Assembly (NCBI GenBank): GCA_025360785.1
Contig: JANYBN010000207.1
Location: 1 to 64,000, forward strand
Origin: Geobacter sp.
Lineage (GTDB): Bacteria; Desulfobacterota; Desulfuromonadia; Geobacterales; Pseudopelobacteraceae
Length of the DNA stretch: 64,000 nt
Reading direction: 5' to 3'
Shown: positions 1 to 64,000 of the stretch, one piece after another
Layout: each line of letters begins with the position of its first letter
Position numbering within the stretch: position 1 is the first letter of the stretch
Position numbers and translations under genes: made by a program
Notes under the pieces: generated by a model
What the model was told of the DNA's origin: nothing
Seen by the model: the letters and a program-made list of their open reading frames with translations, nothing else
Database searches by the model: none

Positions 1-204
1 GACGAGGTTGTGGACGCCGTCCGCCTCGTCCTGGAGAAAAATCCGTTCATCGACGCGGCACAGATAATGGTTAGCTGCAGAAAATACATAGTAACACTGG
101 AAGGTATTGTGAAGAGTAAAGTGCAACGTCAGATGGCAGAGGCGGATGCCTGGTACGTCTTTCATGTTGATCAGGTTGTGAATCTGCTGCAAAGCGAGGA
201 ATAA
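1..204 (+). CDS. BON-domain protein, C-terminal part (cut by window edge)
   Basis: The reading frame is already open at base 1, so the 5' end lies outside the window; the GTG at base 10 is probably internal. The visible 67 residues carry the alternating pattern of a BON domain: a strand around IMVSCRKYIVTLEGIV, a helix with KVQRQMAEADAW, and a closing VDQVVNLL. BON domains bind membranes or phospholipids in periplasmic proteins such as OsmY. The rest of the protein is not visible, so its full architecture and export signal are unknown. Confidence 0.6.
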   Translation, partial: DEVVDAVRLVLEKNPFIDAAQIMVSCRKYIVTLEGIVKSKVQRQMAEADAWYVFHVDQVVNLLQSEE

Positions 205-320
205 CCAGAGGTAGATTCAGGGGATTCATACAGATGGTATTCAATCAAGAGTCAGAGGCCACCATCCGACACATATTGAAGCCTTGTGATACGCCATGAC
301 ACACCATGACATCTGCATAA

Positions 321-653
321 TCATTGAACAAAACCACCGGTACGAACTTCTGAGAGGACGCCGTTACGGAATATCAATGTATGCAACAGTGTCGAACCCT
401 GATTGTAACCCCACTCCTCCACCTCTATGTAGATAATTTTTGTACCAGTCCTGCTGTCACTCCTACTTAATTCAATCACCACCGGTTCCAGGCGTTTGAA
501 GGTGCCGGCAGGAGGGTCACATTTAGCTGCAACGGTTAAGACGCTGTCTCCGCTAGAAACAATATTACCGTTGGGACAGCGGAAATTATCGGCAAACGCC
601 TGTTCATTGGAAAACAAAAAAATAAAGAAAAAAACAACTAGAATCCACTTCAT
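321..653 (-). CDS. DUF2845-like small secreted protein
   Basis: A 110-residue protein with a clear signal peptide (MKWILVVFFFIFLFSNEQAFA). The mature part begins FRCPNGNIVSSGDS and continues with VAAKCDPP, the spaced-cysteine pattern of DUF2845 proteins found in the periplasm of many proteobacteria. The function of this family is not known. The ATG follows GAGGAAAGATT, a good ribosome site. It lies just downstream of the PhoU-like gene on the same strand (26 bp gap) and may be co-transcribed with it. Confidence 0.65.
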   Translation of the reverse strand: MKWILVVFFFIFLFSNEQAFADNFRCPNGNIVSSGDSVLTVAAKCDPPAGTFKRLEPVVIELSRSDSRTGTKIIYIEVEEWGYNQGSTLLHTLIFRNGVLSEVRTGGFVQ

Positions 654-679
654 AATCTTTCCTCAATCGCGGCTACTAC

Positions 680-1303
680 TCAATTATCGTTACAGAGTAG
701 ATTAGCGACCTCCCGCTCGTGATGCACAACGGTTTGCATCTGATCAATAATTGCCAGGAACAGCGGAGCTGCCTGTGGAATACAGAGCCCGTCAATAAGG
801 CGGATCTCATGGTCCTCTACAAACTCGATGCAGGACTGAGCCAGATTTTTACATTCATCTATCGTGTGGCGCCGAATCTCCTTGCAACCGTTATGTATAA
901 TAGCCCCCAGGCAGCCCAGGATTTCAGTTTGCCTATCAAAAATATGGCTGATCTGTATGACAGCCCTATCGGTAAACAGTACGTCGTCTTTGATCTGTTT
1001 TCGCAGAGTATCTTCAAGGCGACCTGTCATTTCGGCAATTATCTGAAAATGCGTCAGGATGCTGTGAAACCTGAGATAATGTTCTTTTTCAACTCCGGAT
1101 TTCCTAGACATCAGATCATCTATTTTCAATATTGACGAGCTGATCTCCCTCAAAAGGGGCTCCTGCTGGTTATTAAGTTGAATAAGAAGTCGTCCGCGCT
1201 GGTGCATAAAGGCCTTTCTGGCCGTATTTACCACGTCTATCAACTTGTACACAATCTGACCAAATTCATCTAACTGCTCTTGAATCTTGTGTCCTTCAGA
1301 CAT
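680..1303 (-). CDS. PhoU-like all-helical protein, function unknown
   Basis: A 207-residue soluble protein with no signal peptide or membrane segment, predicted almost fully helical. The heptad-like patterns around IYKLIDVVNTARKAF and the ending HHEREVANLLCNDN recall the PhoU-like domains of Na/phosphate cotransporters, but the match is structural rather than motif-based. The start ATG follows AGGAGATGAGCC. A TGGCAT-N5-ATG element sits about 100 bp upstream and may be its promoter. Alternatively it is a family-less helical regulator. Confidence 0.5.
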   Translation of the reverse strand: MSEGHKIQEQLDEFGQIVYKLIDVVNTARKAFMHQRGRLLIQLNNQQEPLLREISSSILKIDDLMSRKSGVEKEHYLRFHSILTHFQIIAEMTGRLEDTLRKQIKDDVLFTDRAVIQISHIFDRQTEILGCLGAIIHNGCKEIRRHTIDECKNLAQSCIEFVEDHEIRLIDGLCIPQAAPLFLAIIDQMQTVVHHEREVANLLCNDN

Positions 1304-1405
1304 GGCTCATCTCCTGTCAAATAATATACCAATATCAGGTCATAAGAATGATGCTACTGACATCACGACCGTGCAAAGTTAAAGTCAGATGGATGACACT
1401 ATATT

Positions 1406-1419
1406 CATATCTCATGCCA
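1406..1419 (-). promoter_or_regulatory. Recurrent GGCAT element, weak variant (TGGCATGAGATATG)
   Basis: On the minus strand this reads TGGCAT-N5-ATG, 102 bp upstream of the PhoU-like start. It keeps the -24-like half TGGCAT and the TG of the second half, but has ATG where the stricter copies have GTG. Its role as a promoter is inferred from position only. Confidence 0.3.
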
Positions 1420-1779
1420 AGTATTGCTTTGAGAATATCAAGTCATATCGAATTGTTAAGATCATATTCTAAGATTATGAAAGTAAGGTATTTCGAAGCA
1501 GGATGGTGAAATTATGGAGATTTCAGTTTAACCACTTAAAGAGTATGGAGTTTCAAGTAAGTTAATATTATTACCAATTGTTCGGTTTGTTACATCTATG
1601 AAAATTGCAAACATCTCCACACAATCAGCCATATGCAAAATAATTAACAATCCAGTTAATGCCGTAATAGCAACGAATCCCACGCAAATATACCAGCGTC
1701 TGATGCTGTAGCTTTAACATCCCTCGCCATTCCACATCATGCAACTTGCTGATATATCAAGTATATTTTCTAATTACTT

Positions 1780-1793
1780 TGGCATGACTTGTG
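1780..1793 (+). promoter_or_regulatory. Recurrent GGCAY-N5-GTG element (TGGCATGACTTGTG)
   Basis: Reads TGGCAT-N5-GTG, 87 bp upstream of the DUF3943 gene. The first half equals the sigma-54 -24 box; the second half is GTGA where sigma-54 would want TTGC. The same arrangement occurs before several other genes in the window. Confidence 0.45.
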
Positions 1794-1880
1794 ATTACCC
1801 TCCTGTCTCAGGGTAAATTCCATGATGGTATCTGTGCAGACTTGATCCTGCCTTCAACTTTTAATAATTGAGAGGTCTAT

Positions 1881-2837
1881 GTGCTCCTTCAGGTTGTCTG
1901 TTCAATAATCTGTAAAAAGAACGGACAAGTCGTTAAGGGCGCTTGTACTGTGTTGTTACTATTTGCAGCCAGCACAAGTTCATACGCGACCACTCTATGT
2001 TCGTCAGGTCAGGACATCGTTATGACTTCATCAGAGACAGCCTCTCTTGCGGCATCTGATGAAGATGAAGCTAACTGTGCACATGAGGCAGCCGCGAACC
2101 AGACGATCATGGCATCTACACCCGATCCTGACGGGACGATTACGGTGCCTTCCTCTGAAGCATCTGTTGGCAATACAACGTTGTTAACAGCAGCTGCAGA
2201 AAACCGTATCCCTGACTGGAACGGCATCTGGCGTGACACCGCGACTGTATTTGTCGGCCAGACCGTGGTTGCGGGGGTTTTATATATTCTGCCGGAGAAT
2301 ATTTCCAAATGGAGCAATGATCAAAAAAACAGCGGTATAACTAAGTATGGAAATAATTTTATTGATCCTGTCATTGATAATGATGAATTTTATATCAATT
2401 ACATCCTCCATCCCTACTGGGGAGCCACGTATTACACCCGTGGAAGAGAGCGAGGCTTGAATAAAGTTTATTCGTTCGCTTACTCTGCACTTATGTCTGC
2501 AATGTATGAGTTTGGTGTTGAGTGTATTTACGAGAAACCATCCATCCAGGATCTTATAGTTACACCTGTCGTCGGTTCACTACTGGGTGCATACATCTTC
2601 GAGCCTTGGAGAGAGTCTATCAAGAGCAAGCAGGATTTGCGCTGGTACGATCACGTGGTACTCATCGCGACCGATCCGATAGGCGTTCTCAGCCTGGGTG
2701 TTGAAAAACTGTTTGGCATAAAGTCCACCATCATAGTCGATTATTCCGTGCCGCAATTGCAGAAGAGTTCTACGGAATCCGCAACAACACCAAAAAGCAG
2801 CCGCATCGGAGTTGCCTTGCAGTTTCCCTTCAACTAG
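1881..2837 (+). CDS. DUF3943 envelope protein
   Basis: A 318-residue protein. Residues 14-38 (VVKGACTVLLLFAASTSSYA) form a signal peptide with an unusually long n-region. Residues about 150-255 match DUF3943: FIDPVIDNDEFYINYILHPYWGATYYTRGRERG, then FAYSALMSAMYEFGVECIYEKPSIQDLIVTPVVGSLLG. The family occurs in outer-membrane-associated proteins of proteobacteria and has no established function. GTG is chosen as start because GAGAGG lies five bases upstream; the overlapping ATG two bases earlier is out of frame. A GGCAT element lies upstream. It converges with the DUF2950 gene. Confidence 0.65.
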   Translation: MLLQVVCSIICKKNGQVVKGACTVLLLFAASTSSYATTLCSSGQDIVMTSSETASLAASDEDEANCAHEAAANQTIMASTPDPDGTITVPSSEASVGNTTLLTAAAENRIPDWNGIWRDTATVFVGQTVVAGVLYILPENISKWSNDQKNSGITKYGNNFIDPVIDNDEFYINYILHPYWGATYYTRGRERGLNKVYSFAYSALMSAMYEFGVECIYEKPSIQDLIVTPVVGSLLGAYIFEPWRESIKSKQDLRWYDHVVLIATDPIGVLSLGVEKLFGIKSTIIVDYSVPQLQKSSTESATTPKSSRIGVALQFPFN

Positions 2838-2914
2838 TTGTCATTGACCTCTAAATCCACGCTTGGACTGATGCCGTTTCCCGGCACAAATCAAAAATCC
2901 TGGTATGAATACTT

Positions 2915-3871
2915 TTAATCTACAAGCTTCCAGGTAATGTCCGGGTTAAACAATTTCATTTTTCCAGCTATATCGGAGGTTTTGGGACCAAGATTTTTCT
3001 GATACACTTTGCCTCGCTGGTTCACGATAAAGGTCATGACGCCCGAGACACCCCATCGCGCCGGATACGCCACCAGAGCATACCCGGCCACCATATTGCC
3101 GTTGATAACGTAATTGAACCTGCCTCCCGGAGCACTGGGCCCTTGTTCCTTGAGGACACGGAAATAATAACCGTGATAAAGATGAGGGAATTTACCTTCT
3201 CCGCCGCCATATCCTTCTTCCTTTGCCTTTGCCGCCAACGCCCCCAGCGGGCTTACGTTCCCTACTTCGTCCTTCCAGAAAAGGCCGTTCTTCCTGCAGG
3301 GAGAACTGGTCAGGCGTTGAGCATATTTGGGAATCGGGTCTCCATCCGGCCCGCCCAGAGCGTAATACGCCCTTTGTGCCTCCACATAGGCCCGGCTGAC
3401 TTTGATGGCATTAAGTTCATTATGTCCGATGCGGCGGTTGAGAATTTCCTCCCGTCCGGCGGCAGTATCGAAGAACCAGGTATTGCCTTTTTTTATTACA
3501 GGTACGGGAAACGGCCATTTTTCGGCCCCGACACGAAGTATCACACGTTGATCTCCTTCGCGCACAAGTTCGGTACCTTCCATGACATGGGTGGCAAAAT
3601 ATTCGAATTCTTTTGCCTGCTCGACAGGATCTCCAGATGACAGCTCCTTTACGACCGGTCCGAAAATAGACTTCATAGCGTCGTGATCCCGATTTTTAGC
3701 TGCAGTTACCAGAGCATCCCTGGCTTCATCCGGCGATTCAAAAACACGCTGCTTTGTTTCTTGCGTGGCCGCTCGGCATTCCATGCCCGATAACAATGTT
3801 AAAGCCGATATTGCTATCAATATAAAACACCAAATGCTGACGTTCCGGATGATTCTTGCCCCGATTTTCAT
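2915..3871 (-). CDS. DUF2950 secreted protein
   Basis: A 318-residue protein with a signal peptide ending near GMECRAA. It shows the DUF2950 signatures: FESPDEARDALVTAAKNRDHDAMKSIFGP near the N-terminus, a central NRRIGHNELNAIKVSRAYVEAQRAYYA and a C-terminal PARWGVSGVMTFIVNQRGKVYQKNLG. DUF2950 proteins typically sit beside DUF3300 proteins, as here, 39 bp downstream on the same strand. No biochemical function is established; a periplasmic location is inferred from the signal peptide. Start ATG follows AAGGAAAACAAGT. Confidence 0.75.
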   Translation of the reverse strand: MKIGARIIRNVSIWCFILIAISALTLLSGMECRAATQETKQRVFESPDEARDALVTAAKNRDHDAMKSIFGPVVKELSSGDPVEQAKEFEYFATHVMEGTELVREGDQRVILRVGAEKWPFPVPVIKKGNTWFFDTAAGREEILNRRIGHNELNAIKVSRAYVEAQRAYYALGGPDGDPIPKYAQRLTSSPCRKNGLFWKDEVGNVSPLGALAAKAKEEGYGGGEGKFPHLYHGYYFRVLKEQGPSAPGGRFNYVINGNMVAGYALVAYPARWGVSGVMTFIVNQRGKVYQKNLGPKTSDIAGKMKLFNPDITWKLVD

Positions 3872-3910
3872 ACTTGTTTTCCTTTCTTGCCGATTATCCT
3901 GTCAGGATCT

Positions 3911-5269
3911 TTACTGGCGTCGCCGCCGTTCATAACCATCGCTGACTCCCGGAGCGGAGCGTGGCGTTTGCTGTTCAACCGAAGGCGTTTGCATCATGGG
4001 CCGGACCTGTGAACCGGACGGCTGGGGAATTGATTGCCTTTGGATGTTCATATTACGTTGCACTGGCGAAGGAGATATATTCGGGACTGCCGGCATACTA
4101 CCCGGCGTACGTATCATATTTCCGCGGCTCGTCTGGCCACGATCCCGATACACCGATGCATCCCCGCTCTTTCCGTACCCTCCGTAACCGGTAAAGGGAG
4201 GAGATGGCTTGTCGTCCCTTCTTGCACGACTGCGTTCGATGTTTTTCTGTTCCAAGCCGCGAACCGCCCTGTCATCAATAACAGTCGAGCGTGACGGAAT
4301 CCTTACTCCTGTTGCAGAGCTGCCTTGTGAAGGAGATGGCAGTGCTACCGAAGGAGCACGCGGTGCTACAGTTTGATCTTTTCGATCCCCCGGTCTGATC
4401 TCACGCAAACCCGGCGTCGGGACTGTACGAATTCTCCGGGAGCGGATGCCTATACGAAGATCCTCGTGAAAACGATTTGAATCGAGCTGCATGACACCTC
4501 TATTCTTGTTTACATTGATATAATTTCTGTTGACGTAGACCCGGTTCCGCACTTGTACATGTGGCCGCGCCCTGTCGATCCAACCGGTGCCCTTCCAGCC
4601 GTGATAATAAATATGATGGCGCCGCCAATCGCAATCGCGATTTAGCCATACACCGATAGTGTATCCGACACCGAAACCTAAAAAACCATAGCCAGGATCG
4701 TACGCCAGAGCGGGGTCGTATTGAGGAACATATATTACATCAGGTTCCGCCGGGAGAATCCGGACCGCATCATCTTCCGTGATCACCTGCTGCTGGGTTG
4801 TAGACGCCAATGTTCCTGCGCTCTCTGCCTTGACCCGCAGTCTCTGTATCGCATCCATCACTTCCTGCTCCTGTTCCAGATAAGCCTGCCCTAATGACAC
4901 CGTCCAATCATACTTTCGATCCATCATAAACAGCACGTCCGGATAGTGGGCAACCGCCTTCACGCTGACGTCCCAGGACATATCGTCAATCTTCGAGGCC
5001 TTGCCGTACTGTCCGACGTAACGGGCGGCTTCATCAATCTGGTCGACAAAAGTCGCGGCCGGCAGAATCTGGGCTATGAGCGGATCAGGATACAATGCAA
5101 TCGGAGCCACTAACTCGTCCAACTCTTCAGGGGTAAACAGCGTATCGGATTGCAAAGCCGTAAAGTCCTCTGCTTCTGACAATTCCGGATCATCAGCCCA
5201 CAAAATATTCAGGTTCGGAACCAACGACATCAGTACAGTAGCCCATAACAGGAAGATGAGTATTTTCAT
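3911..5269 (-). CDS. DUF3300 secreted protein
   Basis: A 452-residue exported protein. The DUF3300 domain spans about residues 45-240 and opens with the diagnostic FTPEELDELVAPIALYPDPLIAQILPAATFVDQI. It continues through SVKAVAHYPDVLFMM and VIYVPQYDPALAY, and ends in a GFGVGYTIGVWLN segment. The last 200 residues are rich in Arg, Pro, Ser and Gln and look disordered. Function of the family is unknown. It sits between a Tyr/Trp-rich secreted protein and a DUF2950 protein on one strand, which suggests a three-gene envelope operon. Confidence 0.75.
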   Translation of the reverse strand: MKILIFLLWATVLMSLVPNLNILWADDPELSEAEDFTALQSDTLFTPEELDELVAPIALYPDPLIAQILPAATFVDQIDEAARYVGQYGKASKIDDMSWDVSVKAVAHYPDVLFMMDRKYDWTVSLGQAYLEQEQEVMDAIQRLRVKAESAGTLASTTQQQVITEDDAVRILPAEPDVIYVPQYDPALAYDPGYGFLGFGVGYTIGVWLNRDCDWRRHHIYYHGWKGTGWIDRARPHVQVRNRVYVNRNYINVNKNRGVMQLDSNRFHEDLRIGIRSRRIRTVPTPGLREIRPGDRKDQTVAPRAPSVALPSPSQGSSATGVRIPSRSTVIDDRAVRGLEQKNIERSRARRDDKPSPPFTGYGGYGKSGDASVYRDRGQTSRGNMIRTPGSMPAVPNISPSPVQRNMNIQRQSIPQPSGSQVRPMMQTPSVEQQTPRSAPGVSDGYERRRRQ

Positions 5270-5319
5270 CTGTAACTCCGGTAAATCGGATGCATTGATA
5301 GGAAAATTACGTCTTCACA

Positions 5320-6222
5320 CTACCTGGATCCACCATCAATTCCACGTCTACCTCTTATTGCCGGCATCGCTTCCCTGCCACCCGGAGACATTCGATAACG
5401 CTGACTGTTGAATATCCTTCTGTCGCTTCTGGAAACACCGGTAGAAATTGAGCCTCTCATACGCATTGCACCGATTCCGGAATAGGTTCTTCCCCTGAAT
5501 CGGGAGATCGGATCCACCCTGAACATCCTGTGATTCCTGATGTCATGGAAATGGTTTGAGACAAAACCAACCCGACCATGAATGTGCACCACGCGGTGAA
5601 AATCGTTCAAAATAAAATATCCGGGATACCAGAAACCAAACCACCAGAAAGGATACGGCACCCATGAGTAGAGGTAATAATAATCGGGAGGTGGTTCGTA
5701 ATAGGTTACAATCGGCGGACCGGACGAATTGTAATAATTATTGATCGCCGCGTTGTCCGGATAGTTGTCCGGTCTTGGAGGTTTTGCCACCTCCACTTTG
5801 GCTCCGCTCGCCGGCCTTGCCGTCACCGCAAGTTCGGAACAGACCTCGTCAAGCTTCTTTAGCGCTTCATCGTTACTCATCGATATTTTGCCTGATGATG
5901 CCGAATCCCGCACCGATTTTTGTAGTTCGCCGATGATGTCCGGTGTTACAGGATAATCGGCAATCCAACCGTTTCGAGGGGCAATCCCTACATTACCGAG
6001 CACGGTTTCGGCCTCGACCTCGTCACTCGGAGACCCGACTGCCAGGGCACCGGCAAGCTTAATAGCCAAATCGCCCTCACGGACCATCGGTTGTTCGATT
6101 GGTGGCGGACTTGATATCGTTTGATCTGTTTGGGCAAAAGAGTAACCGGAAGACAGGGGAAAAACAATGTAGATCAACATAGCGATGATGCTTGCGGAAA
6201 CAACTTTCATAGACACCTCCAT
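5320..6222 (-). CDS. Hypothetical secreted Tyr/Trp-rich protein of the DUF3300 operon
   Basis: Not a family I recognise. It has a signal peptide (MKVVSASIIAMLIYIVFPLSSGYSFA), an acidic first half, then a striking aromatic stretch (PPDYYYLYSWVPYPFWWFGFWYPGYFILNDFH) and an Arg/Gly/Ser-rich tail. The ORF track extends to 6246, but ATG codons at 6222 (after AAGGAG) and 6210 (after GGAGGT) both have better ribosome sites; the 6210 start puts the signal peptide at the N-terminus. It is the first gene of the DUF3300-DUF2950 run. A TGGCAT-N5-ATG element is about 60 bp upstream. Confidence 0.6.
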   Translation of the reverse strand: MEVSMKVVSASIIAMLIYIVFPLSSGYSFAQTDQTISSPPPIEQPMVREGDLAIKLAGALAVGSPSDEVEAETVLGNVGIAPRNGWIADYPVTPDIIGELQKSVRDSASSGKISMSNDEALKKLDEVCSELAVTARPASGAKVEVAKPPRPDNYPDNAAINNYYNSSGPPIVTYYEPPPDYYYLYSWVPYPFWWFGFWYPGYFILNDFHRVVHIHGRVGFVSNHFHDIRNHRMFRVDPISRFRGRTYSGIGAMRMRGSISTGVSRSDRRIFNSQRYRMSPGGREAMPAIRGRRGIDGGSR

Positions 6223-6280
6223 ACTTGATCTCCTTATTACTGACATGGGGATTTTGGTTTTGTTGATTCAGACCATATTC

Positions 6281-6294
6281 CATATTCCATGCCA
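6281..6294 (-). promoter_or_regulatory. Recurrent GGCAT element, weak variant (TGGCATGGAATATG)
   Basis: Minus-strand TGGCAT-N5-ATG, 59 bp upstream of the first gene of the DUF3300/DUF2950 operon. It matches the variant seen before the PhoU-like gene, with ATG rather than GTG in the second half. Confidence 0.3.
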
Positions 6295-6472
6295 TTGGAG
6301 GCAACCAAATAATGTACAAAATACGAAGTGTTACGGAAATTCCAGGAAGCTTATCTCAGTCAGTTTTTTATGCCACTGATTTAAGTATTTTTGATAACAT
6401 ACTGAATTTGAATGCAGTTCATCAGATTACAACATTATGACTTGTGTTGAATTTTTAACATTTACAGCCGTT

Positions 6473-7759
6473 TCATATCCACTCTACCTTGTCCCGCCCG
6501 CCATGCTTTGCTTTATAAAGTGCCTCATCAGAACGTTTCAGAATATCGTTTAAATCATCATCATTATCGTCAAAGGTTGACAACCCGATACTCACAGTCA
6601 CCATGATGCTTTCTCCGTCCACATCGAAAGCTTCTTCACGGATGCAGTTCCAAACCCGCTCGGCAACGAGTCGACTCGTATCGAAGTCGGTGTCCGGAAG
6701 CAATGCAACAAATTCCTCACCGCCATACCGGGCAAGCAGGTCATAATCGCGAAGTCCGGTTTGAATACGCTCGGCCACCCTTCTGATGATCTGGTCCCCG
6801 ACAAGATGGCCCTTGGTATCGTTTATTGACTTGAACAAGTCGATATCGATCATAAGGCACCCAAGGTGGGCATTCGGCTGTTTTTTTCTCCTGTTTCTCT
6901 GTACCCGATGGAACTGCTCGCTACCAGTTTTAAACAGATAACCGCGATTGGAAATGCCGGTCAAGTCGTCTGTAACGGCAATTTTCCCCAGGTAATCATG
7001 AAACAGACTAAGGCGATCGGTTACCTTTTTGATCAGAATATAGGCACAGCTAAACACACCAAGCACTACAACAAAAAGGATCCCCATTGCATAGAACACA
7101 CCTTTCCATACCTGATCACGATACTTGTCAACCTTCTGATAGACTTCGAAACACCCCTCAATTTTACCGGCTTGATCTTTGATAGGCACATAGGTTTCTA
7201 CCACATCCAGGTTTATAATTTCTTCTTCGGCCAGATCTCTCATCTTCTCTTTGATTTCCAGCCTGGAATCAATTTTTCCCGTCAGAGCATTCCCCAGACG
7301 CGTGTTATCACTGTCCACATCCCCGATTATCTTATGATCAGTGCTATAGACAACTTTTCGTTTGGAGTTGTAAACCTTGATCTTGACTATCTGGTACGGT
7401 TTTAAAAAACGACGCAGCCCCTGATCAATCTTTCTGAAGGCATTATCCGACCTTTCGACATACGTGTCAGAGGCCGCCACAATTCTAAAGAAGAAAGGTC
7501 TATACTCGTCTATCATTACTTCGCACAGATCTACGCTGTCCTCCTCGGCACTTTCGATGACAAAACCGCTGAAAATCCTGTAAAAGCCAAATGTGGAGAG
7601 AGTAATGATAACCAGCATGGAAATAGCTGAAGTGAGAATCAACATCCGGAGAAGATCTGAAGGGTGATGTTCCAGTAACGGAGCAGCGACTATTTCACCA
7701 CATTTTGAATTTTTGACATTTTCAAGATCATCTTTTTGTTGATCTATGTTCATGAGCAT
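6473..7759 (-). CDS. Membrane-bound GGDEF diguanylate cyclase
   Basis: A 428-residue protein that should make cyclic di-GMP from two GTP. Layout: transmembrane helix near residues 38-62, a periplasmic sensing region (about 63-225), a second helix (about 227-252), then a GGDEF domain (265-428). The active-site loop is GGEEF near residue 345. RDYD lies exactly five residues before it, matching the RxxD inhibitory site, so product feedback is likely. The sensor region resembles a double-CACHE-like fold but has no motif I can name. It appears monocistronic. Confidence 0.85.
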   Translation of the reverse strand: MLMNIDQQKDDLENVKNSKCGEIVAAPLLEHHPSDLLRMLILTSAISMLVIITLSTFGFYRIFSGFVIESAEEDSVDLCEVMIDEYRPFFFRIVAASDTYVERSDNAFRKIDQGLRRFLKPYQIVKIKVYNSKRKVVYSTDHKIIGDVDSDNTRLGNALTGKIDSRLEIKEKMRDLAEEEIINLDVVETYVPIKDQAGKIEGCFEVYQKVDKYRDQVWKGVFYAMGILFVVVLGVFSCAYILIKKVTDRLSLFHDYLGKIAVTDDLTGISNRGYLFKTGSEQFHRVQRNRRKKQPNAHLGCLMIDIDLFKSINDTKGHLVGDQIIRRVAERIQTGLRDYDLLARYGGEEFVALLPDTDFDTSRLVAERVWNCIREEAFDVDGESIMVTVSIGLSTFDDNDDDLNDILKRSDEALYKAKHGGRDKVEWI

Positions 7760-8089
7760 ACAATATTCCTCTTATACATCCTACTACTTGACAAACAAGG
7801 TCAACATTTTATCATTTTCAAAAAAAATTTACATCAGTGATTTTATCTGTTCAGCCCCTGCCACCACAACTAAAACCAGTCATCAGCAAAAATATTAACA
7901 TTCCCGTGGACGTCCGCTCTCACCGTATCCACTTTAACTATCCTGCCGATCCAGTAATTTATTTAACATCCGTCATTATTCATCCATCAGCAACATGCTG
8001 TTATTATGAATAGTTTAAATCATCACTTGGCATATTTTGTGTGAACAAAGTCTAAATAATAATATAAAAAGCACCATCGGAGACAGAAA
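7760..8089. other. 330-bp divergent intergenic region
   Basis: AT-rich gap between the diguanylate cyclase and the PEBP-like gene. Its only recognisable content is the GGCAT-type element at 8028, pointing toward the PEBP-rtcB-archease genes. Confidence 0.5.
8028..8041 (+). promoter_or_regulatory. Recurrent GGCAY-N5-GTG element (TGGCATATTTTGTG)
   Basis: TGGCAT-N5-GTG, 48 bp upstream of the first candidate start of the PEBP-like gene and so in a position to drive the PEBP-rtcB-archease run. In E. coli rtcBA is sigma-54 dependent, which makes a -24/-12-like element here noteworthy, although the -12 half (GTGT) is not canonical. Confidence 0.45.
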
Positions 8090-8602
8090 ATGAAGCTCTT
8101 GATTGCGATGATGGTGCTGACGCTGACTGTGCCAAACTTAAAGGAGATGCATATGGGAATGTTGACAATTTCAAGTCCGGCTTTTGATCATGGCGAAGCG
8201 ATACCTGCCCGCTACACCTGTGATGGAGCAGATATCAGCCCTCCCCTTGTCATCGGCAAGATACCACCGGCAGCGCAAATGCTTGCGCTGATCATGGATG
8301 ATCCTGATGCGCCCGCAGGTACATGGGTGCACTGGGTAGTATGGAACATCCCGGTGCAGACTACGGAAATCCCCGAGAACGGCCTTCCTCTGGGCGCCAG
8401 TCTGGGTAGGAACGACTGGAAGCGCAACAGCTATGGCGGCCCCTGCCCGCCATCAGGGACACATCGGTACTATTTTAAACTCTATGCCATCGACAGAACT
8501 CTTCAGCTGGCTGCTTCAACGACAAAAATCGATCTTGAGCGGGCCATGGAGGGGCATATTCTGGCAAAAGCTGAACTGATGAGAACCTGCCGGAGACGCT
8601 GA
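8090..8602 (+). CDS. YbhB/YbcL-family PEBP (Raf-kinase-inhibitor-like) protein
   Basis: Phosphatidylethanolamine-binding-protein fold, bacterial YbhB/YbcL branch. Diagnostic stretches are LTISSPAFDHGEAIPARYTCDGADISPPL, then MDDPDAPAGTWVHWVVWNIP, and GGPCPPSGTHRYYFKLYAID. The ligand is unknown in bacteria. Two starts are plausible. ATG 8090 gives a hydrophobic leader (MKLLIAMMVLTLTVPN) and a possibly exported protein. ATG 8153 follows AAAGGAG and gives a cytoplasmic protein of normal YbhB length. The second has the better ribosome site. rtcB follows after 68 bp. Confidence 0.85.
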   Translation: MKLLIAMMVLTLTVPNLKEMHMGMLTISSPAFDHGEAIPARYTCDGADISPPLVIGKIPPAAQMLALIMDDPDAPAGTWVHWVVWNIPVQTTEIPENGLPLGASLGRNDWKRNSYGGPCPPSGTHRYYFKLYAIDRTLQLAASTTKIDLERAMEGHILAKAELMRTCRRR

Positions 8603-8670
8603 ACAGCCCGATTACAGAAGTCAACCATTTGCAGTATCATCCTTACGAAATAAACAAATGGAGATACGCC

Positions 8671-10128
8671 ATGTCACTGCCTTTGCAGTTGCGTAAAATA
8701 TCTGACACGATCTGGGAACTCCCGGTTACCTACAAGGACGGCATGCTGGTTCCGGCGCGGATTATCGCCTCGGATTCGCTCATTGGCGGCATGGAGGCCG
8801 GGGTCTTTGACCAGGCCGCCAACGTTGCCTGCCTCCCGGGCATCCTCAACTATTCCTACTGTATGCCGGATGGGCATTGGGGGTACGGTTTTCCGATCGG
8901 CGGCGTGGCGGCTTTTGATCCGGCCACCGGCGTGATCTCACCGGGCGGAATCGGTTTCGACATCAACTGTGGCATGCGACTTTGCCTGACCACTCTTACG
9001 GAGGAAGAGGTGCGACCGCGTATCCGCGAACTGGTGGACCAGCTGTTTTTCGCGATCCCGACAGGCGTGGGCTGTACCGGTTTCGTCCGTTGTTCGCGCA
9101 GCAAATTCCGTCGGGTGATCGAGAACGGCTCCCGCTGGTGCCTGGAGAATGGTTTAGCGCTGCCGGAGGATCTGGAAATGACCGAGGAGGGTGGCTGTTT
9201 CGAGGGGGCCGACGCCGACGCATGCAGCGAAAAGGCCATAGAACGTGGATACGACCAGATCGGCACCCTGGGTTCCGGCAACCACTACTGCGAAATCCAG
9301 GTGGCGCGATCGGAGAACATTTTTGATGAAGCGACCGCCCGGGCCTTCGGCATCACCATCCCCAACCAGGTAGTGATCATGTTCCATTGCGGCAGCCGAG
9401 GCTTCGGCCATCAGGTGGCCAGCGACTACCTCCAGTCCTTTCTGAAGGTCATGACGACCAAATACGGGATAAAACTGCATGACCGCGAGTTGGCCTGCGC
9501 ACCCTTCCGTTCTCCCGAGGGACAGGCCTACTTTGCGGCAATGAAATGTGCTGCCAACATGGGGTTTGCCAATCGCCAGGTTATTCTCCATCGCATCCGC
9601 GAGGTGTTTTCCCGGGTTTTCAGCCGTTCACCCGAGGATTTGGGGATGCGCGTGGTCTATGATGTGGCGCACAACACCGCCAAGCTGGAGAAGCATCTGA
9701 TCGACGGCGAACAACGCGAGGTGCTGGTGCACCGCAAGGGAGCGACCCGTTCTTTTGGTCCCGGCATGCCCGGCCTCCCGGACTGTTACCGTGAGACCGG
9801 GCAGCCGGTCATCATCGGGGGCAGCATGGAGACCGGTTCCTACCTGCTGGCCGGGATGGCGAGCGCCGCCCCGACCTTCTACACCACCGCCCACGGGAGC
9901 GGCCGGACCATGAGCCGCCACCAGGCCAAAAAGATGGTTCAGGGCCGGAAGCTGCTGGATGATATGGAGCATCGAGGCATTCATGTCCGCACCGCCTCTT
10001 ACGGCGGTCTGGCCGAGGAGGCCGGCCTGGCCTACAAGGACATTGACGTTGTGGCACTCGCAACCGAGGAGGCCGGACTAAGCAGAAGGGTTGTAAAACT
10101 TGTGCCAATCGGCAATATCAAGGGGTAA
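8671..10128 (+). CDS. rtcB: RNA-splicing ligase RtcB
   Basis: RtcB joins RNA ends bearing 2',3'-cyclic phosphate (or 3'-phosphate) to 5'-hydroxyl ends using GTP and manganese. The 485-residue protein carries the family signatures in order: GGIGFDINCGMRL (metal ligands Asp and Cys, about residue 100), GTLGSGNHYCEI, HCGSRGFGHQ, YDVAHNTAK, HRKGATRSFGPG and TTAHGSGRTMSRHQAKK, whose His accepts GMP. The track start (8629) is replaced by ATG 8671, which follows GGAGATACGCC. Archease begins two bases after the stop, so the pair is an operon. No RtcR regulator is visible. Confidence 0.95.
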   Translation: MSLPLQLRKISDTIWELPVTYKDGMLVPARIIASDSLIGGMEAGVFDQAANVACLPGILNYSYCMPDGHWGYGFPIGGVAAFDPATGVISPGGIGFDINCGMRLCLTTLTEEEVRPRIRELVDQLFFAIPTGVGCTGFVRCSRSKFRRVIENGSRWCLENGLALPEDLEMTEEGGCFEGADADACSEKAIERGYDQIGTLGSGNHYCEIQVARSENIFDEATARAFGITIPNQVVIMFHCGSRGFGHQVASDYLQSFLKVMTTKYGIKLHDRELACAPFRSPEGQAYFAAMKCAANMGFANRQVILHRIREVFSRVFSRSPEDLGMRVVYDVAHNTAKLEKHLIDGEQREVLVHRKGATRSFGPGMPGLPDCYRETGQPVIIGGSMETGSYLLAGMASAAPTFYTTAHGSGRTMSRHQAKKMVQGRKLLDDMEHRGIHVRTASYGGLAEEAGLAYKDIDVVALATEEAGLSRRVVKLVPIGNIKG

Positions 10129-10130
10129 GC

Positions 10131-10562
10131 ATGCCGTTTCGCTTTTTGGAAGAGATCGCCACCGCCGATGTTGCCTTCAAAGCCTGGGGGAATTCGCAGG
10201 AGGAACTGTTCATTTCGTGCGCCGCCGCACTGATGCGCACTATGGCAGAAGCGCCGGATCAGGTGGTACGGCGACAGGAAATTTCCATCCGGCTTGAACA
10301 TGAGGAACTGGATCTGCTGCTGTTTTCATTCCTGCAGGAATTGATCTTCTTCAAGGATGCCCGCCGACTGCTGCTGCATGCCGACAAGGTGGTGATAGAA
10401 GAGCATGATGGTATATTCATTCTGAATGCAATCGTCAGCGGTGAACAGATCGACGGCGGCAAGCATCACCTGCTTATAGATGTCAAGGCGGTCACGCTGC
10501 ACCGCTTTCAAGTTTTGTACAAAGGAAATGTCTGGAAAGCCGTGGTTGTGTTGGATGTGTAG
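10131..10562 (+). CDS. Archease, RtcB activator
   Basis: A 143-residue archease. The family accelerates guanylylation of RtcB and permits multiple turnover. Signatures include the N-terminal ADVAFKAWG region, the acidic helix-turn ELDLLLFSFLQELIFFKDA, and the C-terminal DVKAVTLHRFQV followed by WKAVVVLDV; the closing Asp-Val is typical. It starts two bases after the rtcB stop with an upstream AAGGGGTAAGC. Gene order and spacing make functional coupling to RtcB very likely. Confidence 0.9.
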   Translation: MPFRFLEEIATADVAFKAWGNSQEELFISCAAALMRTMAEAPDQVVRRQEISIRLEHEELDLLLFSFLQELIFFKDARRLLLHADKVVIEEHDGIFILNAIVSGEQIDGGKHHLLIDVKAVTLHRFQVLYKGNVWKAVVVLDV

Positions 10563-10694
10563 ATAGTTAGTAAATGACAAAGGTAGAATTCTTCATTTTG
10601 ATCGGTGATCTATTCGAATCTCCCCGTTCCTCCCACCACTGAACATAAAATATCCAGACGTAATCAATCGTTATTGCAACGAATTCCCTGATCA

Positions 10695-10710
10695 GGTGAT
10701 ATAAATCACA
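10695..10710. promoter_or_regulatory. CRP/FNR-family-like operator (GTGA-N6-TCAC)
   Basis: GGTGATATAAATCACA contains the symmetric half-sites GTGA and TCAC separated by six bases, the arrangement bound by CRP-like regulators. It lies about 106 bp upstream of the serine hydrolase gene. The regulator itself is not in the window, so this rests on sequence shape alone. Confidence 0.35.
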
Positions 10711-10815
10711 ACATTCAATTCTGTTCCCATGCTATGGTAACAGCTGCAAAGCCTCTCACGGTCCGGATAACTACGGATTCTCCTGATAATCAGCAGCACT
10801 CGACAAAGGTCCAAC

Positions 10816-12153
10816 GTGCGTCTTTTTTTCTATATAATTTTTCTCTGCCTGTTTTTTCCTACCTCTATCCTGTTTGCATCGGACGAAGCACCGGTTTTCG
10901 ACCGTACAGCTTCCATAGATCTTCTCGTAGATTGGGCCATTTCCAACAAGCTCATATCAGGCGGAGTTGTCGTAATAGGCAACCACGCAGGCATTCTCTC
11001 CAGTACTGCACACGGGCGGCTGTCTGGCCGACCGGATGCGCCGTTGCTCAACCAGCAGAGCATCTTCGATCTTGCCTCATTGACTAAGGTTATTGCAACC
11101 ACGCCAGCGGTGATGAAACTGTTGGACGAGGGAAAAATCACCCTGTCGGACCCCCTTTCTCGCTGGTTTCCTGAATTCAAGGGATCGGATCGTGAAAATG
11201 TCACAATCCTCAATTTGCTGACTCATACTTCTGGACTTACTGACTTTGATATGGGTACGGAACAGACCATGAAAACGGCCATTTTCAAGGCAGCAGCGGA
11301 GAAAAACAGACATCGAACGGGCAACAGCTTCAACTATGCCGATATCAACTTCATTCTGCTGGGAGAACTCGTCCATCGGGCTTCAGGGAAAACTTTGGAT
11401 GTCTACTGCCGCGACGAACTATTTGAGCCGCTTGTAACCCCTGAGACCATGTTTCTGCCGACATTGAATCTCACTGCCCGGATTGCACCGACGCTTGGAA
11501 TTGACAGTGGAACCGTTCAAGACAGGAATGCACGCCGTCTTGGCAGTGTGGCGGGACATGCAGGTCTCTTCAGTTCAGCACAGGACCTCTCAAGGTTTGC
11601 CCGTCTGCTGCTCGCCGGAGGTGCAATTGACGGCAGGCGCATCCTGTCAGAACGGGCGGTTGAACAAATGACCTCCCCGTTTCTTTGCAGCAACGGTTCC
11701 GTGGTGCGAGGCCTGGGATGGGACAAAAGCTCCCCCTTTTCAGCTCCGAAAGGGAAGTTGTTCTCAGATGCTTCCTTCGGTCACACCGGATACAGCGGAG
11801 CTTCAATATGGATAGATCCGGGGCAGGATTTATTCGTAATTATGCTGACAAACCGCCTGAACTACAGGGATATCAGAAGATTCAATCAGTTGCGCAGTGA
11901 TATCTCCACCCTGGCCGTCGCAGAGTTCGGGAAACCCTGCGACATTCAACAGCTGGCTGCAGTGCCGATAATCACAAATATATCATCGAACCTGCAACAT
12001 AAGGCAAAGCGAAACATTCCAGCCGTTTCACGCGGTATCACGCTGGTAGCGGCTTCATCCGAAGCAAATTCCAAAACGTATCGTCATTATCACTACAGCA
12101 AGAAAACCGGCAAAAGACTTCGGCGATCCCTCCATCAACATCAACGGGCTTAG
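10816..12153 (+). CDS. Exported serine hydrolase of the class-C beta-lactamase / penicillin-binding family
   Basis: A 445-residue protein with a signal peptide (MRLFFYIIFLCLFFPTSILFA). The active-site SxxK is SLTK within IFDLASLTKVIATT. The second-site Tyr is in NYADINFILLGEL, where Asp replaces the usual Asn, and the third motif is HTGYSG. This fold covers esterases, D-amino peptidases and peptidoglycan carboxypeptidases, so antibiotic resistance should not be assumed. The C-terminal 80 residues are basic and low in complexity (RHYHYSKKTGKRLRRSLHQHQRA) and have no domain I recognise. Start GTG 10816 follows a weak AAGGTCC. Confidence 0.8.
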   Translation: MRLFFYIIFLCLFFPTSILFASDEAPVFDRTASIDLLVDWAISNKLISGGVVVIGNHAGILSSTAHGRLSGRPDAPLLNQQSIFDLASLTKVIATTPAVMKLLDEGKITLSDPLSRWFPEFKGSDRENVTILNLLTHTSGLTDFDMGTEQTMKTAIFKAAAEKNRHRTGNSFNYADINFILLGELVHRASGKTLDVYCRDELFEPLVTPETMFLPTLNLTARIAPTLGIDSGTVQDRNARRLGSVAGHAGLFSSAQDLSRFARLLLAGGAIDGRRILSERAVEQMTSPFLCSNGSVVRGLGWDKSSPFSAPKGKLFSDASFGHTGYSGASIWIDPGQDLFVIMLTNRLNYRDIRRFNQLRSDISTLAVAEFGKPCDIQQLAAVPIITNISSNLQHKAKRNIPAVSRGITLVAASSEANSKTYRHYHYSKKTGKRLRRSLHQHQRA

Positions 12154-12522
12154 AACACTTGAAACACGCACTACAAGACTAAACCAGGTGGGGTGGTCGC
12201 AGCCACTCATCTGCATCACTAGCCATGAGCAACGCGGATGCGAGGTGGTTCGGAGTCAAGTTCTTCATATAAATCCACTAACATCTCCCCCTCAATTATG
12301 TTTCTAAAGTAGTCATGCATAAATTTTTACATTTATGATGGCAGCTTTATCGTGCCTGACTTTCTCACAAATAAACCATCGTCATGTTCACTTCTTATAA
12401 CATAAACAGATTAACTTCTATTTGCGCAACACTCTGTTATTTAAGAGTTTAATCAGGGCAATGATTGGCATATTTCGTGATAATAATCATTCAGGTATTA
12501 TATTCCCTCTGGAGGTGTTGTC
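12154..12522. other. 369-bp intergenic region
   Basis: No ORF with support. The only recognisable content is the GGCAT-type element at 12466, 43 bp before the next gene. Confidence 0.5.
12466..12479 (+). promoter_or_regulatory. Recurrent GGCAY-N5-GTG element (TGGCATATTTCGTG)
   Basis: TGGCAT-N5-GTG, 43 bp upstream of the small periplasmic coiled-coil gene. Nearly the same sequence as the copy at 8028, differing only at the last spacer base (TGGCATATTT then T or C). Confidence 0.45.
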
Positions 12523-12804
12523 ATGAAGAAAATGGTTATGAGTTTAGTGCTGGCAGTGGCATGTATGGGTCTTGGAACCGCTTTTGCTGAAGAAACTGAA
12601 ATGTCTAAAGCACAAAAGGATGAATGTCTGCTTATATCTAAACAGTGCAAAGATGAAACTATGTCCATTCAGGATAAGATGCAGAAACTTCAGGCGGAAA
12701 TTCAAAAGGGTAAAAGAGTTTATACTCCCGAGGAACTTAAGAAGCTTGAAAACAAATTGAATGAAACTCAAAAGATGCTTGATGAATTACTTACAGGACC
12801 TTAA
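12523..12804 (+). CDS. Small periplasmic coiled-coil protein
   Basis: A 93-residue protein with a signal peptide (MKKMVMSLVLAVACMGLGTAFA). The mature part of about 70 residues has two cysteines (ECLLISKQCKDE) and a Lys/Glu-rich heptad pattern through DKMQKLQAEIQK and ELKKLENKLNETQKMLDELL. No domain family is recognised. The ATG follows GGAGGTG. It is a single-gene unit with its own GGCAT-type element, and converges with the DUF3047 gene across a large imperfect hairpin. Confidence 0.7.
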   Translation: MKKMVMSLVLAVACMGLGTAFAEETEMSKAQKDECLLISKQCKDETMSIQDKMQKLQAEIQKGKRVYTPEELKKLENKLNETQKMLDELLTGP

Positions 12805-12852
12805 CCGGTTTTTAGCAGAAAGACTCTGATAAGAAACCGTTTGGGATATTAT

Positions 12853-12919
12853 GTGAACGTAGTTGATTTGTTGATCAGCCGTCACTTTGACCGTTACATC
12901 AACAAGTCAACTATGTCAC
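12853..12919. terminator. Large imperfect hairpin between convergent genes
   Basis: Arm 1 (12853-12875, GTGAACGTAGTTGATTTGTTGAT) pairs with arm 2 (12898-12919) around a 22-base loop, with about three mismatches or bulges. CTTTTCC follows. The position between two converging genes fits a bidirectional terminator, but the arms are far longer than usual. Confidence 0.5.
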
Positions 12920-12926
12920 CTTTTCC

Positions 12927-13775
12927 TTAGGTACCATTTGTTGGCAGCTCTTTTGGGATCGGTTCTACTGGTGGCGTTTCTTTCGGCGCAGCATCGCTAG
13001 GTGTCAGCTCCTTTGCCGGGACATGATCCGGTTGCGGAAGTTGTTGTTTAGGGTGGGTGTCTTTGGGCAACTCTTTCGGCCTGTGCGGTTCTTCCTCTTT
13101 GGTTGCCGCAAGGACATCTATGTCACCATAATAGCCTACTGTAGTCTCACCGGTATTGTCACTATCTGTCAAAATAGCGATGGCGCCTACTTTGGGAGCT
13201 TCCTCACCGAAAGCCTTGCGGTAATCGTCGGCATAATTACGTCTGTGCGTCACCCATTTCCCGGCCATTTCATTACCTGAATCAACGGCGATCATCACGG
13301 CATTTTTAGAATAGGGGCTGCGCAATGACTCACCTTTGGTCATCACGTTGCCCCACACATATTCAATTGCCCTGGTCCGCGAAAACAGTCCTCGTGAAAA
13401 AACCACATACAGGCGTGCGGCAAAATCGTGCCCATCTTTAGTACGTTCATTACCTTTCTTGACCGTGTGGTCAATCTTCCAACTCCAGCGAATGTCCGGA
13501 TAGCTTTTGGGATCGATGTTGATCTTGTGCAGCAGCCCGGAGGCCGAATTGACGCTTTTACCGATCAACACGCTTTTTCCGTTTTCCTTGATGAAGGAGT
13601 AATTGGTTTTTTTGGTGCCCCAAATGGTCTCTTCTTTCCAGCCATTCAGATCACCGGAACTGAATTTCCCAATATGCAGTTCCGGATCGCTGCCATAAAC
13701 ACGGCACATCGTGCCGGTCAGAGAGAGGAACAGGGCCGTAGCGGTAATGATGCGTTGCAGCTGTATTCGTTCCAT
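12927..13775 (-). CDS. DUF3047 secreted protein with Pro/Lys-rich tail
   Basis: A 282-residue protein with a signal peptide near the N-terminus. Residues about 30-215 match DUF3047: LNGWKEETIWGTKKTNYSFI, then DIRWSWKIDHTV, DFAARLYVVFSRG, RAIEYVWGN and VGAIAILTDSDNTGETTVGYYGDI. The family has a jelly-roll-like beta fold of unknown role. The last 55 residues alternate Pro, Lys and Glu (PKELPKDTHPKQQLPQPDH), perhaps a cell-wall-spanning linker. It appears to be monocistronic. Confidence 0.75.
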   Translation of the reverse strand: MERIQLQRIITATALFLSLTGTMCRVYGSDPELHIGKFSSGDLNGWKEETIWGTKKTNYSFIKENGKSVLIGKSVNSASGLLHKINIDPKSYPDIRWSWKIDHTVKKGNERTKDGHDFAARLYVVFSRGLFSRTRAIEYVWGNVMTKGESLRSPYSKNAVMIAVDSGNEMAGKWVTHRRNYADDYRKAFGEEAPKVGAIAILTDSDNTGETTVGYYGDIDVLAATKEEEPHRPKELPKDTHPKQQLPQPDHVPAKELTPSDAAPKETPPVEPIPKELPTNGT

Positions 13776-14191
13776 CAGACGTCCTTTGTCATTAATGATT
13801 TGCGTATATATTTAAAAAACATAATACCATCAGATAGTAACATAGCTCGCGCCGAATGCACTAGCAACTGCATATATTTTGCAGAAGCTTTTCGGCCGTA
13901 TGCAATCGGAACAAGACTCGACCTCGTCACAGATGTAATTATCAGAGCCTACGGTAAAACAATTAACTTCCAGAAAAAACGCCTGCTGTCCGTCAGATCT
14001 CAACAAAATGAATATATGACCATCTGACCTCGCACATTTGCTTACCATCCAGTCAATTGAAAAAATGTAGTAACAAGGCGATATCGTACATTATTTTTAT
14101 AACTACCTTGGCACAACAAGTGTAAACGCAATTCTTACGTACATATCTGGGCCGGTACGATTAGTAACCAGATAGCGCACAGGAGGAAAAC
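13776..14191. other. 416-bp divergent intergenic region
   Basis: Only the GGCAC element at 14109 is recognisable. The region 13830-14030 gives protein-like translations in two frames (EAFRPYAIGTRLDLVTDVIIRAYGK on plus), but neither has a proper start or known family, so neither is called. Confidence 0.4.
14109..14122 (+). promoter_or_regulatory. Recurrent GGCAY-N5-GTG element (TGGCACAACAAGTG)
   Basis: TGGCAC-N5-GTG, 69 bp upstream of the NAD-salvage operon. TGGCAC is the exact sigma-54 -24 consensus. GTGT stands where TTGC would be expected. Confidence 0.45.
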
Positions 14192-14680
14192 ATGAATCTG
14201 GAAATACATGACGTCAAGATTGATTATCCCGAGGGGTGCGGCATCATCATCGGTCAGTCCCATTTCATCAAGACCGCTGAGGATTTGTACGAGATTATTG
14301 TTACAACTGTGCCGCATGCACGCTTCGGGATCGCTTTCAGCGAGGCGTCCGGTCCCTGCTTGATACGCACCGAGGGAAACGACGATGACCTGGTAAAAGA
14401 GTGCATCACCGCACTTAAGTCAATCGGCGCTGGACATGTATTCTGCATCCTGCTGCGTGGAGCCTATCCTATCAATATTCTCAATCAAATCAAAAACTGC
14501 CCGGAAGTATGCACCATCTACTGCGCTACGGCAAATTCGCTGCAGGTACTGGTTGCTTCAACGCTTCAGGGTTGGGGGGTCATCGGGGTAATAGACGGCA
14601 TGCCGCCCAAAGGCGTGGAAACGGACGAAGAACGACAGGGACGCCACGAAATGCTGCGCAAAATCGGATATAAATTATGA
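14192..14680 (+). CDS. Adenosine-specific kinase family protein (PF04008)
   Basis: A 162-residue protein matching the small family named adenosine-specific kinase after an archaeal structure. Signatures are FGIAFSEASGPCLIRTEGND, SIGAGHVFCILLRGAYPINILNQIK, and the ending YCATANSLQVLVASTLQGWGVIGVIDG. The biochemical assignment of the family is weak. The start has a good AGGAGG. Its stop overlaps the pncB start (ATGA), so it is the first gene of an NAD-salvage operon, which suggests a nucleoside or nucleotide substrate linked to NAD turnover. Confidence 0.85.
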   Translation: MNLEIHDVKIDYPEGCGIIIGQSHFIKTAEDLYEIIVTTVPHARFGIAFSEASGPCLIRTEGNDDDLVKECITALKSIGAGHVFCILLRGAYPINILNQIKNCPEVCTIYCATANSLQVLVASTLQGWGVIGVIDGMPPKGVETDEERQGRHEMLRKIGYKL

Positions 14681-16158
14681 AACCCGACCCCGCACCGGCT
14701 CTACTGCGGCCGCAGGGAGACCACAGGCGCTACCCGTCACTTCTGACAGATTTGTATGAACTGACTATGATGGCCGGTTATCTGGAGAAGGGTATGGCGG
14801 AAAAGCATGCTGTCTTTGACCTGTTCTACCGCAAGAACCCCTTCGAGGGCGGCTATGCCGTATTTGCCGGGTTGGAGCCGGCACTTGACTACCTGGAGGG
14901 ATTGAGCTTTCAACCTGATGAACTTGAATACCTGCAGAGTTTAAGAATATTCAAGCCTCAGTTCATCGAATTTTTGCGCGAGTTTCGCTTCCGCTGCAAA
15001 GTGACTGCACCGCCAGAGGGAACGGTGGTCTTTGCCAACGAGCCGCTGCTGACGGTTGAAGGATCGCTGGCCGAGGCGCAGTTTGTGGAGACGGCGCTGC
15101 TCAATATCATTAACTTCCAGACCCTGGTGGCCACCAAGGCGGCCCGGATCACCCATGCCGCCGCCGGTGCTCCGGTGATCGAATTCGGGCTGCGCCGGGC
15201 CCACGGTCCGAATGGCGCCCTCTCCTGCGCCCGGGCTGCCTGTGTCGGGGGTGTGCGCAGCACCAGCAACGTTCAGGCGGGGATGGTCTATGATCTGCCG
15301 GTGCGCGGCACTCATGCACACAGCTGGGTGCAGGCCTTTTCGGATGAGCTGACCGCTTTTCGCGCCTACGCAGATGTTTTCCCCGACAACACGATATTAT
15401 TGGTAGATACCTACGACACCCTGAAGAGCGGGCTTCCCAACGCCATCACCGTTGCCCGCGAACTGCGGTCGAAGGGCCATGAGCTGAATGGTATCCGCCT
15501 TGATTCGGGAGACCTTGCATTTCTCTCACGAGAGAGTCGCCGAATGTTTGACGAGGCAGGCTTCCCGTTGGTCAAGATCGTGGCATCCAACGAACTTGAC
15601 GAATTCGTGATAGATTCGATCATGGACGAGGGTGGACAGGTGGATATCTACGGTGTCGGCACAAAGCTGGCAACCTGTGCAGGTTCGGGCGGCAGTGCTC
15701 TGGGCGGCGTCTACAAGCTTGTGTCAGTTAACGGCCTGCCAAAATTAAAGCTTACCAGCGACATCGCAAAGGCAACACTTCCAGGAAGCAAACAGCTCAT
15801 GAGGGCGTTGGGACCGGATGGCCGTTTTATCCAGGATATTATCTGCCTTGAGCAGGGCGATCCGTGCGGCGGCAAGTTGGTCTATGACCCCTGCAATCCT
15901 CTCCAGCACACACTGCTTCCGGCACATGTAACACTGCATAATATGCGGCAGGTTGTAATGGAAAAGGGTAGTCGAACACTTCCCCCGGAAACTCTGAAAG
16001 TAATGGCAGAACGAAGCGCGCGGGAATTGGCCGCGTTACCGCAGGGATGCCTCCGTTTCATCAACCCTCACCGCTACAAGGTGTCAATATCAGGGAGATT
16101 GAATGATCTGCGGAACAGGCTTATTGACCAGGTGCGAAGGAGCATGGGCCATGATTGA
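14677..16158 (+). CDS. pncB: Nicotinate phosphoribosyltransferase
   Basis: Joins nicotinic acid to PRPP to give nicotinate mononucleotide, the committed step of the Preiss-Handler route to NAD. The 493-residue protein is the long bacterial form: LTDLYELTMMAGYLEKGMAEKHAVFDLFYRKNPFEGGYAVFAGL at the N-terminus, EFGLRRAHGPNGA, FRAYADVFPDNTILLVDTYDTLKSG, then GIRLDSGDLA. The last contains the phosphate-binding region. The start overlaps the preceding stop and pncA overlaps its end, so pncA supplies nicotinic acid directly to this enzyme. Confidence 0.95.
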   Translation: MKPDPAPALLRPQGDHRRYPSLLTDLYELTMMAGYLEKGMAEKHAVFDLFYRKNPFEGGYAVFAGLEPALDYLEGLSFQPDELEYLQSLRIFKPQFIEFLREFRFRCKVTAPPEGTVVFANEPLLTVEGSLAEAQFVETALLNIINFQTLVATKAARITHAAAGAPVIEFGLRRAHGPNGALSCARAACVGGVRSTSNVQAGMVYDLPVRGTHAHSWVQAFSDELTAFRAYADVFPDNTILLVDTYDTLKSGLPNAITVARELRSKGHELNGIRLDSGDLAFLSRESRRMFDEAGFPLVKIVASNELDEFVIDSIMDEGGQVDIYGVGTKLATCAGSGGSALGGVYKLVSVNGLPKLKLTSDIAKATLPGSKQLMRALGPDGRFIQDIICLEQGDPCGGKLVYDPCNPLQHTLLPAHVTLHNMRQVVMEKGSRTLPPETLKVMAERSARELAALPQGCLRFINPHRYKVSISGRLNDLRNRLIDQVRRSMGHD

Positions 16159-16738
16159 GAATGCAGCATTACTGATAGTGGATGTACAAAACGATTTCTG
16201 TTCCGGTGGCACACTGGCGGTGCCGGATGGTGACCGCGTAATTGAGCCGATAAATCGCGCTGTGAAATATTTTACCGCAGCAGACCTGCCGATACTGGCC
16301 AGTCGTGATTATCATCCACCTGTTACTAAACATTTCAGAGAGTTCGGCGGCATCTGGCCGTCTCATTGTGTCCATGGCACCGATGGGGCTTCTTTTCATC
16401 CCGACCTTCGCCTCCCTAAAGAAACGATAGTGCTCACAAAAGGGATTAATCCTGAACTGGACGGTTACTCGGCATTAGAGGGGATAACCAGCGACGGCAG
16501 AATGCTGTCCGAATTATTACACGACCTGGGGGTAAGAAGGCTCTATATCTGCGGCCTTGCCACCGATTATTGCGTACTGTGCACAACCATGGAAGCTTTG
16601 CGTAGCGGGTTCGATGTTACCATCCTGACTGACGCCGTGGCTGGTGTGGACGTAGTTCCAGGAGAATCGGCCTGCGCCATTGAAGACATGAAAAACGCTG
16701 GGGCGCAACTGGCCACAGTGGAAGAGTTGCATACATGA
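16151..16738 (+). CDS. pncA: Nicotinamidase
   Basis: Isochorismatase-fold amidase that deamidates nicotinamide to nicotinic acid for PncB. The 195-residue protein has the N-terminal LLIVDVQNDFCSGGTLAVPDGDRVI (catalytic Asp), metal-binding residues in SRDYHPPVTKHF, HCVHGTDGASFHPDL, a catalytic Lys in VLTKGINPELDGYS, and the nucleophilic Cys in GLATDYCVLCTTMEAL. The start was moved from 16103 to ATG 16151, which follows AAGGAG and overlaps the pncB stop by eight bases. A strong terminator follows about 100 bp downstream. Confidence 0.93.
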   Translation: MIENAALLIVDVQNDFCSGGTLAVPDGDRVIEPINRAVKYFTAADLPILASRDYHPPVTKHFREFGGIWPSHCVHGTDGASFHPDLRLPKETIVLTKGINPELDGYSALEGITSDGRMLSELLHDLGVRRLYICGLATDYCVLCTTMEALRSGFDVTILTDAVAGVDVVPGESACAIEDMKNAGAQLATVEELHT

Positions 16739-16843
16739 ACTAACACTGTAGCTTTATGCAGCTAAACTGTTATTTTTGAGCCAATATCATATTGTGAACA
16801 TACTAAAAATTATGGCATATTATCGATCATAAGCACAAACTGG

Positions 16844-16872
16844 AAAAGCCCCGGGAAAATTCCGGGGCTTTT
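16844..16872. terminator. Strong intrinsic terminator after pncA
   Basis: AAAAGCCCCGG, seven-base loop GAAAATT, CCGGGGCTTTT: an 11-bp perfect stem with A-run and T-run flanks, so it can work in both directions. It ends the NAD-salvage operon and would also stop transcription of the minus-strand mini-ORF. Confidence 0.9.
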
Positions 16873-16911
16873 CTATAAACGCTGATTGACGCTACATAGA
16901 GAATCTTTCTT

Positions 16912-17076
16912 CTAATCCGTCGGTAAACAGACTACTCGGGCCGAATTACATGTTCCATTAAGACCACATAACCCGGTAGACCTTTTGGCGGCCCCCTTTT
17001 TCAAGCAGTTGTTACACGCCTGGCGGATGTGAATACAAGCCTTCGGCCTCATCTCACGTGCGTCAATCAGCGCCAT
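16912..17076 (-). CDS. Candidate 54-residue cysteine-rich mini-protein
   Basis: Below the length limit of the ORF track. It starts ATG GCG CTG and ends TAG just before the bidirectional terminator. The protein has six cysteines in 54 residues: KAC, then QACNNCLKKGAA, then GLCGLNGTC and VVC. It is basic, with no signal peptide. The CNNC pair plus spaced cysteines suggest metal or Fe-S binding or disulfides. No family is recognised. The ribosome site is weak (GGAATTCCAGAC), so expression is uncertain. Confidence 0.45.
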   Translation of the reverse strand: MALIDAREMRPKACIHIRQACNNCLKKGAAKRSTGLCGLNGTCNSARVVCLPTD

Positions 17077-17336
17077 GTCTGGAATTCCATCTACCCGTTT
17101 ACGTAACTACCCATTGTCTCAATATATCCCGGGAAGACGCTTCAGGCTTCCCTCTACGACGAGGGCTTGCACACCACGCTTGCAACAGGTTTACAAGAAT
17201 CTATAAGTATCGGCAGATAACACAACGGCGTCCAACGTGAATCCCAGAACAATTTTTCAAAGAGCAATTTTCTCTTCTGATTATATTTTACGCCAATGCA
17301 TAAATGAGTCAAGCAGGTGAAGTATAAAAATATCTA

Positions 17337-17894
17337 TCAAGCCATTCCGACTGAATCATCTGTTGCCAGCGGAAAAGGCCTGACTGGAATATGTACTGCG
17401 CCTTGCGGAGTCATGCGACTCTGAAAAAGAATGAATTCATGCACGTTAAACGGTTTGAAGTTCAATTTCATATTATGTTCGAGAAATACATCAATCTCCC
17501 GTGAGGGTGACAGCTTCAGTCGGGCCAGAGTTATATGCGGAGAGAAGGGGCGTTCCTCCAGTTGAATGCCGCAAGAAAGCACAGATTTGCGTACCATGGC
17601 GGCAAGCGTCTCCAGATGAGGCTGCGGCTCCAACCCCATCCAGAGCACACGTGGCCGCCGACTATCGGGAAAGCAGCCGGTACCGCTGACATAAAGCCTG
17701 AAATCAGGCTGGTGAATCAGGGCGAGATTCATATTCAGGGACTCTAGGGTGCTATCTTCCACTTCACCCAGAAAAGCCAGGGTCAGGTGAATCTGTTCTG
17801 GAGATACCCACCTGGCACCCGGAATATCTGCCTGAAGACGGCCGATCATTCTTTTGAGATCGCCAGGGAGTTCTATGGCGATAAAAAGTCGCAT
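17337..17894 (-). CDS. thpR: RNA 2',3'-cyclic phosphodiesterase (LigT/ThpR family)
   Basis: A 185-residue 2H phosphoesterase that opens RNA 2',3'-cyclic phosphates to 2'-phosphates and can also form 2'-5' RNA links. Both catalytic HxTx motifs are present: HLTLAFLGEV near residue 40 and HITLARLKL near residue 125. The track start is replaced by ATG 17894, preceded by GGGAGGT, giving the usual N-terminus MRLFIAIELPGDL. It overlaps the 3' end of the flavoprotein gene by 22 bp, so it is the last gene of a cfa-flavoprotein-thpR operon. Confidence 0.9.
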   Translation of the reverse strand: MRLFIAIELPGDLKRMIGRLQADIPGARWVSPEQIHLTLAFLGEVEDSTLESLNMNLALIHQPDFRLYVSGTGCFPDSRRPRVLWMGLEPQPHLETLAAMVRKSVLSCGIQLEERPFSPHITLARLKLSPSREIDVFLEHNMKLNFKPFNVHEFILFQSRMTPQGAVHIPVRPFPLATDDSVGMA

Positions 17895-19054
17895 GCAGCG
17901 ACCTCCCGTCGAGCGCCCGGAGTGTGTGGCACCCATTCTGGATTCAGCCGCTTCTGATCGGAATGCAGAAACCAACGATCCAACACGACATGACGGGTAA
18001 ACTTGCTGCAGGAGAGAAGCCTGGCACCGAGGAATCTCAAAAGCCCTGAGGAAACTGATGAAGAAGCAACTTTAAAGCTTCCGCTGCCGAAGTGAAGCTC
18101 CATCCGTGCCGCATACGGTTCAAGGTTCTCACGCCTGTAATCTCTGTTGGCCGCAAGGATCGTATCAGCGGCCAGCAGCGCCGATTCAATCGAAGGTAGA
18201 ATCCCTTCGCCGCTTTGTGGATGTGCGACACCGGCTGCATCACCGATCAGCAGTACTCCATCTCCCACACAGCTGCGCCTGTCTTGACCTCCGAAGACAC
18301 GATAGGCATGTCCCTGGAATCTGCCGTCAAAGCCGGAGGGGATGTCTCTGCGCACTGTGAGAAAACTGCAGAAGTCTCTCATATGCCGGGAAAAGTTACT
18401 GGTGTCCATACGTCCCAAACCGACATTGATATAGTTCGCTTTCCGGAACATCCATCCGTACCCCTTCATATCATGACAGAAATAGAGTGCCGGAGTGTCC
18501 GGCTTAATCTGACAAAATTGTTCCTCTTCCGGACTCATGGCGAATTCCGCAACCTGGGCGACGACTGCCTGCTCCCGACCGATGTCCGCTCCAAGCAGAC
18601 GCGCTACCGGGCAAAAATGCCCACCCGCCCCCACCAGCAATCTGGCTTTGATACGCCCGTTCACCAACCACCATCCGCCTTTATGACTCAATGATGTAAC
18701 CGCTTTTCCCAGTAACAGCCGTACTTTACTGCGCTGCAGAAGAAAATGATCAAATTCACTGCGCCGGATGCCGTAGCTGACAGTTGCGCCAAAGCGGGTA
18801 ACGGCTGTTGCCCGGTCTATAAGGCCGGTGCGGAAGTTGCTGATATCCTGGAGTACCCTTCCCTGACGATATTCGTCCACATTAAGCGCCAGTGTTTCAA
18901 ACACTGCCGGGGTTATCCAGCCTGCACAAGGTTTCTGACGTGGGAACATCTCTTTGTCCATCAGAAGTACATCAAGCCCACCCTGCCTCAACCTGCCAGC
19001 ACAGGTAGAACCCGCCGGGCCGCCTCCGACAACTAGAACGTCACAGGTTTTCAT
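17873..19054 (-). CDS. FAD-dependent oxidoreductase, geranylgeranyl-reductase-like
   Basis: A 393-residue flavoprotein. The FAD-binding Rossmann motif is VLVVGGGPAGSTCAGRLRQGGLDVLLMDK at the N-terminus, followed by PRQKPCAGWIT. The second FAD contact is GVLLIGDAAGVAHPQSGEGILPSIESA near residue 275. This is the geranylgeranyl reductase/halogenase-like group, whose members reduce or oxidise lipid or polyketide substrates. Its ATG shares one base with the cfa stop (TGATG), implying translational coupling. The likely substrate is a lipid modified by the neighbouring Cfa-like enzyme; that is inference. Confidence 0.8.
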   Translation of the reverse strand: MKTCDVLVVGGGPAGSTCAGRLRQGGLDVLLMDKEMFPRQKPCAGWITPAVFETLALNVDEYRQGRVLQDISNFRTGLIDRATAVTRFGATVSYGIRRSEFDHFLLQRSKVRLLLGKAVTSLSHKGGWWLVNGRIKARLLVGAGGHFCPVARLLGADIGREQAVVAQVAEFAMSPEEEQFCQIKPDTPALYFCHDMKGYGWMFRKANYINVGLGRMDTSNFSRHMRDFCSFLTVRRDIPSGFDGRFQGHAYRVFGGQDRRSCVGDGVLLIGDAAGVAHPQSGEGILPSIESALLAADTILAANRDYRRENLEPYAARMELHFGSGSFKVASSSVSSGLLRFLGARLLSCSKFTRHVVLDRWFLHSDQKRLNPEWVPHTPGARREVAACDFLSP

Positions 19055-20331
19055 CAGGATTTACCGACAGGAGCCATGAGATGGGCTCTGTTCCATGGGA
19101 TCTGGTTGTTGGAAGGGCGAGAAAATACAACCTGAAACAGCTGCAAGGATCCTACTCTGAAATTGGCAACACAGCCGGACAGATAGAGGCGCCAGGCCCG
19201 TATGAAAACCTCGTCGAACATTTCTCGTACCTTGTTCAGGTTCTGTTCAAAACGCTCAAGCCAATGCTCGCATGTTTTTACATAATGCAGACGCAGATTT
19301 TCAATATCCAGAACGGTGAACGCCCAGGGCTCGAAAATCGCCATCATCTCCTTGAGAGTCGGCGGGTAACTGCCGGGAAACATCCTTTTCAGAAACCAGG
19401 GGCTCATAGGTTTCGCATAGTTTTGACCGATGGTATGAATCAGGCCGACGCCCTGCCCTGTCAAGGAACGATCTATTATCGTACCAAGTTCATGATAATG
19501 GTCAGGCCCGACATGCTCAAGCATACCCACTGATACAAAGGCGTCATATGATCCGGTAATATTGCGGTAATCGTCCTCAACATATTCGACCTGGCCCTCC
19601 AGGCCTTCATCTCTGGCTCGTTGGCGCGCATAATTGATCTGCTCATGCGAAATATTGTACGCCCTTACTTTGACCCCATACTGTTTAGCCATATAACGCG
19701 CAAGGGCACCCCACCCACACCCGGCCTCCACCACGGTCTGCCCCGGTTGCAGGCGCAATTTGCGGCAGATCAGATCCATCTTGGCAATCTGGGCGACATC
19801 CAGAGAGTCGTCCGGTTCAGGAAAATAAGCGCAGGTATAGAGCATTTCAGCGTCCAGCCATAGCTGGTAAAATTCGTTGCCGATATCATAGTGATGATGG
19901 ATATTCCGGCGTGATCCAGTAAGTGAGTTAAGACCCGGCTGATGACGGCGATACGCTTCAGGATCGGATATACGCCGGAATTTAGGCGATTTTTCCATTG
20001 ACCTGTAGACGGTTTCCATGAATTGCACCAGCCCACCCTCGATCTCGATCCGACCGGCGCTGTATTCATCGCCGAAATGGAGGAGCGGGTTGGTCATGAG
20101 CCGCCAGAGAGTGGACCTGTCATGAATTACCATACCTGCGGTCGAGTTAGCTCCTGGAGCAGGAAGTATCTTTCCATCCCACAGAACTATCCGCAACGAC
20201 GGATTACCAATGGCATGCAGGAATGTATGCACCATTAACGTATCGGTACCGTAAACCCTGCCACGATTGTTTGCCCGGCCCGCTAACTTATGGAACGGAA
20301 CAGCAAATGTGTTTGCCTTTGGATCATTCAT
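19054..20331 (-). CDS. cfa: Cyclopropane-fatty-acyl-phospholipid synthase family methyltransferase
   Basis: A 425-residue SAM-dependent enzyme that adds a methylene or methyl group to double bonds of membrane fatty acyl chains. The N-terminal lipid-binding region is followed by DIGNEFYQLWLDAEMLYTCAYFPEPDDSLDVAQIAKMD and the SAM site VEAGCGWGALARYMAKQYG near residue 195. MLEHVGPDHY carries the conserved Glu/His pair. The true product (cyclopropane or mid-chain methyl branch) depends on the downstream flavoprotein. First gene of the operon; the ATG follows AAGGATAGATAAC. Confidence 0.9.
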   Translation of the reverse strand: MNDPKANTFAVPFHKLAGRANNRGRVYGTDTLMVHTFLHAIGNPSLRIVLWDGKILPAPGANSTAGMVIHDRSTLWRLMTNPLLHFGDEYSAGRIEIEGGLVQFMETVYRSMEKSPKFRRISDPEAYRRHQPGLNSLTGSRRNIHHHYDIGNEFYQLWLDAEMLYTCAYFPEPDDSLDVAQIAKMDLICRKLRLQPGQTVVEAGCGWGALARYMAKQYGVKVRAYNISHEQINYARQRARDEGLEGQVEYVEDDYRNITGSYDAFVSVGMLEHVGPDHYHELGTIIDRSLTGQGVGLIHTIGQNYAKPMSPWFLKRMFPGSYPPTLKEMMAIFEPWAFTVLDIENLRLHYVKTCEHWLERFEQNLNKVREMFDEVFIRAWRLYLSGCVANFRVGSLQLFQVVFSRPSNNQIPWNRAHLMAPVGKS

Positions 20332-20404
20332 GTTATCTATCCTTGTAGCTGCGGCTCATATCCGACATATTCGCACCGTTCCCTATGACAGTGACGAAAA
20401 ACGG

Positions 20405-20608
20405 CTAAACTTTCCGGACGTTTTCCGCCTGAAGCCCTTTCGGCCCCTTGACAACATCAAACGTTACCTTGTCGCCCTCGACCAGTGACTTGAACCCCTC
20501 ACCGGTAATCGCGGAAAAGTGTACAAACACATCAGCGCTGCCATCTTCCTGCTCAATAAATCCAAAGCCCTTACTGTCGTTAAACCATTTAACTGTCCCA
20601 TTTGCCAT
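20405..20608 (-). CDS. cspA: Cold-shock protein
   Basis: A 67-residue single-OB-fold nucleic-acid chaperone. Both RNA-binding motifs are intact: KGFGFI and VFVHF, within [23 protein letters not shown]. The track start at 20701 is wrong; ATG 20608 follows AGGAGA and gives the standard N-terminus. A 5' leader of about 100 bases is implied by the GGCAC element at 20724, the kind of leader often involved in cold-shock control. Confidence 0.93.
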
Positions 20609-20723
20609 TCGAGTTCTCCTGTTAGTTCTGGATTTGAAATCATCTGTGTTACGCAGTACATCGCTGACTGGTAAATCGAATAGCAATAATGATACTGACA
20701 ACCAGACGGCGATATCTGTCTAC

Positions 20724-20737
20724 ACACTTTGTGCCAA
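20724..20737 (-). promoter_or_regulatory. Recurrent GGCAY-N5-GTG element (TGGCACAAAGTGTG)
   Basis: Minus-strand TGGCAC-N5-GTG, 115 bp upstream of cspA. Exact TGGCAC first half and GTGT second half, the same form as the copy before the NAD-salvage operon. Confidence 0.45.
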
Positions 20738-21030
20738 AAGCATCTCCACACAACATGTAAGATATCAGCTAGTTAAAGAATTGATGTAAATTTTGATTGT
20801 AAAATATTTATTCGGGATTTGAAGAGAGATTAGTGTTTGATGCCGGTAAATTAACTTCGGCTGGAATTGTTTACAGAATAAATTATTTACATGCGGCTCA
20901 TTTTATAACATTACCAAAAACGAGAAAAGTCCCGGATTCGATTCGGAGAGGTATATTAGAATCAGATGTTAAGCAAATGAATCAGAGAGGATATGCGAGG
21001 GGAAAGGTAAGTTATACATTGATAAATAAT
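20738..21030. other. Intergenic stretch, nothing firm
   Basis: AT-rich sequence between the cspA upstream region and the tRNA-Ala terminator. A 73-codon plus-strand ORF beginning GTG (20833-21054) runs through the terminator hairpin and has no family signature or ribosome site; it is not called. Confidence 0.4.
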
Positions 21031-21062
21031 AAAGGGACTCAGCATAATTGCTGAGTCCCTTT
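21031..21062. terminator. Perfect 14-bp terminator hairpin after tRNA-Ala
   Basis: AAAGGGACTCAGCA, loop TAAT, TGCTGAGTCCCTTT. It lies seven bases beyond the CCA end of the minus-strand tRNA-Ala gene, so it should end that transcript. The stem is symmetric and could also stop plus-strand transcription. Confidence 0.85.
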
Positions 21063-21068
21063 ATTTAT

Positions 21069-21144
21069 TGGTGGAGGTTAACGGGATCGAACCGATGACC
21101 TCGTCGCTGCCAGCGACGCGCTCTCCCAGCTGAGCTAAACCCCC
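21069..21144 (-). tRNA. tRNA-Ala (anticodon GGC)
   Basis: On the minus strand: acceptor GGGGGTT pairs with AACCTCC (one G-T pair), D-loop TAGCTCAGCTGGGAGAGC, anticodon arm CGTCG-CTGGCAG-CGACG giving anticodon GGC, T-arm GGTTCGATCCC and an encoded CCA end. All arms form. It is a lone tRNA gene, and no integrated element or duplicated tRNA end was seen nearby. Confidence 0.95.
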
Positions 21145-21411
21145 ACAAGCTAAAGATTTATCAAGTTACGACTGCAAATCCGCTTTGCTAATCGTGCGAT
21201 CCGAAGTTGGCGCTCCAAGGTCGTCCGATGTTAATACAACAAAACAGCGACCCTCGTCAACATATATTTCGATAAACAGGTGTAGTTAGTAACTGACACA
21301 TCACACCTCCTGACGATTCACATTTAACGCACCAAGGTAGGCTCAAAAATACCCACCCGCACTATATTTAACATACTGAGCGATTAAGGCAGTACAGGCG
21401 CCTTTACGTAA

Positions 21412-21458
21412 CCGGGCAGATGCCTGGCGTAAAAAACAGACACCCGGCATCTGCCCGG
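21412..21458. repeat. REP-like palindromic element
   Basis: CCGGGCAGATGCC and its exact complement GGCATCTGCCCGG lie 21 bases apart. There is no T-run, and it is 110 bp before the next start, so it is not an obvious terminator. Its form resembles a dispersed palindromic repeat, but no second copy was noticed in this window. Confidence 0.5.
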
Positions 21459-21507
21459 CCTATTCTGCAACGTGGCGTGATTACAGATTAATTGCAATTT
21501 AGCCGTT

Positions 21508-21521
21508 AGGCATAATTCGTG
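21508..21521 (+). promoter_or_regulatory. Recurrent GGCAY-N5-GTG element (AGGCATAATTCGTG)
   Basis: AGGCAT-N5-GTG, 49 bp upstream of the DUF4177 gene that opens the end-joining locus. It has A in place of the first T, otherwise the common form. Confidence 0.4.
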
Positions 21522-21569
21522 GATTTAAAACCGGAACGAAGAACAGAAACGTCTTGAAGGGAGATCGCT

Positions 21570-21764
21570 ATGACCTGGGAATACAAAATCATCTATATAG
21601 GCTTGGAAACTGAGGACGAAGATGAATATGAAACCAGGTTGCACAATGGCGTCCACGTTTTGAACGAACTGGGAAGCGAGGGATGGGAGCTGATCGGCTA
21701 CCTGCCGCACCTAATAACTGGAAAGCGCGCTAAATATCATGCCGTATTGAAGCGGCAATGCTGA
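21570..21764 (+). CDS. DUF4177-like small protein heading the NHEJ locus
   Basis: A 64-residue protein of the DUF4177 type: an opening WEYKIIYIG and a closing LNELGSEGWELIGYLPH followed by KYHAVLKR. The family is small, often fused or adjacent to other genes, and has no known role. The ATG follows AAGGGAG. The first Ku gene begins 25 bp later, so it is likely co-transcribed with the end-joining genes, but a part in repair is only inferred from position. Confidence 0.75.
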   Translation: MTWEYKIIYIGLETEDEDEYETRLHNGVHVLNELGSEGWELIGYLPHLITGKRAKYHAVLKRQC

Positions 21765-21789
21765 TTTGAATTAACCCGGAGGAATAGCA

Positions 21790-22566
21790 ATGTCAGGAGG
21801 AACAATCTGGAAAGGATCGGTCCATTTCGGGGATATGGATGTGCCGGTGAAGCTTCATACTGCGGTCAAGGAAGAGCGGATTCAGTTTCATCTCCTTCAC
21901 CGGCGCGATCGTGTGAGATTGCACCAGCAGATGATCTGTGTATATGAAAAAACACCCGTACAGCCGGAAGCTCAGATCAAAGGATTTGAAGTGGAGGAAG
22001 GGAAATATGTCATCGTCGATCAGGAGGAACTGGAACAAACCACACCTGAAAGCAGCCGAATGATAGAAGTCCACGAATTCGTCAAGAGTTCACAGATCTA
22101 TCCTCTCTTCCTCGATCACGTCTACTATCTGGAGCCGGATTCAGAAATCTACGCATCAAGATATAACGAGCTTGTCGGGGCTTTGCAACGTATGTCCATG
22201 GCAGGGATCTGCACCTGGACCATGAGAAAGCGCTCCTATCTCGGAGCCGTTCAGGCAAGGGGAAAAATTCTGCGCCTGAGTACCTTGCGTTATGCCGATG
22301 AAGTGATTTCGGCGGCATCTCTGGAACTGCAGGAAATTCCCGTGTCCGAAAAGGAACTGAACATCGGGAGCGAGTTGATCAACCAGTTGACCGCGCCTTT
22401 TGAACCGCAGAAATTTAAGAATGAGCACCAGAAAAGGTTGCAGCAACTGATTGATAAAAAAGCCCGCGGCGAAAAAGTTGTACTCCTGCGCCCCAGGATC
22501 TTGCAGCCAACGGCACAGGACAAACTGCTTGAGGTTCTTGAAGCGAGTCTGAAAAAAGCCGCCTGA
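21790..22566 (+). CDS. ku: Ku protein, first of two tandem copies
   Basis: Bacterial Ku forms a ring that binds DNA double-strand ends and recruits LigD for non-homologous end joining. The 258-residue protein shows the Ku core: GGTIWKGSVHFGDMDVPVKLHTAV, HLLHRRDRVRLHQQMIC, YVIVDQEELEQTTPESSRMIEVHEFV, PLFLDHVYYLEPD and MAGICTWTMRKRSYLGAVQARG. It has a short basic C-terminal tail (LEASLKKAA). The next Ku starts 13 bp after its stop with its own AAGGAG. Differences between the two suggest a heterodimer rather than simple duplication. Confidence 0.93.
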   Translation: MSGGTIWKGSVHFGDMDVPVKLHTAVKEERIQFHLLHRRDRVRLHQQMICVYEKTPVQPEAQIKGFEVEEGKYVIVDQEELEQTTPESSRMIEVHEFVKSSQIYPLFLDHVYYLEPDSEIYASRYNELVGALQRMSMAGICTWTMRKRSYLGAVQARGKILRLSTLRYADEVISAASLELQEIPVSEKELNIGSELINQLTAPFEPQKFKNEHQKRLQQLIDKKARGEKVVLLRPRILQPTAQDKLLEVLEASLKKAA

Positions 22567-22579
22567 AGGAGAAAATATC

Positions 22580-23350
22580 ATGTGGAGCGGGACGGTCAGT
22601 TTCAGCCTGGTTGCGATTCCGGTGCGGTTGGTTAAAGCCGTCAAGCCCGGCCACATCACGTTTCGCACACTTCACCGCACAGATTACTCCCCCCTCGCGC
22701 GAAGGATGTACTGTCCAAAACACGAACAGATCGTCCCCCCTGATGAGATTGTCAGGGGCTACGAAATTGTTCCCGACCGATACCTGCCGATAACGGATGA
22801 GGAACTGGAGTCAGTGTCTCCGGAACGTAGTCGCACCATCGAGATTATCGAGTTCATCGATATGGATGAGGTTGATCCGATTTATTATGACCATCCATAT
22901 TATCTCGTTCCATTGAAAGGGGGCGAAAAAGCATATCGGCTGCTGGCCGAGGTGATGCGCCGGACGAACAGGGCCGGGCTCGCGAAATTCGTCATGGTTG
23001 AACGTGAATATCTCGTGGCGGTCATAAGCACCGAGGGGGCGCTGGCCATGATAACCCTCCATTACAGTGAGGAAGTACTGCCGGATGATGGCATTGCACC
23101 GAAGGAAGAGAAGATGGACGCCAAAGAGCTAAGCCTTATGGAACAAAGCATCAGGAACATGACAGCAGACTTTGATCCGGGAAAATATGCGAACAATCGC
23201 CGGGAAAGTGTCATGGAGCTTGTGAAGCTGAAGATGAAGGAACACGCTCCGGTGGAGGCCCCTGCAGTCGAAGAAGAAGCGGGAGTGGGCCCACCCGATC
23301 TGGTCGCGGCGCTGGAGGAAATCATGCGTGACGTGAAGAAGAGCCGATGA
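22580..23350 (+). CDS. ku: Ku protein, second tandem copy
   Basis: A 256-residue Ku with the same core order as its neighbour: MWSGTVSFSLVAIPVRLVKAV, TLHRTDYSPLARRMYCPKHEQIV, RYLPITDEELESVSPERSRTIEIIEFI, DPIYYDHPYYLVPLKGGEKAYRLLAEVM and KFVMVEREYLVAVISTEG. It keeps a CPKH segment resembling a residual zinc-knuckle. The C-terminus is acidic (VEAPAVEEEAG) rather than basic, unlike many single bacterial Ku proteins. The stop overlaps the LigD polymerase start (ATGA). Confidence 0.93.
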   Translation: MWSGTVSFSLVAIPVRLVKAVKPGHITFRTLHRTDYSPLARRMYCPKHEQIVPPDEIVRGYEIVPDRYLPITDEELESVSPERSRTIEIIEFIDMDEVDPIYYDHPYYLVPLKGGEKAYRLLAEVMRRTNRAGLAKFVMVEREYLVAVISTEGALAMITLHYSEEVLPDDGIAPKEEKMDAKELSLMEQSIRNMTADFDPGKYANNRRESVMELVKLKMKEHAPVEAPAVEEEAGVGPPDLVAALEEIMRDVKKSR

Positions 23351-24252
23351 GCCGCAAAGTCATTGAAATAGCCGGGAGAAGACTCGCCCTTTCCAACCTT
23401 GAAAAAGATCTCTACCCTTCCTGGGGTTTCACCAAGGCACACGTCCTGGATTATTACCGCCGGATTGCTGCGTTCATGCTGCCGCACCTGAAAGACCGGG
23501 CCTTGACCCTGAAGCGCTATCCCGATGGAGTGGGAAAGGCCTTCTTTTTTGTGAAACGTTGTCCTGACTACCATCCGGTCTGGGCGAAAACGGCCGAGGT
23601 CCGTCGCGGCAGCAGCAAAATGATGACGGTCTGTCTTGCCAACAATCTGGAAACACTGCTCTGGGTGGAGAACCTTGCGTCCCTTGAGCTCCATGTGCCG
23701 CTGTCCAGAACAGGTTCCCCTGAAACGCCCGATGCCATGGTCTTCGACCTGGATCCCGGCGAGCAGGCCACCATTCTGGATTGCGCCATTGTAGCGCTGA
23801 TACTGCGGATACTGCTCACCAGGCTGCGGCTTGCAAGCTATCCCAAAACCTCGGGCCAGAAGGGACTTCATGTCTATGTTCCCTTGAACTACCGGGAGGC
23901 GACGTTTGAGGACACAAAGATCTTTTCAAAAACGGTAGCGGTGATCATGCAGAAAAATTATCCGGATCTGGTGACCGCAAAAATGGCGAAGGAACAACGT
24001 ACGGGAAAGGTCTTTATCAACTGGTCCCAGAACGATGCGTCCAAGACGATGATCTGCGTCTATTCCCTGAGGGCCCGGGAAAAGCCTTTTGTTTCGTTTC
24101 CGTTAGAATGGAAGGAACTGGAGCGTCTGGTCAGGCAAGGTAAACCGGAAAGCCTGCAGGTCATGTATTCGGAAGCCGTGAGCAGGGTCGAAGAAAGTGG
24201 TGACCTGTTTCGGCAGGTGCTGATTAAAAAGCAGAAGCTGCCGCATCTATAA
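23347..24252 (+). CDS. ligD: LigD-type polymerase (primase-polymerase) as a separate protein
   Basis: A 301-residue archaeo-eukaryotic primase-like polymerase that fills or extends ends during NHEJ, usually a domain of LigD. The catalytic acidic pair is FDLDPG near residue 132; SNLEKDLYPSWGFTKAHVLDYY and RALTLKRYPDG lie near the N-terminus; SYPKTSGQKGLHVYVPL contains the conserved nucleotide-contacting Ser and His. It stands alone, with the phosphoesterase and ligase domains encoded by the next gene 100 bp downstream. Confidence 0.92.
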   Translation: MSRKVIEIAGRRLALSNLEKDLYPSWGFTKAHVLDYYRRIAAFMLPHLKDRALTLKRYPDGVGKAFFFVKRCPDYHPVWAKTAEVRRGSSKMMTVCLANNLETLLWVENLASLELHVPLSRTGSPETPDAMVFDLDPGEQATILDCAIVALILRILLTRLRLASYPKTSGQKGLHVYVPLNYREATFEDTKIFSKTVAVIMQKNYPDLVTAKMAKEQRTGKVFINWSQNDASKTMICVYSLRAREKPFVSFPLEWKELERLVRQGKPESLQVMYSEAVSRVEESGDLFRQVLIKKQKLPHL

Positions 24253-24352
24253 CATATTCGCAAAAACCTAAACCGGACAATGCTGACACAAACAAAACTT
24301 GTATGTTGTTATAAAGTTTTGCTCATATCAAATACTCATTGGACTTTCAAAG

Positions 24353-25957
24353 ATGGGATTACGGGAATATACAGCCAAACGGCAATTCGAGAAAACGCCC
24401 GAACCGAAGCCGGACTCTCATCAAGAGAAGCACCGTCTCGTGTTTGTTTTGCATAAGCACGCAGCCCGGGCTCTTCATTACGATCTCAGGCTGGAATTGG
24501 GAGGGGTTCTGAAAAGCTGGGCGGTGCCGAAGGGTCCCTCGCTTGATCCTGCCGTAAAAAGGCTGGCCGTTATGGTTGAAGACCACCCGTTTGATTACAA
24601 GGATTTCGAAGGCGTCATCCCGGAGGGGAATTACGGCGCGGGCAGCGTCATCATCTGGGACCGGGGCTTTTATCACCATCCTTTTGCAGGAGATGAGAAC
24701 GAAAACGAGCAGCTTCTTCTGAACGGATTACGAAAAGGTGATCTGAAGTTTGTGCTCGAAGGGGAAAAGCTTCATGGCGAATTTGCGCTGGTCAAGACGG
24801 GCAAAGACGGGAAGTCGTGGCTGCTCCTGAAAAAGAAAGATCGATATGCGGCCACAGGAGACATCCTCAAGGAGAACCTTTCTGTCGTGTCCCGCAAAAC
24901 GCTGGAGGAGACACTCGAAGCCGGCACTCAGAAATCTTTTCGACAAAAAAAAACAAGTCAGATCAGACTTCACGAAGCAATGGAAAACGAAGAGCTGAAG
25001 GATGCGCCGGTTAAGCCGATGCCGCACAATATAAAACCGATGCTCGCGACCCTGGTCAAGGAACCGTTTGACGATCCGGATTGGCTTTTTGAAGTTAAAT
25101 GGGACGGTTACCGCGCCGTAGCCGATATCCGGGACGGAAAAGCCTTTCTTTATTCCCGGAACGGGATCTCGTTCGAAGAAAAGTTTTATCCTGTTGTGGA
25201 GTCGTTGCGGAAATTCAGATTCGATGCCGTTCTGGACGGTGAAATCGTAGTCGTGGATGACCTTGGGATCCCTGATTTCCAGCTGCTGCAGCATTACCGG
25301 AAGTCGGAAAACGGTCATCTGCTCTACTACGTCTTTGACCTGCTGTACTTCCAGGGGCATGACCTGACCAACCTTCCCCTACTCAGGAGAAAAGAACTCC
25401 TGAAAAAAATTCTCCCGGTTCTCCCGAACATACGCTTCAGCGATCACGTATTGAAGGAGGGAGTCCTTTTTTTCAATGTCGTCAGGAAAAAAGGACTGGA
25501 AGGGATCATCGCCAAACATGCTCAGAGTACTTACCAAACAGCCGGAAGGAGCCGGCAATGGCTGAAGGTGAAGACGCGGCTCACGCAGGAAGGAGTGATT
25601 GCAGGATTCACGGAACCGGGAGTTGGAAGAAAGCATTTCGGCACCCTTATCCTGGGGGTATTCAAGGAGCAAGAACTGACCTGCATCGGTCATGCGGGAG
25701 GCGGCTTCACCACGAAGGAGCTGCAAGATATACACGAAAAGCTGGAACCCCTGATCCAAAAGGAATGCCCGTTTGACGTGAAGCCGGTTACCAATACCCC
25801 CGCCACCTGGGTGAAGCCGGAGCTGGTCTGCGAGGTTGTTTTCCACGGCTGGACCGACGAGGGAGTCATGAGACAGCCGGTATTCCTCCGGATGCGCGAG
25901 GACAAAACCGCCGGCGAAGTGGTGCAGGGCAACGACGGCAAAGGAGCTAAACCATGA
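24353..25957 (+). CDS. ligD: LigD with phosphoesterase and ATP-dependent ligase domains
   Basis: About 534 residues. Residues 25-165 are the 3'-phosphoesterase domain (HKHAARALHYDLRLELGG, then VMVEDHPFDYKDFEGVIPEGNYGAG and VIIWDRG). Residues 225-534 are the ligase: the AMP-accepting Lys in LFEVKWDGYRAVADI near residue 248, VLDGEIVVVD, LEGIIAK and WLKVKTRLTQEGVIAGFT, then an OB domain. Together with the preceding gene this equals a full LigD. Start ATG 24353 is preferred over the TTG at 24299, which would add a non-conserved leader. Its stop overlaps the DUF72 start. Confidence 0.92.
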   Translation: MGLREYTAKRQFEKTPEPKPDSHQEKHRLVFVLHKHAARALHYDLRLELGGVLKSWAVPKGPSLDPAVKRLAVMVEDHPFDYKDFEGVIPEGNYGAGSVIIWDRGFYHHPFAGDENENEQLLLNGLRKGDLKFVLEGEKLHGEFALVKTGKDGKSWLLLKKKDRYAATGDILKENLSVVSRKTLEETLEAGTQKSFRQKKTSQIRLHEAMENEELKDAPVKPMPHNIKPMLATLVKEPFDDPDWLFEVKWDGYRAVADIRDGKAFLYSRNGISFEEKFYPVVESLRKFRFDAVLDGEIVVVDDLGIPDFQLLQHYRKSENGHLLYYVFDLLYFQGHDLTNLPLLRRKELLKKILPVLPNIRFSDHVLKEGVLFFNVVRKKGLEGIIAKHAQSTYQTAGRSRQWLKVKTRLTQEGVIAGFTEPGVGRKHFGTLILGVFKEQELTCIGHAGGGFTTKELQDIHEKLEPLIQKECPFDVKPVTNTPATWVKPELVCEVVFHGWTDEGVMRQPVFLRMREDKTAGEVVQGNDGKGAKP

Positions 25958-26658
25958 AGCTACATATTGGCACAAGCGGATATGGGTATAAGGAATGGAA
26001 AGGGATTTTTTACCCTGAAAAGATCACGCCCAAGGAGATGCTGCACTTCTACGGAGAGCGTTTCAACGCGGTTGAAATTAATTATACATTCTATCACATG
26101 CCCACTGTGGCAGGCCTGTCATCATGGGCGGAACAGGTCCCCGACGATTTTTACTTCGCGCTCAAGGCGCCCCAGGTCATAACGCATCAGAAGCTGTTGA
26201 AAAATGTTGGCGAGGAGGCAAAGTATTTCTTCAAGACGCTGACAGTCCTGGAAAGGAAAATGGGGCCGGCCCTGTTCCAGTTCCCGGGGAGTTTTCGTTC
26301 TAATCCAACGTCACTGGAAGAATTTATCGCCCTGATTCCTGCAAATGTACACTGCGCCTTCGAGTTCCGCAGCAAGAGCTGGTTTAACAAGGAAGTTCTG
26401 GAACTTCTCCGTGCAAGGGGGTGCAGCCTGTGCACTGCGGATACTAACGAGAAACCGACAAACGAGATCATCAGCACGGCCCCATGGGGGTACCTGCGCC
26501 TGCGCCGAACCGATTATACCGAGGCTGATCTGTCCCAATGGCTGGACAGAATTTTGGCGCAGAAGTGGGAACAGGCTTTTGTATTTTTCAAGCACGAGGA
26601 AGAAGCCAAAGGGCCCGAACTGGCGCGGCAGTTTCGTGGGCTTGCCGATGCAAGGTGA
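25954..26658 (+). CDS. DUF72 (YecE-like) protein
   Basis: A 234-residue TIM-barrel-like DUF72 protein: LHIGTSGYGYKEWKGIFYP at the N-terminus, then FNAVEINYTFYHMPTVAGLSSWAEQVPDDFYFALKAPQVITHQ, LFQFPGSF and WGYLRLRRTDYTEADLSQW. The family has no firmly established function. It starts inside the ligase stop codon (ATGA) after AAAGGAG, so it is part of the end-joining operon. Association with DNA repair is inferred only from this tight arrangement. Confidence 0.85.
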   Translation: MKLHIGTSGYGYKEWKGIFYPEKITPKEMLHFYGERFNAVEINYTFYHMPTVAGLSSWAEQVPDDFYFALKAPQVITHQKLLKNVGEEAKYFFKTLTVLERKMGPALFQFPGSFRSNPTSLEEFIALIPANVHCAFEFRSKSWFNKEVLELLRARGCSLCTADTNEKPTNEIISTAPWGYLRLRRTDYTEADLSQWLDRILAQKWEQAFVFFKHEEEAKGPELARQFRGLADAR

Positions 26659-26746
26659 ACCTTTACCCTGCCTGGATGGTTCTGCGCGCGACAATGATTA
26701 TTCCGATTTCAAATCAAGATACTTCGCCCGATAATTGGAAATATCC

Positions 26747-27529
26747 ATGGAAATGGTGGTTGTCTTTATAAAAAACGAAAAACCGCCCTGCTACGAAGCA
26801 CTGACGGCGCCGAACGTGCGTATCGAGTTCATACCGTTCCATGCGGCGGCTTCTGTCCGGGAACACACTATTGATCTGGCAGTTATTGACTGCGGCAACG
26901 ATTTTGAAGCCGGCTTGCGCGTTCTGAAAGAAATAAAACAGTGTCGTCCCGACCTACCTGTCATCTTCATAGCTGAGGCAAGTTCCGAAGAAGTAGTCCT
27001 GGAGGCTTTCAAGCTTGGTGCCAGGGACTACTTCAGGAAACCGCTCGACCTGTTCGCGTTAAGAGAAACTGCAGCAAAGATCCTGGGATTCAAACGGATT
27101 CGGACGGAAAACGGTCCGGAGCAATCCGGCAGGAGTAATGATGTGATCCGGGCGCAATTCCCTCTTTCCGATAATCTGCCGGAAAAAGTGCTGCGCGCAA
27201 TCAGCTACATTAATGACAATCTGTTTACCCCACTCTGTCTGGATTTGATTGCCCGGCAGGCCTGTCTGAGTAAATTTCATTTCTGCCGCCTGTTCAAACT
27301 CAACGTAGGGGTGAGTCCTAAGCAGTACTGCGTATTCCGGCGGATAGAGTACGCCAAACAGATTCTCTGCAGGCAAGGTCAGAATATTACTAATGCCGCT
27401 TTTGAATCCGGCTTCAACGACGTTACGGGGTTCATCAGACAATTCAAAAAAGCAACCGGAGTAACTCCCGGCGCCTACCGGGAATCCCAGGGTTCGGCTC
27501 TCACCAAAAACAGCAATATCCTCCGATAG
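26747..27529 (+). CDS. AraC-type regulator with degenerate receiver domain
   Basis: About 260 residues. The first 115 resemble a response-regulator receiver: VIDCGND has the phosphoryl Asp position, FRKPLD the conserved Lys, but the usual acidic pair after strand 1 is replaced (VVVFIKNEKPP) and the Thr/Ser site reads FIAEAS. Residues 150-255 form two AraC helix-turn-helix units (LIARQACLSKFHFCRLFKLNVGVSPKQY and NAAFESGFNDVTGFIRQFKKATGVTPGAYR). ATG 26747 is preferred to TTG 26735. Phosphorylation may not be required. No partner kinase is adjacent. Confidence 0.75.
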   Translation: MEMVVVFIKNEKPPCYEALTAPNVRIEFIPFHAAASVREHTIDLAVIDCGNDFEAGLRVLKEIKQCRPDLPVIFIAEASSEEVVLEAFKLGARDYFRKPLDLFALRETAAKILGFKRIRTENGPEQSGRSNDVIRAQFPLSDNLPEKVLRAISYINDNLFTPLCLDLIARQACLSKFHFCRLFKLNVGVSPKQYCVFRRIEYAKQILCRQGQNITNAAFESGFNDVTGFIRQFKKATGVTPGAYRESQGSALTKNSNILR

Positions 27530-27635
27530 AAAAGCAACTCCCGCCAAGCATTATTCCACGCCTTCGTATGATAATTGTACCGACAGATCTATTGACGGGA
27601 ATCGTTTTCCCTAAAAAAAGGAAAAGGAGATTTTT

Positions 27636-29789
27636 ATGAAAACAAGCGAGAGGTCAGTTGCACTGAGTTTCTTAGCGGCAGTATTTATTATGGCTCAAAT
27701 GCTGGGTGGTGAGGCATTGGCGCAATCGAGCTATTACACAGGTCAAGGGTGTAATGGCTGCCATACCTCGGTTGTTACATGTAATGGTTGCCATGGACAT
27801 GGAGCCCATCCGAGCAGCGCCAAAAATGCCATCAATGTTGCAGGGACAACCAACAAAAGCTCCTATGCTCCCGGTGAGACCGTGACAGTCACCATTACCG
27901 GCGGATACCGTACCGGTTGGTTTAGGGCTGTTCTTTATAATCAGAACATGGTTGAACTGGCGAGATCAACCGGAAACGACAGCGGCGTAGGTAGCTCAAC
28001 CACATATCCCGCTACGTTGAGCGCTCCGGCGCCTACATCACCGGGCAGTTACAATTGGAAAGTTGCCTGGTACGGAAACCAGTATGATTCAGGAGGGGCT
28101 ACCTTCGGCTCCGGCTGGACCCCTGACGCCAATAATCCTGACCATGGCTCAGAGATTGTCAACATCGGCGCTGCTTTTACCGTTGCCACAGCCACTCTGC
28201 CTGCGCCAACAATCAGCTTGATTGACACCAACAGCCTTGTTCAGGGGACAACAAACCAGATCATTGCCATTACCGGTACCAACCTGACCGGCGCCACGAT
28301 TAAATTCAGTAATACCGGGATCAGTGCCGGACCCGCAACTGTCACCGCCACTTCAATACGTCTGCCGGTTAGTGTTGCCATCAACGCCGCCACCGGAGCG
28401 GGAACTGTCAGCATCTCCACCGGCAGCGGCAGCGCCTCTGTCCCCTTCAGCGTAACTTCTATAGCCATTCAGGCGCCGGCAATCAGTATGGTTACCCCCG
28501 ACAGCCTCATCCAGGGAGCAATCAATCAACCCGTAACCATTGCCGGAGCAAACCTTACCGGCGCCACAGTCAGCTTCAGCAACTCAGGCATCACCGGAGG
28601 CCAGGCTTCCGTCGCGGCAACGTCGATCAGACTCCCGGTCAATATAGCTGCCAATGCATCGAGCGGCGCGGGTATCATTACCGTCACCACGGCAGGAGGA
28701 AGCGCTTCCGGCACCTTCAGTGTCATGCCAAGAGCCAGTGCGCCGGTCCTGACAGTCTCTGCGCTCGTCAACGGGTCATACACAAATAACGCCACACTCA
28801 ACATCAGCGGCACCGTAACAGCTGCCGGCGGCGTTCAATCCGTCACTGTCAACAACCAGCCAGTTACTGTCATGTCCGACGGGTCTTTCACTACCGCCCT
28901 TACCCTTAATGCCGGTGCCAATACCATCACGGTTATCGCCACGGACAACAACGGCAATCAGAAAAGCGATATCCGCAGCATCAACTATGATCCGATTGCT
29001 CCAGTCCTGGCGGTTTCAACTCCAGCTGACAATAGTTCAAGTATTTTGTCCTATGTATTAGTGAGCGGCAGCATTAACGAGACTTCCACGATCGCCATCA
29101 CTGATAACGAAGGCAGCCCGCAATCCGCCACCGTAAATGGCAACAATTTCAGCTCCACCATTAATCTGGCACCAGGTGTGAATACTATTAACATAATAGC
29201 AACCGATCTGGCCGGCAACACATCCAGCGCCAAGCGAACCGTGGCCTACGATACCTCCAAGTTTATGCTTGCAATAACCAACCCTCCCCAGGATATGACC
29301 ACCAACCGGTCTGCACTGGTCCTGATGGGCAATGTCACTAATAGCTCAAAAGACATAACCGTTACCATCACCATGGCCGGCAAGTCTTACACCCAATTGG
29401 TCACAAACGGCATCTTCAAACAACGGCTTACCCTGACAAAGGCAGGGTTGTATCCCATCGCCGTCTCCGCCAAAGATGCTGCCGGTAACAACAGTACTGT
29501 AACCCGCAACGTGATTTACCGTCCTGCCAAAACAGGTGAGCGTGAAGACGACAATGGCTCAACCAGTGGCACAACAGGCGGCACAACCAATGGAACGACA
29601 GGTGGCACAACCAATGGTACAACCGGAACCGTCACCAGTCACCCCTTCGGCTGGACCAACCCGAAGAGCAGCCACCCGAATTATGTGGAAAAAAATGGTG
29701 TCAACGGCTGTGTCAGCTGCCACAGCATCGATCCGGCTTCCAAAGGACAGACAATGAGCTGCTACAATTGCCACGGCAAGCAATGGTAA
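27636..29789 (+). CDS. Secreted tetra-haem c-type cytochrome with Ig-like repeats
   Basis: A 717-residue exported protein (signal peptide ending EALAQ). Two CXXCH sites lie at the N-terminus (CNGCH, residues 39-43 and 49-53) and two at the very C-terminus (CVSCH about 692, CYNCH about 709). Between them are a beta domain (60-185), two IPT/TIG-like repeats (190-365), three bacterial-Ig-like repeats (370-630) and a low-complexity GTTGGTTNGTTG linker. The layout suggests an extended extracellular or outer-surface electron-transfer protein, as in metal-reducing bacteria. Electron partners are unknown. AAAAGGAG precedes the ATG. Confidence 0.85.
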   Translation: MKTSERSVALSFLAAVFIMAQMLGGEALAQSSYYTGQGCNGCHTSVVTCNGCHGHGAHPSSAKNAINVAGTTNKSSYAPGETVTVTITGGYRTGWFRAVLYNQNMVELARSTGNDSGVGSSTTYPATLSAPAPTSPGSYNWKVAWYGNQYDSGGATFGSGWTPDANNPDHGSEIVNIGAAFTVATATLPAPTISLIDTNSLVQGTTNQIIAITGTNLTGATIKFSNTGISAGPATVTATSIRLPVSVAINAATGAGTVSISTGSGSASVPFSVTSIAIQAPAISMVTPDSLIQGAINQPVTIAGANLTGATVSFSNSGITGGQASVAATSIRLPVNIAANASSGAGIITVTTAGGSASGTFSVMPRASAPVLTVSALVNGSYTNNATLNISGTVTAAGGVQSVTVNNQPVTVMSDGSFTTALTLNAGANTITVIATDNNGNQKSDIRSINYDPIAPVLAVSTPADNSSSILSYVLVSGSINETSTIAITDNEGSPQSATVNGNNFSSTINLAPGVNTINIIATDLAGNTSSAKRTVAYDTSKFMLAITNPPQDMTTNRSALVLMGNVTNSSKDITVTITMAGKSYTQLVTNGIFKQRLTLTKAGLYPIAVSAKDAAGNNSTVTRNVIYRPAKTGEREDDNGSTSGTTGGTTNGTTGGTTNGTTGTVTSHPFGWTNPKSSHPNYVEKNGVNGCVSCHSIDPASKGQTMSCYNCHGKQW
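29564..29630 (+). repeat. Short tandem repeat coding the GTT/NGTTG linker
   Basis: Imperfect 12-15-base units of the type GGCACAACCAATGGAACGAC are repeated about four times inside the cytochrome gene, encoding Gly-Thr-Thr-rich linker sequence. Such repeats can change copy number by slippage without disturbing the frame. Confidence 0.6.
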
Positions 29790-29830
29790 AGGGAGCCTGA
29801 AAATGCCGATTGTTATGACTACGATGCATA

Positions 29831-29862
29831 CCCCTGTGACAACCTGCAGGTTGTCACAGGGG
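29831..29862. terminator. Perfect 14-bp hairpin after the cytochrome gene
   Basis: CCCCTGTGACAACC, loop TGCA, GGTTGTCACAGGGG. It is very stable but lacks a T-run (followed by TTATAGG), so it may act with a factor or protect the mRNA 3' end. Confidence 0.7.
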
Positions 29863-29941
29863 TTATAGGTGTTATAATTCCGTGTGAGTGTGAGATGGAG
29901 GTAAGGGTGAGATCGGTCGACACTCGAAAGGAGAAACAGAT

Positions 29942-30730
29942 ATGGATCTCAACCTGAGCAATAAATGCGCCCTGGTGTCCGGTTCGACCAAAGGGATCGG
30001 GCAGGCAATCGCCATGGAACTGGCCGGCGAAGGCGCCAGGGTCATCGTTACCGGTCGTTCCAATGCAACGGTATTCATGGCTTTGGAGAACATCAGACAG
30101 CGTTTTCCAGAGGCCAGGCTTGAATGTTTCTCAGGCGACCTCACCGATGCCGCCACAGTTGCCGAACTGGTTGGATGCTTTCCCGATGTTGACATCCTCG
30201 TGAACAACCTGGGCATCTATGAACCCAAACCGTTCGAAGAGATCACCGACGATGACTGGGTTAGATTGTTCGAGATCAATGTATTGAGTGGCGTACGCCT
30301 GTCCCGGGCCTACCTGCCGGGGATGAAAAAACGCAACTGGGGCCGCATTGTCTTTATCAGCAGCGAAAGCGGTGTTCAGATTCCCACCGAGATGATTCAT
30401 TACGGCATGACCAAGACGGCGCAACTTGCTGTTTCGCGCGGGCTGGCGGAAACCTGCATCGGCACTGGAGTTACGGTGAATGCCGTTCTTCCCGGGCCGA
30501 CCCGCTCTGAAGGGGTGGAATCTTTTGTGGCTACATTGAGTGACGGCAAGCCATTTGAAGAGTTTCAAAAGGAATTTTTCCAAAACATCCGGCCATTCTC
30601 TCTGCTGCAGCGGTTCGCCGCTCCCGTAGAGGTGGCAAATCTGGTGGCCTATCTGTGCAGCCCGCTCTCATCCGCTACCAACGGGGCCGCCTTGCGGGTT
30701 GATGGCGGTATAATCAAGTCCTGTTTCTAA
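29942..30730 (+). CDS. Short-chain dehydrogenase/reductase
   Basis: A 262-residue classical SDR: NAD(P)-binding SGSTKGIGQAIAMELAGEGARVIVTGRS, structural NNLG, catalytic Ser in ISSESG and YGMTK with the catalytic Tyr and Lys, and PGPTRSEG after strand 6. An Arg follows the second strand (TGRS), which favours NADP. The substrate cannot be told. GAAAGGAG precedes the ATG. It converges with the radical SAM gene. Confidence 0.85.
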   Translation: MDLNLSNKCALVSGSTKGIGQAIAMELAGEGARVIVTGRSNATVFMALENIRQRFPEARLECFSGDLTDAATVAELVGCFPDVDILVNNLGIYEPKPFEEITDDDWVRLFEINVLSGVRLSRAYLPGMKKRNWGRIVFISSESGVQIPTEMIHYGMTKTAQLAVSRGLAETCIGTGVTVNAVLPGPTRSEGVESFVATLSDGKPFEEFQKEFFQNIRPFSLLQRFAAPVEVANLVAYLCSPLSSATNGAALRVDGGIIKSCF

Positions 30731-30760
30731 TACCTCAGACTTACTTAAAGGGAGATTCAC

Positions 30761-30841
30761 GTGTCGATTCTTAGGCATCAATTGTTCCGTCACGCCTCAA
30801 GCCTTCCTCAACTTCTGCCCGACACATACCACTTCAGATAG
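30761..30841 (+). other. 26-codon ORF with good ribosome site, possibly a truncated gene start
   Basis: AAAGGGAGATTCAC precedes a GTG codon that opens a 26-residue frame (SILRHQLFRHASSLPQLLPDTYHF) ending TAG inside the tail of the opposing radical SAM gene. It could be a leftover 5' end of a gene once co-transcribed with the SDR, or chance. Confidence 0.25.
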
Positions 30842-32250
30842 GAAGTACCAGCTGTTGCCCAGTAATTCAACTCTCCCCACGAGCGGATAGAAGCCAGCCG
30901 CGCTAGTATGTAGGATGGTTTCAGATAGAACGAGCGGGTGAGGGAGCGCTGATGCTGCAACAGGTCTTCGGCACTGAAATGCTCTGTGCGCCAGCCGGGG
31001 CGTTTCCCGAAGATGACATAGTCCTCCCACCCGGTATTTTCATCGATATAACCTGCGGACATCATCTGTTCCCGCACCGGAGTACCTGGATAGGGAACAA
31101 TCACGGCAACCGATACAAACGTCCATGGCAGCATGGTAATTAGTTTCCGCGTTTCTTCCAGATCTTCCCATGTTTCAGAAGGGTCGCATCCAATAATAAA
31201 GTTACCCTCGATATGTTTGATACCTGCCTGCTTTGCCCATGTTACTGCGTTCCGCACTTGATCAACTGTGATTTTTTTTCCAATCAGATCAAGCATTCGC
31301 TGACTGCCTGACTCAACCCCGAAGGCGACTTTCTCGCAACCGCAGCGTTTCATGGTTTTTAGCAGATCAAGGGAGACCGTATTCACCCTGGTGTCACAAT
31401 TCCATGAGTTGATGCCGCTCCTCCCGAGAATTTCGCAGATGATCTCCGCCCGGTCCGGCATCAGCGTGAAGGTGTCATCTGCAATGACAATATGATTGAA
31501 GTGATGATCCCGCACCATTTGGCTTACCTCGTCTTCAATAAATGACGGTTCGCGAAAGCGCACGGTTCTGCCAAAAGTCGCCTGGATGGCACAAAAGGAG
31601 CACCCCACCGGGCAGCCTCTGGAGGTGAATAGTTCCGTTGAATGCAGTTTGTTGGAGAAACCGCGACTGGAGTGTCCGGCTTGTGTGGAATAATCAATCA
31701 GATCCCGTGCCGGGAATGGAATACTATCCAGGTCTGCTATCAGTTTCCTGGATTCAGTCACGGTCACGGTTTCGTTTTCTCGAAAGGCTAGCCCGTCAAT
31801 ATCACTATCGTTTCCGCCGTCACGGATCCGGATGCAGAGTTCCAGCAGCGTTCTCTCACCCTCACCAAATATCAGATAATCGAATGCCGAAAAACCTTGC
31901 AAGGTATGTTCCGGTAATGCGCTCGCATGGGAACCGCCAATCACCGTTTTTGTATCCGGTGACTGTGTTTTGATCGCTGCAGCGAGTTGGGCAGCGGATA
32001 TAACTGTAGGAGTAGCACAGGTAATACCAGCGACTGCCGGACGCATTCTTTGCAGGGCCTGCCGAAGATGGTGTTCATTAAATAGGGTGGTCTCATAATC
32101 GATAATAGCCACATCGAAACCGACCGTCCGGAGCATGGCAGCAAGGTATGCCAGGTTCATGGGTCGTGTATGGCTTAACAATGCTGAATCCTGCAGCGGA
32201 TCAGACGGGCGAAACAATAGTATTTGATTGGGATTAATAGCCATGTTCAT
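30808..32250 (-). CDS. B12-binding-domain radical SAM protein
   Basis: A 480-residue enzyme of the BchE-like class. The N-terminal 150 residues form a cobalamin-binding fold (RTVGFDVAIIDYE, TKTVIGGSHASALPE, FDYLIFGEGERTL). The radical SAM cluster site is RGCPVGCSFC near residues 212-220, with GVESGSQRMLDLIGKK and EGNFIIGCD further on. Such enzymes methylate or rearrange unreactive carbons in lipids, cofactors or natural products. It overlaps the GT-C/TPR gene by four bases at the end of the glycan cluster, so its substrate may be a lipid or glycan there. Confidence 0.85.
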   Translation of the reverse strand: MNMAINPNQILLFRPSDPLQDSALLSHTRPMNLAYLAAMLRTVGFDVAIIDYETTLFNEHHLRQALQRMRPAVAGITCATPTVISAAQLAAAIKTQSPDTKTVIGGSHASALPEHTLQGFSAFDYLIFGEGERTLLELCIRIRDGGNDSDIDGLAFRENETVTVTESRKLIADLDSIPFPARDLIDYSTQAGHSSRGFSNKLHSTELFTSRGCPVGCSFCAIQATFGRTVRFREPSFIEDEVSQMVRDHHFNHIVIADDTFTLMPDRAEIICEILGRSGINSWNCDTRVNTVSLDLLKTMKRCGCEKVAFGVESGSQRMLDLIGKKITVDQVRNAVTWAKQAGIKHIEGNFIIGCDPSETWEDLEETRKLITMLPWTFVSVAVIVPYPGTPVREQMMSAGYIDENTGWEDYVIFGKRPGWRTEHFSAEDLLQHQRSLTRSFYLKPSYILARLASIRSWGELNYWATAGTSYLKWYVSGRS

Positions 32251-34112
32251 CTTTCGGCCAGCTTTTTTAGTTTGTCGATGGTATCAGTGTCACCTGGCAA
32301 AAGTTGCAATATACTCATGTATTGAGAAATAGCCTGTTCTCGATGCCCCATTAATTCGTACAGTTCAGCAAGTTTTACGCGAGCCTCCGGTAAGGTGGGA
32401 TTTAATCGCACCGTCTGCTGTAATAGCGGCAACGCCTTGCTGTGCTTTTTCTGCAGCATGTATAACCGTACCAGGCTGTTGTATAGTTGCCCATCAGCAG
32501 GATGAATTTTTAATGCCCTTAAATATTCGGTTTCAGCCTCGTCAAAGCGGTTAATTGCAAGATAGATGCTGGTAATATTAAGGCTCGCCTGAATGTTGTC
32601 CGGCTCAAGGCGCACGGCGGTGGAAAGTGCATCCAGAGCTTTTTGGAACATCCTCTTATCGAAGTAGTGAGCACCTAAATTGAGATATGGCCTGATATCT
32701 CGTTGACATTTTTGTGCCGTATCCAACCAGAGCAGAATTGGATACCTCCAGAGGCTGTTTCTTACGGAGGCAAACGTTGACAGAGTTACAACAACTAAAC
32801 CAAGAACGACCGTGAACATGGAGACCCTGACTCGTCGCCGGTTATCGAAAATCAGTGCCATGACGGTGACGAAGACCCATATTAAACCGACAGATGGGAG
32901 GTACACCCTCTGCTCGACCAGATAATCATCGAGCGGAATGACGCTGGACTCGACCGAAAGAACTATAAAAAACCACAAGGCACCGAAAGCAATCAGACGA
33001 AGTCTGGTCCTGTAGGGTTCTTCAGCGGTTTTAGAACTATGGAGCAGATAAACTCCTGTTCCCAAAATGGCAACAATGAGTGAGAACGATAGTACCACTG
33101 AGGGCTGTAAGATGGACGTGTACAGGTTATTGTCATAGACGAGGCGCTGGTTGATCGGCATGATCAGAAGACGGATATAGGTGACAATGACCCGGAATTG
33201 GGTAATGAGATAATCCCATTTTGAGATCCCTGTGTAGTTGACAAGATTCATTGATTGTCCGACGGACGAATCGGTTGCATGTAAAAATACGGTATTAAGT
33301 TTCATGACCGTAACCGGTATTATCGACATTGTCAGCATGAAGGGAGCAAGTTTGATAATCCGCAGCTTCAAGCTGCCGCTAAAGAAGGTGAATTCGTAAA
33401 CAAGGATTATCATGGGAAGCGTAAAAGCTATTTCCTTGGTCTTCATCGCTATACAAGCGACGATAAAAGAGCCGGCATAAAACAGGGAGCGTCGCAACCT
33501 GGTCTGTGACCGTTCTGATACTATATAAAGAGCAAGCGACAAGAGATAAAAAAGTGCGGCAAGCGATGTAAAACGCTGGGTGATATAAGTAACAGATTGT
33601 ATCTGAAGCGGATGGCCTACAAATAGAAGAGCGGCAAAAAGCGGAACCAGACGTGTGATACTCAGGGATGGTTCCCCTGATTTATCCATGACTGGAGTAC
33701 GGGTATCGAGCGTATAACGGGTTATCAAATAAACCAGGAGGGCGTTGATAAAATGGACAAAAACATTGAATAGATGGTAACCAACAACATTGAAGCCATG
33801 CAGATAATAGTTTACCGCAAAGGTCCAGTAGGCAACGGGGCGCAACACCATATTTTTGTAAATATCTTCATTGAGCAGACTCTTGAAAGGTGTCATATCC
33901 GTGACAAAACTAAAGTTGCAGATTGCAGGGTTCAGAACAATGCATCCAAAGTCATCGTACACAAATGGTGCTGAAATAATTCTCGAATAAATAACACTTC
34001 CGACAGCCAAAATAAGAGCGACGTGAACAGTTGTGTTCTGCCACCATCGTTTCATATCCGGAACTTTTTGCTCCACATGTTTCGTGTTGTTGTCTTCCGG
34101 TTCATTTACCAC
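32247..34112 (-). CDS. Multi-pass membrane protein with C-terminal TPRs (GT-C/TMTC-like)
   Basis: A 621-residue protein with about ten membrane helices in residues 30-460 and four or five tetratricopeptide repeats in 470-621. The first loop PFVYDDFGCIVLNP matches the N-terminal Asp-Asp motif of GT-C and TMTC-type O-glycosyltransferases, which use polyprenyl-phosphate sugars on the outer face of the membrane. HPLQIQSVTYITQRFTSLAALFYL is also typical. Here it would be the transferase for a sugar flipped after GtrB-like loading. Acceptor unknown. Confidence 0.75.
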   Translation of the reverse strand: MVNEPEDNNTKHVEQKVPDMKRWWQNTTVHVALILAVGSVIYSRIISAPFVYDDFGCIVLNPAICNFSFVTDMTPFKSLLNEDIYKNMVLRPVAYWTFAVNYYLHGFNVVGYHLFNVFVHFINALLVYLITRYTLDTRTPVMDKSGEPSLSITRLVPLFAALLFVGHPLQIQSVTYITQRFTSLAALFYLLSLALYIVSERSQTRLRRSLFYAGSFIVACIAMKTKEIAFTLPMIILVYEFTFFSGSLKLRIIKLAPFMLTMSIIPVTVMKLNTVFLHATDSSVGQSMNLVNYTGISKWDYLITQFRVIVTYIRLLIMPINQRLVYDNNLYTSILQPSVVLSFSLIVAILGTGVYLLHSSKTAEEPYRTRLRLIAFGALWFFIVLSVESSVIPLDDYLVEQRVYLPSVGLIWVFVTVMALIFDNRRRVRVSMFTVVLGLVVVTLSTFASVRNSLWRYPILLWLDTAQKCQRDIRPYLNLGAHYFDKRMFQKALDALSTAVRLEPDNIQASLNITSIYLAINRFDEAETEYLRALKIHPADGQLYNSLVRLYMLQKKHSKALPLLQQTVRLNPTLPEARVKLAELYELMGHREQAISQYMSILQLLPGDTDTIDKLKKLAER

Positions 34113-34176
34113 GCCATTACTCCCTGTTTTCGTGCGGCCTTAGCGCCCTCACTAACCGGTTCATAAATGAATCAAC

Positions 34177-34626
34177 CTATTGATTGGTCTTTTCATTCTG
34201 TAATAAGAACGGTTCAGACAATGTTTGTTCTACGGTTCTAATTCCGCAAATGACATCAAATGTGGCAACCTGCTTTGTCGTAGGTTCAAGTATTAATTCG
34301 GTCGTTTCATGATCGCATTTCAGCTTAACTCCTTCAGCCGTATAGCTTATAGAGCTTATTGACGCTAATTTTCTATTTTTGCAGTCTGCTATAAGTTGCA
34401 GAACCATAGATGAAGTTCCTTGATACCGCTCCGGATCAATAAAGTTCCATCTCACAGATGCCACTCTTATGTTGACCCCATTTTTAATATTATCCATATC
34501 AATGAAACAGGTATTGCCGTTATTAGGGTTATAAAAATATCTTACCTCTGCTGCTAAAACGAACGAGCTTAAAGCAAATATTAAAGAAAAGGTCGTTAGT
34601 GCAATTATTTTAAGTCGTTTCTTCAT
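34177..34626 (-). CDS. Hypothetical secreted protein, surface-adhesin-E-like
   Basis: A 149-residue protein with a signal peptide (MKKRLKIIALTTFSLIFALSSFVLA). Pairs of cysteines (NTCFIDM, LIADCKN, LKCDHE, DVICGI) and strands such as NIRVASVRWNF recall small surface-adhesin E-type proteins, but similarity is loose. AGGGGAATTT precedes the ATG. It sits inside the glycan cluster on the same strand between the methyltransferase and the GT-C protein; whether it belongs to the pathway is uncertain. Confidence 0.55.
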   Translation of the reverse strand: MKKRLKIIALTTFSLIFALSSFVLAAEVRYFYNPNNGNTCFIDMDNIKNGVNIRVASVRWNFIDPERYQGTSSMVLQLIADCKNRKLASISSISYTAEGVKLKCDHETTELILEPTTKQVATFDVICGIRTVEQTLSEPFLLQNEKTNQ

Positions 34627-34702
34627 AAATTCCCCTTTTATTATATTGTCATAATTTTATTCCAAAAAGTTCACATTGATTTAAACCTGACTCATTGCAA
34701 TG

Positions 34703-35479
34703 TTACCTCGCCCGACTTTCGGGCGGCCGGCGTGCTTCCACAAAAAGTGAACTACCCAGAGGCATGGGAAAATATGGTAACAAGATATTCTCCACTTCAA
34801 TAGTTTTCAGCAACAGGAAATTAAGAAACGAATTTTGCGGTGAGACATCCGAATCCACAGAGCCGGCATCTGCCTGGTTCCGGCTGCTATATCCTGATAA
34901 CAGCCGATACATGGCAATGAAGGGAAAGAGAATGCTGACCCGATAACTTGCATATTTGATATTGAATCCGGACTCTCGCAGCCGCATCAACAAAGTATCT
35001 TTTGTATAACGTTCTCTGGTATGAACAGCAACATCGTGGGTGCTACGCAGAAACTCGTGGGCGACCAAATTCAGAATTAGCATGGCGCCAGGCTTGAGGG
35101 AATTACGCAAACGCCCCATAACCGCAACATCTTCTTTAATACCAGTGTGATACAGAACATCAATAGAGGTTATGACATCAAAAACTTCCGGCTCAAGTTC
35201 GAGTGTGTTCAGGTCAGCCTGAAAAACATTGCTGATGCCGCGTTGATGGCAAAGCCGTAGCGCCTCCTCCGACGCGTCGCACCCACTCACGTTGTGGCCA
35301 TTTTCGGCCAAAAGCTGACAGAGCCTTCCAGTACCGCAACCGGCATCGAATATTTTTAGAGGACGCCCCAAACGTTGCGATTCCAGCTTTATGGTCGCCA
35401 AAACAAGCTTATGAAGTCCGACATACCACCAATGGGAATCCTCGACTTCAAACATGCGTCTGTACTCAACCGGATTCAT
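34703..35479 (-). CDS. Class I SAM-dependent methyltransferase
   Basis: A 258-residue methyltransferase with motif I in KIFDAGCGTGRLCQLLAENGHNVSGCDAS, motif II-like FDVITSIDVLYHTG and LKPGAMLILNLVAHEFL. The N-terminal MNPVEYRRMFEVEDSHWWYVGLHKLVL is common to methyltransferases near glycosyltransferase genes. It overlaps the aminotransferase stop by four bases, so N- or O-methylation of the deoxy-amino sugar is the simplest role. Substrate unproven. Confidence 0.8.
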   Translation of the reverse strand: MNPVEYRRMFEVEDSHWWYVGLHKLVLATIKLESQRLGRPLKIFDAGCGTGRLCQLLAENGHNVSGCDASEEALRLCHQRGISNVFQADLNTLELEPEVFDVITSIDVLYHTGIKEDVAVMGRLRNSLKPGAMLILNLVAHEFLRSTHDVAVHTRERYTKDTLLMRLRESGFNIKYASYRVSILFPFIAMYRLLSGYSSRNQADAGSVDSDVSPQNSFLNFLLLKTIEVENILLPYFPMPLGSSLFVEARRPPESRAR

Positions 35480-36603
35480 CTGGAGCCCCGTAAAAAAAGG
35501 CGAATCGCGTCAACCACACGCAGAGCGTCCTCTTCAGGGAGTTCCGGGTAGATTGGAAGTGAAAGAATGGAGTGCGCAAGCCGCTCCGTCACAGGAAGAT
35601 CACCTTCACAACCACCGAGAAAAGCATACCCCCGCATCAAATGGACCGGCCAGGGATAGTTGATCTTCGACTCTATCCCCTGTCCCGCCAGAAAGTTCAT
35701 CAAATCGTCCCGTCGCTCCGACCGGATGGTATATAGGTAATACTGGTGCGTACGCCCATCCCTGGTGGCAGGAAGACCTATACCGTCCAATCCGGCCAAC
35801 CCCTCGTCATATATACTGGCAATGCGCCGCCGACGTTCTATCGATGCATCCAAACCCGGCATCCTGATGTTGAGAATGGCGGCCTGAACTTCATCCAACC
35901 GGGAGTTGTACCCTTCTTCCTCTGCATAATAGAGGTTATCCATGCCGTACATCCGCAACCGCTTCAGCCGTAAAGCAAGATCAGGACGGGATGTAGTAAG
36001 CGCACCACCGTCGCCGAAGGCCCCCAATACCTTGGTTGGATAAAATGAAAACGCACCGGCGTCTCCAAGTGACCCGGCCATTTTCCCGTGGTATGTGGCA
36101 CCGCAAGCCTGGGCGCAGTCTTCAACTATGCTGAGATTGTTTTGCAGGGCAATTTTGAGCAGCGGTTGCATGTCAACCATCTGTCCGCACAGATGTACTG
36201 GCACAATGCAGCGGGTTCTTCTGGTCAGCTTTGCTTCCACAAGAGAAGCATCCATAAGGTAAGTGTCTTCCTCTACATCCACGAACACCGGCACGGCACC
36301 AACAGCCCGGATAGCGGCCACGGTAGGTACCGCAGTGTTGGAAACCGTTATCACTTCGTCACCCGGACCGACTCCAAGTGCCTTAAGGGCGAGAAAAGTG
36401 GCATCGGTGCAAGAATTGACACCCACTGCGGCCGAAACGCCACAATATGCAGCTAACTGTTCTTCGAAGTATGTAACCTGCTGGCCCAGAACAAGACGGC
36501 CGGATGAAAAAACACCGTCAACAGCCCGCAGATAGTCATCGCGATGGGTGTTATATTCCGAAAGATAGTCCCAGTAACGAACCTTTGATGTGTTGTTTGC
36601 CAT
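35476..36603 (-). CDS. DegT/DnrJ/EryC1/StrS sugar aminotransferase
   Basis: A 375-residue PLP enzyme that transfers an amino group to a keto-sugar nucleotide. The PLP-binding Lys is in FSFYPTKVLGAFGDGGAL near residue 180, so it is an aminotransferase rather than a dehydratase. Other landmarks are GVNSCTDATFLALKALGVGPGDEVITVSNTA, VEDCAQACGATY and YNSRLDEVQAAIL. The track start is replaced by ATG 36603, which follows AGAAGGGAAAAGA. It lies downstream of the reductase and dehydratase, which would provide a 4-keto-2,6-dideoxy substrate. Confidence 0.9.
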   Translation of the reverse strand: MANNTSKVRYWDYLSEYNTHRDDYLRAVDGVFSSGRLVLGQQVTYFEEQLAAYCGVSAAVGVNSCTDATFLALKALGVGPGDEVITVSNTAVPTVAAIRAVGAVPVFVDVEEDTYLMDASLVEAKLTRRTRCIVPVHLCGQMVDMQPLLKIALQNNLSIVEDCAQACGATYHGKMAGSLGDAGAFSFYPTKVLGAFGDGGALTTSRPDLALRLKRLRMYGMDNLYYAEEEGYNSRLDEVQAAILNIRMPGLDASIERRRRIASIYDEGLAGLDGIGLPATRDGRTHQYYLYTIRSERRDDLMNFLAGQGIESKINYPWPVHLMRGYAFLGGCEGDLPVTERLAHSILSLPIYPELPEEDALRVVDAIRLFLRGSR

Positions 36604-36669
36604 TCTTTTCCCTTCTAAATGTGAATGCACTTTAAATGAGCGATAATCGCTGCAACATGCATCTTTCTC

Positions 36670-37647
36670 CTATAGTTCGCAGTTGTCATGAAACATCCCG
36701 GCCAACTCCGCCAGTTGCATGGTACGCAAATGTTCATTTCCCCATTGACCGCCATGTATCAAACTGCAGACATGCTCGATGGCGCCAAGAAAATGGTCGC
36801 TCGGCGGAGCGGTAAATGACTCGTCCCTGCCATTTACCGTCATAGTGATCCTGTTCTCCATATCAGCCGGGGTAGTGAAGGCCCGCTCGACTCTTATGTT
36901 CCCCAGTTCGCCGGTGATATCATAGAAAGATCTATAAGTCAGGCCAAATGCTGTTAAGAACGAGAAATTTTCTCCTGCTTCGGTGATAGAATCGGCCTGT
37001 AGCGACATGGTGAGGCCTTCACTTGCTTCCACGCTTCCGCGGAGGAAACGGTGCTTCTTCCCTTCAAGGAAATACAGGGCAGCGCTCAGCGGATAACGAT
37101 TCATGTCATGGAATGCGCCGCCCCCCATATCCTGGTCAAGCCGGAAATCGCCATCACCAGGACCCGGAAAAGCGAATTCGCTACGTAAGGAGAGAACCCG
37201 ACCGATTCGTCCCGCTGCGATAAACTCCTTAACAATTTTATGCTGTGGATGCTGCAGGTACATGAGGTTTTCGTAAAGGAGCCTGCCGTGATGTTCTGCT
37301 GCCTCCAGCATGCATTTGACTGAACCAGCGCTCAGACCAAGTGGCTTTTCGCACAGAACATGTTTTCCATGCTCCAGAGCGTTTATGCACCACTCTTCAT
37401 GGAGATGATTTGGAAGCGATATATAAACCAGGTCAATTTCAGGGTCGCTAAGTAGTTCCCGATACGACATTATCGCTGCCGGTAAATCGGCGGCCATGGA
37501 TGCGATCTTTTCCTGGCGCATACTCGCCAGAGCTGTAAGGCGCACATGATCACTCTTCAACAGAGCCGGGATGAACTTGCGGCGAGCGATATCGGAACAA
37601 CCCAGGATACCGATCCGGATCGCGACATCACCAGTCACAGAAGGCAT
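36670..37647 (-). CDS. Gfo/Idh/MocA oxidoreductase, probable NDP-sugar 3-ketoreductase
   Basis: A 325-residue NAD(P)-dependent enzyme: IRIGILGCSDIARRKFIPALLKSDHVRLTALA opens the Rossmann fold, VLCEKPLGLSAGSVKCMLEAA holds the catalytic EKP Lys. Family members paired with NDP-hexose 2,3-dehydratase reduce the unstable 3,4-diketo sugar at C3. Its start (ATG 37647) lies inside the end of the dehydratase gene (12-bp overlap), which strongly supports that pairing. The earlier TTG at 37668 is less likely. Confidence 0.85.
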   Translation of the reverse strand: MPSVTGDVAIRIGILGCSDIARRKFIPALLKSDHVRLTALASMRQEKIASMAADLPAAIMSYRELLSDPEIDLVYISLPNHLHEEWCINALEHGKHVLCEKPLGLSAGSVKCMLEAAEHHGRLLYENLMYLQHPQHKIVKEFIAAGRIGRVLSLRSEFAFPGPGDGDFRLDQDMGGGAFHDMNRYPLSAALYFLEGKKHRFLRGSVEASEGLTMSLQADSITEAGENFSFLTAFGLTYRSFYDITGELGNIRVERAFTTPADMENRITMTVNGRDESFTAPPSDHFLGAIEHVCSLIHGGQWGNEHLRTMQLAELAGMFHDNCEL

Positions 37648-39065
37648 GACAGAATACTTCGCGCACAAGAATTGACCTGTTCACCAAGGTGCAGCATAAA
37701 AATGACGTGCTCCAGGGGTAGCCATCGATAGTCCGTGGGAATAGACAACTCGGAACCGTGCGGCAACATAAGAATGCGGTGCTGGTGATATTCCCGATAG
37801 AAGCGCGCTCCCTCTTCCGTCTGTCGGCTATCATGGATCAGGCGAAAATGGACCGGGTTTACAAACTCCTCGAACAGGAAGGGTTTTATCAGTTTTCGGC
37901 TCCCCTCATAATTACCCTGGGTGAATTGAACAGTCGGCCCCAACTGCACAGTAGTCCGATTGCCGACTTCAGCCTTGGCCTGCATCAGCAACTCGATGCC
38001 ATTGTCGCCGTTTCTGACCAATAACCCTATGATCCCGGCAGCCAGGTTCTCGATGATCGGTTGCCCCCAACCCTGAGCCTCCCTTGTTCCTGAAGATACT
38101 TTGAGGCCGACAATCCTGAAAAAACGGTTTTCACGGTGAGAGAAGAATCCTTTTCCGTCAACTTCCCATTCCTTGAGATTGTTCAGCCCGATACGTCTTG
38201 CCAACATGTGATTTGCTGCTTTTCTGTCATCCAGCCACTGAAACGTTGCCCATATTTCTTCAGGATCACGAGCGGAGGTACGTTTCTTGATATTTTCCCC
38301 GCATGGCTTGGCTTCAATCACCTGAGCTGCAGAAAAGATAAGGCTTGACAGTATGCTGCGTGTGCAGGCGTTAACAAGATTCTCCCACTCAATCAGGCTG
38401 GCCACCTGCTTCAGTGTCAGCCAGATGAAGCCGACTGGAAGCTCCACCGGAAAATCGTCATCTACGGCTACGATCATGTTTCTATTTGACTTGTAGAGAA
38501 AGCGACCTCCATCTTCGGTCTGCATTCTGGCAAATATGACCCGCTCAGAAGCTGTAGGCATAAAGTGTTCCAGGAATAGTGGCTTTGATCCACCATGAGC
38601 GCCGGTATAATTACTGTAGGTAGCCTGAAGAGTCGGTGAAAGCTGTATTCCTCCGATGTTCCCGGGTTCTTCCTTGGACTGCAGGCAAAAATGTAAGACA
38701 CCATTAATAGATTTAGCCAAAATCCCGAGGATCCCGGTTTCAGGCTGCTCGATAATCGGCTGGTCCCATTCAAGCTCATTTTGATCAACCCTGTGACGAC
38801 AATGGATACCTATTACACTGAAAAAACGCCCGGTTTCATGCCTGATACTGCCGGTGTTTAAATCCCGTTTCCAGCCATCTATGGAATCAAGTGGAATAAG
38901 CATGGTCTTCAGGGACGCTGTTTGTCTGGCACGCATGATCCAGTCATTCACATAGGCGTCATCATGGAGCGTCAAATTGCTGCAATGCGAAGCAATGACT
39001 GCCGAAACATCGTCCGGGCGAATTCCGATAGCAGCGGTTAATCCTTCGGAATAAACATTACTCAT
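37635..39065 (-). CDS. NDP-hexose 2,3-dehydratase
   Basis: A 476-residue enzyme that removes water from an NDP-4-keto-6-deoxyhexose at C2-C3, the entry to 2-deoxysugars. The protein is an internal duplication, as the family requires: FFSVIGIHCRHRVDQNELEWDQPIIEQPETGILG in the first half and FFRIVGLKVSSGTREAQGWGQPIIENLAAGIIG in the second. Each is followed by a QLxPTxQxTxxNY block. It starts within the glycosyltransferase stop (ATGA). These enzymes are best known from actinobacterial antibiotic clusters. Confidence 0.92.
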   Translation of the reverse strand: MSNVYSEGLTAAIGIRPDDVSAVIASHCSNLTLHDDAYVNDWIMRARQTASLKTMLIPLDSIDGWKRDLNTGSIRHETGRFFSVIGIHCRHRVDQNELEWDQPIIEQPETGILGILAKSINGVLHFCLQSKEEPGNIGGIQLSPTLQATYSNYTGAHGGSKPLFLEHFMPTASERVIFARMQTEDGGRFLYKSNRNMIVAVDDDFPVELPVGFIWLTLKQVASLIEWENLVNACTRSILSSLIFSAAQVIEAKPCGENIKKRTSARDPEEIWATFQWLDDRKAANHMLARRIGLNNLKEWEVDGKGFFSHRENRFFRIVGLKVSSGTREAQGWGQPIIENLAAGIIGLLVRNGDNGIELLMQAKAEVGNRTTVQLGPTVQFTQGNYEGSRKLIKPFLFEEFVNPVHFRLIHDSRQTEEGARFYREYHQHRILMLPHGSELSIPTDYRWLPLEHVIFMLHLGEQVNSCARSILSCLL

Positions 39066-40027
39066 CTGTTACGCTCCTTTTCAGCTGCATAACATTCAGG
39101 TTGGACAAGCTTTATCTCCCTGATAATAAACTGTGGTTCCTGATTGAGTTTAAGGTAGATTCTGCCAACATATTCGCCAACGATGCCGGTAGCCAAAAGC
39201 TGAAATCCCCTGAAGAACATGGTAACAGAGGTTAACTGCTCCATGTCGCTTGGGTCGCTCATATTAGGCAGCAGGTTCCTGATCATCAGGTCGGCTACGG
39301 AGTAGAGTCCCAACAGAGTCAGAATGAAGCCTACCACAGCCAATATCCGGATCGGAATCAGCGAATAGCTGACAATCATGTCTCCCCAGAGAGCCGCCAG
39401 CTTTTTCAAGGTATAGCCGGAAGTACCCGTCATACGATGGTCGTGGCGAATCTCTACTGTCCCGATGTTTTTGGTTATGCGTAGAATAATGGCATCAATA
39501 TAGGGGTTTGGGTTTTTATAGGTGATGAGCTCATCCACAAGAAAACGGTTCATGGCCTTAAAGCTTGACAGGTAGAGATTGGCAGGCTTATCCAGAATAA
39601 CCCGTGCCATGCTTCCGTTAAGGTAGCTGCCAAGGTTCCGGAACAGACTATCCTTCTTATCGGAATACTGACTGTACACCACGTCATAACCCTTCTGAAT
39701 CTCAGACACAAGTTTGTAAACCTCTTCAGGTGGGTTCTGGAAATCGTCATCCATAATGACCACATAATCACCCTTCGTAAGGTGAAGGCCGGCCATAACG
39801 GCATTGTGTTCGCCGAAATTGCGTGAAAGACGGGCATAGGTGATTGTCTCTGGGAACTCCGTCTGGATCCGCTTACAGACTGCATCGGTTTCGTCTAGGC
39901 TTAAGTCATTAATCAACACAATTTCAAGGAGATAGTCGGCAGCAAGATTTGTAATTAGTGCCAGACAAAGTTCTCCTATGGTTTTTTCCGCATTGTAGAC
40001 CGGTATGACAATCGAAAGCGACGTCAT
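39062..40027 (-). CDS. GtrB/DPM1-like polyprenyl-phosphate glycosyltransferase
   Basis: A 321-residue GT2 enzyme that should load a sugar from a nucleotide carrier to a polyprenyl phosphate. SIVIPVYNAEKTI opens the domain and VVIMDDDFQNPPEEV carries the DDD metal motif near residue 95. Two C-terminal membrane helices (about 225-250 and 265-290) fit GtrB/ArnC architecture. The track start is replaced by ATG 40027 after GAGGAGATTTC. First gene of the minus-strand glycan operon. Confidence 0.88.
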   Translation of the reverse strand: MTSLSIVIPVYNAEKTIGELCLALITNLAADYLLEIVLINDLSLDETDAVCKRIQTEFPETITYARLSRNFGEHNAVMAGLHLTKGDYVVIMDDDFQNPPEEVYKLVSEIQKGYDVVYSQYSDKKDSLFRNLGSYLNGSMARVILDKPANLYLSSFKAMNRFLVDELITYKNPNPYIDAIILRITKNIGTVEIRHDHRMTGTSGYTLKKLAALWGDMIVSYSLIPIRILAVVGFILTLLGLYSVADLMIRNLLPNMSDPSDMEQLTSVTMFFRGFQLLATGIVGEYVGRIYLKLNQEPQFIIREIKLVQPECYAAEKERNR

Positions 40028-40729
40028 GAAATCTCCTCTGTGTGGGGTACAAGCTTCACTAAAAAACACTTAGAGCGGCATGATACCGTTATATTGCAGC
40101 TATATGCCGAACCTAAACAAAATCATTTGAATGCTAAACAGTTTTGGCGGCAATTAGAAATTGGAAAAAATGGGAATTAAAATCAGCAGACTGGTGGTGA
40201 GCGGCCATGTAAAAGTCGAATATCGTTTGATATAACCGGATTAGAGAAGTATTTTTTGCAGATGTTGGACGATATGAACATTGGAATATGGTATTCTATT
40301 AATTCGTGCAGAACGTAGAAAGCAGGAGTGAAGTCATTTGTTGCAGAGCAGAGAAAACTTGAAGCTGATTTAGCATGGTAACTTAGTACTGCTCGGGGCC
40401 GGGATTTGGGCTTTGATGATTTGTCGAGTAAAGAAATCCGCATCCCAAGAAATATCTGGAAAAAAACTACCAAAACAATGGTTGCTCTTATGATGCTACG
40501 GTTTCTAATCATATTTTATTTTCTCTAAACATTATTTATAACATATCAAAATACTTGTCAATCTATACATTAGAAAACACATTATTTCAGCATATTGGTT
40601 GATACATTGTGAATACATAAATGCAATTGGTGGCGCATACGATGACGCCATAATAACAAAAATTTAAAACAAAACAAGCCTCTGGACTATATAAATTGAG
40701 AATTGTTTGCTTTTCTCGCATATAAAAAA
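40028..40729. other. About 700-bp AT-rich gap with one doubtful ORF
   Basis: Separates the glycan operon from the acetate-transport operon. A minus-strand ORF (40183-40512, 109 codons, hydrophobic N-terminus MIRNRSIIRATIVLVVFFQIFLG) has no clear ribosome site or family and may be decayed sequence. CGGCAT (40077) and ATGCCG (40107) form a small inverted repeat just upstream of the glycosyltransferase. Nothing else recognised. Confidence 0.4.
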
Positions 40730-40751
40730 GGGGATGGCCAAAGCCATCCCC
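40730..40751 (-). terminator. Intrinsic terminator of the acetate-transport operon
   Basis: GGGGATGGC, loop CAAA, GCCATCCCC. On the minus strand the stem is followed by CTTTTTTATA, so it ends the DUF485-actP transcript 30 bp after the actP stop. Confidence 0.9.
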
Positions 40752-40780
40752 ACTATATCACAATCAATAGAAATTATAAA

Positions 40781-42757
40781 TCAGTGATCGATAGCTTTGG
40801 CCATGCCGAGTCCGGTATTCTGGCGGACATAGACCTCGTCGAACATCTCTTCAGAACGTTTGTTGGGGAACATCAGGCATCCCAAAATAGCGGCGATGAA
40901 GCCGAGTGGGATCGAGATGAGGCCAGGGTTCTTCAGTTTCAGAATCGGCTCACTCAGACCCATGATGGATTTGCCGTCTTTGTCCAGCACATCTTTCTGT
41001 GCTTTGACAAGGGCCTTGGTGTCTTTCTCTGTCAGTACCTGACCAGATGCCTGTTTCTTCTCCATGGCTACAATGATTTTCTCGGCGCCTTTGGCGACCA
41101 GTTTCGGATAAGTCATGTTAGGGGAAACCATAACCAGACCGATGGAGGCGACCGTACCTACGACCAGGCCGGAGATGACACCGGCGGTATTGAACTTGCG
41201 CCAGAACAGCGACAGCACAACAACCGGCAGGTTACCGGAGGAGGCCACGGCGAAAGCCAGAGCAACCAGGTGGGCAACGTTGGCTTTTTCAGCCATGAGG
41301 CCGATGCCGATACCGACAACGCCGACTACCAGCGAGGTGATGCGGGCAGCCATAACCTGCTCATGCTGATCAGCATGGCCGTCCTTTACTACGTTAACCC
41401 AGATGTCGTGGGCGATAGCAGCGGATGCTGCCAGAACCAGACCGGAGACAACCGCCAGGATGGTGGCGAAGGCAACCGAGCAGAGGAACGCCAGGAAGAG
41501 GTCGCCAAGTATCGGAGCAATATCTGCACCCAGCTGCTGTGCCAGCATCAGAGTAGCCATGTTGCCACCCGGATCAACCGAGATGATCCCTTGTGGGGTC
41601 AGGTTGACGGCTGCGCCGAAACCGAGCAGGGTGGTCAGTACGTAGAAGCCGCCGATGATGAACATGGCGATGATAACGGATTTGCGTGCTGCCTGTGCGG
41701 TCGGTACGGTGAAGAAGCGCATCAGGATGTGCGGCATACCGGCTGTGCCCAGAACAAGAGCCATACCGAGGGAAATCTGGTCGAGCGGTGACTTCATGAA
41801 CAGACCAGGCTCAAGGAAGCGTTGTCCGGCCTCAATACCGTTGAGGGTAATACCGTCTTTCAGCACCAGCTTGGATACATGATCCTGAATATCCGGGCTG
41901 TTGACGATTGTTTCAAAGAAGTAAATCGGATTGAAACCGGCCTTGGCCAGAACCAGTACCGACAACAGGAAGGCGCCAGACATGAGCAGGCCGGCCTTGA
42001 TGATCTGTACCCAGGTAGTAGCGGTCATGCCGCCGAAGACGACGTAACCTACCATCAGGATACCAACGCCGATGATGGCGGTTTTGTACGGTACACCGAC
42101 CAGAAGTGCCATCAGCTTGCCTGCACCGACCATCTGGGCGGTCAGGTAGAAGGTGGAGACGGCTACGGTGGAGATGGCTGCTACGGCGCGAACCGGCTTA
42201 GGGTTGGTACGAAAGGAGAGGATGTCTCCCAGTGTGTACTTGCCGGCGTTACGGCAAGGCTCGGCAACAATCAGCAGAACCGTGATGTAGGCAACCAGCC
42301 AGCCGACCGAGTACATGAAACCATCGTAACCGTACAGCGAGATCAGGCCGGAAATACCCAAAAACGATGCAGCTGACATGTAGTCACCGGCAATGGCCCA
42401 GCCGTTCTGTGTTCCGGTGATACCACCGCCGGCGGCGTAAAAGTCGGCAGCGGTTTTAGTCTGGCGGGCGGCCCAGACAACAACGCCGAGGGTGATACCG
42501 ATGATGACGGCAAACATGGAGAGGGTGATAACCTTATTGGCTTTCAGCTCTCTCTTTTTAGCCAGTGGCGGTGCGACCGCAGGGGCCGGTGTCGTGGCGC
42601 CTGGAGCCGCTACTACAGCAGCGCCTGGTGCGGCCGGAGCCGAAACAGCGGGAGTTGAACCTGGAGCGACCGGGGCTGTCTTCGGCTCTTCAGCAAAGGC
42701 GGCTGCGGCAAAAGTAAGGGTTAAGCTTGCGGCGATGATGAAATTTTTATAAGTCAT
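40781..42757 (-). CDS. actP: Acetate/monocarboxylate sodium symporter (ActP-like)
   Basis: A 658-residue solute:sodium symporter with about 13 membrane helices. Landmarks include AGGGITGTQNGWAIAGDYMSAASFLGISGLISLYGYDG, GGMTATTWVQIIKAGLL and TAGMPHILMRFFTVP, close to the ActP branch for acetate and glycolate. The N-terminus carries an apparent signal peptide (FAAAAFAEE) and a 45-residue Ala/Pro linker before the first transport helix, and there is a Lys-rich loop insert near 565-610. DUF485 lies 17 bp upstream, as in Geobacter acetate permease loci. A terminator follows. Confidence 0.9.
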   Translation of the reverse strand: MTYKNFIIAASLTLTFAAAAFAEEPKTAPVAPGSTPAVSAPAAPGAAVVAAPGATTPAPAVAPPLAKKRELKANKVITLSMFAVIIGITLGVVVWAARQTKTAADFYAAGGGITGTQNGWAIAGDYMSAASFLGISGLISLYGYDGFMYSVGWLVAYITVLLIVAEPCRNAGKYTLGDILSFRTNPKPVRAVAAISTVAVSTFYLTAQMVGAGKLMALLVGVPYKTAIIGVGILMVGYVVFGGMTATTWVQIIKAGLLMSGAFLLSVLVLAKAGFNPIYFFETIVNSPDIQDHVSKLVLKDGITLNGIEAGQRFLEPGLFMKSPLDQISLGMALVLGTAGMPHILMRFFTVPTAQAARKSVIIAMFIIGGFYVLTTLLGFGAAVNLTPQGIISVDPGGNMATLMLAQQLGADIAPILGDLFLAFLCSVAFATILAVVSGLVLAASAAIAHDIWVNVVKDGHADQHEQVMAARITSLVVGVVGIGIGLMAEKANVAHLVALAFAVASSGNLPVVVLSLFWRKFNTAGVISGLVVGTVASIGLVMVSPNMTYPKLVAKGAEKIIVAMEKKQASGQVLTEKDTKALVKAQKDVLDKDGKSIMGLSEPILKLKNPGLISIPLGFIAAILGCLMFPNKRSEEMFDEVYVRQNTGLGMAKAIDH

Positions 42758-42773
42758 GTCGTATCCTCCTTTT

Positions 42774-43085
42774 CTAAAGATGAAGTTCGTCGATCAGTTC
42801 CCTGGTCAAACGGTCAAAGTCCTTGTTGGCCACGTGGGCATAGTACAGTGCCAGTGCCCAGGAGACAAAAAACTGGGAGAGGGCAAATACATATCCGAAG
42901 TTGATGACACCTATCATCTTGATCTTGAACAGACCCGGTGCATAGGCAGCTCCGATAGGGAGCAGGAAGTAATACACGCTGGAGAAGATCCACCAGCCAA
43001 AAAGAAATGCCTGTTTTTTGTGATGCAACTCTACAAATTTCGGGTTCTTTGCAATTGCTGCCCAGTCATACTGTTTATCTGCCAT
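42774..43085 (-). CDS. DUF485 membrane protein, ActP partner
   Basis: A 103-residue protein of the YjcH-like DUF485 family with two membrane helices (about 27-48 and 60-83), ending DFDRLTRELIDEL. DUF485 genes almost always precede ActP-type symporters, as here, and are thought to support the transporter. The ATG follows AAGGAGTAACTA. Confidence 0.88.
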   Translation of the reverse strand: MADKQYDWAAIAKNPKFVELHHKKQAFLFGWWIFSSVYYFLLPIGAAYAPGLFKIKMIGVINFGYVFALSQFFVSWALALYYAHVANKDFDRLTRELIDELHL

Positions 43086-43183
43086 TAGTTACTCCTTTCA
43101 CATAAAGTTAATAGCCCAACTACGTAACTTCACAATTGCCGGTTGAAACCTCCTTTCATAAGGGATTTAACTCATAATCCTGA

Positions 43184-43948
43184 TTAAGCCGATATTTTCA
43201 TATAACCGAACTTCATGGATAGCTCATCAGCTCCTTCAATCATGGATGGAATAATTTCCAGCTCAAGCCTTTCCTGAAGCATCCTGAAAGACGGGGCAAG
43301 CAGGGTCAAGGCTCCGACAACTTTTCCAGCGTAATCTCTGATGACTACCGCAACTGCACAAATTCCTTCCCCAAGTCCGCCAAAATCTACCGCAACACCA
43401 TTTTTTCTGATTTCATCCAATTCAATTTCCAGCAATTGCGGATCGGGGATATTTCGCTTTTTATTACCCCTGCTACGCAGATCAATAGATGAAACCGATT
43501 TCAGAACTTTTCCTGCAGCGTTAGTAAAAAACGGGAAACGTTTTCCAACCAGGTCTATCGCTTTCACCTGCTGGAATGAGTCCACCATGTCAAGAAACAA
43601 CACCTCATCATTATTCATAACTGTAATATAAACAGCCTCGTTCAACTTGTGAGCCAGTTCCTCCATAACAGGATGGGCCAAGCGAATCAGATTAGTACTT
43701 TTTAGAATATGCTGTGCCATTTGAAAAGCCTGAAGACCGAGACTGTAGGTACCTGTCTGAATATCCTTCTCAACCAGACCTTTGTCTTCAAGTGTAGCCA
43801 ACAATCGAAAGGCCTTATTGTGACTTAATTCCAGTTTTTTTTCTATAACTGTAATCGAAGGACTATCCCCATCCTGTGCAAGAGTTTCGAGCAGGTCGAT
43901 GGCCTTGATAACGGCTTGTACCGAATAGGCACCCTTTTCTCTTGTCAT
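43184..43948 (-). CDS. IclR-family transcriptional regulator
   Basis: A 254-residue regulator. An N-terminal winged helix-turn-helix (SVQAVIKAIDLLETLAQDGDSPSITVIEKKLELSHNKAFRLLATLEDKGLVEKD) is followed by the IclR effector domain (about 85-250) ending in MIEGADELSMKFGY. It lies 98 bp upstream of DUF485-actP on the same strand, so a role in controlling acetate or related organic-acid uptake is likely. Start follows GAGAGGATTATTTT. Confidence 0.88.
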   Translation of the reverse strand: MTREKGAYSVQAVIKAIDLLETLAQDGDSPSITVIEKKLELSHNKAFRLLATLEDKGLVEKDIQTGTYSLGLQAFQMAQHILKSTNLIRLAHPVMEELAHKLNEAVYITVMNNDEVLFLDMVDSFQQVKAIDLVGKRFPFFTNAAGKVLKSVSSIDLRSRGNKKRNIPDPQLLEIELDEIRKNGVAVDFGGLGEGICAVAVVIRDYAGKVVGALTLLAPSFRMLQERLELEIIPSMIEGADELSMKFGYMKISA

Positions 43949-44360
43949 AAAATAATCCTCTCATTGGCTATCATCAAAATCCAGGTAAATATAAAACCGT
44001 ATTACATTTGAAACAAGTATTTAGTACGATGTTATATATTTGTCAATAAGTTTTATTTATTTTATTTTTATTTAAATATAATGCTGCAATATCAGCATAG
44101 TACAATCAAAAATCTAATTGTTAAGTCGTCAGTATTAAAAACATATTTCGTAATATTTATTCATACTGGCTCATGTTACAGCCATCAACAACGGTCAGAT
44201 TTATAAACTATCAAACGGGTTTTAAAATATTTTTGATGTAAAAATATAACTGTAATTATGTGGTGAGAGTTCTATGAAACCTACCGTAATAGTATTCCAT
44301 ATAGTGGCAAGCAAGAAAAGAAGGCAGTGTTAATAATTTGATTTCAAACTAATCAAAAAC
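43949..44360. other. 412-bp AT-rich intergenic region
   Basis: Contains the candidate iclR promoter at 44018-44046 and otherwise nothing recognisable. Very AT-rich (a run of T/A around 44040-44095). Confidence 0.4.
44018..44046 (-). promoter_or_regulatory. Candidate sigma-70 promoter for iclR
   Basis: Minus strand: TTGACA, 17-base spacer, TAAATA, in AT-rich DNA about 70 bp before the iclR start. The -35 box is perfect and the -10 box weak. Confidence 0.35.
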
Positions 44361-44843
44361 TTAATGATGCACCGCAAAATTATTTTCAATAAAAAGGGTC
44401 AGAGAATCGACAAGGAGAGGAACCGCATATTCTACAAGAGGACTAAGTTCAGTGCATATTTTCCGTGGTGGATCCACCGTAATACCCCATACATCCCAAT
44501 CGGGAAATGGGACTATATAATTGAGTGACTTGAGACCTCTCATCACTGCGCCGATATCAGTTTGATGAAACGATGGAGCAAGCGCTCGCGGCATATCAAC
44601 TCCGCGAATAATTTCACCGGCTGTGTATCCAGCTACAGCATCTACAAAAATGAAATGTTCAGCCTGATTAAGATAATCACTGATTTCGTAAAGATCCCCC
44701 TCAAGACAGTGAAAAACCAATCTGGAATTAGTGGAAATGCTTTCTTGCAGATTTTGCACGACCCTGATTCCCACCCCATCGTCACCAGCAAGGATGTTGC
44801 CAATACCGACAATTGCGAGCTTTGACTCATTCAGTTCTATCAT
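44361..44843 (-). CDS. NiFe hydrogenase maturation endopeptidase
   Basis: A 160-residue HyaD/HoxW-type protease that trims the C-terminus of the large subunit after nickel insertion. LAIVGIGNILAGDDGVGIRVVQNL carries the metal-binding residue region (GxGNxLxxDDGxG) and FIFVDAVAGYTAGEI the second Asp; SFHQTDIGAVM has the expected His. The track start at 44966 is inside the upstream gene; ATG 44843 overlaps the ferredoxin stop and gives the normal N-terminus. It is the last gene of the hydrogenase operon. Confidence 0.9.
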   Translation of the reverse strand: MIELNESKLAIVGIGNILAGDDGVGIRVVQNLQESISTNSRLVFHCLEGDLYEISDYLNQAEHFIFVDAVAGYTAGEIIRGVDMPRALAPSFHQTDIGAVMRGLKSLNYIVPFPDWDVWGITVDPPRKICTELSPLVEYAVPLLVDSLTLFIENNFAVHH

Positions 44844-45562
44844 CGATGCATTATCTTTACTTCGTAGCTGCACGATTCCGCAGATCTTTCTGCAGTAACA
44901 AGTTTCAACTGGGTTTTTGACATTTTCCCCAGATAACCTGACAGATAATTGAAAAAGAGCACGCAAAGTTCACCTCCAAGCGAGATGTTCTCCTGCTTAC
45001 AAAGCCCCCTAACAAAACATTCCTTCACGCAAACCTTTAAGTTGTCTGAGTCTTGCTTAAATTCAAGCCCCCATGCCGGAGCAAACTCTTTAATTGCGAG
45101 CTCAAAAGCTTCTTCCAGGTTTTTTGGTGGTCTGTATCGGGGCAGTTGAGTTGCAAGTGATCTCCCCGCCATAAGCCCCACAGAAGGAAGCCCAGCTCCG
45201 ACTACATCTTTAAGCACTGTTCCGACCGACAGAAGACGCACTGAAATATCACGCATGGCCTCATCGAGTCCAGTGGCGCTGGCGATATCTTCAAAGCTGG
45301 CCGGTTCGGAGACTGCAAGCTTGCTGACGATATTAGTGCAGTATGTATCATGATGAAAGCAGCTAGACAGGGCTGCACCCGTATGCTGTATAGCATCTGA
45401 CGGACAAATCTCGCTGCAACTTAGACATCCGAAACATTCTTTGGGCAGCGCCACTTCGGGAAGATCCTTGACGCTGTTAAAGCTGAAAACCTTTGTAGGG
45501 CAGATATCAACGCAGAGGCTGCAGCTTACGCACGCTTTCTCATCAATGCTGATAGTAATCAT
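44840..45562 (-). CDS. Two-cluster ferredoxin-like electron-transfer protein with helical extension
   Basis: A 240-residue protein. The first 60 residues hold two [4Fe-4S] motifs: CVSCSLCVDICPTKVF and CFGCLSCSEICPSDAI. The remaining 180 residues contain extra cysteines (SCFHHDTYC, LKVCVKECFVRGLC) and no recognised domain. Its place between the hydrogenase large subunit and the protease, with overlapping ends, makes it the probable electron acceptor or relay of the hydrogenase in place of a flavin diaphorase. The extension might hold a further cofactor; that is a guess. Confidence 0.75.
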   Translation of the reverse strand: MITISIDEKACVSCSLCVDICPTKVFSFNSVKDLPEVALPKECFGCLSCSEICPSDAIQHTGAALSSCFHHDTYCTNIVSKLAVSEPASFEDIASATGLDEAMRDISVRLLSVGTVLKDVVGAGLPSVGLMAGRSLATQLPRYRPPKNLEEAFELAIKEFAPAWGLEFKQDSDNLKVCVKECFVRGLCKQENISLGGELCVLFFNYLSGYLGKMSKTQLKLVTAERSAESCSYEVKIMHR

Positions 45563-46962
45563 GAATCCGATCTCCTTGTGATTTTCCGGATTTCACAGCC
45601 GTTGTGTTGAATAGAAACATCCATAGGCATTCTACCGTAGACATGCGTTGCACATGACAAACATGGGTCAAAGCAGCGCAAGGCAAATTCCATTCCGTTC
45701 ATCAGAAGGTTATTGTCACCGGTTTTCAACAGATTTCTGGCAAGATTAGTGATTGACGCATCCATGACATCATAATTGTTTTGCGTTGCGACAATAAGAT
45801 TGGCCTGAAGCACTTTCCCATCCTTATCAGTGGTGTAATCATGAACCAGAATTCCGCGAGGAGCTTCAACTGCCCCAATATATCTGCCCTCCCGGGGTTC
45901 GGCCGGCGTTCTGAGAGGACCGCCGGAAAGCTCATGACCCGCTATCTCGGTCATTCTTTCTGCGGTATGAATCATTTCAACCAGCCGTGCTTCTATATAA
46001 TCAAGAGCAGAAGGTTGGGTACACCGTTTTTCGCGGAACGACTCAAGTGCTTCGTACGCCTTTGGCGTTGAAATCATGCCATTTACCAACAAGCGAGCCA
46101 ATGGACCAACAAAGTAGCTCTGTTCCGGCTCTCCCCGTAAGCGAACAGACTTCATATATGACCCAGGCATTACATGTTCTACAAAGTACTTGTCATATTC
46201 GGCGACTGGAATGCGTTGTTTCTTGCCTGTAGTGCTTGTGAGGACGAAATCGCCATGCAGATAGCTGTGACCGCCATCTTCGGAAAGCGCTAATGCAGGG
46301 AAATTAAGAGGTATTCCATTTCTGATTTCTTCCATTCCCGCCAGTCTCTGATGTAATGGCACGGCTATTTCTGAAATAAGCTCCAGAGCTTCACTGCCCC
46401 AAGCTGCAATAGTATCTAGTTCCTGTTTATCTGGCCGGCTCGACATACCACCGGCAATTACCGTTACCGGATGGATTCCGCGACCACCGACAATTTCAAC
46501 CGTGCGCTGACCAATACTTCGCAGCCGCAGCATTTTTTTGGCAATCTCTGGTTCAAGTCGAAGTAATTCAAATATATTGCGGGTTTTTGGATCAGCTCCG
46601 ATTCCAAGTAGAAGATCAGGGCCGGCAAGAACAAAGCAGCTTAGAGCGTGGGAGTGAAGCATATGTCCAGAATATAGAAGCTCCCGAAGTAACACAGCTT
46701 CGCGAGGTGGCGATATTCCCAGGCCTGTCTCGATTGCATTCACAGCGGCCAAAGTATGGGCAGCCGGGCAAACACCACATAATCGCGCGGTAATCTGCGG
46801 CATCTTGAAAAGTTCCATTCCTTCAAGAAGTTTTTCAAAACCTCTAATTTCCATTACCTGCAAGTGACCTTTTTCAACCTGTCCTTGATCATCCAGATCA
46901 AGGACTATTTTAGCGTGGCCCTCAATACGGGTAACCGGGTTGATAACGATTTGTTGCGCCAT
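45559..46962 (-). CDS. Group 3 NiFe hydrogenase large subunit (MvhA/HoxH-like)
   Basis: The catalytic subunit, 467 residues. Nickel-site cysteines are RLCGVCPAAHTLA (residues 61-66) and DPCLSCATH near 432, with a 25-residue tail after the His for proteolytic removal. The N-terminus IVINPVTRIEGHAKIVLDLD fits the soluble group 3 enzymes. No signal or twin-arginine leader exists in the small subunit, so the complex is cytoplasmic. Ends overlap or abut the small subunit (14-bp gap) and ferredoxin genes. Confidence 0.92.
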   Translation of the reverse strand: MAQQIVINPVTRIEGHAKIVLDLDDQGQVEKGHLQVMEIRGFEKLLEGMELFKMPQITARLCGVCPAAHTLAAVNAIETGLGISPPREAVLLRELLYSGHMLHSHALSCFVLAGPDLLLGIGADPKTRNIFELLRLEPEIAKKMLRLRSIGQRTVEIVGGRGIHPVTVIAGGMSSRPDKQELDTIAAWGSEALELISEIAVPLHQRLAGMEEIRNGIPLNFPALALSEDGGHSYLHGDFVLTSTTGKKQRIPVAEYDKYFVEHVMPGSYMKSVRLRGEPEQSYFVGPLARLLVNGMISTPKAYEALESFREKRCTQPSALDYIEARLVEMIHTAERMTEIAGHELSGGPLRTPAEPREGRYIGAVEAPRGILVHDYTTDKDGKVLQANLIVATQNNYDVMDASITNLARNLLKTGDNNLLMNGMEFALRCFDPCLSCATHVYGRMPMDVSIQHNGCEIRKITRRSDS

Positions 46963-46976
46963 CTATAGCCCCCTAA

Positions 46977-47903
46977 CTAATTTAACTTCGTGGTCTCGCC
47001 TGTCCATTCCATTATCTCGACAGTAGGTTTCTTGTAGATTGCCGGTGATGCAAGTGCATATGCGTAGAATGTTTTGGCGTTTTGCTCAATGTATGATGTT
47101 ACATCCGTCGTGTCTATTCCTGTCAGCATGTTCATTCGTTTTGCCACAAGAGTCCTTATATCAAGCTGTGGCTCATTGACAATATCGAGAGATGGGCCGG
47201 CGCAACCGCTACAAGCTGTCCCTCGTTTTGGACATGGAGCCAGGCAACGATTAAGTGTTACTGAGCCTAAACAAACCACCCCCTGGCTTAAGAAGCAGAT
47301 TTCCTGATCCTCTGCAGTCAACTCACCACGTTTAAGAGTGATATTTTCGCTTTTGCGCATTTTACGGGTGCAATCGGAACAGACCGGTTTTCCGGTTATT
47401 CTGGGAGCGCACGGATCAAGTACCGCCTTGATTGCAGCCGCGATAAAATAGGGGTGTGGTGGACAACCCGGCAGATATATATCTACCGGCACAACCTCAT
47501 CAATCGGAACGACGCACTCTTCCAGAGGGACAGCATTCATATCGGGACTCTCAGTGCCGGAATTGGTTGGGCCTGATCTATAAGCACAATTCATGACATC
47601 ACTGGATTCGTGCAGCCAACCAATGCCGGAGGGGCCTCCATATACGGCGCAGGTGCCAAAGGCAATCAAGGTTTTTACTTTGGATCGCATTTTTTTCAAC
47701 GCTACACGATCATGTTCGCTGCGTACAGCGCCCTCAACAATACCAATATCCGCCTCTGGGTAATCCTTTTCGTCCATAAGCACCGGAATTCTGACAAACT
47801 CAACATTTTCTAAGAGACCCAGCAGCTTTTCGTGGAGATCGACAACAGCCACGTGACACCCGGAACACCCGGAAAGCCATTCGGTTGCAATAGTTGCCTT
47901 CAT
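46977..47903 (-). CDS. NiFe hydrogenase small subunit (MvhG/FrhG-like)
   Basis: A 308-residue Fe-S subunit. EWLSGCSGCHVAVVDLHEKL and GTCAVYGG and PGCPPHP supply the proximal [4Fe-4S] cluster. The C-terminal part (CSDCTRKM, then ICFLSQGVVCLGSVTLNRCLAPCPKRGTACSGCAGPS) holds further cysteines typical of the long MvhG/FrhG form, giving up to three clusters. It passes electrons from the NiFe site to the ferredoxin-like protein. ATG follows GAGGTAGCTAA. Confidence 0.9.
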   Translation of the reverse strand: MKATIATEWLSGCSGCHVAVVDLHEKLLGLLENVEFVRIPVLMDEKDYPEADIGIVEGAVRSEHDRVALKKMRSKVKTLIAFGTCAVYGGPSGIGWLHESSDVMNCAYRSGPTNSGTESPDMNAVPLEECVVPIDEVVPVDIYLPGCPPHPYFIAAAIKAVLDPCAPRITGKPVCSDCTRKMRKSENITLKRGELTAEDQEICFLSQGVVCLGSVTLNRCLAPCPKRGTACSGCAGPSLDIVNEPQLDIRTLVAKRMNMLTGIDTTDVTSYIEQNAKTFYAYALASPAIYKKPTVEIMEWTGETTKLN

Positions 47904-48388
47904 TTAGCTACCTCCCAGATCATCTCCTTCAGACAGGCATTAGGGCCGGCATGAAGAATATCAAGTTTTACCTTAGTATTTGGCATAACCATTTCCATTG
48001 CGCCTGCGAAAACACCGTGGGACATATAGCAGAGGAGCATTTTTTGCTCATGAGCATATCTAAAAAGCGCATTTCGCACCATACATGTATGGAAAACAAG
48101 CCTCATACGTTTTTCTTCGCCGACCTCCTCAACCAGGGAATTTTTCTCGCCTTGAAATGGCTCAAAATCCCACCAGATACCTTTTTTGGCCAGCGCATTT
48201 TTTAATATTTCAACAGCCTTCACCGGATCGTCTGTTTTTTCAGCATCACGCACGGCTTCGATACCGAATTTCTTGCCCGCCAGAAAACCAAAGGACATAC
48301 TGCCGCGCCCCAGATTTTTCTCGGCGCCATGCGCAAGTGCTCCTATAAAATAGGAAACCTTATGCAGCTTCTCAATTTGATTTTTCAC
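47900..48388 (-). CDS. Conserved-looking hydrogenase-associated protein, function unknown
   Basis: A 162-residue soluble protein that opens the hydrogenase operon and overlaps the small-subunit gene by four bases. It is rich in His and Cys toward the C-terminus: VFHTCMVRN, LLCYMSHGVFAGAMEMVMP and ILHAGPNACLKE. This spacing loosely recalls V4R or amino-thiazoline-hydrolase-like folds. The track start is replaced by GTG 48388, which has AGGAGG six bases upstream. Perhaps a maturation or redox accessory factor; unproven. Confidence 0.6.
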   Translation of the reverse strand: MKNQIEKLHKVSYFIGALAHGAEKNLGRGSMSFGFLAGKKFGIEAVRDAEKTDDPVKAVEILKNALAKKGIWWDFEPFQGEKNSLVEEVGEEKRMRLVFHTCMVRNALFRYAHEQKMLLCYMSHGVFAGAMEMVMPNTKVKLDILHAGPNACLKEMIWEVAK

Positions 48389-48503
48389 TAAGTACCTCCT
48401 GAACACCGGATTCGAAGCAATATTTTATATCCTTTAGTGAAACTTAGCTAAAGTACATGGCGAGTTATTTTTTGTCAACACCCTTAGAACCGGACTTGAC
48501 AAT

Positions 48504-48513
48504 TTGTATACAA
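48504..48513. promoter_or_regulatory. Perfect palindrome TTGTATACAA (GntR-type operator?)
   Basis: Lies between the divergent hydrogenase operon and response-regulator gene, three bases after a TTGACA box on the plus strand. GTATAC-centred palindromes are bound by GntR/FCD-type regulators, but no such gene is in the window. Confidence 0.35.
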
Positions 48514-48598
48514 TAGAATAAGAAGTAAGATGTTGTATAAGTTAAATTAAACTGTTTTGTTAACATTATTCCATTTACAAAAATCACTGAAAGAATCC

Positions 48599-49975
48599 GT
48601 GACAAATAACCGAGAAAAAAAAGTACTTATCGTAGATGACAATGAGTCCCTCCTGATGGCTTTGGAATATAGTATCCAACAGGCTGGGTATACTGTGTTA
48701 AAAGCTATTGATGGAGAGATAGCTTTCAAGATAGCCAACTCCGAAAATCCAGACATAATAGTTTCCGACATCACCATGCCTGAAATGGATGGCATTGAAC
48801 TCTGCAAGAAAATCCGTTCTGTCCCTCGACTTTCCGAGACTCCTTTCATTTTGCTTACAGCTCTCGGAGAACCAGATGAAAGGGTTAAAGGATTACGTTC
48901 CGGTGCAGATGATTATATCGTCAAACCTTTCGATATCGAGGAATTGATTGCTCGAATAGATATCATGTACAAAAACATTCAAAAAAGGCAATTTTCCAAT
49001 ACACTTTCAGGCAATCTCAAGGAATTGCCAATTATTGATATGTTACAGATATTGGCTCAAGCTCAGAAAGAAGGTGTACTTCGCATAAGTGCCGGTGACA
49101 AATCAGGACATATTTCTATCCGTGATGGAAATATTATGGATGCGTCATTTATGAATCACACAGGGGAAGATGCAATTGTCGAACTTTTCGGTCTTAGTGA
49201 AGGGCATTTCAACTACGAGCCTCAAAAAATAACGACCGAAGCAATGTCAGAGCCGGTTACATTCATCATTTTAGAAGTAATACGACTAATCGATGAGCGC
49301 CATGACCTTAATGACTACATCCCTAACTTTACTGATAAACTTGTTATTAATAGTACAACTTCCAAAACTGCTGATTCAGATGGGTTGGTTTTGGCGATAC
49401 AAAGAGGCGCGTATACCGGGCATGACCTCCGGAAAGCGGTAGGACTATCACTTATCAGAGCTGAACTAGGTATTGCCAGGCTAATACGTGACGGGGTGGT
49501 ACAGCTTGAACAGGATGAAAACAGGACTTTGATAACGCCTGTATTAAATTCTAAACCAATGCGTATACTGCTGGCTTTTGTCGACGCACCTTCCGCTAAA
49601 TTATTTCTCGAAAAGACCGCCAGCGCTTTTAATGTTCCCAACACAGGCGGAATAAAGTCTGGAATTGCGGATTTTCTGAAGATAAACGTATCTAATGTGA
49701 ATCTCCAGATCTTTTCTCTCAGGGGTGAAAAGAAATTTTCCTTTTTATGGGAACCGATGCTTCAGTCTTCACATGCAGTTATTTTTGTATCATGTTCTGT
49801 AGAGGACATAGAACATATCGAATTTTTTAAAAACAAACTATCAGCAACTAAGAAGATTCCATTTTGCTTGGTTTCTTCAGATAACACGCCGGTTCTTGAT
49901 GAGGTTGAATACTTGAATACCACTGATAAGATTACCGCTTTTTTTAACAAGCTCATAATAAACCATTGCCTCTAA
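48599..49975 (+). CDS. Response regulator with DUF4388 and GTPase-like C-terminal domain
   Basis: About 458 residues. Receiver 8-125: KVLIVDDNES, phosphoryl Asp in IIVSDITMPEMDGIEL, VKPFD Lys. DUF4388 about 133-240: FSNTLSGNLKELPIIDMLQILAQAQKEGVLRI. The last 140 residues look like a Ras/MglA-type GTPase fold without a P-loop (MRILLAFVDAPSAKLFLEKTAS, then LQIFSLRGEKKFSFLW, AVIFVSCS and KKIPFCLVSSDNT). GTG 48599 is preferred because the upstream TTG extends into poorly conserved sequence. Two Roadblock genes follow. Confidence 0.8.
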   Translation: MTNNREKKVLIVDDNESLLMALEYSIQQAGYTVLKAIDGEIAFKIANSENPDIIVSDITMPEMDGIELCKKIRSVPRLSETPFILLTALGEPDERVKGLRSGADDYIVKPFDIEELIARIDIMYKNIQKRQFSNTLSGNLKELPIIDMLQILAQAQKEGVLRISAGDKSGHISIRDGNIMDASFMNHTGEDAIVELFGLSEGHFNYEPQKITTEAMSEPVTFIILEVIRLIDERHDLNDYIPNFTDKLVINSTTSKTADSDGLVLAIQRGAYTGHDLRKAVGLSLIRAELGIARLIRDGVVQLEQDENRTLITPVLNSKPMRILLAFVDAPSAKLFLEKTASAFNVPNTGGIKSGIADFLKINVSNVNLQIFSLRGEKKFSFLWEPMLQSSHAVIFVSCSVEDIEHIEFFKNKLSATKKIPFCLVSSDNTPVLDEVEYLNTTDKITAFFNKLIINHCL

Positions 49976-50021
49976 CTCATATTACTGTATAAAAGACAAC
50001 TAATTTAATAGGGAGAATGTA

Positions 50022-50393
50022 ATGGCGCTTTCCAAAGAAGAACTATTGACTCAAATTTTGAAAAATCTTCACACAAGCACTCCGGATATCGAAGGGGCTG
50101 CTGTCATTAGTCTTGATGGGCTTATAATGGCAAGTTCACTGCCAGCTTCAGTCGAAGAAGATACAGTTTCCGCAATGAGTGCTGCCCTCTATGGTATCGG
50201 TTCAAAAACTGCCGAAGAGTTGCAAAGAGGCGAAGTGGAACAGCTTTTTATCAAGGGCAGCAACGGGTATATGCTGATTACTCAGGCGGGCACCGAATCA
50301 GTACTTGGTGTCATGGCCAATGCGAAGGCCAAATTGGGCATAATTTTTCTTGATGTCAAAAGAGCTGCCGAAGAAATATCCAAGCTGATTTAA
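50022..50393 (+). CDS. Roadblock/LC7 (MglB-like) protein, first copy
   Basis: A 123-residue Roadblock domain: helix LLTQILKNLHTSTPDIEGAAVISLDGLIMASSLPA, then SAMSAALYGIGSKTAEELQRGEVEQLFIKGSNGYMLITQAG and the closing LGIIFLDVKRAAEEI. Such dimers act as GTPase-activating or scaffold partners of MglA-like GTPases. AGGGAG precedes the ATG. Its stop and the next start share one base (TAATG). Confidence 0.88.
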   Translation: MALSKEELLTQILKNLHTSTPDIEGAAVISLDGLIMASSLPASVEEDTVSAMSAALYGIGSKTAEELQRGEVEQLFIKGSNGYMLITQAGTESVLGVMANAKAKLGIIFLDVKRAAEEISKLI

Positions 50394-50761
50394 TGGATAT
50401 CCTTACAGTTAAAAATGTATTTACTTCGATTCAGGAAAATGTACTTGGCCTAAAGGCTCTTTTCCTGATTACAGATGACGGTTTTCCCGTTGTCAGCACT
50501 ATCGAAACTGGTGATGAGGAGGTTCGTTCCACGGTAGTCGGGGCAATTTTGTGTGAGTCCGGCCAAAGAGGAATCAAAGAACTCAACCTTGGAACACTTG
50601 AGGCGGTTATAACTGTCGGGTCGGAGGGATATTTTGTTCTAACAAAACTACGGGACGGTATGCTCTTCATGGCTGTAGCATCCCAGGAAGCATCACTCGG
50701 ATTGGTCCTTTTTCGAGTAAAAAGAGCTGTTCCGATTATTCTTGAAGCACTCGGTACCTGA
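50393..50761 (+). CDS. Roadblock/LC7 protein, second copy
   Basis: A 122-residue Roadblock domain with the same fold pattern (FTSIQENVLGLKALFLITDDGFPVVST, LEAVITVGSEGYFVLTKL, LGLVLFRVKRAVPIIL) but low identity to its neighbour. Overlapping translation suggests a heterodimer. The pair could bind the degenerate GTPase-like tail of the preceding response regulator. Confidence 0.85.
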   Translation: MDILTVKNVFTSIQENVLGLKALFLITDDGFPVVSTIETGDEEVRSTVVGAILCESGQRGIKELNLGTLEAVITVGSEGYFVLTKLRDGMLFMAVASQEASLGLVLFRVKRAVPIILEALGT

Positions 50762-50929
50762 TAGGATTGCAACCCTAATCTCATCGACTGAGACATTTTA
50801 CAAAGCAATATCCAAACTTCTTCCAGCATCCTTCCAGAATCATTAAGATTTAAACACCATCAGCATGAATCCAATATCTGATTTTGAATCAAATTGCATA
50901 TCAAATATTTGGCTAAATTGGAGAGATCC

Positions 50930-51988
50930 ATGAGAGAATTGAACATGCCATCTGAAATAGCACAAGTATATCCGACTGATTTGGAAAAGTTGGCTAAACA
51001 GATTTTTGTCAGTATTAACAGCGGCATTATCGTAGTAGCTGAAAACGGCAAGGTACTAACAGCTAATCCCTATGCACTTAACAAATTTGGATTTTCACTT
51101 GAAGAACTGACCAGTGACATTCTAGATACATTTATCCCTGGCCTGCTGTCAGTCGCAACCGAAACACGAGGTGAGCGCGTCTTTGTCTTAAGTAATCAAA
51201 GGGAAATCAATCTCGGTTTTAGTATATCCCAACTGCAATACAGCGATAATCAAACCGGGAAAATCATCCATTTCAGGGATATGACAGAAATTGTCACTTT
51301 ACGGAATAAATTGGGAAGAAATGAGTATTTTTCCACCATTGGCAAAATTGCATCCTGGATTGCCCATGAAGTACGCAATCCAATATTTGTAATAGCTACC
51401 ATTGCAAAAATCCTTTTAAAACAATTCAAGGATCCGGAACAGGTTAAATTTGTTTCCTCTATACTCAAAGAAACCAAATCCCTAAATAATCTGGTAGAAG
51501 ACCTGTTGATTTATGGAAAGCCATTGGAGTTAAAGCTTGAAAGGGTACTTATTACAAAAGTCATATCTGAGATTGTTGAAGACATGGAATCATTCACCTC
51601 TGAATTGGGAGGGGTAATCGAGGTAGTATCAGACAGTAATTACCTTGTTGCCGATATTGATAAGGAAAGGTTAAAACAGGTTCTGTACAACCTGATAAAA
51701 AACGCCCTTGAGGCCGGAGCAACCAAAGTTATCATCGCAATAATTTCAGATATAAGAACGATTAAAATATCTGTCACTGACAATGGCAAAGGGATAAAAG
51801 CCTCGCATATTGATAAGATGTTTAACCCATTCATCTCAACTAAAAAAGGCGGCACCGGTCTTGGGTTATCTATCTGCAAAAAAATCATGGAAGATCACGG
51901 CGGGGATATTCAGATATTAAGCAAACCTGAAGAAGGGGTTCATATTCAAATAGAATTCAAAAGAGCTTCCGATCAGGTTACCTTTTAA
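50930..51988 (+). CDS. PAS-domain sensor histidine kinase
   Basis: A 352-residue soluble kinase. A PAS domain (about 20-125: IFVSINSGIIVVAENGKVLTANPYALNKFGFSLEEL, MTEIVTLRNKL) precedes the phosphoacceptor helix with His in IASWIAHEVRNPIFVI. The ATPase domain shows the N-box NLIKNALEAGA, DNGKGI and GTGLGLSICKKIMEDHGG. ATG 50930 follows GGAGAGA and is preferred to 50894. It probably phosphorylates the response regulator upstream. Its tail overlaps the opposing permease gene by 11 bp. Confidence 0.88.
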   Translation: MRELNMPSEIAQVYPTDLEKLAKQIFVSINSGIIVVAENGKVLTANPYALNKFGFSLEELTSDILDTFIPGLLSVATETRGERVFVLSNQREINLGFSISQLQYSDNQTGKIIHFRDMTEIVTLRNKLGRNEYFSTIGKIASWIAHEVRNPIFVIATIAKILLKQFKDPEQVKFVSSILKETKSLNNLVEDLLIYGKPLELKLERVLITKVISEIVEDMESFTSELGGVIEVVSDSNYLVADIDKERLKQVLYNLIKNALEAGATKVIIAIISDIRTIKISVTDNGKGIKASHIDKMFNPFISTKKGGTGLGLSICKKIMEDHGGDIQILSKPEEGVHIQIEFKRASDQVTF

Positions 51989-52832
51989 CCCTCGGATCAA
52001 GCGCATCACGGATCCCCTCCCCTAGCAGATTATAAGCCAATACCGTAAATAAGATTGATAAACCGGGAAAGAGCGACAACCACCAGGCAAATTCTATATA
52101 ATCCTTGCCGGAGGTTAGGATGTTGCCCCAACTTGGAGTTGGGGGCTGCACACCGATTCCAAGAAACGACAGAGCCGATTCGGTAAGGATAGCCCCGGCA
52201 ATGCCTAGTGTTGCGGAAACAAGTACCGGCGATATAGCGTTAGGCAGGATATGGCGGAAAATGATACGGGTGTTGGAGCAGCCGATACAGCGAGCAGCCA
52301 ATATGTAATCCATCTCACGGATTGAAAGAGTTTCAGCTCGAACCAGACGCGCAACCCCCATCCATCCAGTCAGACCTATCACCATCATGATGTACCAAAT
52401 CGATGGTTCCAAAAAGGTGATTATCGCTAGAATCAGAAAAAATGCCGGGAAACAAAGCATTATATCCACCAACCTCATTAGCGTGGCATCAACTATACCG
52501 CTGAAGTATCCTGAAACCAAACCAACCACGGTTCCTATTGAAACGGCAATTCCAACTGCCACAAAACCGACCTTTAGTGAAACCCGTGAGCCGAACAGAA
52601 CCCGACTGAGAACATCTCTGCCAAGCTCATCGGTACCGAACCAATGCTGCCAAGATGGTGGTGACAGAACCTTAAATGCATTGATGGCGCTAGGATCGTA
52701 AGGTGAAATGAGCGGAGCCAGCATCGAGACAACAAACAATGCCAGTACTATAATGCCGCCGAAGAGAGCCATGCGGTTACGCTTTAGATGAGGCCAGAAG
52801 ATCGAAATAAGATATGAATGTTTATAGTCCAT
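51978..52832 (-). CDS. Oligopeptide/dipeptide-type ABC permease (DppC-like)
   Basis: A 284-residue membrane permease with about six helices. The OppC/DppC signature is present: NAFKVLSPPSWQHWFGTDELGRDVLSRVLFGSRVSLKVG, and the EAA-type loop AARCIGCSNTRIIFRHILPNAISPVLV that contacts the ATPase. It starts three bases after the DppB-like stop. No binding protein or ATPase gene is adjacent. Confidence 0.9.
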   Translation of the reverse strand: MDYKHSYLISIFWPHLKRNRMALFGGIIVLALFVVSMLAPLISPYDPSAINAFKVLSPPSWQHWFGTDELGRDVLSRVLFGSRVSLKVGFVAVGIAVSIGTVVGLVSGYFSGIVDATLMRLVDIMLCFPAFFLILAIITFLEPSIWYIMMVIGLTGWMGVARLVRAETLSIREMDYILAARCIGCSNTRIIFRHILPNAISPVLVSATLGIAGAILTESALSFLGIGVQPPTPSWGNILTSGKDYIEFAWWLSLFPGLSILFTVLAYNLLGEGIRDALDPRVKR

Positions 52833-52835
52833 CCC

Positions 52836-53816
52836 CTACCCCTCTCCATGACGGATACGCGGATCAGCTAGGGCATAGCATAGATCTGCAATAAGATTGC
52901 CTATCAATGTCAAAAATGCGCCAATCACCAAGATACCCATGACTACGGGATAGTCTCGCGACATAACACCTTGATAAAATAGCTGCCCCATGCCTGGAAT
53001 GGCAAAAATGGTTTCAAAGATTACACTGCCGCCAATCAAGCCGGGAATCGAAAAACCAAGCAGCGTGATCAGAGGCAGCAGCGCATTGCGCAAGGCATGC
53101 TTCCAGATCACAACACGCTCAGACAGGCCTTTGGCACGTGCGGTGGTAATGTAATCCTGGCTGATAACATTCAGCATGGCAGAGCGCATGTAGCGCGACA
53201 GTCCCGCCAGGCTACCGAAAGATGCCACCATCACCGGCATAATCAGATGTTTTGCCATATCCCAGAGATAGTGCACCGTTCCCCAGGAATCACTACCCAG
53301 AGTATGCAGACCGGAAATGGGAAGCCAACCCAGTCTCACCCCAAAAAAGTACATCAGCAGCAGAGCCAGCCAGAAAGTCGGTATGGCAAAACCAATAAAA
53401 ACAAATACGGTGATTCCTTTATCAAGCCACGTATCACGTCTGGTAGCAGCCAATATTCCAATCGGAATGGCCAGACCGAATTCAAGAATAAGGGCAATTA
53501 CATTCAAAGAAATGGTGACAGGCAAGCGTTCCTTTATCTTGTCCACGACCGGACGATTGTCCGATGAAAACGACCGACCCAGATCAAGCTTGGCAATATT
53601 AGCAACCCAGCTAAAGTACTGCTCATGCAACGGTTTATCTAGACCATAAAATTTAGTCAATCGTTCACGGGCTTCTTTACCAACTTTGGGATTCATTGCC
53701 ATCTGCATTTCTACCGGTTCACCTGGCGCCAGATGAATCACAGAGAAAGTGATCAGGGTAATGCCGACCATCAGCGGAATCAGAATGAAAATGCGCTTTA
53801 TTAGATAGGTTGTCAT
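52836..53816 (-). CDS. Oligopeptide/dipeptide-type ABC permease (DppB-like)
   Basis: A 326-residue permease: [36 protein letters not shown] at the N-terminus, [30 protein letters not shown], and the ATPase-contact loop [30 protein letters not shown]. It pairs with the DppC-like gene to form the channel of a peptide-type importer. The ribosome site is weak. Substrate cannot be inferred without the binding protein. Confidence 0.9.
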
Positions 53817-54019
53817 GACAGTGGATCTTTCATGGGTGTGGACCTCCTACAATTACAAAAAAAAGCCAAGCATGACGCCTAACTCATTTTCATATTTGCC
53901 GAGGTTGGAAGGGATCGAACTATATATACTTAAAAAAGCAAGCCTTGACAATACTATTCACTTTATTTTATCGACAATGTTTGCATTCATGAGTCGGCAT
54001 CTAACCGGAATTACTGTAG

Positions 54020-54310
54020 TTATTTAATTATAGCCGAGTTTCTATTCATCATTATTTCCTGTGGTTTATCTGACAAGGTAAGGTCTTTAAGTTCCTCATC
54101 GCCAGACATGTTTGCAGCACTCGATTTTGGTGATTTATATCGGTAGTCCCCTTTTGCATCTAATAGATCAACGGCCAGATCCACTTCAGATACATCTGGA
54201 GTCAAAGGACCTGATTTAGTCCGTAGTCTCTTTTTAGCTGCGTACGCAATGCTGCTTACAAGTAAAGCAGCAACAGTGATTGTAAAAATTGTTGAAAATC
54301 GTTTTTTCAT
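54020..54310 (-). CDS. Hypothetical small exported or single-pass protein
   Basis: A 96-residue protein with an N-terminal hydrophobic leader (MKKRFSTIFTITVAALLVSSIAYA) and a charged tail (KKRLRTKSGPLTPDVSEVDLAVDLLDAKGDYRY, ending NSAIIK). Not a recognised family. The track start at 54397 is replaced by ATG 54310 after GAGGCGAGTTAAT, which places the leader at the N-terminus. Transcribed toward the permease genes, 203 bp away. Confidence 0.55.
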   Translation of the reverse strand: MKKRFSTIFTITVAALLVSSIAYAAKKRLRTKSGPLTPDVSEVDLAVDLLDAKGDYRYKSPKSSAANMSGDEELKDLTLSDKPQEIMMNRNSAIIK

Positions 54311-54426
54311 ATTAACTCGCCTCGGAGCTGTTGTGGCTATCGATTGGATTCTACCATAATGTAACAGAATGTCATTTTTGTTCAACAAGCATACCATATA
54401 TACTTATGTTTCATGAATTAAGCATA

Positions 54427-54458
54427 AAAAAGGCCACATCCGAAGATGTAGCCTTTTT
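54427..54458. terminator. Bidirectional terminator after the Ala/Lys-rich gene
   Basis: AAAAAGGCCACATC, loop CGAA, GATGTAGCCTTTTT: a 14-bp stem with one mismatch, flanked by A-run and T-run. It ends the minus-strand small-protein gene 20 bp after its stop. Confidence 0.85.
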
Positions 54459-54477
54459 AAAGCATTATAAATAAGAA

Positions 54478-54705
54478 TTACTTTGCAGCAGGAGCAGCTT
54501 CAACAGCAGCAGGAGCAGCAACTTCTTTTTTAGCTTTCTTTACTTTTTTAGCTTTCTTTACTTTCTTTACTTCTTTTTTCTCAGCTACAGCAGCATGAGT
54601 AGCGTCTGCTGGGGCAGCAACAGGAGCAGCATCAGCAGCAAAAACTACAGCAGAGAAAGACATAGCAACAAGAGCAGCAACGATTGTGGAAAGAACTTTT
54701 TTCAT
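54478..54705 (-). CDS. Small exported Ala/Lys-rich protein
   Basis: A 75-residue protein: signal peptide MKKVLSTIVAALVAMSFSAVVFAA, then a mature part made almost only of Ala, Lys, Val, Pro and Glu (KKEVKKVKKAKKVKKAKKEVAAPAAVEAAPAAK). The Lys repeats resemble histone-H1-like tails, but the signal peptide places it in the envelope, where it could bind LPS or peptidoglycan. No function is known. Single-gene unit with its own GGCAC element and terminator. CTGGAGGTATTACCC precedes the ATG. Confidence 0.75.
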   Translation of the reverse strand: MKKVLSTIVAALVAMSFSAVVFAADAAPVAAPADATHAAVAEKKEVKKVKKAKKVKKAKKEVAAPAAVEAAPAAK

Positions 54706-55060
54706 GGGTAATACCTCCAGATAATTTAGTGAATCTATTTGTTAGTAAAGCACATGTTGTGCCAAACGTTAAAATACACGTAACATACTAATGGAACTAA
54801 CTTTATATATTTTTACAACGTCACTAAGACACTCAAATGCTCAATTCCATACCTTATTTAAGGCATATTCAAAACAGAACATTATCAGGTGTGTATCAAC
54901 GCCATAATCTAACAATTACTTCTTAGCAGGTTGATGACAGGGCTACAAAGTAAGACAAGGCTAGTTCAAACAAGGTTCAAATACGTGTCTTCAATTAAGG
55001 TTCAGATTCTGAAAAACAATTGCATACAAATAACATGATTCTATAATGATTTGAAGGGAT
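54706..55060. other. 355-bp intergenic region
   Basis: Contains the GGCAC element at 54751. The rest (54770-55060) is AT-rich with no ORF, tRNA or hairpin recognised. Confidence 0.45.
54751..54764 (-). promoter_or_regulatory. Recurrent GGCAY-N5-GTG element (TGGCACAACATGTG)
   Basis: Minus-strand TGGCAC-N5-GTGC, 46 bp upstream of the Ala/Lys-rich gene. Of all copies this is closest to a true sigma-54 site: exact TGGCAC and GTGC against TTGC. Confidence 0.5.
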
Positions 55061-55288
55061 TTAATGTTTGAAGGGAACTAGGGTTTGAGGTGGAGATTGG
55101 TGAGTTATCGGATCTGAATCTATATTTCTTCCTTGCCTTATTGTGTCTATTCTTTTGTTATCACCATCGAGTGAAATAAGTCGCCAAATATGCCCACATT
55201 CACATTCTTTTATGGGGCTTTCCTTTGATGTAAATCCTCTAGCTTCATATACATCAAACTTCCTGCTTTGGCAATTCGGACATTTCAT
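55061..55288 (-). CDS. Small zinc-ribbon-like protein
   Basis: A 75-residue protein whose first 40 residues form a four-cysteine zinc ribbon: KCPNCQSRKFDVYEARGF, then KECECGHIWRLI. The rest is polar and probably disordered. The pattern resembles Ogr/NrdR-type ribbons but is too short to assign. AGAGGATGAT precedes the ATG. Lies just downstream of tRNA-Gln on the same strand. Confidence 0.6.
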   Translation of the reverse strand: MKCPNCQSRKFDVYEARGFTSKESPIKECECGHIWRLISLDGDNKRIDTIRQGRNIDSDPITHQSPPQTLVPFKH

Positions 55289-55442
55289 ATCATCCTCTTT
55301 ATATATAACTGTATATTGTGAATCAACCTCTTTTTGGCAATAAATAATAAGTATACTTGTTATAATTATTTTTTCAACAGACTGTTATTTTGAACAAGAT
55401 GAGGTGGTATTCCCGAATAATCCCGATTAAATCACAAAAAAA

Positions 55443-55468
55443 CGGGTTTCACAAAGCCTGTGAACCCG
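55443..55468 (-). terminator. Terminator of tRNA-Gln
   Basis: CGGGTTTCACA, five-base loop, TGTGAACCCG; on the minus strand it is followed by TTTTTTTGTG. It lies ten bases beyond the tRNA-Gln CCA end. Confidence 0.85.
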
Positions 55469-55477
55469 CTAGTTTAA

Positions 55478-55552
55478 TGGCTGGGGCGGAAGGGATCGAA
55501 CCTTCGAATGCTGGAATCAAAATCCAGTGCCTTACCGCTTGGCGACGCCCCA
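55478..55552 (-). tRNA. tRNA-Gln (anticodon TTG)
   Basis: Minus strand: acceptor TGGGGCG pairs with CGCCCCA, D-arm GCCAAGCGGTAAGGC, anticodon arm CTGGA-TTTTGAT-TCCAG giving anticodon TTG, T-arm GGTTCGATCCC, encoded CCA. All arms form. It lies 21 bp beyond the ispE stop on the same strand. Confidence 0.95.
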
Positions 55553-55573
55553 ATAAGAAATATTGTAACCCAA

Positions 55574-56416
55574 TTAGAGAGTTTCCACTGTTGCCACAAA
55601 CCAGTTTGTGCCATTAATAATTTCATGACACGCAGTTTCTGCGACATCCAAACTTTTAAATATTCCAAAAACAGTTGGTCCACTGCCAGACATCATGCTG
55701 CCAATTGCACCTAAATCCATCAATCGGGACTTGATGTCGGCAATTATCGGAAATGCCGATATTGTTACCGATTCAAGGTCATTTGATAATATGGAAACTA
55801 CATCTTCAATTGACCCGAAAAACTCCGGCAGTTTATTCAGTTCACGCCTACTTGTCAACTGTAAAGATCGATAAACCCAGGCCGTTGAAACATGTACACC
55901 AGGATTTACCAACAGAATCCAGCACTTCGGTATATTGGGAAGAGGAGTGAGCTTTTCACCAACACCCTCCGCCAGCGCAGTTTTTTTGAAAATGAAAAAG
56001 GGAACATCAGCACCAAGTTTGCAGCCGATCTCCATAAGTTTTTTTTCAGTCAGGCGACATTGCAGCAGCTCATTCATTCCCATCAGAACTGAAGCCGCGT
56101 CGCTGCTTCCTCCACCCAGTCCAGCGGCTACAGGTATGTTCTTCTTGATCTCGATATTCACTCCGCATTCTGATCCGGTAATATCAAGCATTGCCCGCGC
56201 AGCTTTCCAAGTAATATTTCCAGGACCATCCGGAACTCCCTTTGAGTTACAGGAGACGTTGATTTCAGTGGAGTTTGTCACAGTAAGAGTTATTTCATCG
56301 CATAGATTCACGCGCTGCATGATCATGCGAAGATCATGATACCCATCGGGCCTCTTTCCAATGACATCAAGCAAATAGTTTATTTTTGCTGGTGCGAACA
56401 GGGTTAATGTATTCAA
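55574..56416 (-). CDS. ispE: 4-diphosphocytidyl-2-C-methyl-D-erythritol kinase
   Basis: GHMP kinase that phosphorylates CDP-methylerythritol in the non-mevalonate isoprenoid pathway. The 280-residue protein has the substrate motif FAPAKINYLLDVIGKRPDGYHDL at the N-terminus, the ATP loop PVAAGLGGGSSDAASVL near residue 95, and MMSGSGPTVFGIF near the C-terminus. GGAG lies eight bases before the ATG. tRNA-Gln follows directly. Confidence 0.95.
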   Translation of the reverse strand: MNTLTLFAPAKINYLLDVIGKRPDGYHDLRMIMQRVNLCDEITLTVTNSTEINVSCNSKGVPDGPGNITWKAARAMLDITGSECGVNIEIKKNIPVAAGLGGGSSDAASVLMGMNELLQCRLTEKKLMEIGCKLGADVPFFIFKKTALAEGVGEKLTPLPNIPKCWILLVNPGVHVSTAWVYRSLQLTSRRELNKLPEFFGSIEDVVSILSNDLESVTISAFPIIADIKSRLMDLGAIGSMMSGSGPTVFGIFKSLDVAETACHEIINGTNWFVATVETL

Positions 56417-56576
56417 GTGAACTCCGTAATGAGGCTTTTAAGAATATCGTGCTTGTTATAAGAATAAACCGTATTTTTGTCGAGCAAGAAGTTGATCTCT
56501 TAAATGAATTTGACAGTTTTGCGGACATTGTGCTACCTGTGAAAATGTAATTGTAGATATAAAAGGAGTTGAATCA

Positions 56577-57254
56577 ATGTTTAAAAATATTCGTGAGGAC
56601 ATCAATTCAGTTTTTGAACGCGATCCGGCAGCTCGAAATGTATGGGAGATAGTTTTCTGTTATCCTGGACTTCATGCGCTTTGGTTCTATCGGATAGCCC
56701 ATTGGTTCTGGATTCACGAGTTCTTTTTTGCCGGTCGCTTTACGTCCCACCTCGGACGCTTCATGACCGGAGTTGAAATCCATCCAGGCGCCAAAATCGG
56801 TAGGAAGTTTTTTATTGATCACGGCATGGGTGTAGTTATTGGTGAAACGGCTGAGATCGGCGATAACGTTACACTCTACCACGGTGTTACCTTGGGAGGG
56901 GTTACCTGGGACAAGGTCAAGCGGCATCCAACCCTGGAAGATAATGTTGTGATAGGCTCCGGCGCCAAGATATTGGGGCCGTTTACAGTTGGCAAGGGGG
57001 CCAAGATCGGTTCCAACTCAGTTGTGGTCAAGGCGGTCCCGGAGAACGCTACTGTAGTTGGGATTCCCGGCAGGATAGTCATGGAACAAGAGAAAAAAGA
57101 TGTTGGCAGGGCAGATCTGCAACATGGTCAACTACCTGACCCTGAGGCCAAGGCTATTGCCTGCCTGTTCGACCAGATTCGTGAACTTGAGCGAAAATAT
57201 GATGTTCTCGCGGCAGAACATGCAGAACTTAAAAGCAAGGTTATGGCTAAATGA
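56577..57254 (+). CDS. cysE: Serine O-acetyltransferase
   Basis: Makes O-acetylserine from serine and acetyl-CoA, the first step to cysteine. The 225-residue protein is the short bacterial form: [31 protein letters not shown], then left-handed beta-helix repeats with the catalytic His region [41 protein letters not shown]. The C-terminus is helical. AAAAGGAG precedes the ATG. The stop overlaps the lpxC start (ATGA), an unusual pairing. Confidence 0.92.
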
Positions 57255-58078
57255 TAAAACGACAGACCACCATAAATCGAATTTTTAAAGTTTCCGGCAT
57301 CGGCTTGCACAGTGGCAAGGAAGTAACACTGGAGTTTCTACCCCGTCGTGAATTCGGCATCGCTTTTGTGTATGAAGGGCAACTTATTCCCGCCCGCTAT
57401 GACATGGTTGGTGACACACGTCTCTCAACCCAGATTGGCTGCGGAGGAGTTTCTGTTTCAACGATAGAACACCTTATGGCTGCGCTCTACTTTTCCGGCA
57501 TCACAAACTGTCTGGTCTATATCGACGGACCCGAAGTGCCGATTCTGGATGGTTCAGCCTGGGAGTTTTATCAGGGAATGTGGAAAGCCGGGGTGTACGA
57601 GTTCCCGGAGTCAGGAGTTTATTTAAAAGTACTGCGTCCCGTAGAAGTTCATCACAATGATTCCTGGGTCAAGGTCAAGCCGCTTAACACGCTGGAAATC
57701 ACCATGTCAATTGAGTTTCGCCCACCAGTAGGAAAACAGAAAAAACGGGTGACAGACGTCGAAAACGCCTTTGCGATAATCAATTCCCGTACGTTTGTGC
57801 TTCAGGAGGAAATCGAAGCAATTCGCAAGATAGGTCTGGCCAGAGGTGGATCGCTTGAAAATGCTGTAGTAATCGGGAGTGATGAAATAATAAATCCACG
57901 AGGTCTGCGCTATAAAAAGGAACTGGTCAATCACAAGATACTGGATTTGATCGGTGATTTTTACACCAGCGGTTATCGAATTCTCGGAAAAGTAGACGCC
58001 AACAAGACCGGGCATTATCTCAACAATCTGCTGCTCAAGGAACTTTTCTCAGATCCTCAGAATTACAGTATCTATTGA
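57251..58078 (+). CDS. lpxC: UDP-3-O-acyl-N-acetylglucosamine deacetylase
   Basis: Zinc enzyme of the committed step of lipid A synthesis. The 275-residue protein has [18 protein letters not shown] at the N-terminus, the zinc His in [35 protein letters not shown], and [16 protein letters not shown] with the second zinc-ligand region. It is somewhat shorter than the usual 300 residues and lacks the longer C-terminal tail. It ends seven bases inside the opposing AsmA-like gene. Confidence 0.92.
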
Positions 58079-61000
58079 CCAAGAATTACTTCGCCGGTAT
58101 CAGTAAAGAGTTTTACCGGCAATTCAAATGCCCTGATAAAAATATTCAAGATCCCCTTCCCCATAGATTTTACCGGAATGGCACTAACCTGAGGATCAGA
58201 CCATTTTCCTTTAGCCTCGAAATATGCGGTCAGCAGATCCTTGTCTTTCCCTGTTAATAACCATCCAACAATCGGAATCCTGTTTACTATTTTGTCCACG
58301 GTTTGAAGCGGTTGGGCTCCGATGGTAAACTTCAACTCTTCTTTAACGATATCTGCACTGCCTATTATCGACATGTTGATGGCATTGCTGGTTATGAATA
58401 GATCCTGAGTGGAGAGGATGCCATCCTTAACTGCGAAACTCCCTTTAATGGAACTGTAAGGTATACCACCAGAAGCCATGTCAGGCAGCTTGAATTTGAG
58501 TAACTGAGAAACGTTTAAAATTGAAAACACTTTCGCTAGCGTGTTGAATTTTCGTAACGTCCCGTTGTTCATACTGAGACGAATATTCCCCAAAGCGTTC
58601 TTTTTAATTTCAACAAGAGTATTTCCTCGGGCCGTCAGATTTCCATTAAGTGTCAGAGCCCCTGTAATCTCACGAGTTATATCGAGAGCAGCGAAAAGCT
58701 TTTCTGCATCAGTTTTGAATATATCCACAGTAATATCATACCGATCACCCTGTACGCCACCCGGCGCTATTCTCCCCTTGGCGGCAAACTTGCCTCCAAA
58801 TACTCCAGCAGTAAAGTTTTGCAGATAAACAGTGCCATTCTCCTGTTGTGCAGTGGCATTCAATTTACTGAACACCAACTTTCCAAAATTGCCTGTTTCG
58901 ACATTGAGAGACAACTTAACATCTACTCCCTGACTTTTCTGGTTCTCAGACTTTTGTTGCGGTGACGCAAACATGCGCAGGTCATCCAGGTCAAGTTTTG
59001 AAGAGGTCACAGCTAATGTTGCCTGGCGTGTCCGACCGGTCATGTAAATACCATTAAGATTGAAATTGGATGAATTAAACAGGCCGGAAACACTGTGCAA
59101 TGCAATGGAATCATTGTGGAGAGATAAATCAGCTTTGAATCTCCTGATACTGGCATCCGGGCGGTCTTCTGCAAGGTTCATGTCACGCAGGTAAAGCAGT
59201 GATGATGAAAGCATAATGTCACCTACAGGGTTTTTAAGGCTCTTAATAGATGCTTTAATACTGATCACTGAGTCGCCATAGCGTGCTGCAATAACAGACG
59301 ATTCCAAACCGTTTCCCTTAAAAACAAGCATACCGCTGATGCCACTGACCTGTTTCATCTGCTCGTCAGGCAGGAAACTTAACCGGGTGAGATTTACCGT
59401 GCCATAATAATTCAGAGCACTCATATCGACTGGGTCCCCTCCGCCTTTAATGTTAGCCTGAATTATTCCATTGATATTATACTTTTTCCACATAGAGAGG
59501 ATTGGCAGGGCTTCATTCATCAGGAACTTGTTGGTCTGGAGATCAAAGCCGAGATACGGCGTGTCTCCATAGCCGATCTGACCGCTACCGGTTACAACCA
59601 TCGGTTGAAGATTATAGTTTAAGGATGTGATTTTAGTGGATTCCGCACCGATAACTGAGCTGAATTTCAGAGTATGCGGCATCGAGAGCGGTTTACTGAC
59701 GTAGCCATGGAGTGCATAGGAGGCCTGTTTGAGATCCCAATCTCCGTTCAACCTGAAAGCTGAATAATGACCACTGCCGCTAAGATGCAATGAAGAACTG
59801 TTGGTGTATTCCAGTTTTGGTATGCCGGCCATTTTAGCCAGCCACGCCATTTCAGGGGCGCGAGGCGATATATTCATATTTATTGGATAATCGGCAGGCT
59901 TGTCGGTGTTATATTCCGTAATTGACCCATTAAGTGAAAATGGTGATGTTCCGAAGTTTCCGCTCATGCCGACCAGATTAAAGTTTTTACCTTTTAATTC
60001 AACTATTCCTTTCAAGTCATTGAAAGACGGTGCTTTGTCGCCATAACTCAAAACCCCTCTCTCGACTGTACCTCGTATCAAAAGGGTGTTGTAATTCTGC
60101 CCGATCTCCATATGTGCGATCTGGCTTATCCGGCCGTCAAGGACACCGGTATCAAGCTTGAATACACCTGATTTAATCTTGTTTTCGATATAGTCGGAGG
60201 TGCCGCTGTCAATAAGTTTATACGGCACATAGTTTCTGACATTTTCATAGAGAAATGTTGACGGGGTGCTGGCCTTGGCAAGGATGCGTGGATCTTTGGT
60301 CAAGTAATCGTGCAGCTGGAAACTCCCCTTGATCCTGAACCCTTCCATGCTTAGGTCTACTGAGGAAATGTCAATCAGCTGTTTATTCAGCTTAACTGTA
60401 TAGTCAAGCTGAAGAGTCTTTGGCGAAAGGGCCGCATGGAATATGGTCGGCCAATTTACGGTAGCGGAACTGATCAGAACCTTGCCTTTGGCAGAGAAGT
60501 CCTGGGGCTTGCCTTTGAAACCGGCAGAAAAATCCAGTCTGCCGCCGGTGTTGCCAAACGGAACATACAGACCGAAATAGGGCCAGAACCTGCCAATTTC
60601 GACCTGTTTGAGCATCAGATCACCATCTATGACAGTTTCCATAAATGGTTTACCTTCAGGTGGGAGCTGAATGTCTCCGTTTATGGCTATGTGGGAAGGT
60701 GCACCGCTTGCTGCCGGGATGTCGCCGGCAAATTTAAGATGGCCTTTTTGACCGCGGCCCAGATTGTTGGCGGTAATGGAAATATTGCGCAGAATGGCGG
60801 TAAGAGGCTCTTTTCTCCCTGCAAGATCACTCCAAAGAATTGCCCCCTTGTTTATGCGGATCTTTTTGAAATTCAAACGCACACCATTATCTTTACCGGG
60901 TTTCAGCAGGTCGTCGATATTCAAAATGCCGTCTGCAGTTCGAAACAGTGAAATGGTTGTCTCATCAAGGATCAGGCTCTTTATCACGATTTTTTTTTCC

Positions 61001-61302
61001 AACAGCGGCAACAGAGCCAGTTGTAGGGTTATTTGACTGGCTGAAATAAAATCGGCGCCCCCGTCTCGTTCTTTGACGTTGAACGCTTTGAACTGTAAAG
61101 ATGGGCCGAAATTCCAGGTGAATGATCCGGAACTGAATTTGACAGGCCGGTTGAGACTTTGCTGTAGAGCCGTCACTATTTCAGTGCGATATGCATTTAC
61201 GTCCAACAGGTAGGGGAGAAATAAAGCCGTAGCAGTCACCATTGTCGCGACAATTACCAGAAGAATGCCTGATACTTTGATAAAACGGGATGTAATTTTC
61301 AC
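58072..61302 (-). CDS. AsmA-family giant envelope protein
   Basis: A 1,076-residue protein anchored by one N-terminal helix (ILLVIVATMVTATALFLPYLL). The AsmA N-terminal repeat is clear (YRTEIVTALQQSLNRPVKFSSGSFTWNFGPSLQFKAFNVKERDGG). The C-terminal AsmA-type domain includes GSFAVKDGILSTQDLFITSNAINMSIIGSADIVKEELKF. The middle is repetitive beta-strand, fitting a bridge-like lipid-transfer protein across the periplasm, a role established for AsmA/YhdP/TamB relatives. GTG start overlaps the CBS-protein stop (GTGA). Confidence 0.85.
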   Translation of the reverse strand: MKITSRFIKVSGILLVIVATMVTATALFLPYLLDVNAYRTEIVTALQQSLNRPVKFSSGSFTWNFGPSLQFKAFNVKERDGGADFISASQITLQLALLPLLEKKIVIKSLILDETTISLFRTADGILNIDDLLKPGKDNGVRLNFKKIRINKGAILWSDLAGRKEPLTAILRNISITANNLGRGQKGHLKFAGDIPAASGAPSHIAINGDIQLPPEGKPFMETVIDGDLMLKQVEIGRFWPYFGLYVPFGNTGGRLDFSAGFKGKPQDFSAKGKVLISSATVNWPTIFHAALSPKTLQLDYTVKLNKQLIDISSVDLSMEGFRIKGSFQLHDYLTKDPRILAKASTPSTFLYENVRNYVPYKLIDSGTSDYIENKIKSGVFKLDTGVLDGRISQIAHMEIGQNYNTLLIRGTVERGVLSYGDKAPSFNDLKGIVELKGKNFNLVGMSGNFGTSPFSLNGSITEYNTDKPADYPINMNISPRAPEMAWLAKMAGIPKLEYTNSSSLHLSGSGHYSAFRLNGDWDLKQASYALHGYVSKPLSMPHTLKFSSVIGAESTKITSLNYNLQPMVVTGSGQIGYGDTPYLGFDLQTNKFLMNEALPILSMWKKYNINGIIQANIKGGGDPVDMSALNYYGTVNLTRLSFLPDEQMKQVSGISGMLVFKGNGLESSVIAARYGDSVISIKASIKSLKNPVGDIMLSSSLLYLRDMNLAEDRPDASIRRFKADLSLHNDSIALHSVSGLFNSSNFNLNGIYMTGRTRQATLAVTSSKLDLDDLRMFASPQQKSENQKSQGVDVKLSLNVETGNFGKLVFSKLNATAQQENGTVYLQNFTAGVFGGKFAAKGRIAPGGVQGDRYDITVDIFKTDAEKLFAALDITREITGALTLNGNLTARGNTLVEIKKNALGNIRLSMNNGTLRKFNTLAKVFSILNVSQLLKFKLPDMASGGIPYSSIKGSFAVKDGILSTQDLFITSNAINMSIIGSADIVKEELKFTIGAQPLQTVDKIVNRIPIVGWLLTGKDKDLLTAYFEAKGKWSDPQVSAIPVKSMGKGILNIFIRAFELPVKLFTDTGEVILGQ

Positions 61303-62606
61303 GTCGTCATCCCCTCAGCTGTGACCCTTATACGGCGGATTCTTTTTCGATCGACACTTTCCACTGTGAAGCGGGTATCCTCAAACAGGATACTTTCACC
61401 TGGTTGCAGCAGGTGACCGGCCTGTGCGAGCAGGAATCCTGCAATAGTAGTATAAGGAGCGTCTTCCGGCAGATGAAGATTGAGCCTTAGATTTACATCG
61501 CGGACAGTCAGCATGCCATCAAGCAGATATTCATTATTATCCTCAACACACTGTTCAGGGGAAACATCGTCAAACTCGTCATCTATTTCTCCCACAATTT
61601 CCTCAAGCAAGTCTTCCAATGTTATGATTCCTTCAAATCCACCATATTCATCTACAACAAAAACCATGTGGGTGCGTGATGACTGCATCAGCTTCAATGC
61701 TGTACTTAATTGAGCATTGGCCGGGATAAAGGTGGGTGGGTGAATCAGCCTGGCAAGAACAAATTCGGTTTTTTGCATTTTGGACAAAAACGGTTCCAGA
61801 TCTCTCCTGACAACAATGCCGATAATATTGTCGAGTTGATCCTGATAAACCGGCATGCGTGAAAATCCGAGCGAATTAAAGGCCATCTGCGTTTCATCAA
61901 GGGTTGCATTAACAGGAAGAGCAGCAACAGCATTTCGAGGTATCATGACTTCCTGTACTTCCGAGTCTGAAAACTCAAAAATACGATGAAGCATTTGCTG
62001 TTCATCTGCCTCCAACGTGCCGCTTGTGTGAGAAATATTAATAATTTGCCGTAGTTCATCTACAGTATATACACTGGCAGGGTTATCCGAGCTGTGTAAC
62101 CCGAACAATCTAACTGTGCTTCTACCGGCAAAATCAAGAATCTGTATCGGCCAACTGAACAGAGTGTGGAAAAGTCGCAATGGCCATGCGACAGCAAGGG
62201 CTACACGTTCTGCGCGTTCAAGAGCCAGTGTTTTTGGTGCTAGTTCACCTAGTACAATATGAAGGAAGGTTATACATGTAAAAGCGCCGACAAAGGCAAT
62301 TGTGTGTCGTACTGCATCAGAAACCAGACCTTTGAGTGGAAATTCCAGTAACCTGGAGAGAGCCGGTTCACCAATCCAGCCGAGTGCCAACGAAGCCATG
62401 GTGATACCGAGTTGAGTTGCGGATATGTATGAATTAAGATCGTCGAGCAACCCCAACAGAGTTACGGCACGAGCATTGCCACTTTCGACAAGAGAAACAA
62501 CCCGGGATTTGCGAACTGAAACCAGCGAAAATTCAGCAGCTACGAAAAAACCGTTTGCTGCAACCAACAACAGAACTAGAAAAAGTAATAAAAATGTATC
62601 ATTCAT
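61299..62606 (-). CDS. CNNM/CorC-type membrane protein with CBS domains
   Basis: About 435 residues. An N-terminal DUF21/CNNM membrane domain (four helices; GFFVAAEFSLVSVRKSRVVSLVESGN, then LGELAPKTLALERAERVA) is followed by two CBS domains (VQEVMIPRNAVAALPVN and THMVFVVDEYGGFEGIITLEDLLEEIVGEIDDE) and a CorC/HlyC transporter-associated domain at the C-terminus. The family is linked to magnesium or cobalt efflux. ATG 62606 gives the usual start MNDTFLLLFLVLLL; the track start at 62690 adds an unusual leader. Confidence 0.85.
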   Translation of the reverse strand: MNDTFLLLFLVLLLVAANGFFVAAEFSLVSVRKSRVVSLVESGNARAVTLLGLLDDLNSYISATQLGITMASLALGWIGEPALSRLLEFPLKGLVSDAVRHTIAFVGAFTCITFLHIVLGELAPKTLALERAERVALAVAWPLRLFHTLFSWPIQILDFAGRSTVRLFGLHSSDNPASVYTVDELRQIINISHTSGTLEADEQQMLHRIFEFSDSEVQEVMIPRNAVAALPVNATLDETQMAFNSLGFSRMPVYQDQLDNIIGIVVRRDLEPFLSKMQKTEFVLARLIHPPTFIPANAQLSTALKLMQSSRTHMVFVVDEYGGFEGIITLEDLLEEIVGEIDDEFDDVSPEQCVEDNNEYLLDGMLTVRDVNLRLNLHLPEDAPYTTIAGFLLAQAGHLLQPGESILFEDTRFTVESVDRKRIRRIRVTAEGMTT

Positions 62607-62614
62607 GGCTGCAT

Positions 62615-62642
62615 ATTCTATCGAGGAAGAGTGTGATGTCAA
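62615..62642 (-). promoter_or_regulatory. Candidate promoter abutting the CBS-protein start
   Basis: Minus strand TTGACA, 16-base spacer, TAGAAT, ending eight bases before ATG 62606. If used, transcription would begin at or within a few bases of the start codon, giving a leaderless message; no ribosome site is visible before that ATG. Confidence 0.35.
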
Positions 62643-62737
62643 CTGTAACATTCCAATTATTATTATCATTTGACCAATATTTTGATTCATGCTAGTTTTT
62701 CATACTTTATTTTCTTCGAAATGGAATTTCTTCTACG

Positions 62738-64000
62738 ATGCACATGCGGCTGATCATACTACTGTTCCTTCTGCTTCTCACCGCGTGCGCCGGCGTCGCC
62801 CCGGCTCCCGAAAACTCTGTACCTGCAGTTCCCAGGGTACATGATAAACATTCTCATTCATTATACCTTTTTTCCAGAGCGAAAATCGCTGTCCATGAAG
62901 GTGACTACCCCACTGCACTGAATTTGCTGCGCGAAGCAATTTCGCTTGAACCGGATTCGGCCAGAATGCATACAGAGATCGCCGACATCAAGCTCAAAAT
63001 CGGTCAGATACCTGAAGCCCTTGAATATATAAACAAGTCGATTGCACTTGACCCGACCTATCGCCCTCCGTATGTCCTTGGCGGCATCTTGATGTCATCA
63101 AGTGGAAAGGATTGGGAAGCGGCAGACTATTTGCGCAAAGCGGTCAAAATTGATCCCACCAAAGAAGATGCCTATCTACATCTGGCATTGTCTCTTACAC
63201 GTCTATTTGAATACGAAGAGGCTGTTTCCACACTCAAGGCGCTGGTTAAGCTCAATCCGGATTCCATTCTCGGTTATTATTATCTTGGGCGCACCTATAG
63301 CCAGATGAAGCTTTATAAAGATGCACTCGGGTATTTCACCAAAGTACTTGAACTTCGTCCTGATTTTGACCAGGCGGTTATCGATATGGCTGCAACGTAC
63401 GAGGCCATGGGCGACTATTCGCAAGCGATTGACACCTACCGTTCTCTGGTTGACCAGGAAGAACAACGTGCCGCCGTGCTGCAACGACTGATCCAGTTAT
63501 TGCTTCAGCAGCGCCGTTTTACCGAAGCGCTTGACTATCTCCGTTTGGCCTCTAAATCCGGATTGGGTGGCCAGGAAACATTACGAAAAATAGGACTCGT
63601 ACACCTTGAGCTTGAACAGTTTGATGAGGCAATTGCCGTATTTGGTGAGATGCTTGAAAAAGATCCTTCAGCTCATAATATCCGCATCTACCGTGGCATT
63701 GCATACGAGGAGAAAGGTGATCTTGATAATGCCTATTCCGAGTTCATTAAAGTTTCGCACAATTCTCCACAGTATTTTGAAGCGGTAAGTCATATCGCAC
63801 TAATTATGAAGGAGCAGGGTAAAATAGACAGGGCGATTGCTGTTTTCAATGAAGCGATAAATGCAAACAGTGGAAATCTTGAGCTATATCTGAATTTTTC
63901 GTCTCTTTACGAATCAATCGACAGGCCCCAGGCCGGCCTTGACATTCTGCTTGAAAATGAACGTCCATTTCAAAAAGAGCCCCGACTGCATTTCAGAATT
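62738..64000 (+). CDS. TPR-repeat lipoprotein (runs past window end)
   Basis: An open frame of 421 codons to the last base, missed by the ORF track because it has no stop here. The N-terminus is a lipoprotein signal (MRLIILLFLLLLTAC, lipobox LTAC with Cys at residue 17). From about residue 55 on there are consecutive tetratricopeptide repeats (for example EGDYPTALNLLREAISLEPDS and YKDALGYFTKVLELRPDF). It probably acts as a periplasmic or outer-membrane scaffold. ATG 62738 or 62744 may start it; the nearest purine-rich sequence, GAAATGG, lies well upstream. Confidence 0.85.
   Translation, partial: MHMRLIILLFLLLLTACAGVAPAPENSVPAVPRVHDKHSHSLYLFSRAKIAVHEGDYPTALNLLREAISLEPDSARMHTEIADIKLKIGQIPEALEYINKSIALDPTYRPPYVLGGILMSSSGKDWEAADYLRKAVKIDPTKEDAYLHLALSLTRLFEYEEAVSTLKALVKLNPDSILGYYYLGRTYSQMKLYKDALGYFTKVLELRPDFDQAVIDMAATYEAMGDYSQAIDTYRSLVDQEEQRAAVLQRLIQLLLQQRRFTEALDYLRLASKSGLGGQETLRKIGLVHLELEQFDEAIAVFGEMLEKDPSAHNIRIYRGIAYEEKGDLDNAYSEFIKVSHNSPQYFEAVSHIALIMKEQGKIDRAIAVFNEAINANSGNLELYLNFSSLYESIDRPQAGLDILLENERPFQKEPRLHFRI

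What the first reader, a model, noticed from the sequence alone, without database searches (positions are those of the whole stretch)
27636..29789. Cytochrome with haems at both ends of a 600-residue Ig-like rod
Two CXXCH sites lie within the first 55 residues and two within the last 26, separated by IPT-like and Ig-like repeats and a Gly/Thr linker. Direct electron flow between the two pairs along one chain is unlikely, so the molecule may bridge two partners or assemble end-to-end into fibres that stack the terminal haem pairs.
Basis: partly seen in the sequence, partly recalled or inferred. Interest (0 to 1): 0.52.

Follow-up and report, generated by a model that had tools for sequence, protein, structure and literature searches.

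The report
Two-ended tethered haem surface protein
This Geobacter-relative gene encodes a long, probably cell-surface protein with a pair of electron-carrying haems at each end; comparison with relatives shows that the front pair is the old, widespread part and the rear pair is an optional add-on, so it is more likely a tethered electron relay than a building block of a haem-stacked fibre.

Summary
One 717-residue ORF (27636-29789, +) has CXXCH at residues 39, 49, 692 and 709. All eight cysteines lie in these motifs, and the 610 residues between hold no cysteine and one histidine. The protein is modular: signal peptide; N-terminal dihaem plus beta-sandwich "head" (30-184); about five Ig-like domains (185-630); a 37-residue Gly/Thr linker, predicted disordered; and a 50-residue dihaem tail. 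Each end carries exactly two invariant non-CXXCH histidines (head H55, H170; tail H669, H680), so each pair can be bis-His ligated on its own. The head is widespread (Geobacterales, Anaeromyxobacter, Nitrospirota, Gammaproteobacteria, Poribacteria). Of 47 uncut head-bearing homologues, 40 have only the head pair and four carry the tail, two of those in two linker-separated copies. Tailless relatives often end in an acidic stretch or a MYXO/JDVT-CTERM-type anchor. The tail matches a repeat unit of Geobacterales polyhaem lipoproteins. Best reading: a surface dihaem head on an Ig stalk that gained a flexibly tethered second dihaem unit, working by tethered electron exchange like PgcA. New variant of a known kind; function untested.

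The parts
27636..29789 (+). whole gene: 717-aa tetrahaem c-type cytochrome with Ig-like rod
   Evidence: ORF listing and RBS; the only multihaem ORF in the 64-kb window and the only copy of its head and tail in the genome
27636..27722 (+). Sec-type signal peptide, residues 1-29, likely cut at ALA|QSSYY; no lipobox Cys
   Evidence: sequence; homologues all begin the mature part with (Q/A)SSYF-like residues about 9 before the first haem
27723..28187 (+). head module, residues 30-184: dihaem CXXCH-x5-CXXCH-x-H followed by an Ig/macroglobulin-like beta-sandwich that supplies a conserved His (H170)
   Evidence: A1/A3 alignments, 31 sequences from several phyla, invariant His only 43, 53, 55, 170; AF2 pLDDT 77.6, sandwich blocks up to 98; Foldseek weak matches to MG/Ig domains
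27750..27794 (+). N-terminal haem pair (CNGCH at 39, CNGCH at 49)
28188..28739 (+). two IPT-like Ig repeats and connector (residues 185-368)
   Evidence: Pfam PF09099 sub-threshold here, above threshold in L008
28740..29525 (+). three Glucodextran_B-type Ig-like domains (residues 369-630), the best conserved part of the rod
   Evidence: Pfam PF09136 E 9.6e-35, three stretches; invariant residues in A4
29526..29636 (+). 37-residue Gly/Thr/Asp linker (631-667), predicted disordered
   Evidence: AF2 pLDDT 25-34 for mature residues 611-688; sequence
29637..29786 (+). portable dihaem tail module (668-717): SHPFGWTNP-SSHP-Y-(x)-NG-CVSCH-x12-CYNCHGKQW with two invariant distal His (669, 680)
   Evidence: A2 alignment; found in 1-2 copies in four proteins and, as related units, in polyhaem lipoproteins and a CTERM-anchored protein
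29830..29863 (.). 34-bp perfect palindrome just after the stop codon, probably the transcription terminator hairpin
   Evidence: (z -5.4)

Best explanation
A secreted, probably surface-displayed tetrahaem c-type cytochrome built from exchangeable modules. The N-terminal dihaem/beta-sandwich head is the ancestral functional unit; five Ig-like domains act as a stiff, non-conducting spacer (inferred, roughly 20 nm); the C-terminal end is where relatives carry an anchor or an acidic tail. Here that end carries a second, self-contained dihaem unit related to the units of polyhaem cytochromes and held on a disordered Gly/Thr tether. Electrons do not pass along the rod. Each pair takes up or gives off electrons by contact: the flexible tail exchanges with cytochromes at the cell surface or in the matrix, while the head exchanges with a distant partner (mineral, another cytochrome, another cell). 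Molecules pass electrons between ends only by tethered collision, as shown for PgcA. Shown: module borders, haem motifs, ligand conservation, the tail being optional and duplicated, anchors on relatives. Inferred: surface location here, bis-His ligation, mechanism, partners.
For: Exactly two invariant non-motif His at each end. No Cys and a single His across the 610 residues between. Linker and tail have no predicted structure (pLDDT 25-34), though the whole-chain model is poor. Tail has 0, 1 or 2 copies, the two copies separated by a further flexible linker of about 18 residues. The tail needs two gains or losses on the rod tree. The tail changes slowly at the protein level (dN to the window gene 0.07-0.12 against 0.16-0.29 for the adjoining rod domains, dS high), so it is under selection. 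The tail is homologous to a unit of polyhaem lipoproteins (E 1.7e-7; hhalign probability 91%). Head-bearing relatives end in MYXO-CTERM (22.8 against cut-off 20) or JDVT-CTERM (27.3 against 27) anchors, so the head points away from the envelope there. In L130 the head is fused to a tetrathionate-reductase-like octahaem protein, so it can work as an electron-exchange domain. The host encodes a type II secretin and many other close haem pairs. PgcA precedent: PMC11520253.
Against: No localisation, haem or redox data. No conserved neighbour gene identifies a partner. AF2 cannot place haems, and the full-length model is poor (pLDDT 61.5, pTM 0.31), so rod length and stiffness are inferred. The tail, if a docking unit, could serve binding rather than electron exchange. 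PgcA itself has single-haem, partly His-Met domains on PT linkers and no Ig rod.
Confidence: 0.5

Rival explanations
1. Redox-tipped adhesin or matrix protein: the Ig rod and tail mainly glue the protein to a cytochrome-rich matrix or mineral, the haem pairs serving as binding modules as much as electron carriers.
For: Ig-like/IPT/Glucodextran_B rods are typical of bacterial surface adhesins; the C-terminal position is used for anchoring in relatives; the tail is optional.
Against: Haem ligands at both ends are invariant and the tail is more conserved than the rod, which argues for a real redox role.
Confidence: 0.22
2. End-to-end fibre: molecules assemble head to tail so that terminal haem pairs stack into conducting junctions.
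For: Haem pairs sit at the two extreme ends; cytochrome filaments exist in Geobacter and may be more diverse than known (PMC9473688).
Against: 40 of 47 uncut homologues lack the tail pair, including 18 of 22 with the same rod end; tail number varies 0-2 and hangs on flexible linkers; long haem-free rods would break conduction anyway; each pair has its own conserved His set.
Confidence: 0.06
3. OmcZ-like processing: the protein is cut after secretion, so that head and tail haem units act as separate proteins.
For: OmcZ precursor has an N-terminal haem part and C-terminal tandem Ig domains that are absent from the filament (PMC9473688); in G015 a head-only 216-aa protein is encoded directly beside the full-length one.
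Against: No cleavage motif identified; in head-bearing relatives the stalk leads to an anchor, so it has to stay attached to the head.
Confidence: 0.1
4. Periplasmic bridging cytochrome linking inner- and outer-membrane partners.
For: Sec signal and no anchor in this protein; the length could span a periplasm.
Against: Adhesin-type rod; CTERM-anchored relatives; tail homologues are predicted lipoproteins.
Confidence: 0.12

Closest known systems
PgcA of Geobacter sulfurreducens (tethered triheme cytochrome; PMC11520253)
   Same: Haem domains held far apart on one chain by low-complexity linkers, no packed haem chain, extracellular electron exchange by tethered diffusion.
   Different: PgcA has three single-haem domains (two His-Met, one His-His) on (PT)x linkers and no Ig rod; here there are two dihaem units, likely bis-His, with a five-domain Ig spacer. 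No PgcA structure was hit by the PDB sequence searches.
OmcZ precursor and other Geobacter cytochrome nanowires (OmcS, OmcE; PMC9473688)
   Same: Secreted Geobacter cytochrome combined with tandem Ig domains (OmcZ).
   Different: OmcZ has eight packed haems and its filament lacks the Ig part; here haems are at both ends, two each, and no dense haem core exists.
Geobacterales polyhaem lipoproteins with HPxxW-(x)n-HxxY-(x)n-NG-CxxCH-CxxCH units (e.g. L059, L065)
   Same: The tail is a homologous unit.
   Different: They are arrays of the unit behind a lipobox; here one unit sits behind an Ig rod.
Head-bearing choice-of-anchor/Ig-type surface proteins with MYXO-CTERM or JDVT-CTERM (e.g. L120 Anaeromyxobacteraceae, L142 Ectothiorhodospiraceae)
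   Same: Same N-terminal dihaem/beta-sandwich head on a long beta-rich stalk.
   Different: Membrane-anchor tail in place of the dihaem tail; different stalk domains.

Membership tests
dihaem/beta-sandwich head family (defined here, A3) | N-terminal CXXCH-x(4-14)-CXXCH-x-H directly after signal peptide, followed by beta-sandwich with invariant GW, PGTYxW-like motif and distal His | tested here: met
   31 sequences, H43/H53/H55/H170 invariant
Geobacterales polyhaem lipoprotein unit (tail) | His-xx-(xx)-W ... His-xx-Tyr ... NG ... CXXCH ... CXXCH | tested here: met
   profile match E 1.7e-7 to L059, pattern matches, hhalign
Geobacterales polyhaem lipoprotein (whole protein) | lipobox signal and array of many haem units | tested here: not met
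   no lipobox Cys; one unit only
PgcA-type tethered cytochrome | separate haem domains on one chain without a packed haem chain | tested here: met
   no Cys, one His between the ends; disordered linker
PgcA-type tethered cytochrome | flexible conformations and electron exchange between domains | not testable with these tools
   needs SAXS, NMR and voltammetry
OmcS/OmcE/OmcZ nanowire cytochromes | four or more closely packed haems per subunit | tested here: not met
   two plus two haems separated by about 610 residues; no PDB sequence match
OmcS/OmcE/OmcZ nanowire cytochromes | polymerisation into filaments | not testable with these tools
Cytochrome c3/c7 (PF14537, PF14522) | Pfam match over the gathering score | tested here: not met
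   L009 tails 20.6 bits against 25; no match in the window protein

The most novel reading that the evidence does not exclude
A two-ended redox tether: a surface cytochrome that holds two self-contained dihaem units some 20 nm apart on a non-conducting Ig stalk, so that one molecule bridges two redox partners (cell surface and mineral, or two cells) and electrons cross only by swinging or by collision with neighbouring molecules; a dihaem analogue of PgcA that evolved by attaching a unit of a polyhaem lipoprotein where relatives have a cell anchor or an acidic end.
Probability: 0.3. Interest if true: 0.6.

Novelty: new variant of a known kind. Interest (0 to 1): 0.37.

Why it matters
[quoted passage not shown] A second, unrelated design with a measurable spacer between two haem pairs would show that long-range extracellular electron transfer does not need packed haem wires. 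The head family, found here in several phyla and matching no Pfam family over its cut-off, also points to an undescribed class of haem-tipped surface stalks.

Tried and rejected
A scan of genome contigs with the full protein gave nothing, probably because its patterns fell in variable parts; repeated with the head alignment it gave 56 loci. Conserved gene neighbourhood: none, apart from a receiver/AraC-type regulator (window 26735-27529) whose relatives lie near two other head genes (L050, L053), too weak to use. PDB sequence searches with the whole protein, head and tail gave only chance-level hits. Pfam for the head: Reeler, MG2, Arrestin_C and others, weak and scattered; Foldseek best E 7e-3, TM about 0.4 to macroglobulin and Ig domains, so only 'Ig/MG-like sandwich' is claimed. 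Full-length AF2 too weak to measure distances, and model coordinates are not readable here. The idea that the tail in L009 was transferred recently (tail synonymous divergence to the window gene 0.70 against 1.4-3.2 elsewhere) rests on 50 codons and does not hold for L007 and L008, so it is not claimed. Literature searches found no paper on this family.

Full report
OBSERVATION. The ORF at 27636-29789 (+) encodes 717 residues. CXXCH motifs start at residues 39, 49, 692 and 709. Every cysteine is in a CXXCH motif, and residues 59-668 hold no cysteine and one histidine. None of 200,000 residue shuffles had two CXXCH or more. The gene is alone: no other multihaem ORF lies in the window, and neither the head nor a close copy of the tail occurs elsewhere in the genome. 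The genome is otherwise rich in haem pairs (25 close CXXCH pairs by DNA pattern, 0 in the reversed-pattern control) and has a type II secretin. Relatives by name are Geobacterales/Desulfuromonadales.

ANATOMY. Residues 1-29: Sec signal without lipobox. Residues 30-184: head, two haems within the first 24 mature residues followed by a beta-sandwich (AF2 pLDDT 77.6 overall and up to 98 in the sandwich, low in the haem segment, as expected without haems; Foldseek: Ig/macroglobulin-like, weak). Residues 185-368: two IPT-like Ig repeats and connector. Residues 369-630: three Glucodextran_B Ig-like domains. Residues 631-667: Gly/Thr/Asp linker. Residues 668-717: dihaem tail. The full-length AF2 model has low confidence (pLDDT 61.5, pTM 0.31) but shows strands through the rod and no structure after residue 632.

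LIGANDS. Across 31 head sequences from several phyla the only invariant histidines are the two in the motifs plus H55 (CXXCH-x-H) and H170, in the last part of the sandwich. In the tail the four invariant histidines are H669, H680 and the two in the motifs. Each end therefore has exactly the histidines needed for two bis-His haems. Ligation itself is inferred.

HOMOLOGUES. In the 141 held genomes of the order the head occurs in 29, the close form of the tail in 4. In named public genomes the head extends to Anaeromyxobacter, Nitrospirota, Methylomirabilota, Gammaproteobacteria, Poribacteria and others. Of 47 uncut head-bearing ORFs, 40 have no further haem, 4 have the tail (window, L007, L008, L009), and 3 have other haems: L053, L130 (head fused to a protein like the tetrathionate-reductase-family octahaem cytochromes, 166.8 bits but below that family's cut-off) and L149. 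L007 and L009 carry two tail copies separated by a Gly/Thr or Gly/Ser linker. Of 22 proteins sharing the three-domain rod end, 18 end without haems, mostly in an acidic 'DD' stretch. On their tree the tail needs two changes, so it was gained or lost more than once, though several forks are poorly supported. Outside Geobacterales several head proteins end in a hydrophobic segment plus arginines; two pass the curated cut-off for MYXO-CTERM or JDVT-CTERM.

ORIGIN OF THE TAIL. The tail profile matches a 470-aa, nine-CXXCH predicted lipoprotein of the same genus (G022, L059; E 1.7e-7) and weaker relatives; the shared pattern is HPxxW-(x)n-HxxY-(x)n-NG-C..CH-(x)n-CxxCH, and hhalign against L065 gives 91% with both sequences ending in a CXXCH followed shortly by a final Trp region. 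A distant genome of the phylum has two related units in a protein with a CTERM-like end (L164). The tail is thus a portable dihaem unit. It is the slowest or among the slowest changing parts at the protein level while synonymous sites are near saturation, so it is kept by selection where present.

MECHANISM. The rod offers no redox residues and separates the pairs by about five domains (roughly 20 nm if extended; inference). A 37-residue tether lets the tail move several nanometres. Some relatives use the C-terminal end to hold on to the cell, with the head outward. The best-supported mechanism is contact-dependent exchange at both ends: the head with an outside partner, the tail with cytochromes near the cell or in the matrix. 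PgcA is experimental precedent for tethered haem domains working without a packed chain (PMC11520253). The fibre idea is disfavoured: most homologues lack one pair, tail number varies, linkers are flexible, and ligand sets are complete in each unit. It is not excluded for the four tail-bearing proteins, since OmcZ polymerises without shared ligands (PMC9473688).

VERDICT. Observation confirmed; interpretation partly supported. New variant of a known kind. Interest moderate: an unusual architecture and an apparently undescribed head family, but function rests on comparison alone.

Noticed in passing
window 29830-29863: 34-bp perfect palindrome 40 bases after the stop codon, folding at z -5.4; probably a terminator, though the T run is poor.
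   Followed up: partly
window 26735-27529: Receiver plus AraC-type HTH regulator directly upstream, same strand, 106 bp away; relatives lie near head-module genes in L050 and L053.
   Followed up: partly
L130 3087-5726: Head module fused to a tetrathionate-reductase-like octahaem cytochrome, 12 CXXCH in all.
   Followed up: partly
   Followed up: no
L164 829-3138: Cys-rich repeat protein (CDGIDNDCDGQVDEG repeats) with two dihaem units related to the tail and a CTERM-like membrane end.
   Followed up: no
window 21790-25957: By eye only: two Ku-like genes followed by LigD polymerase- and ligase-like genes, an apparent NHEJ cluster; not scanned.
   Followed up: no
window 46977-47903: Minus-strand ORF with a single CXXCH (CSGCH) near the N-terminus that looks like a hydrogenase small subunit, not a cytochrome; not scanned.
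   Followed up: no
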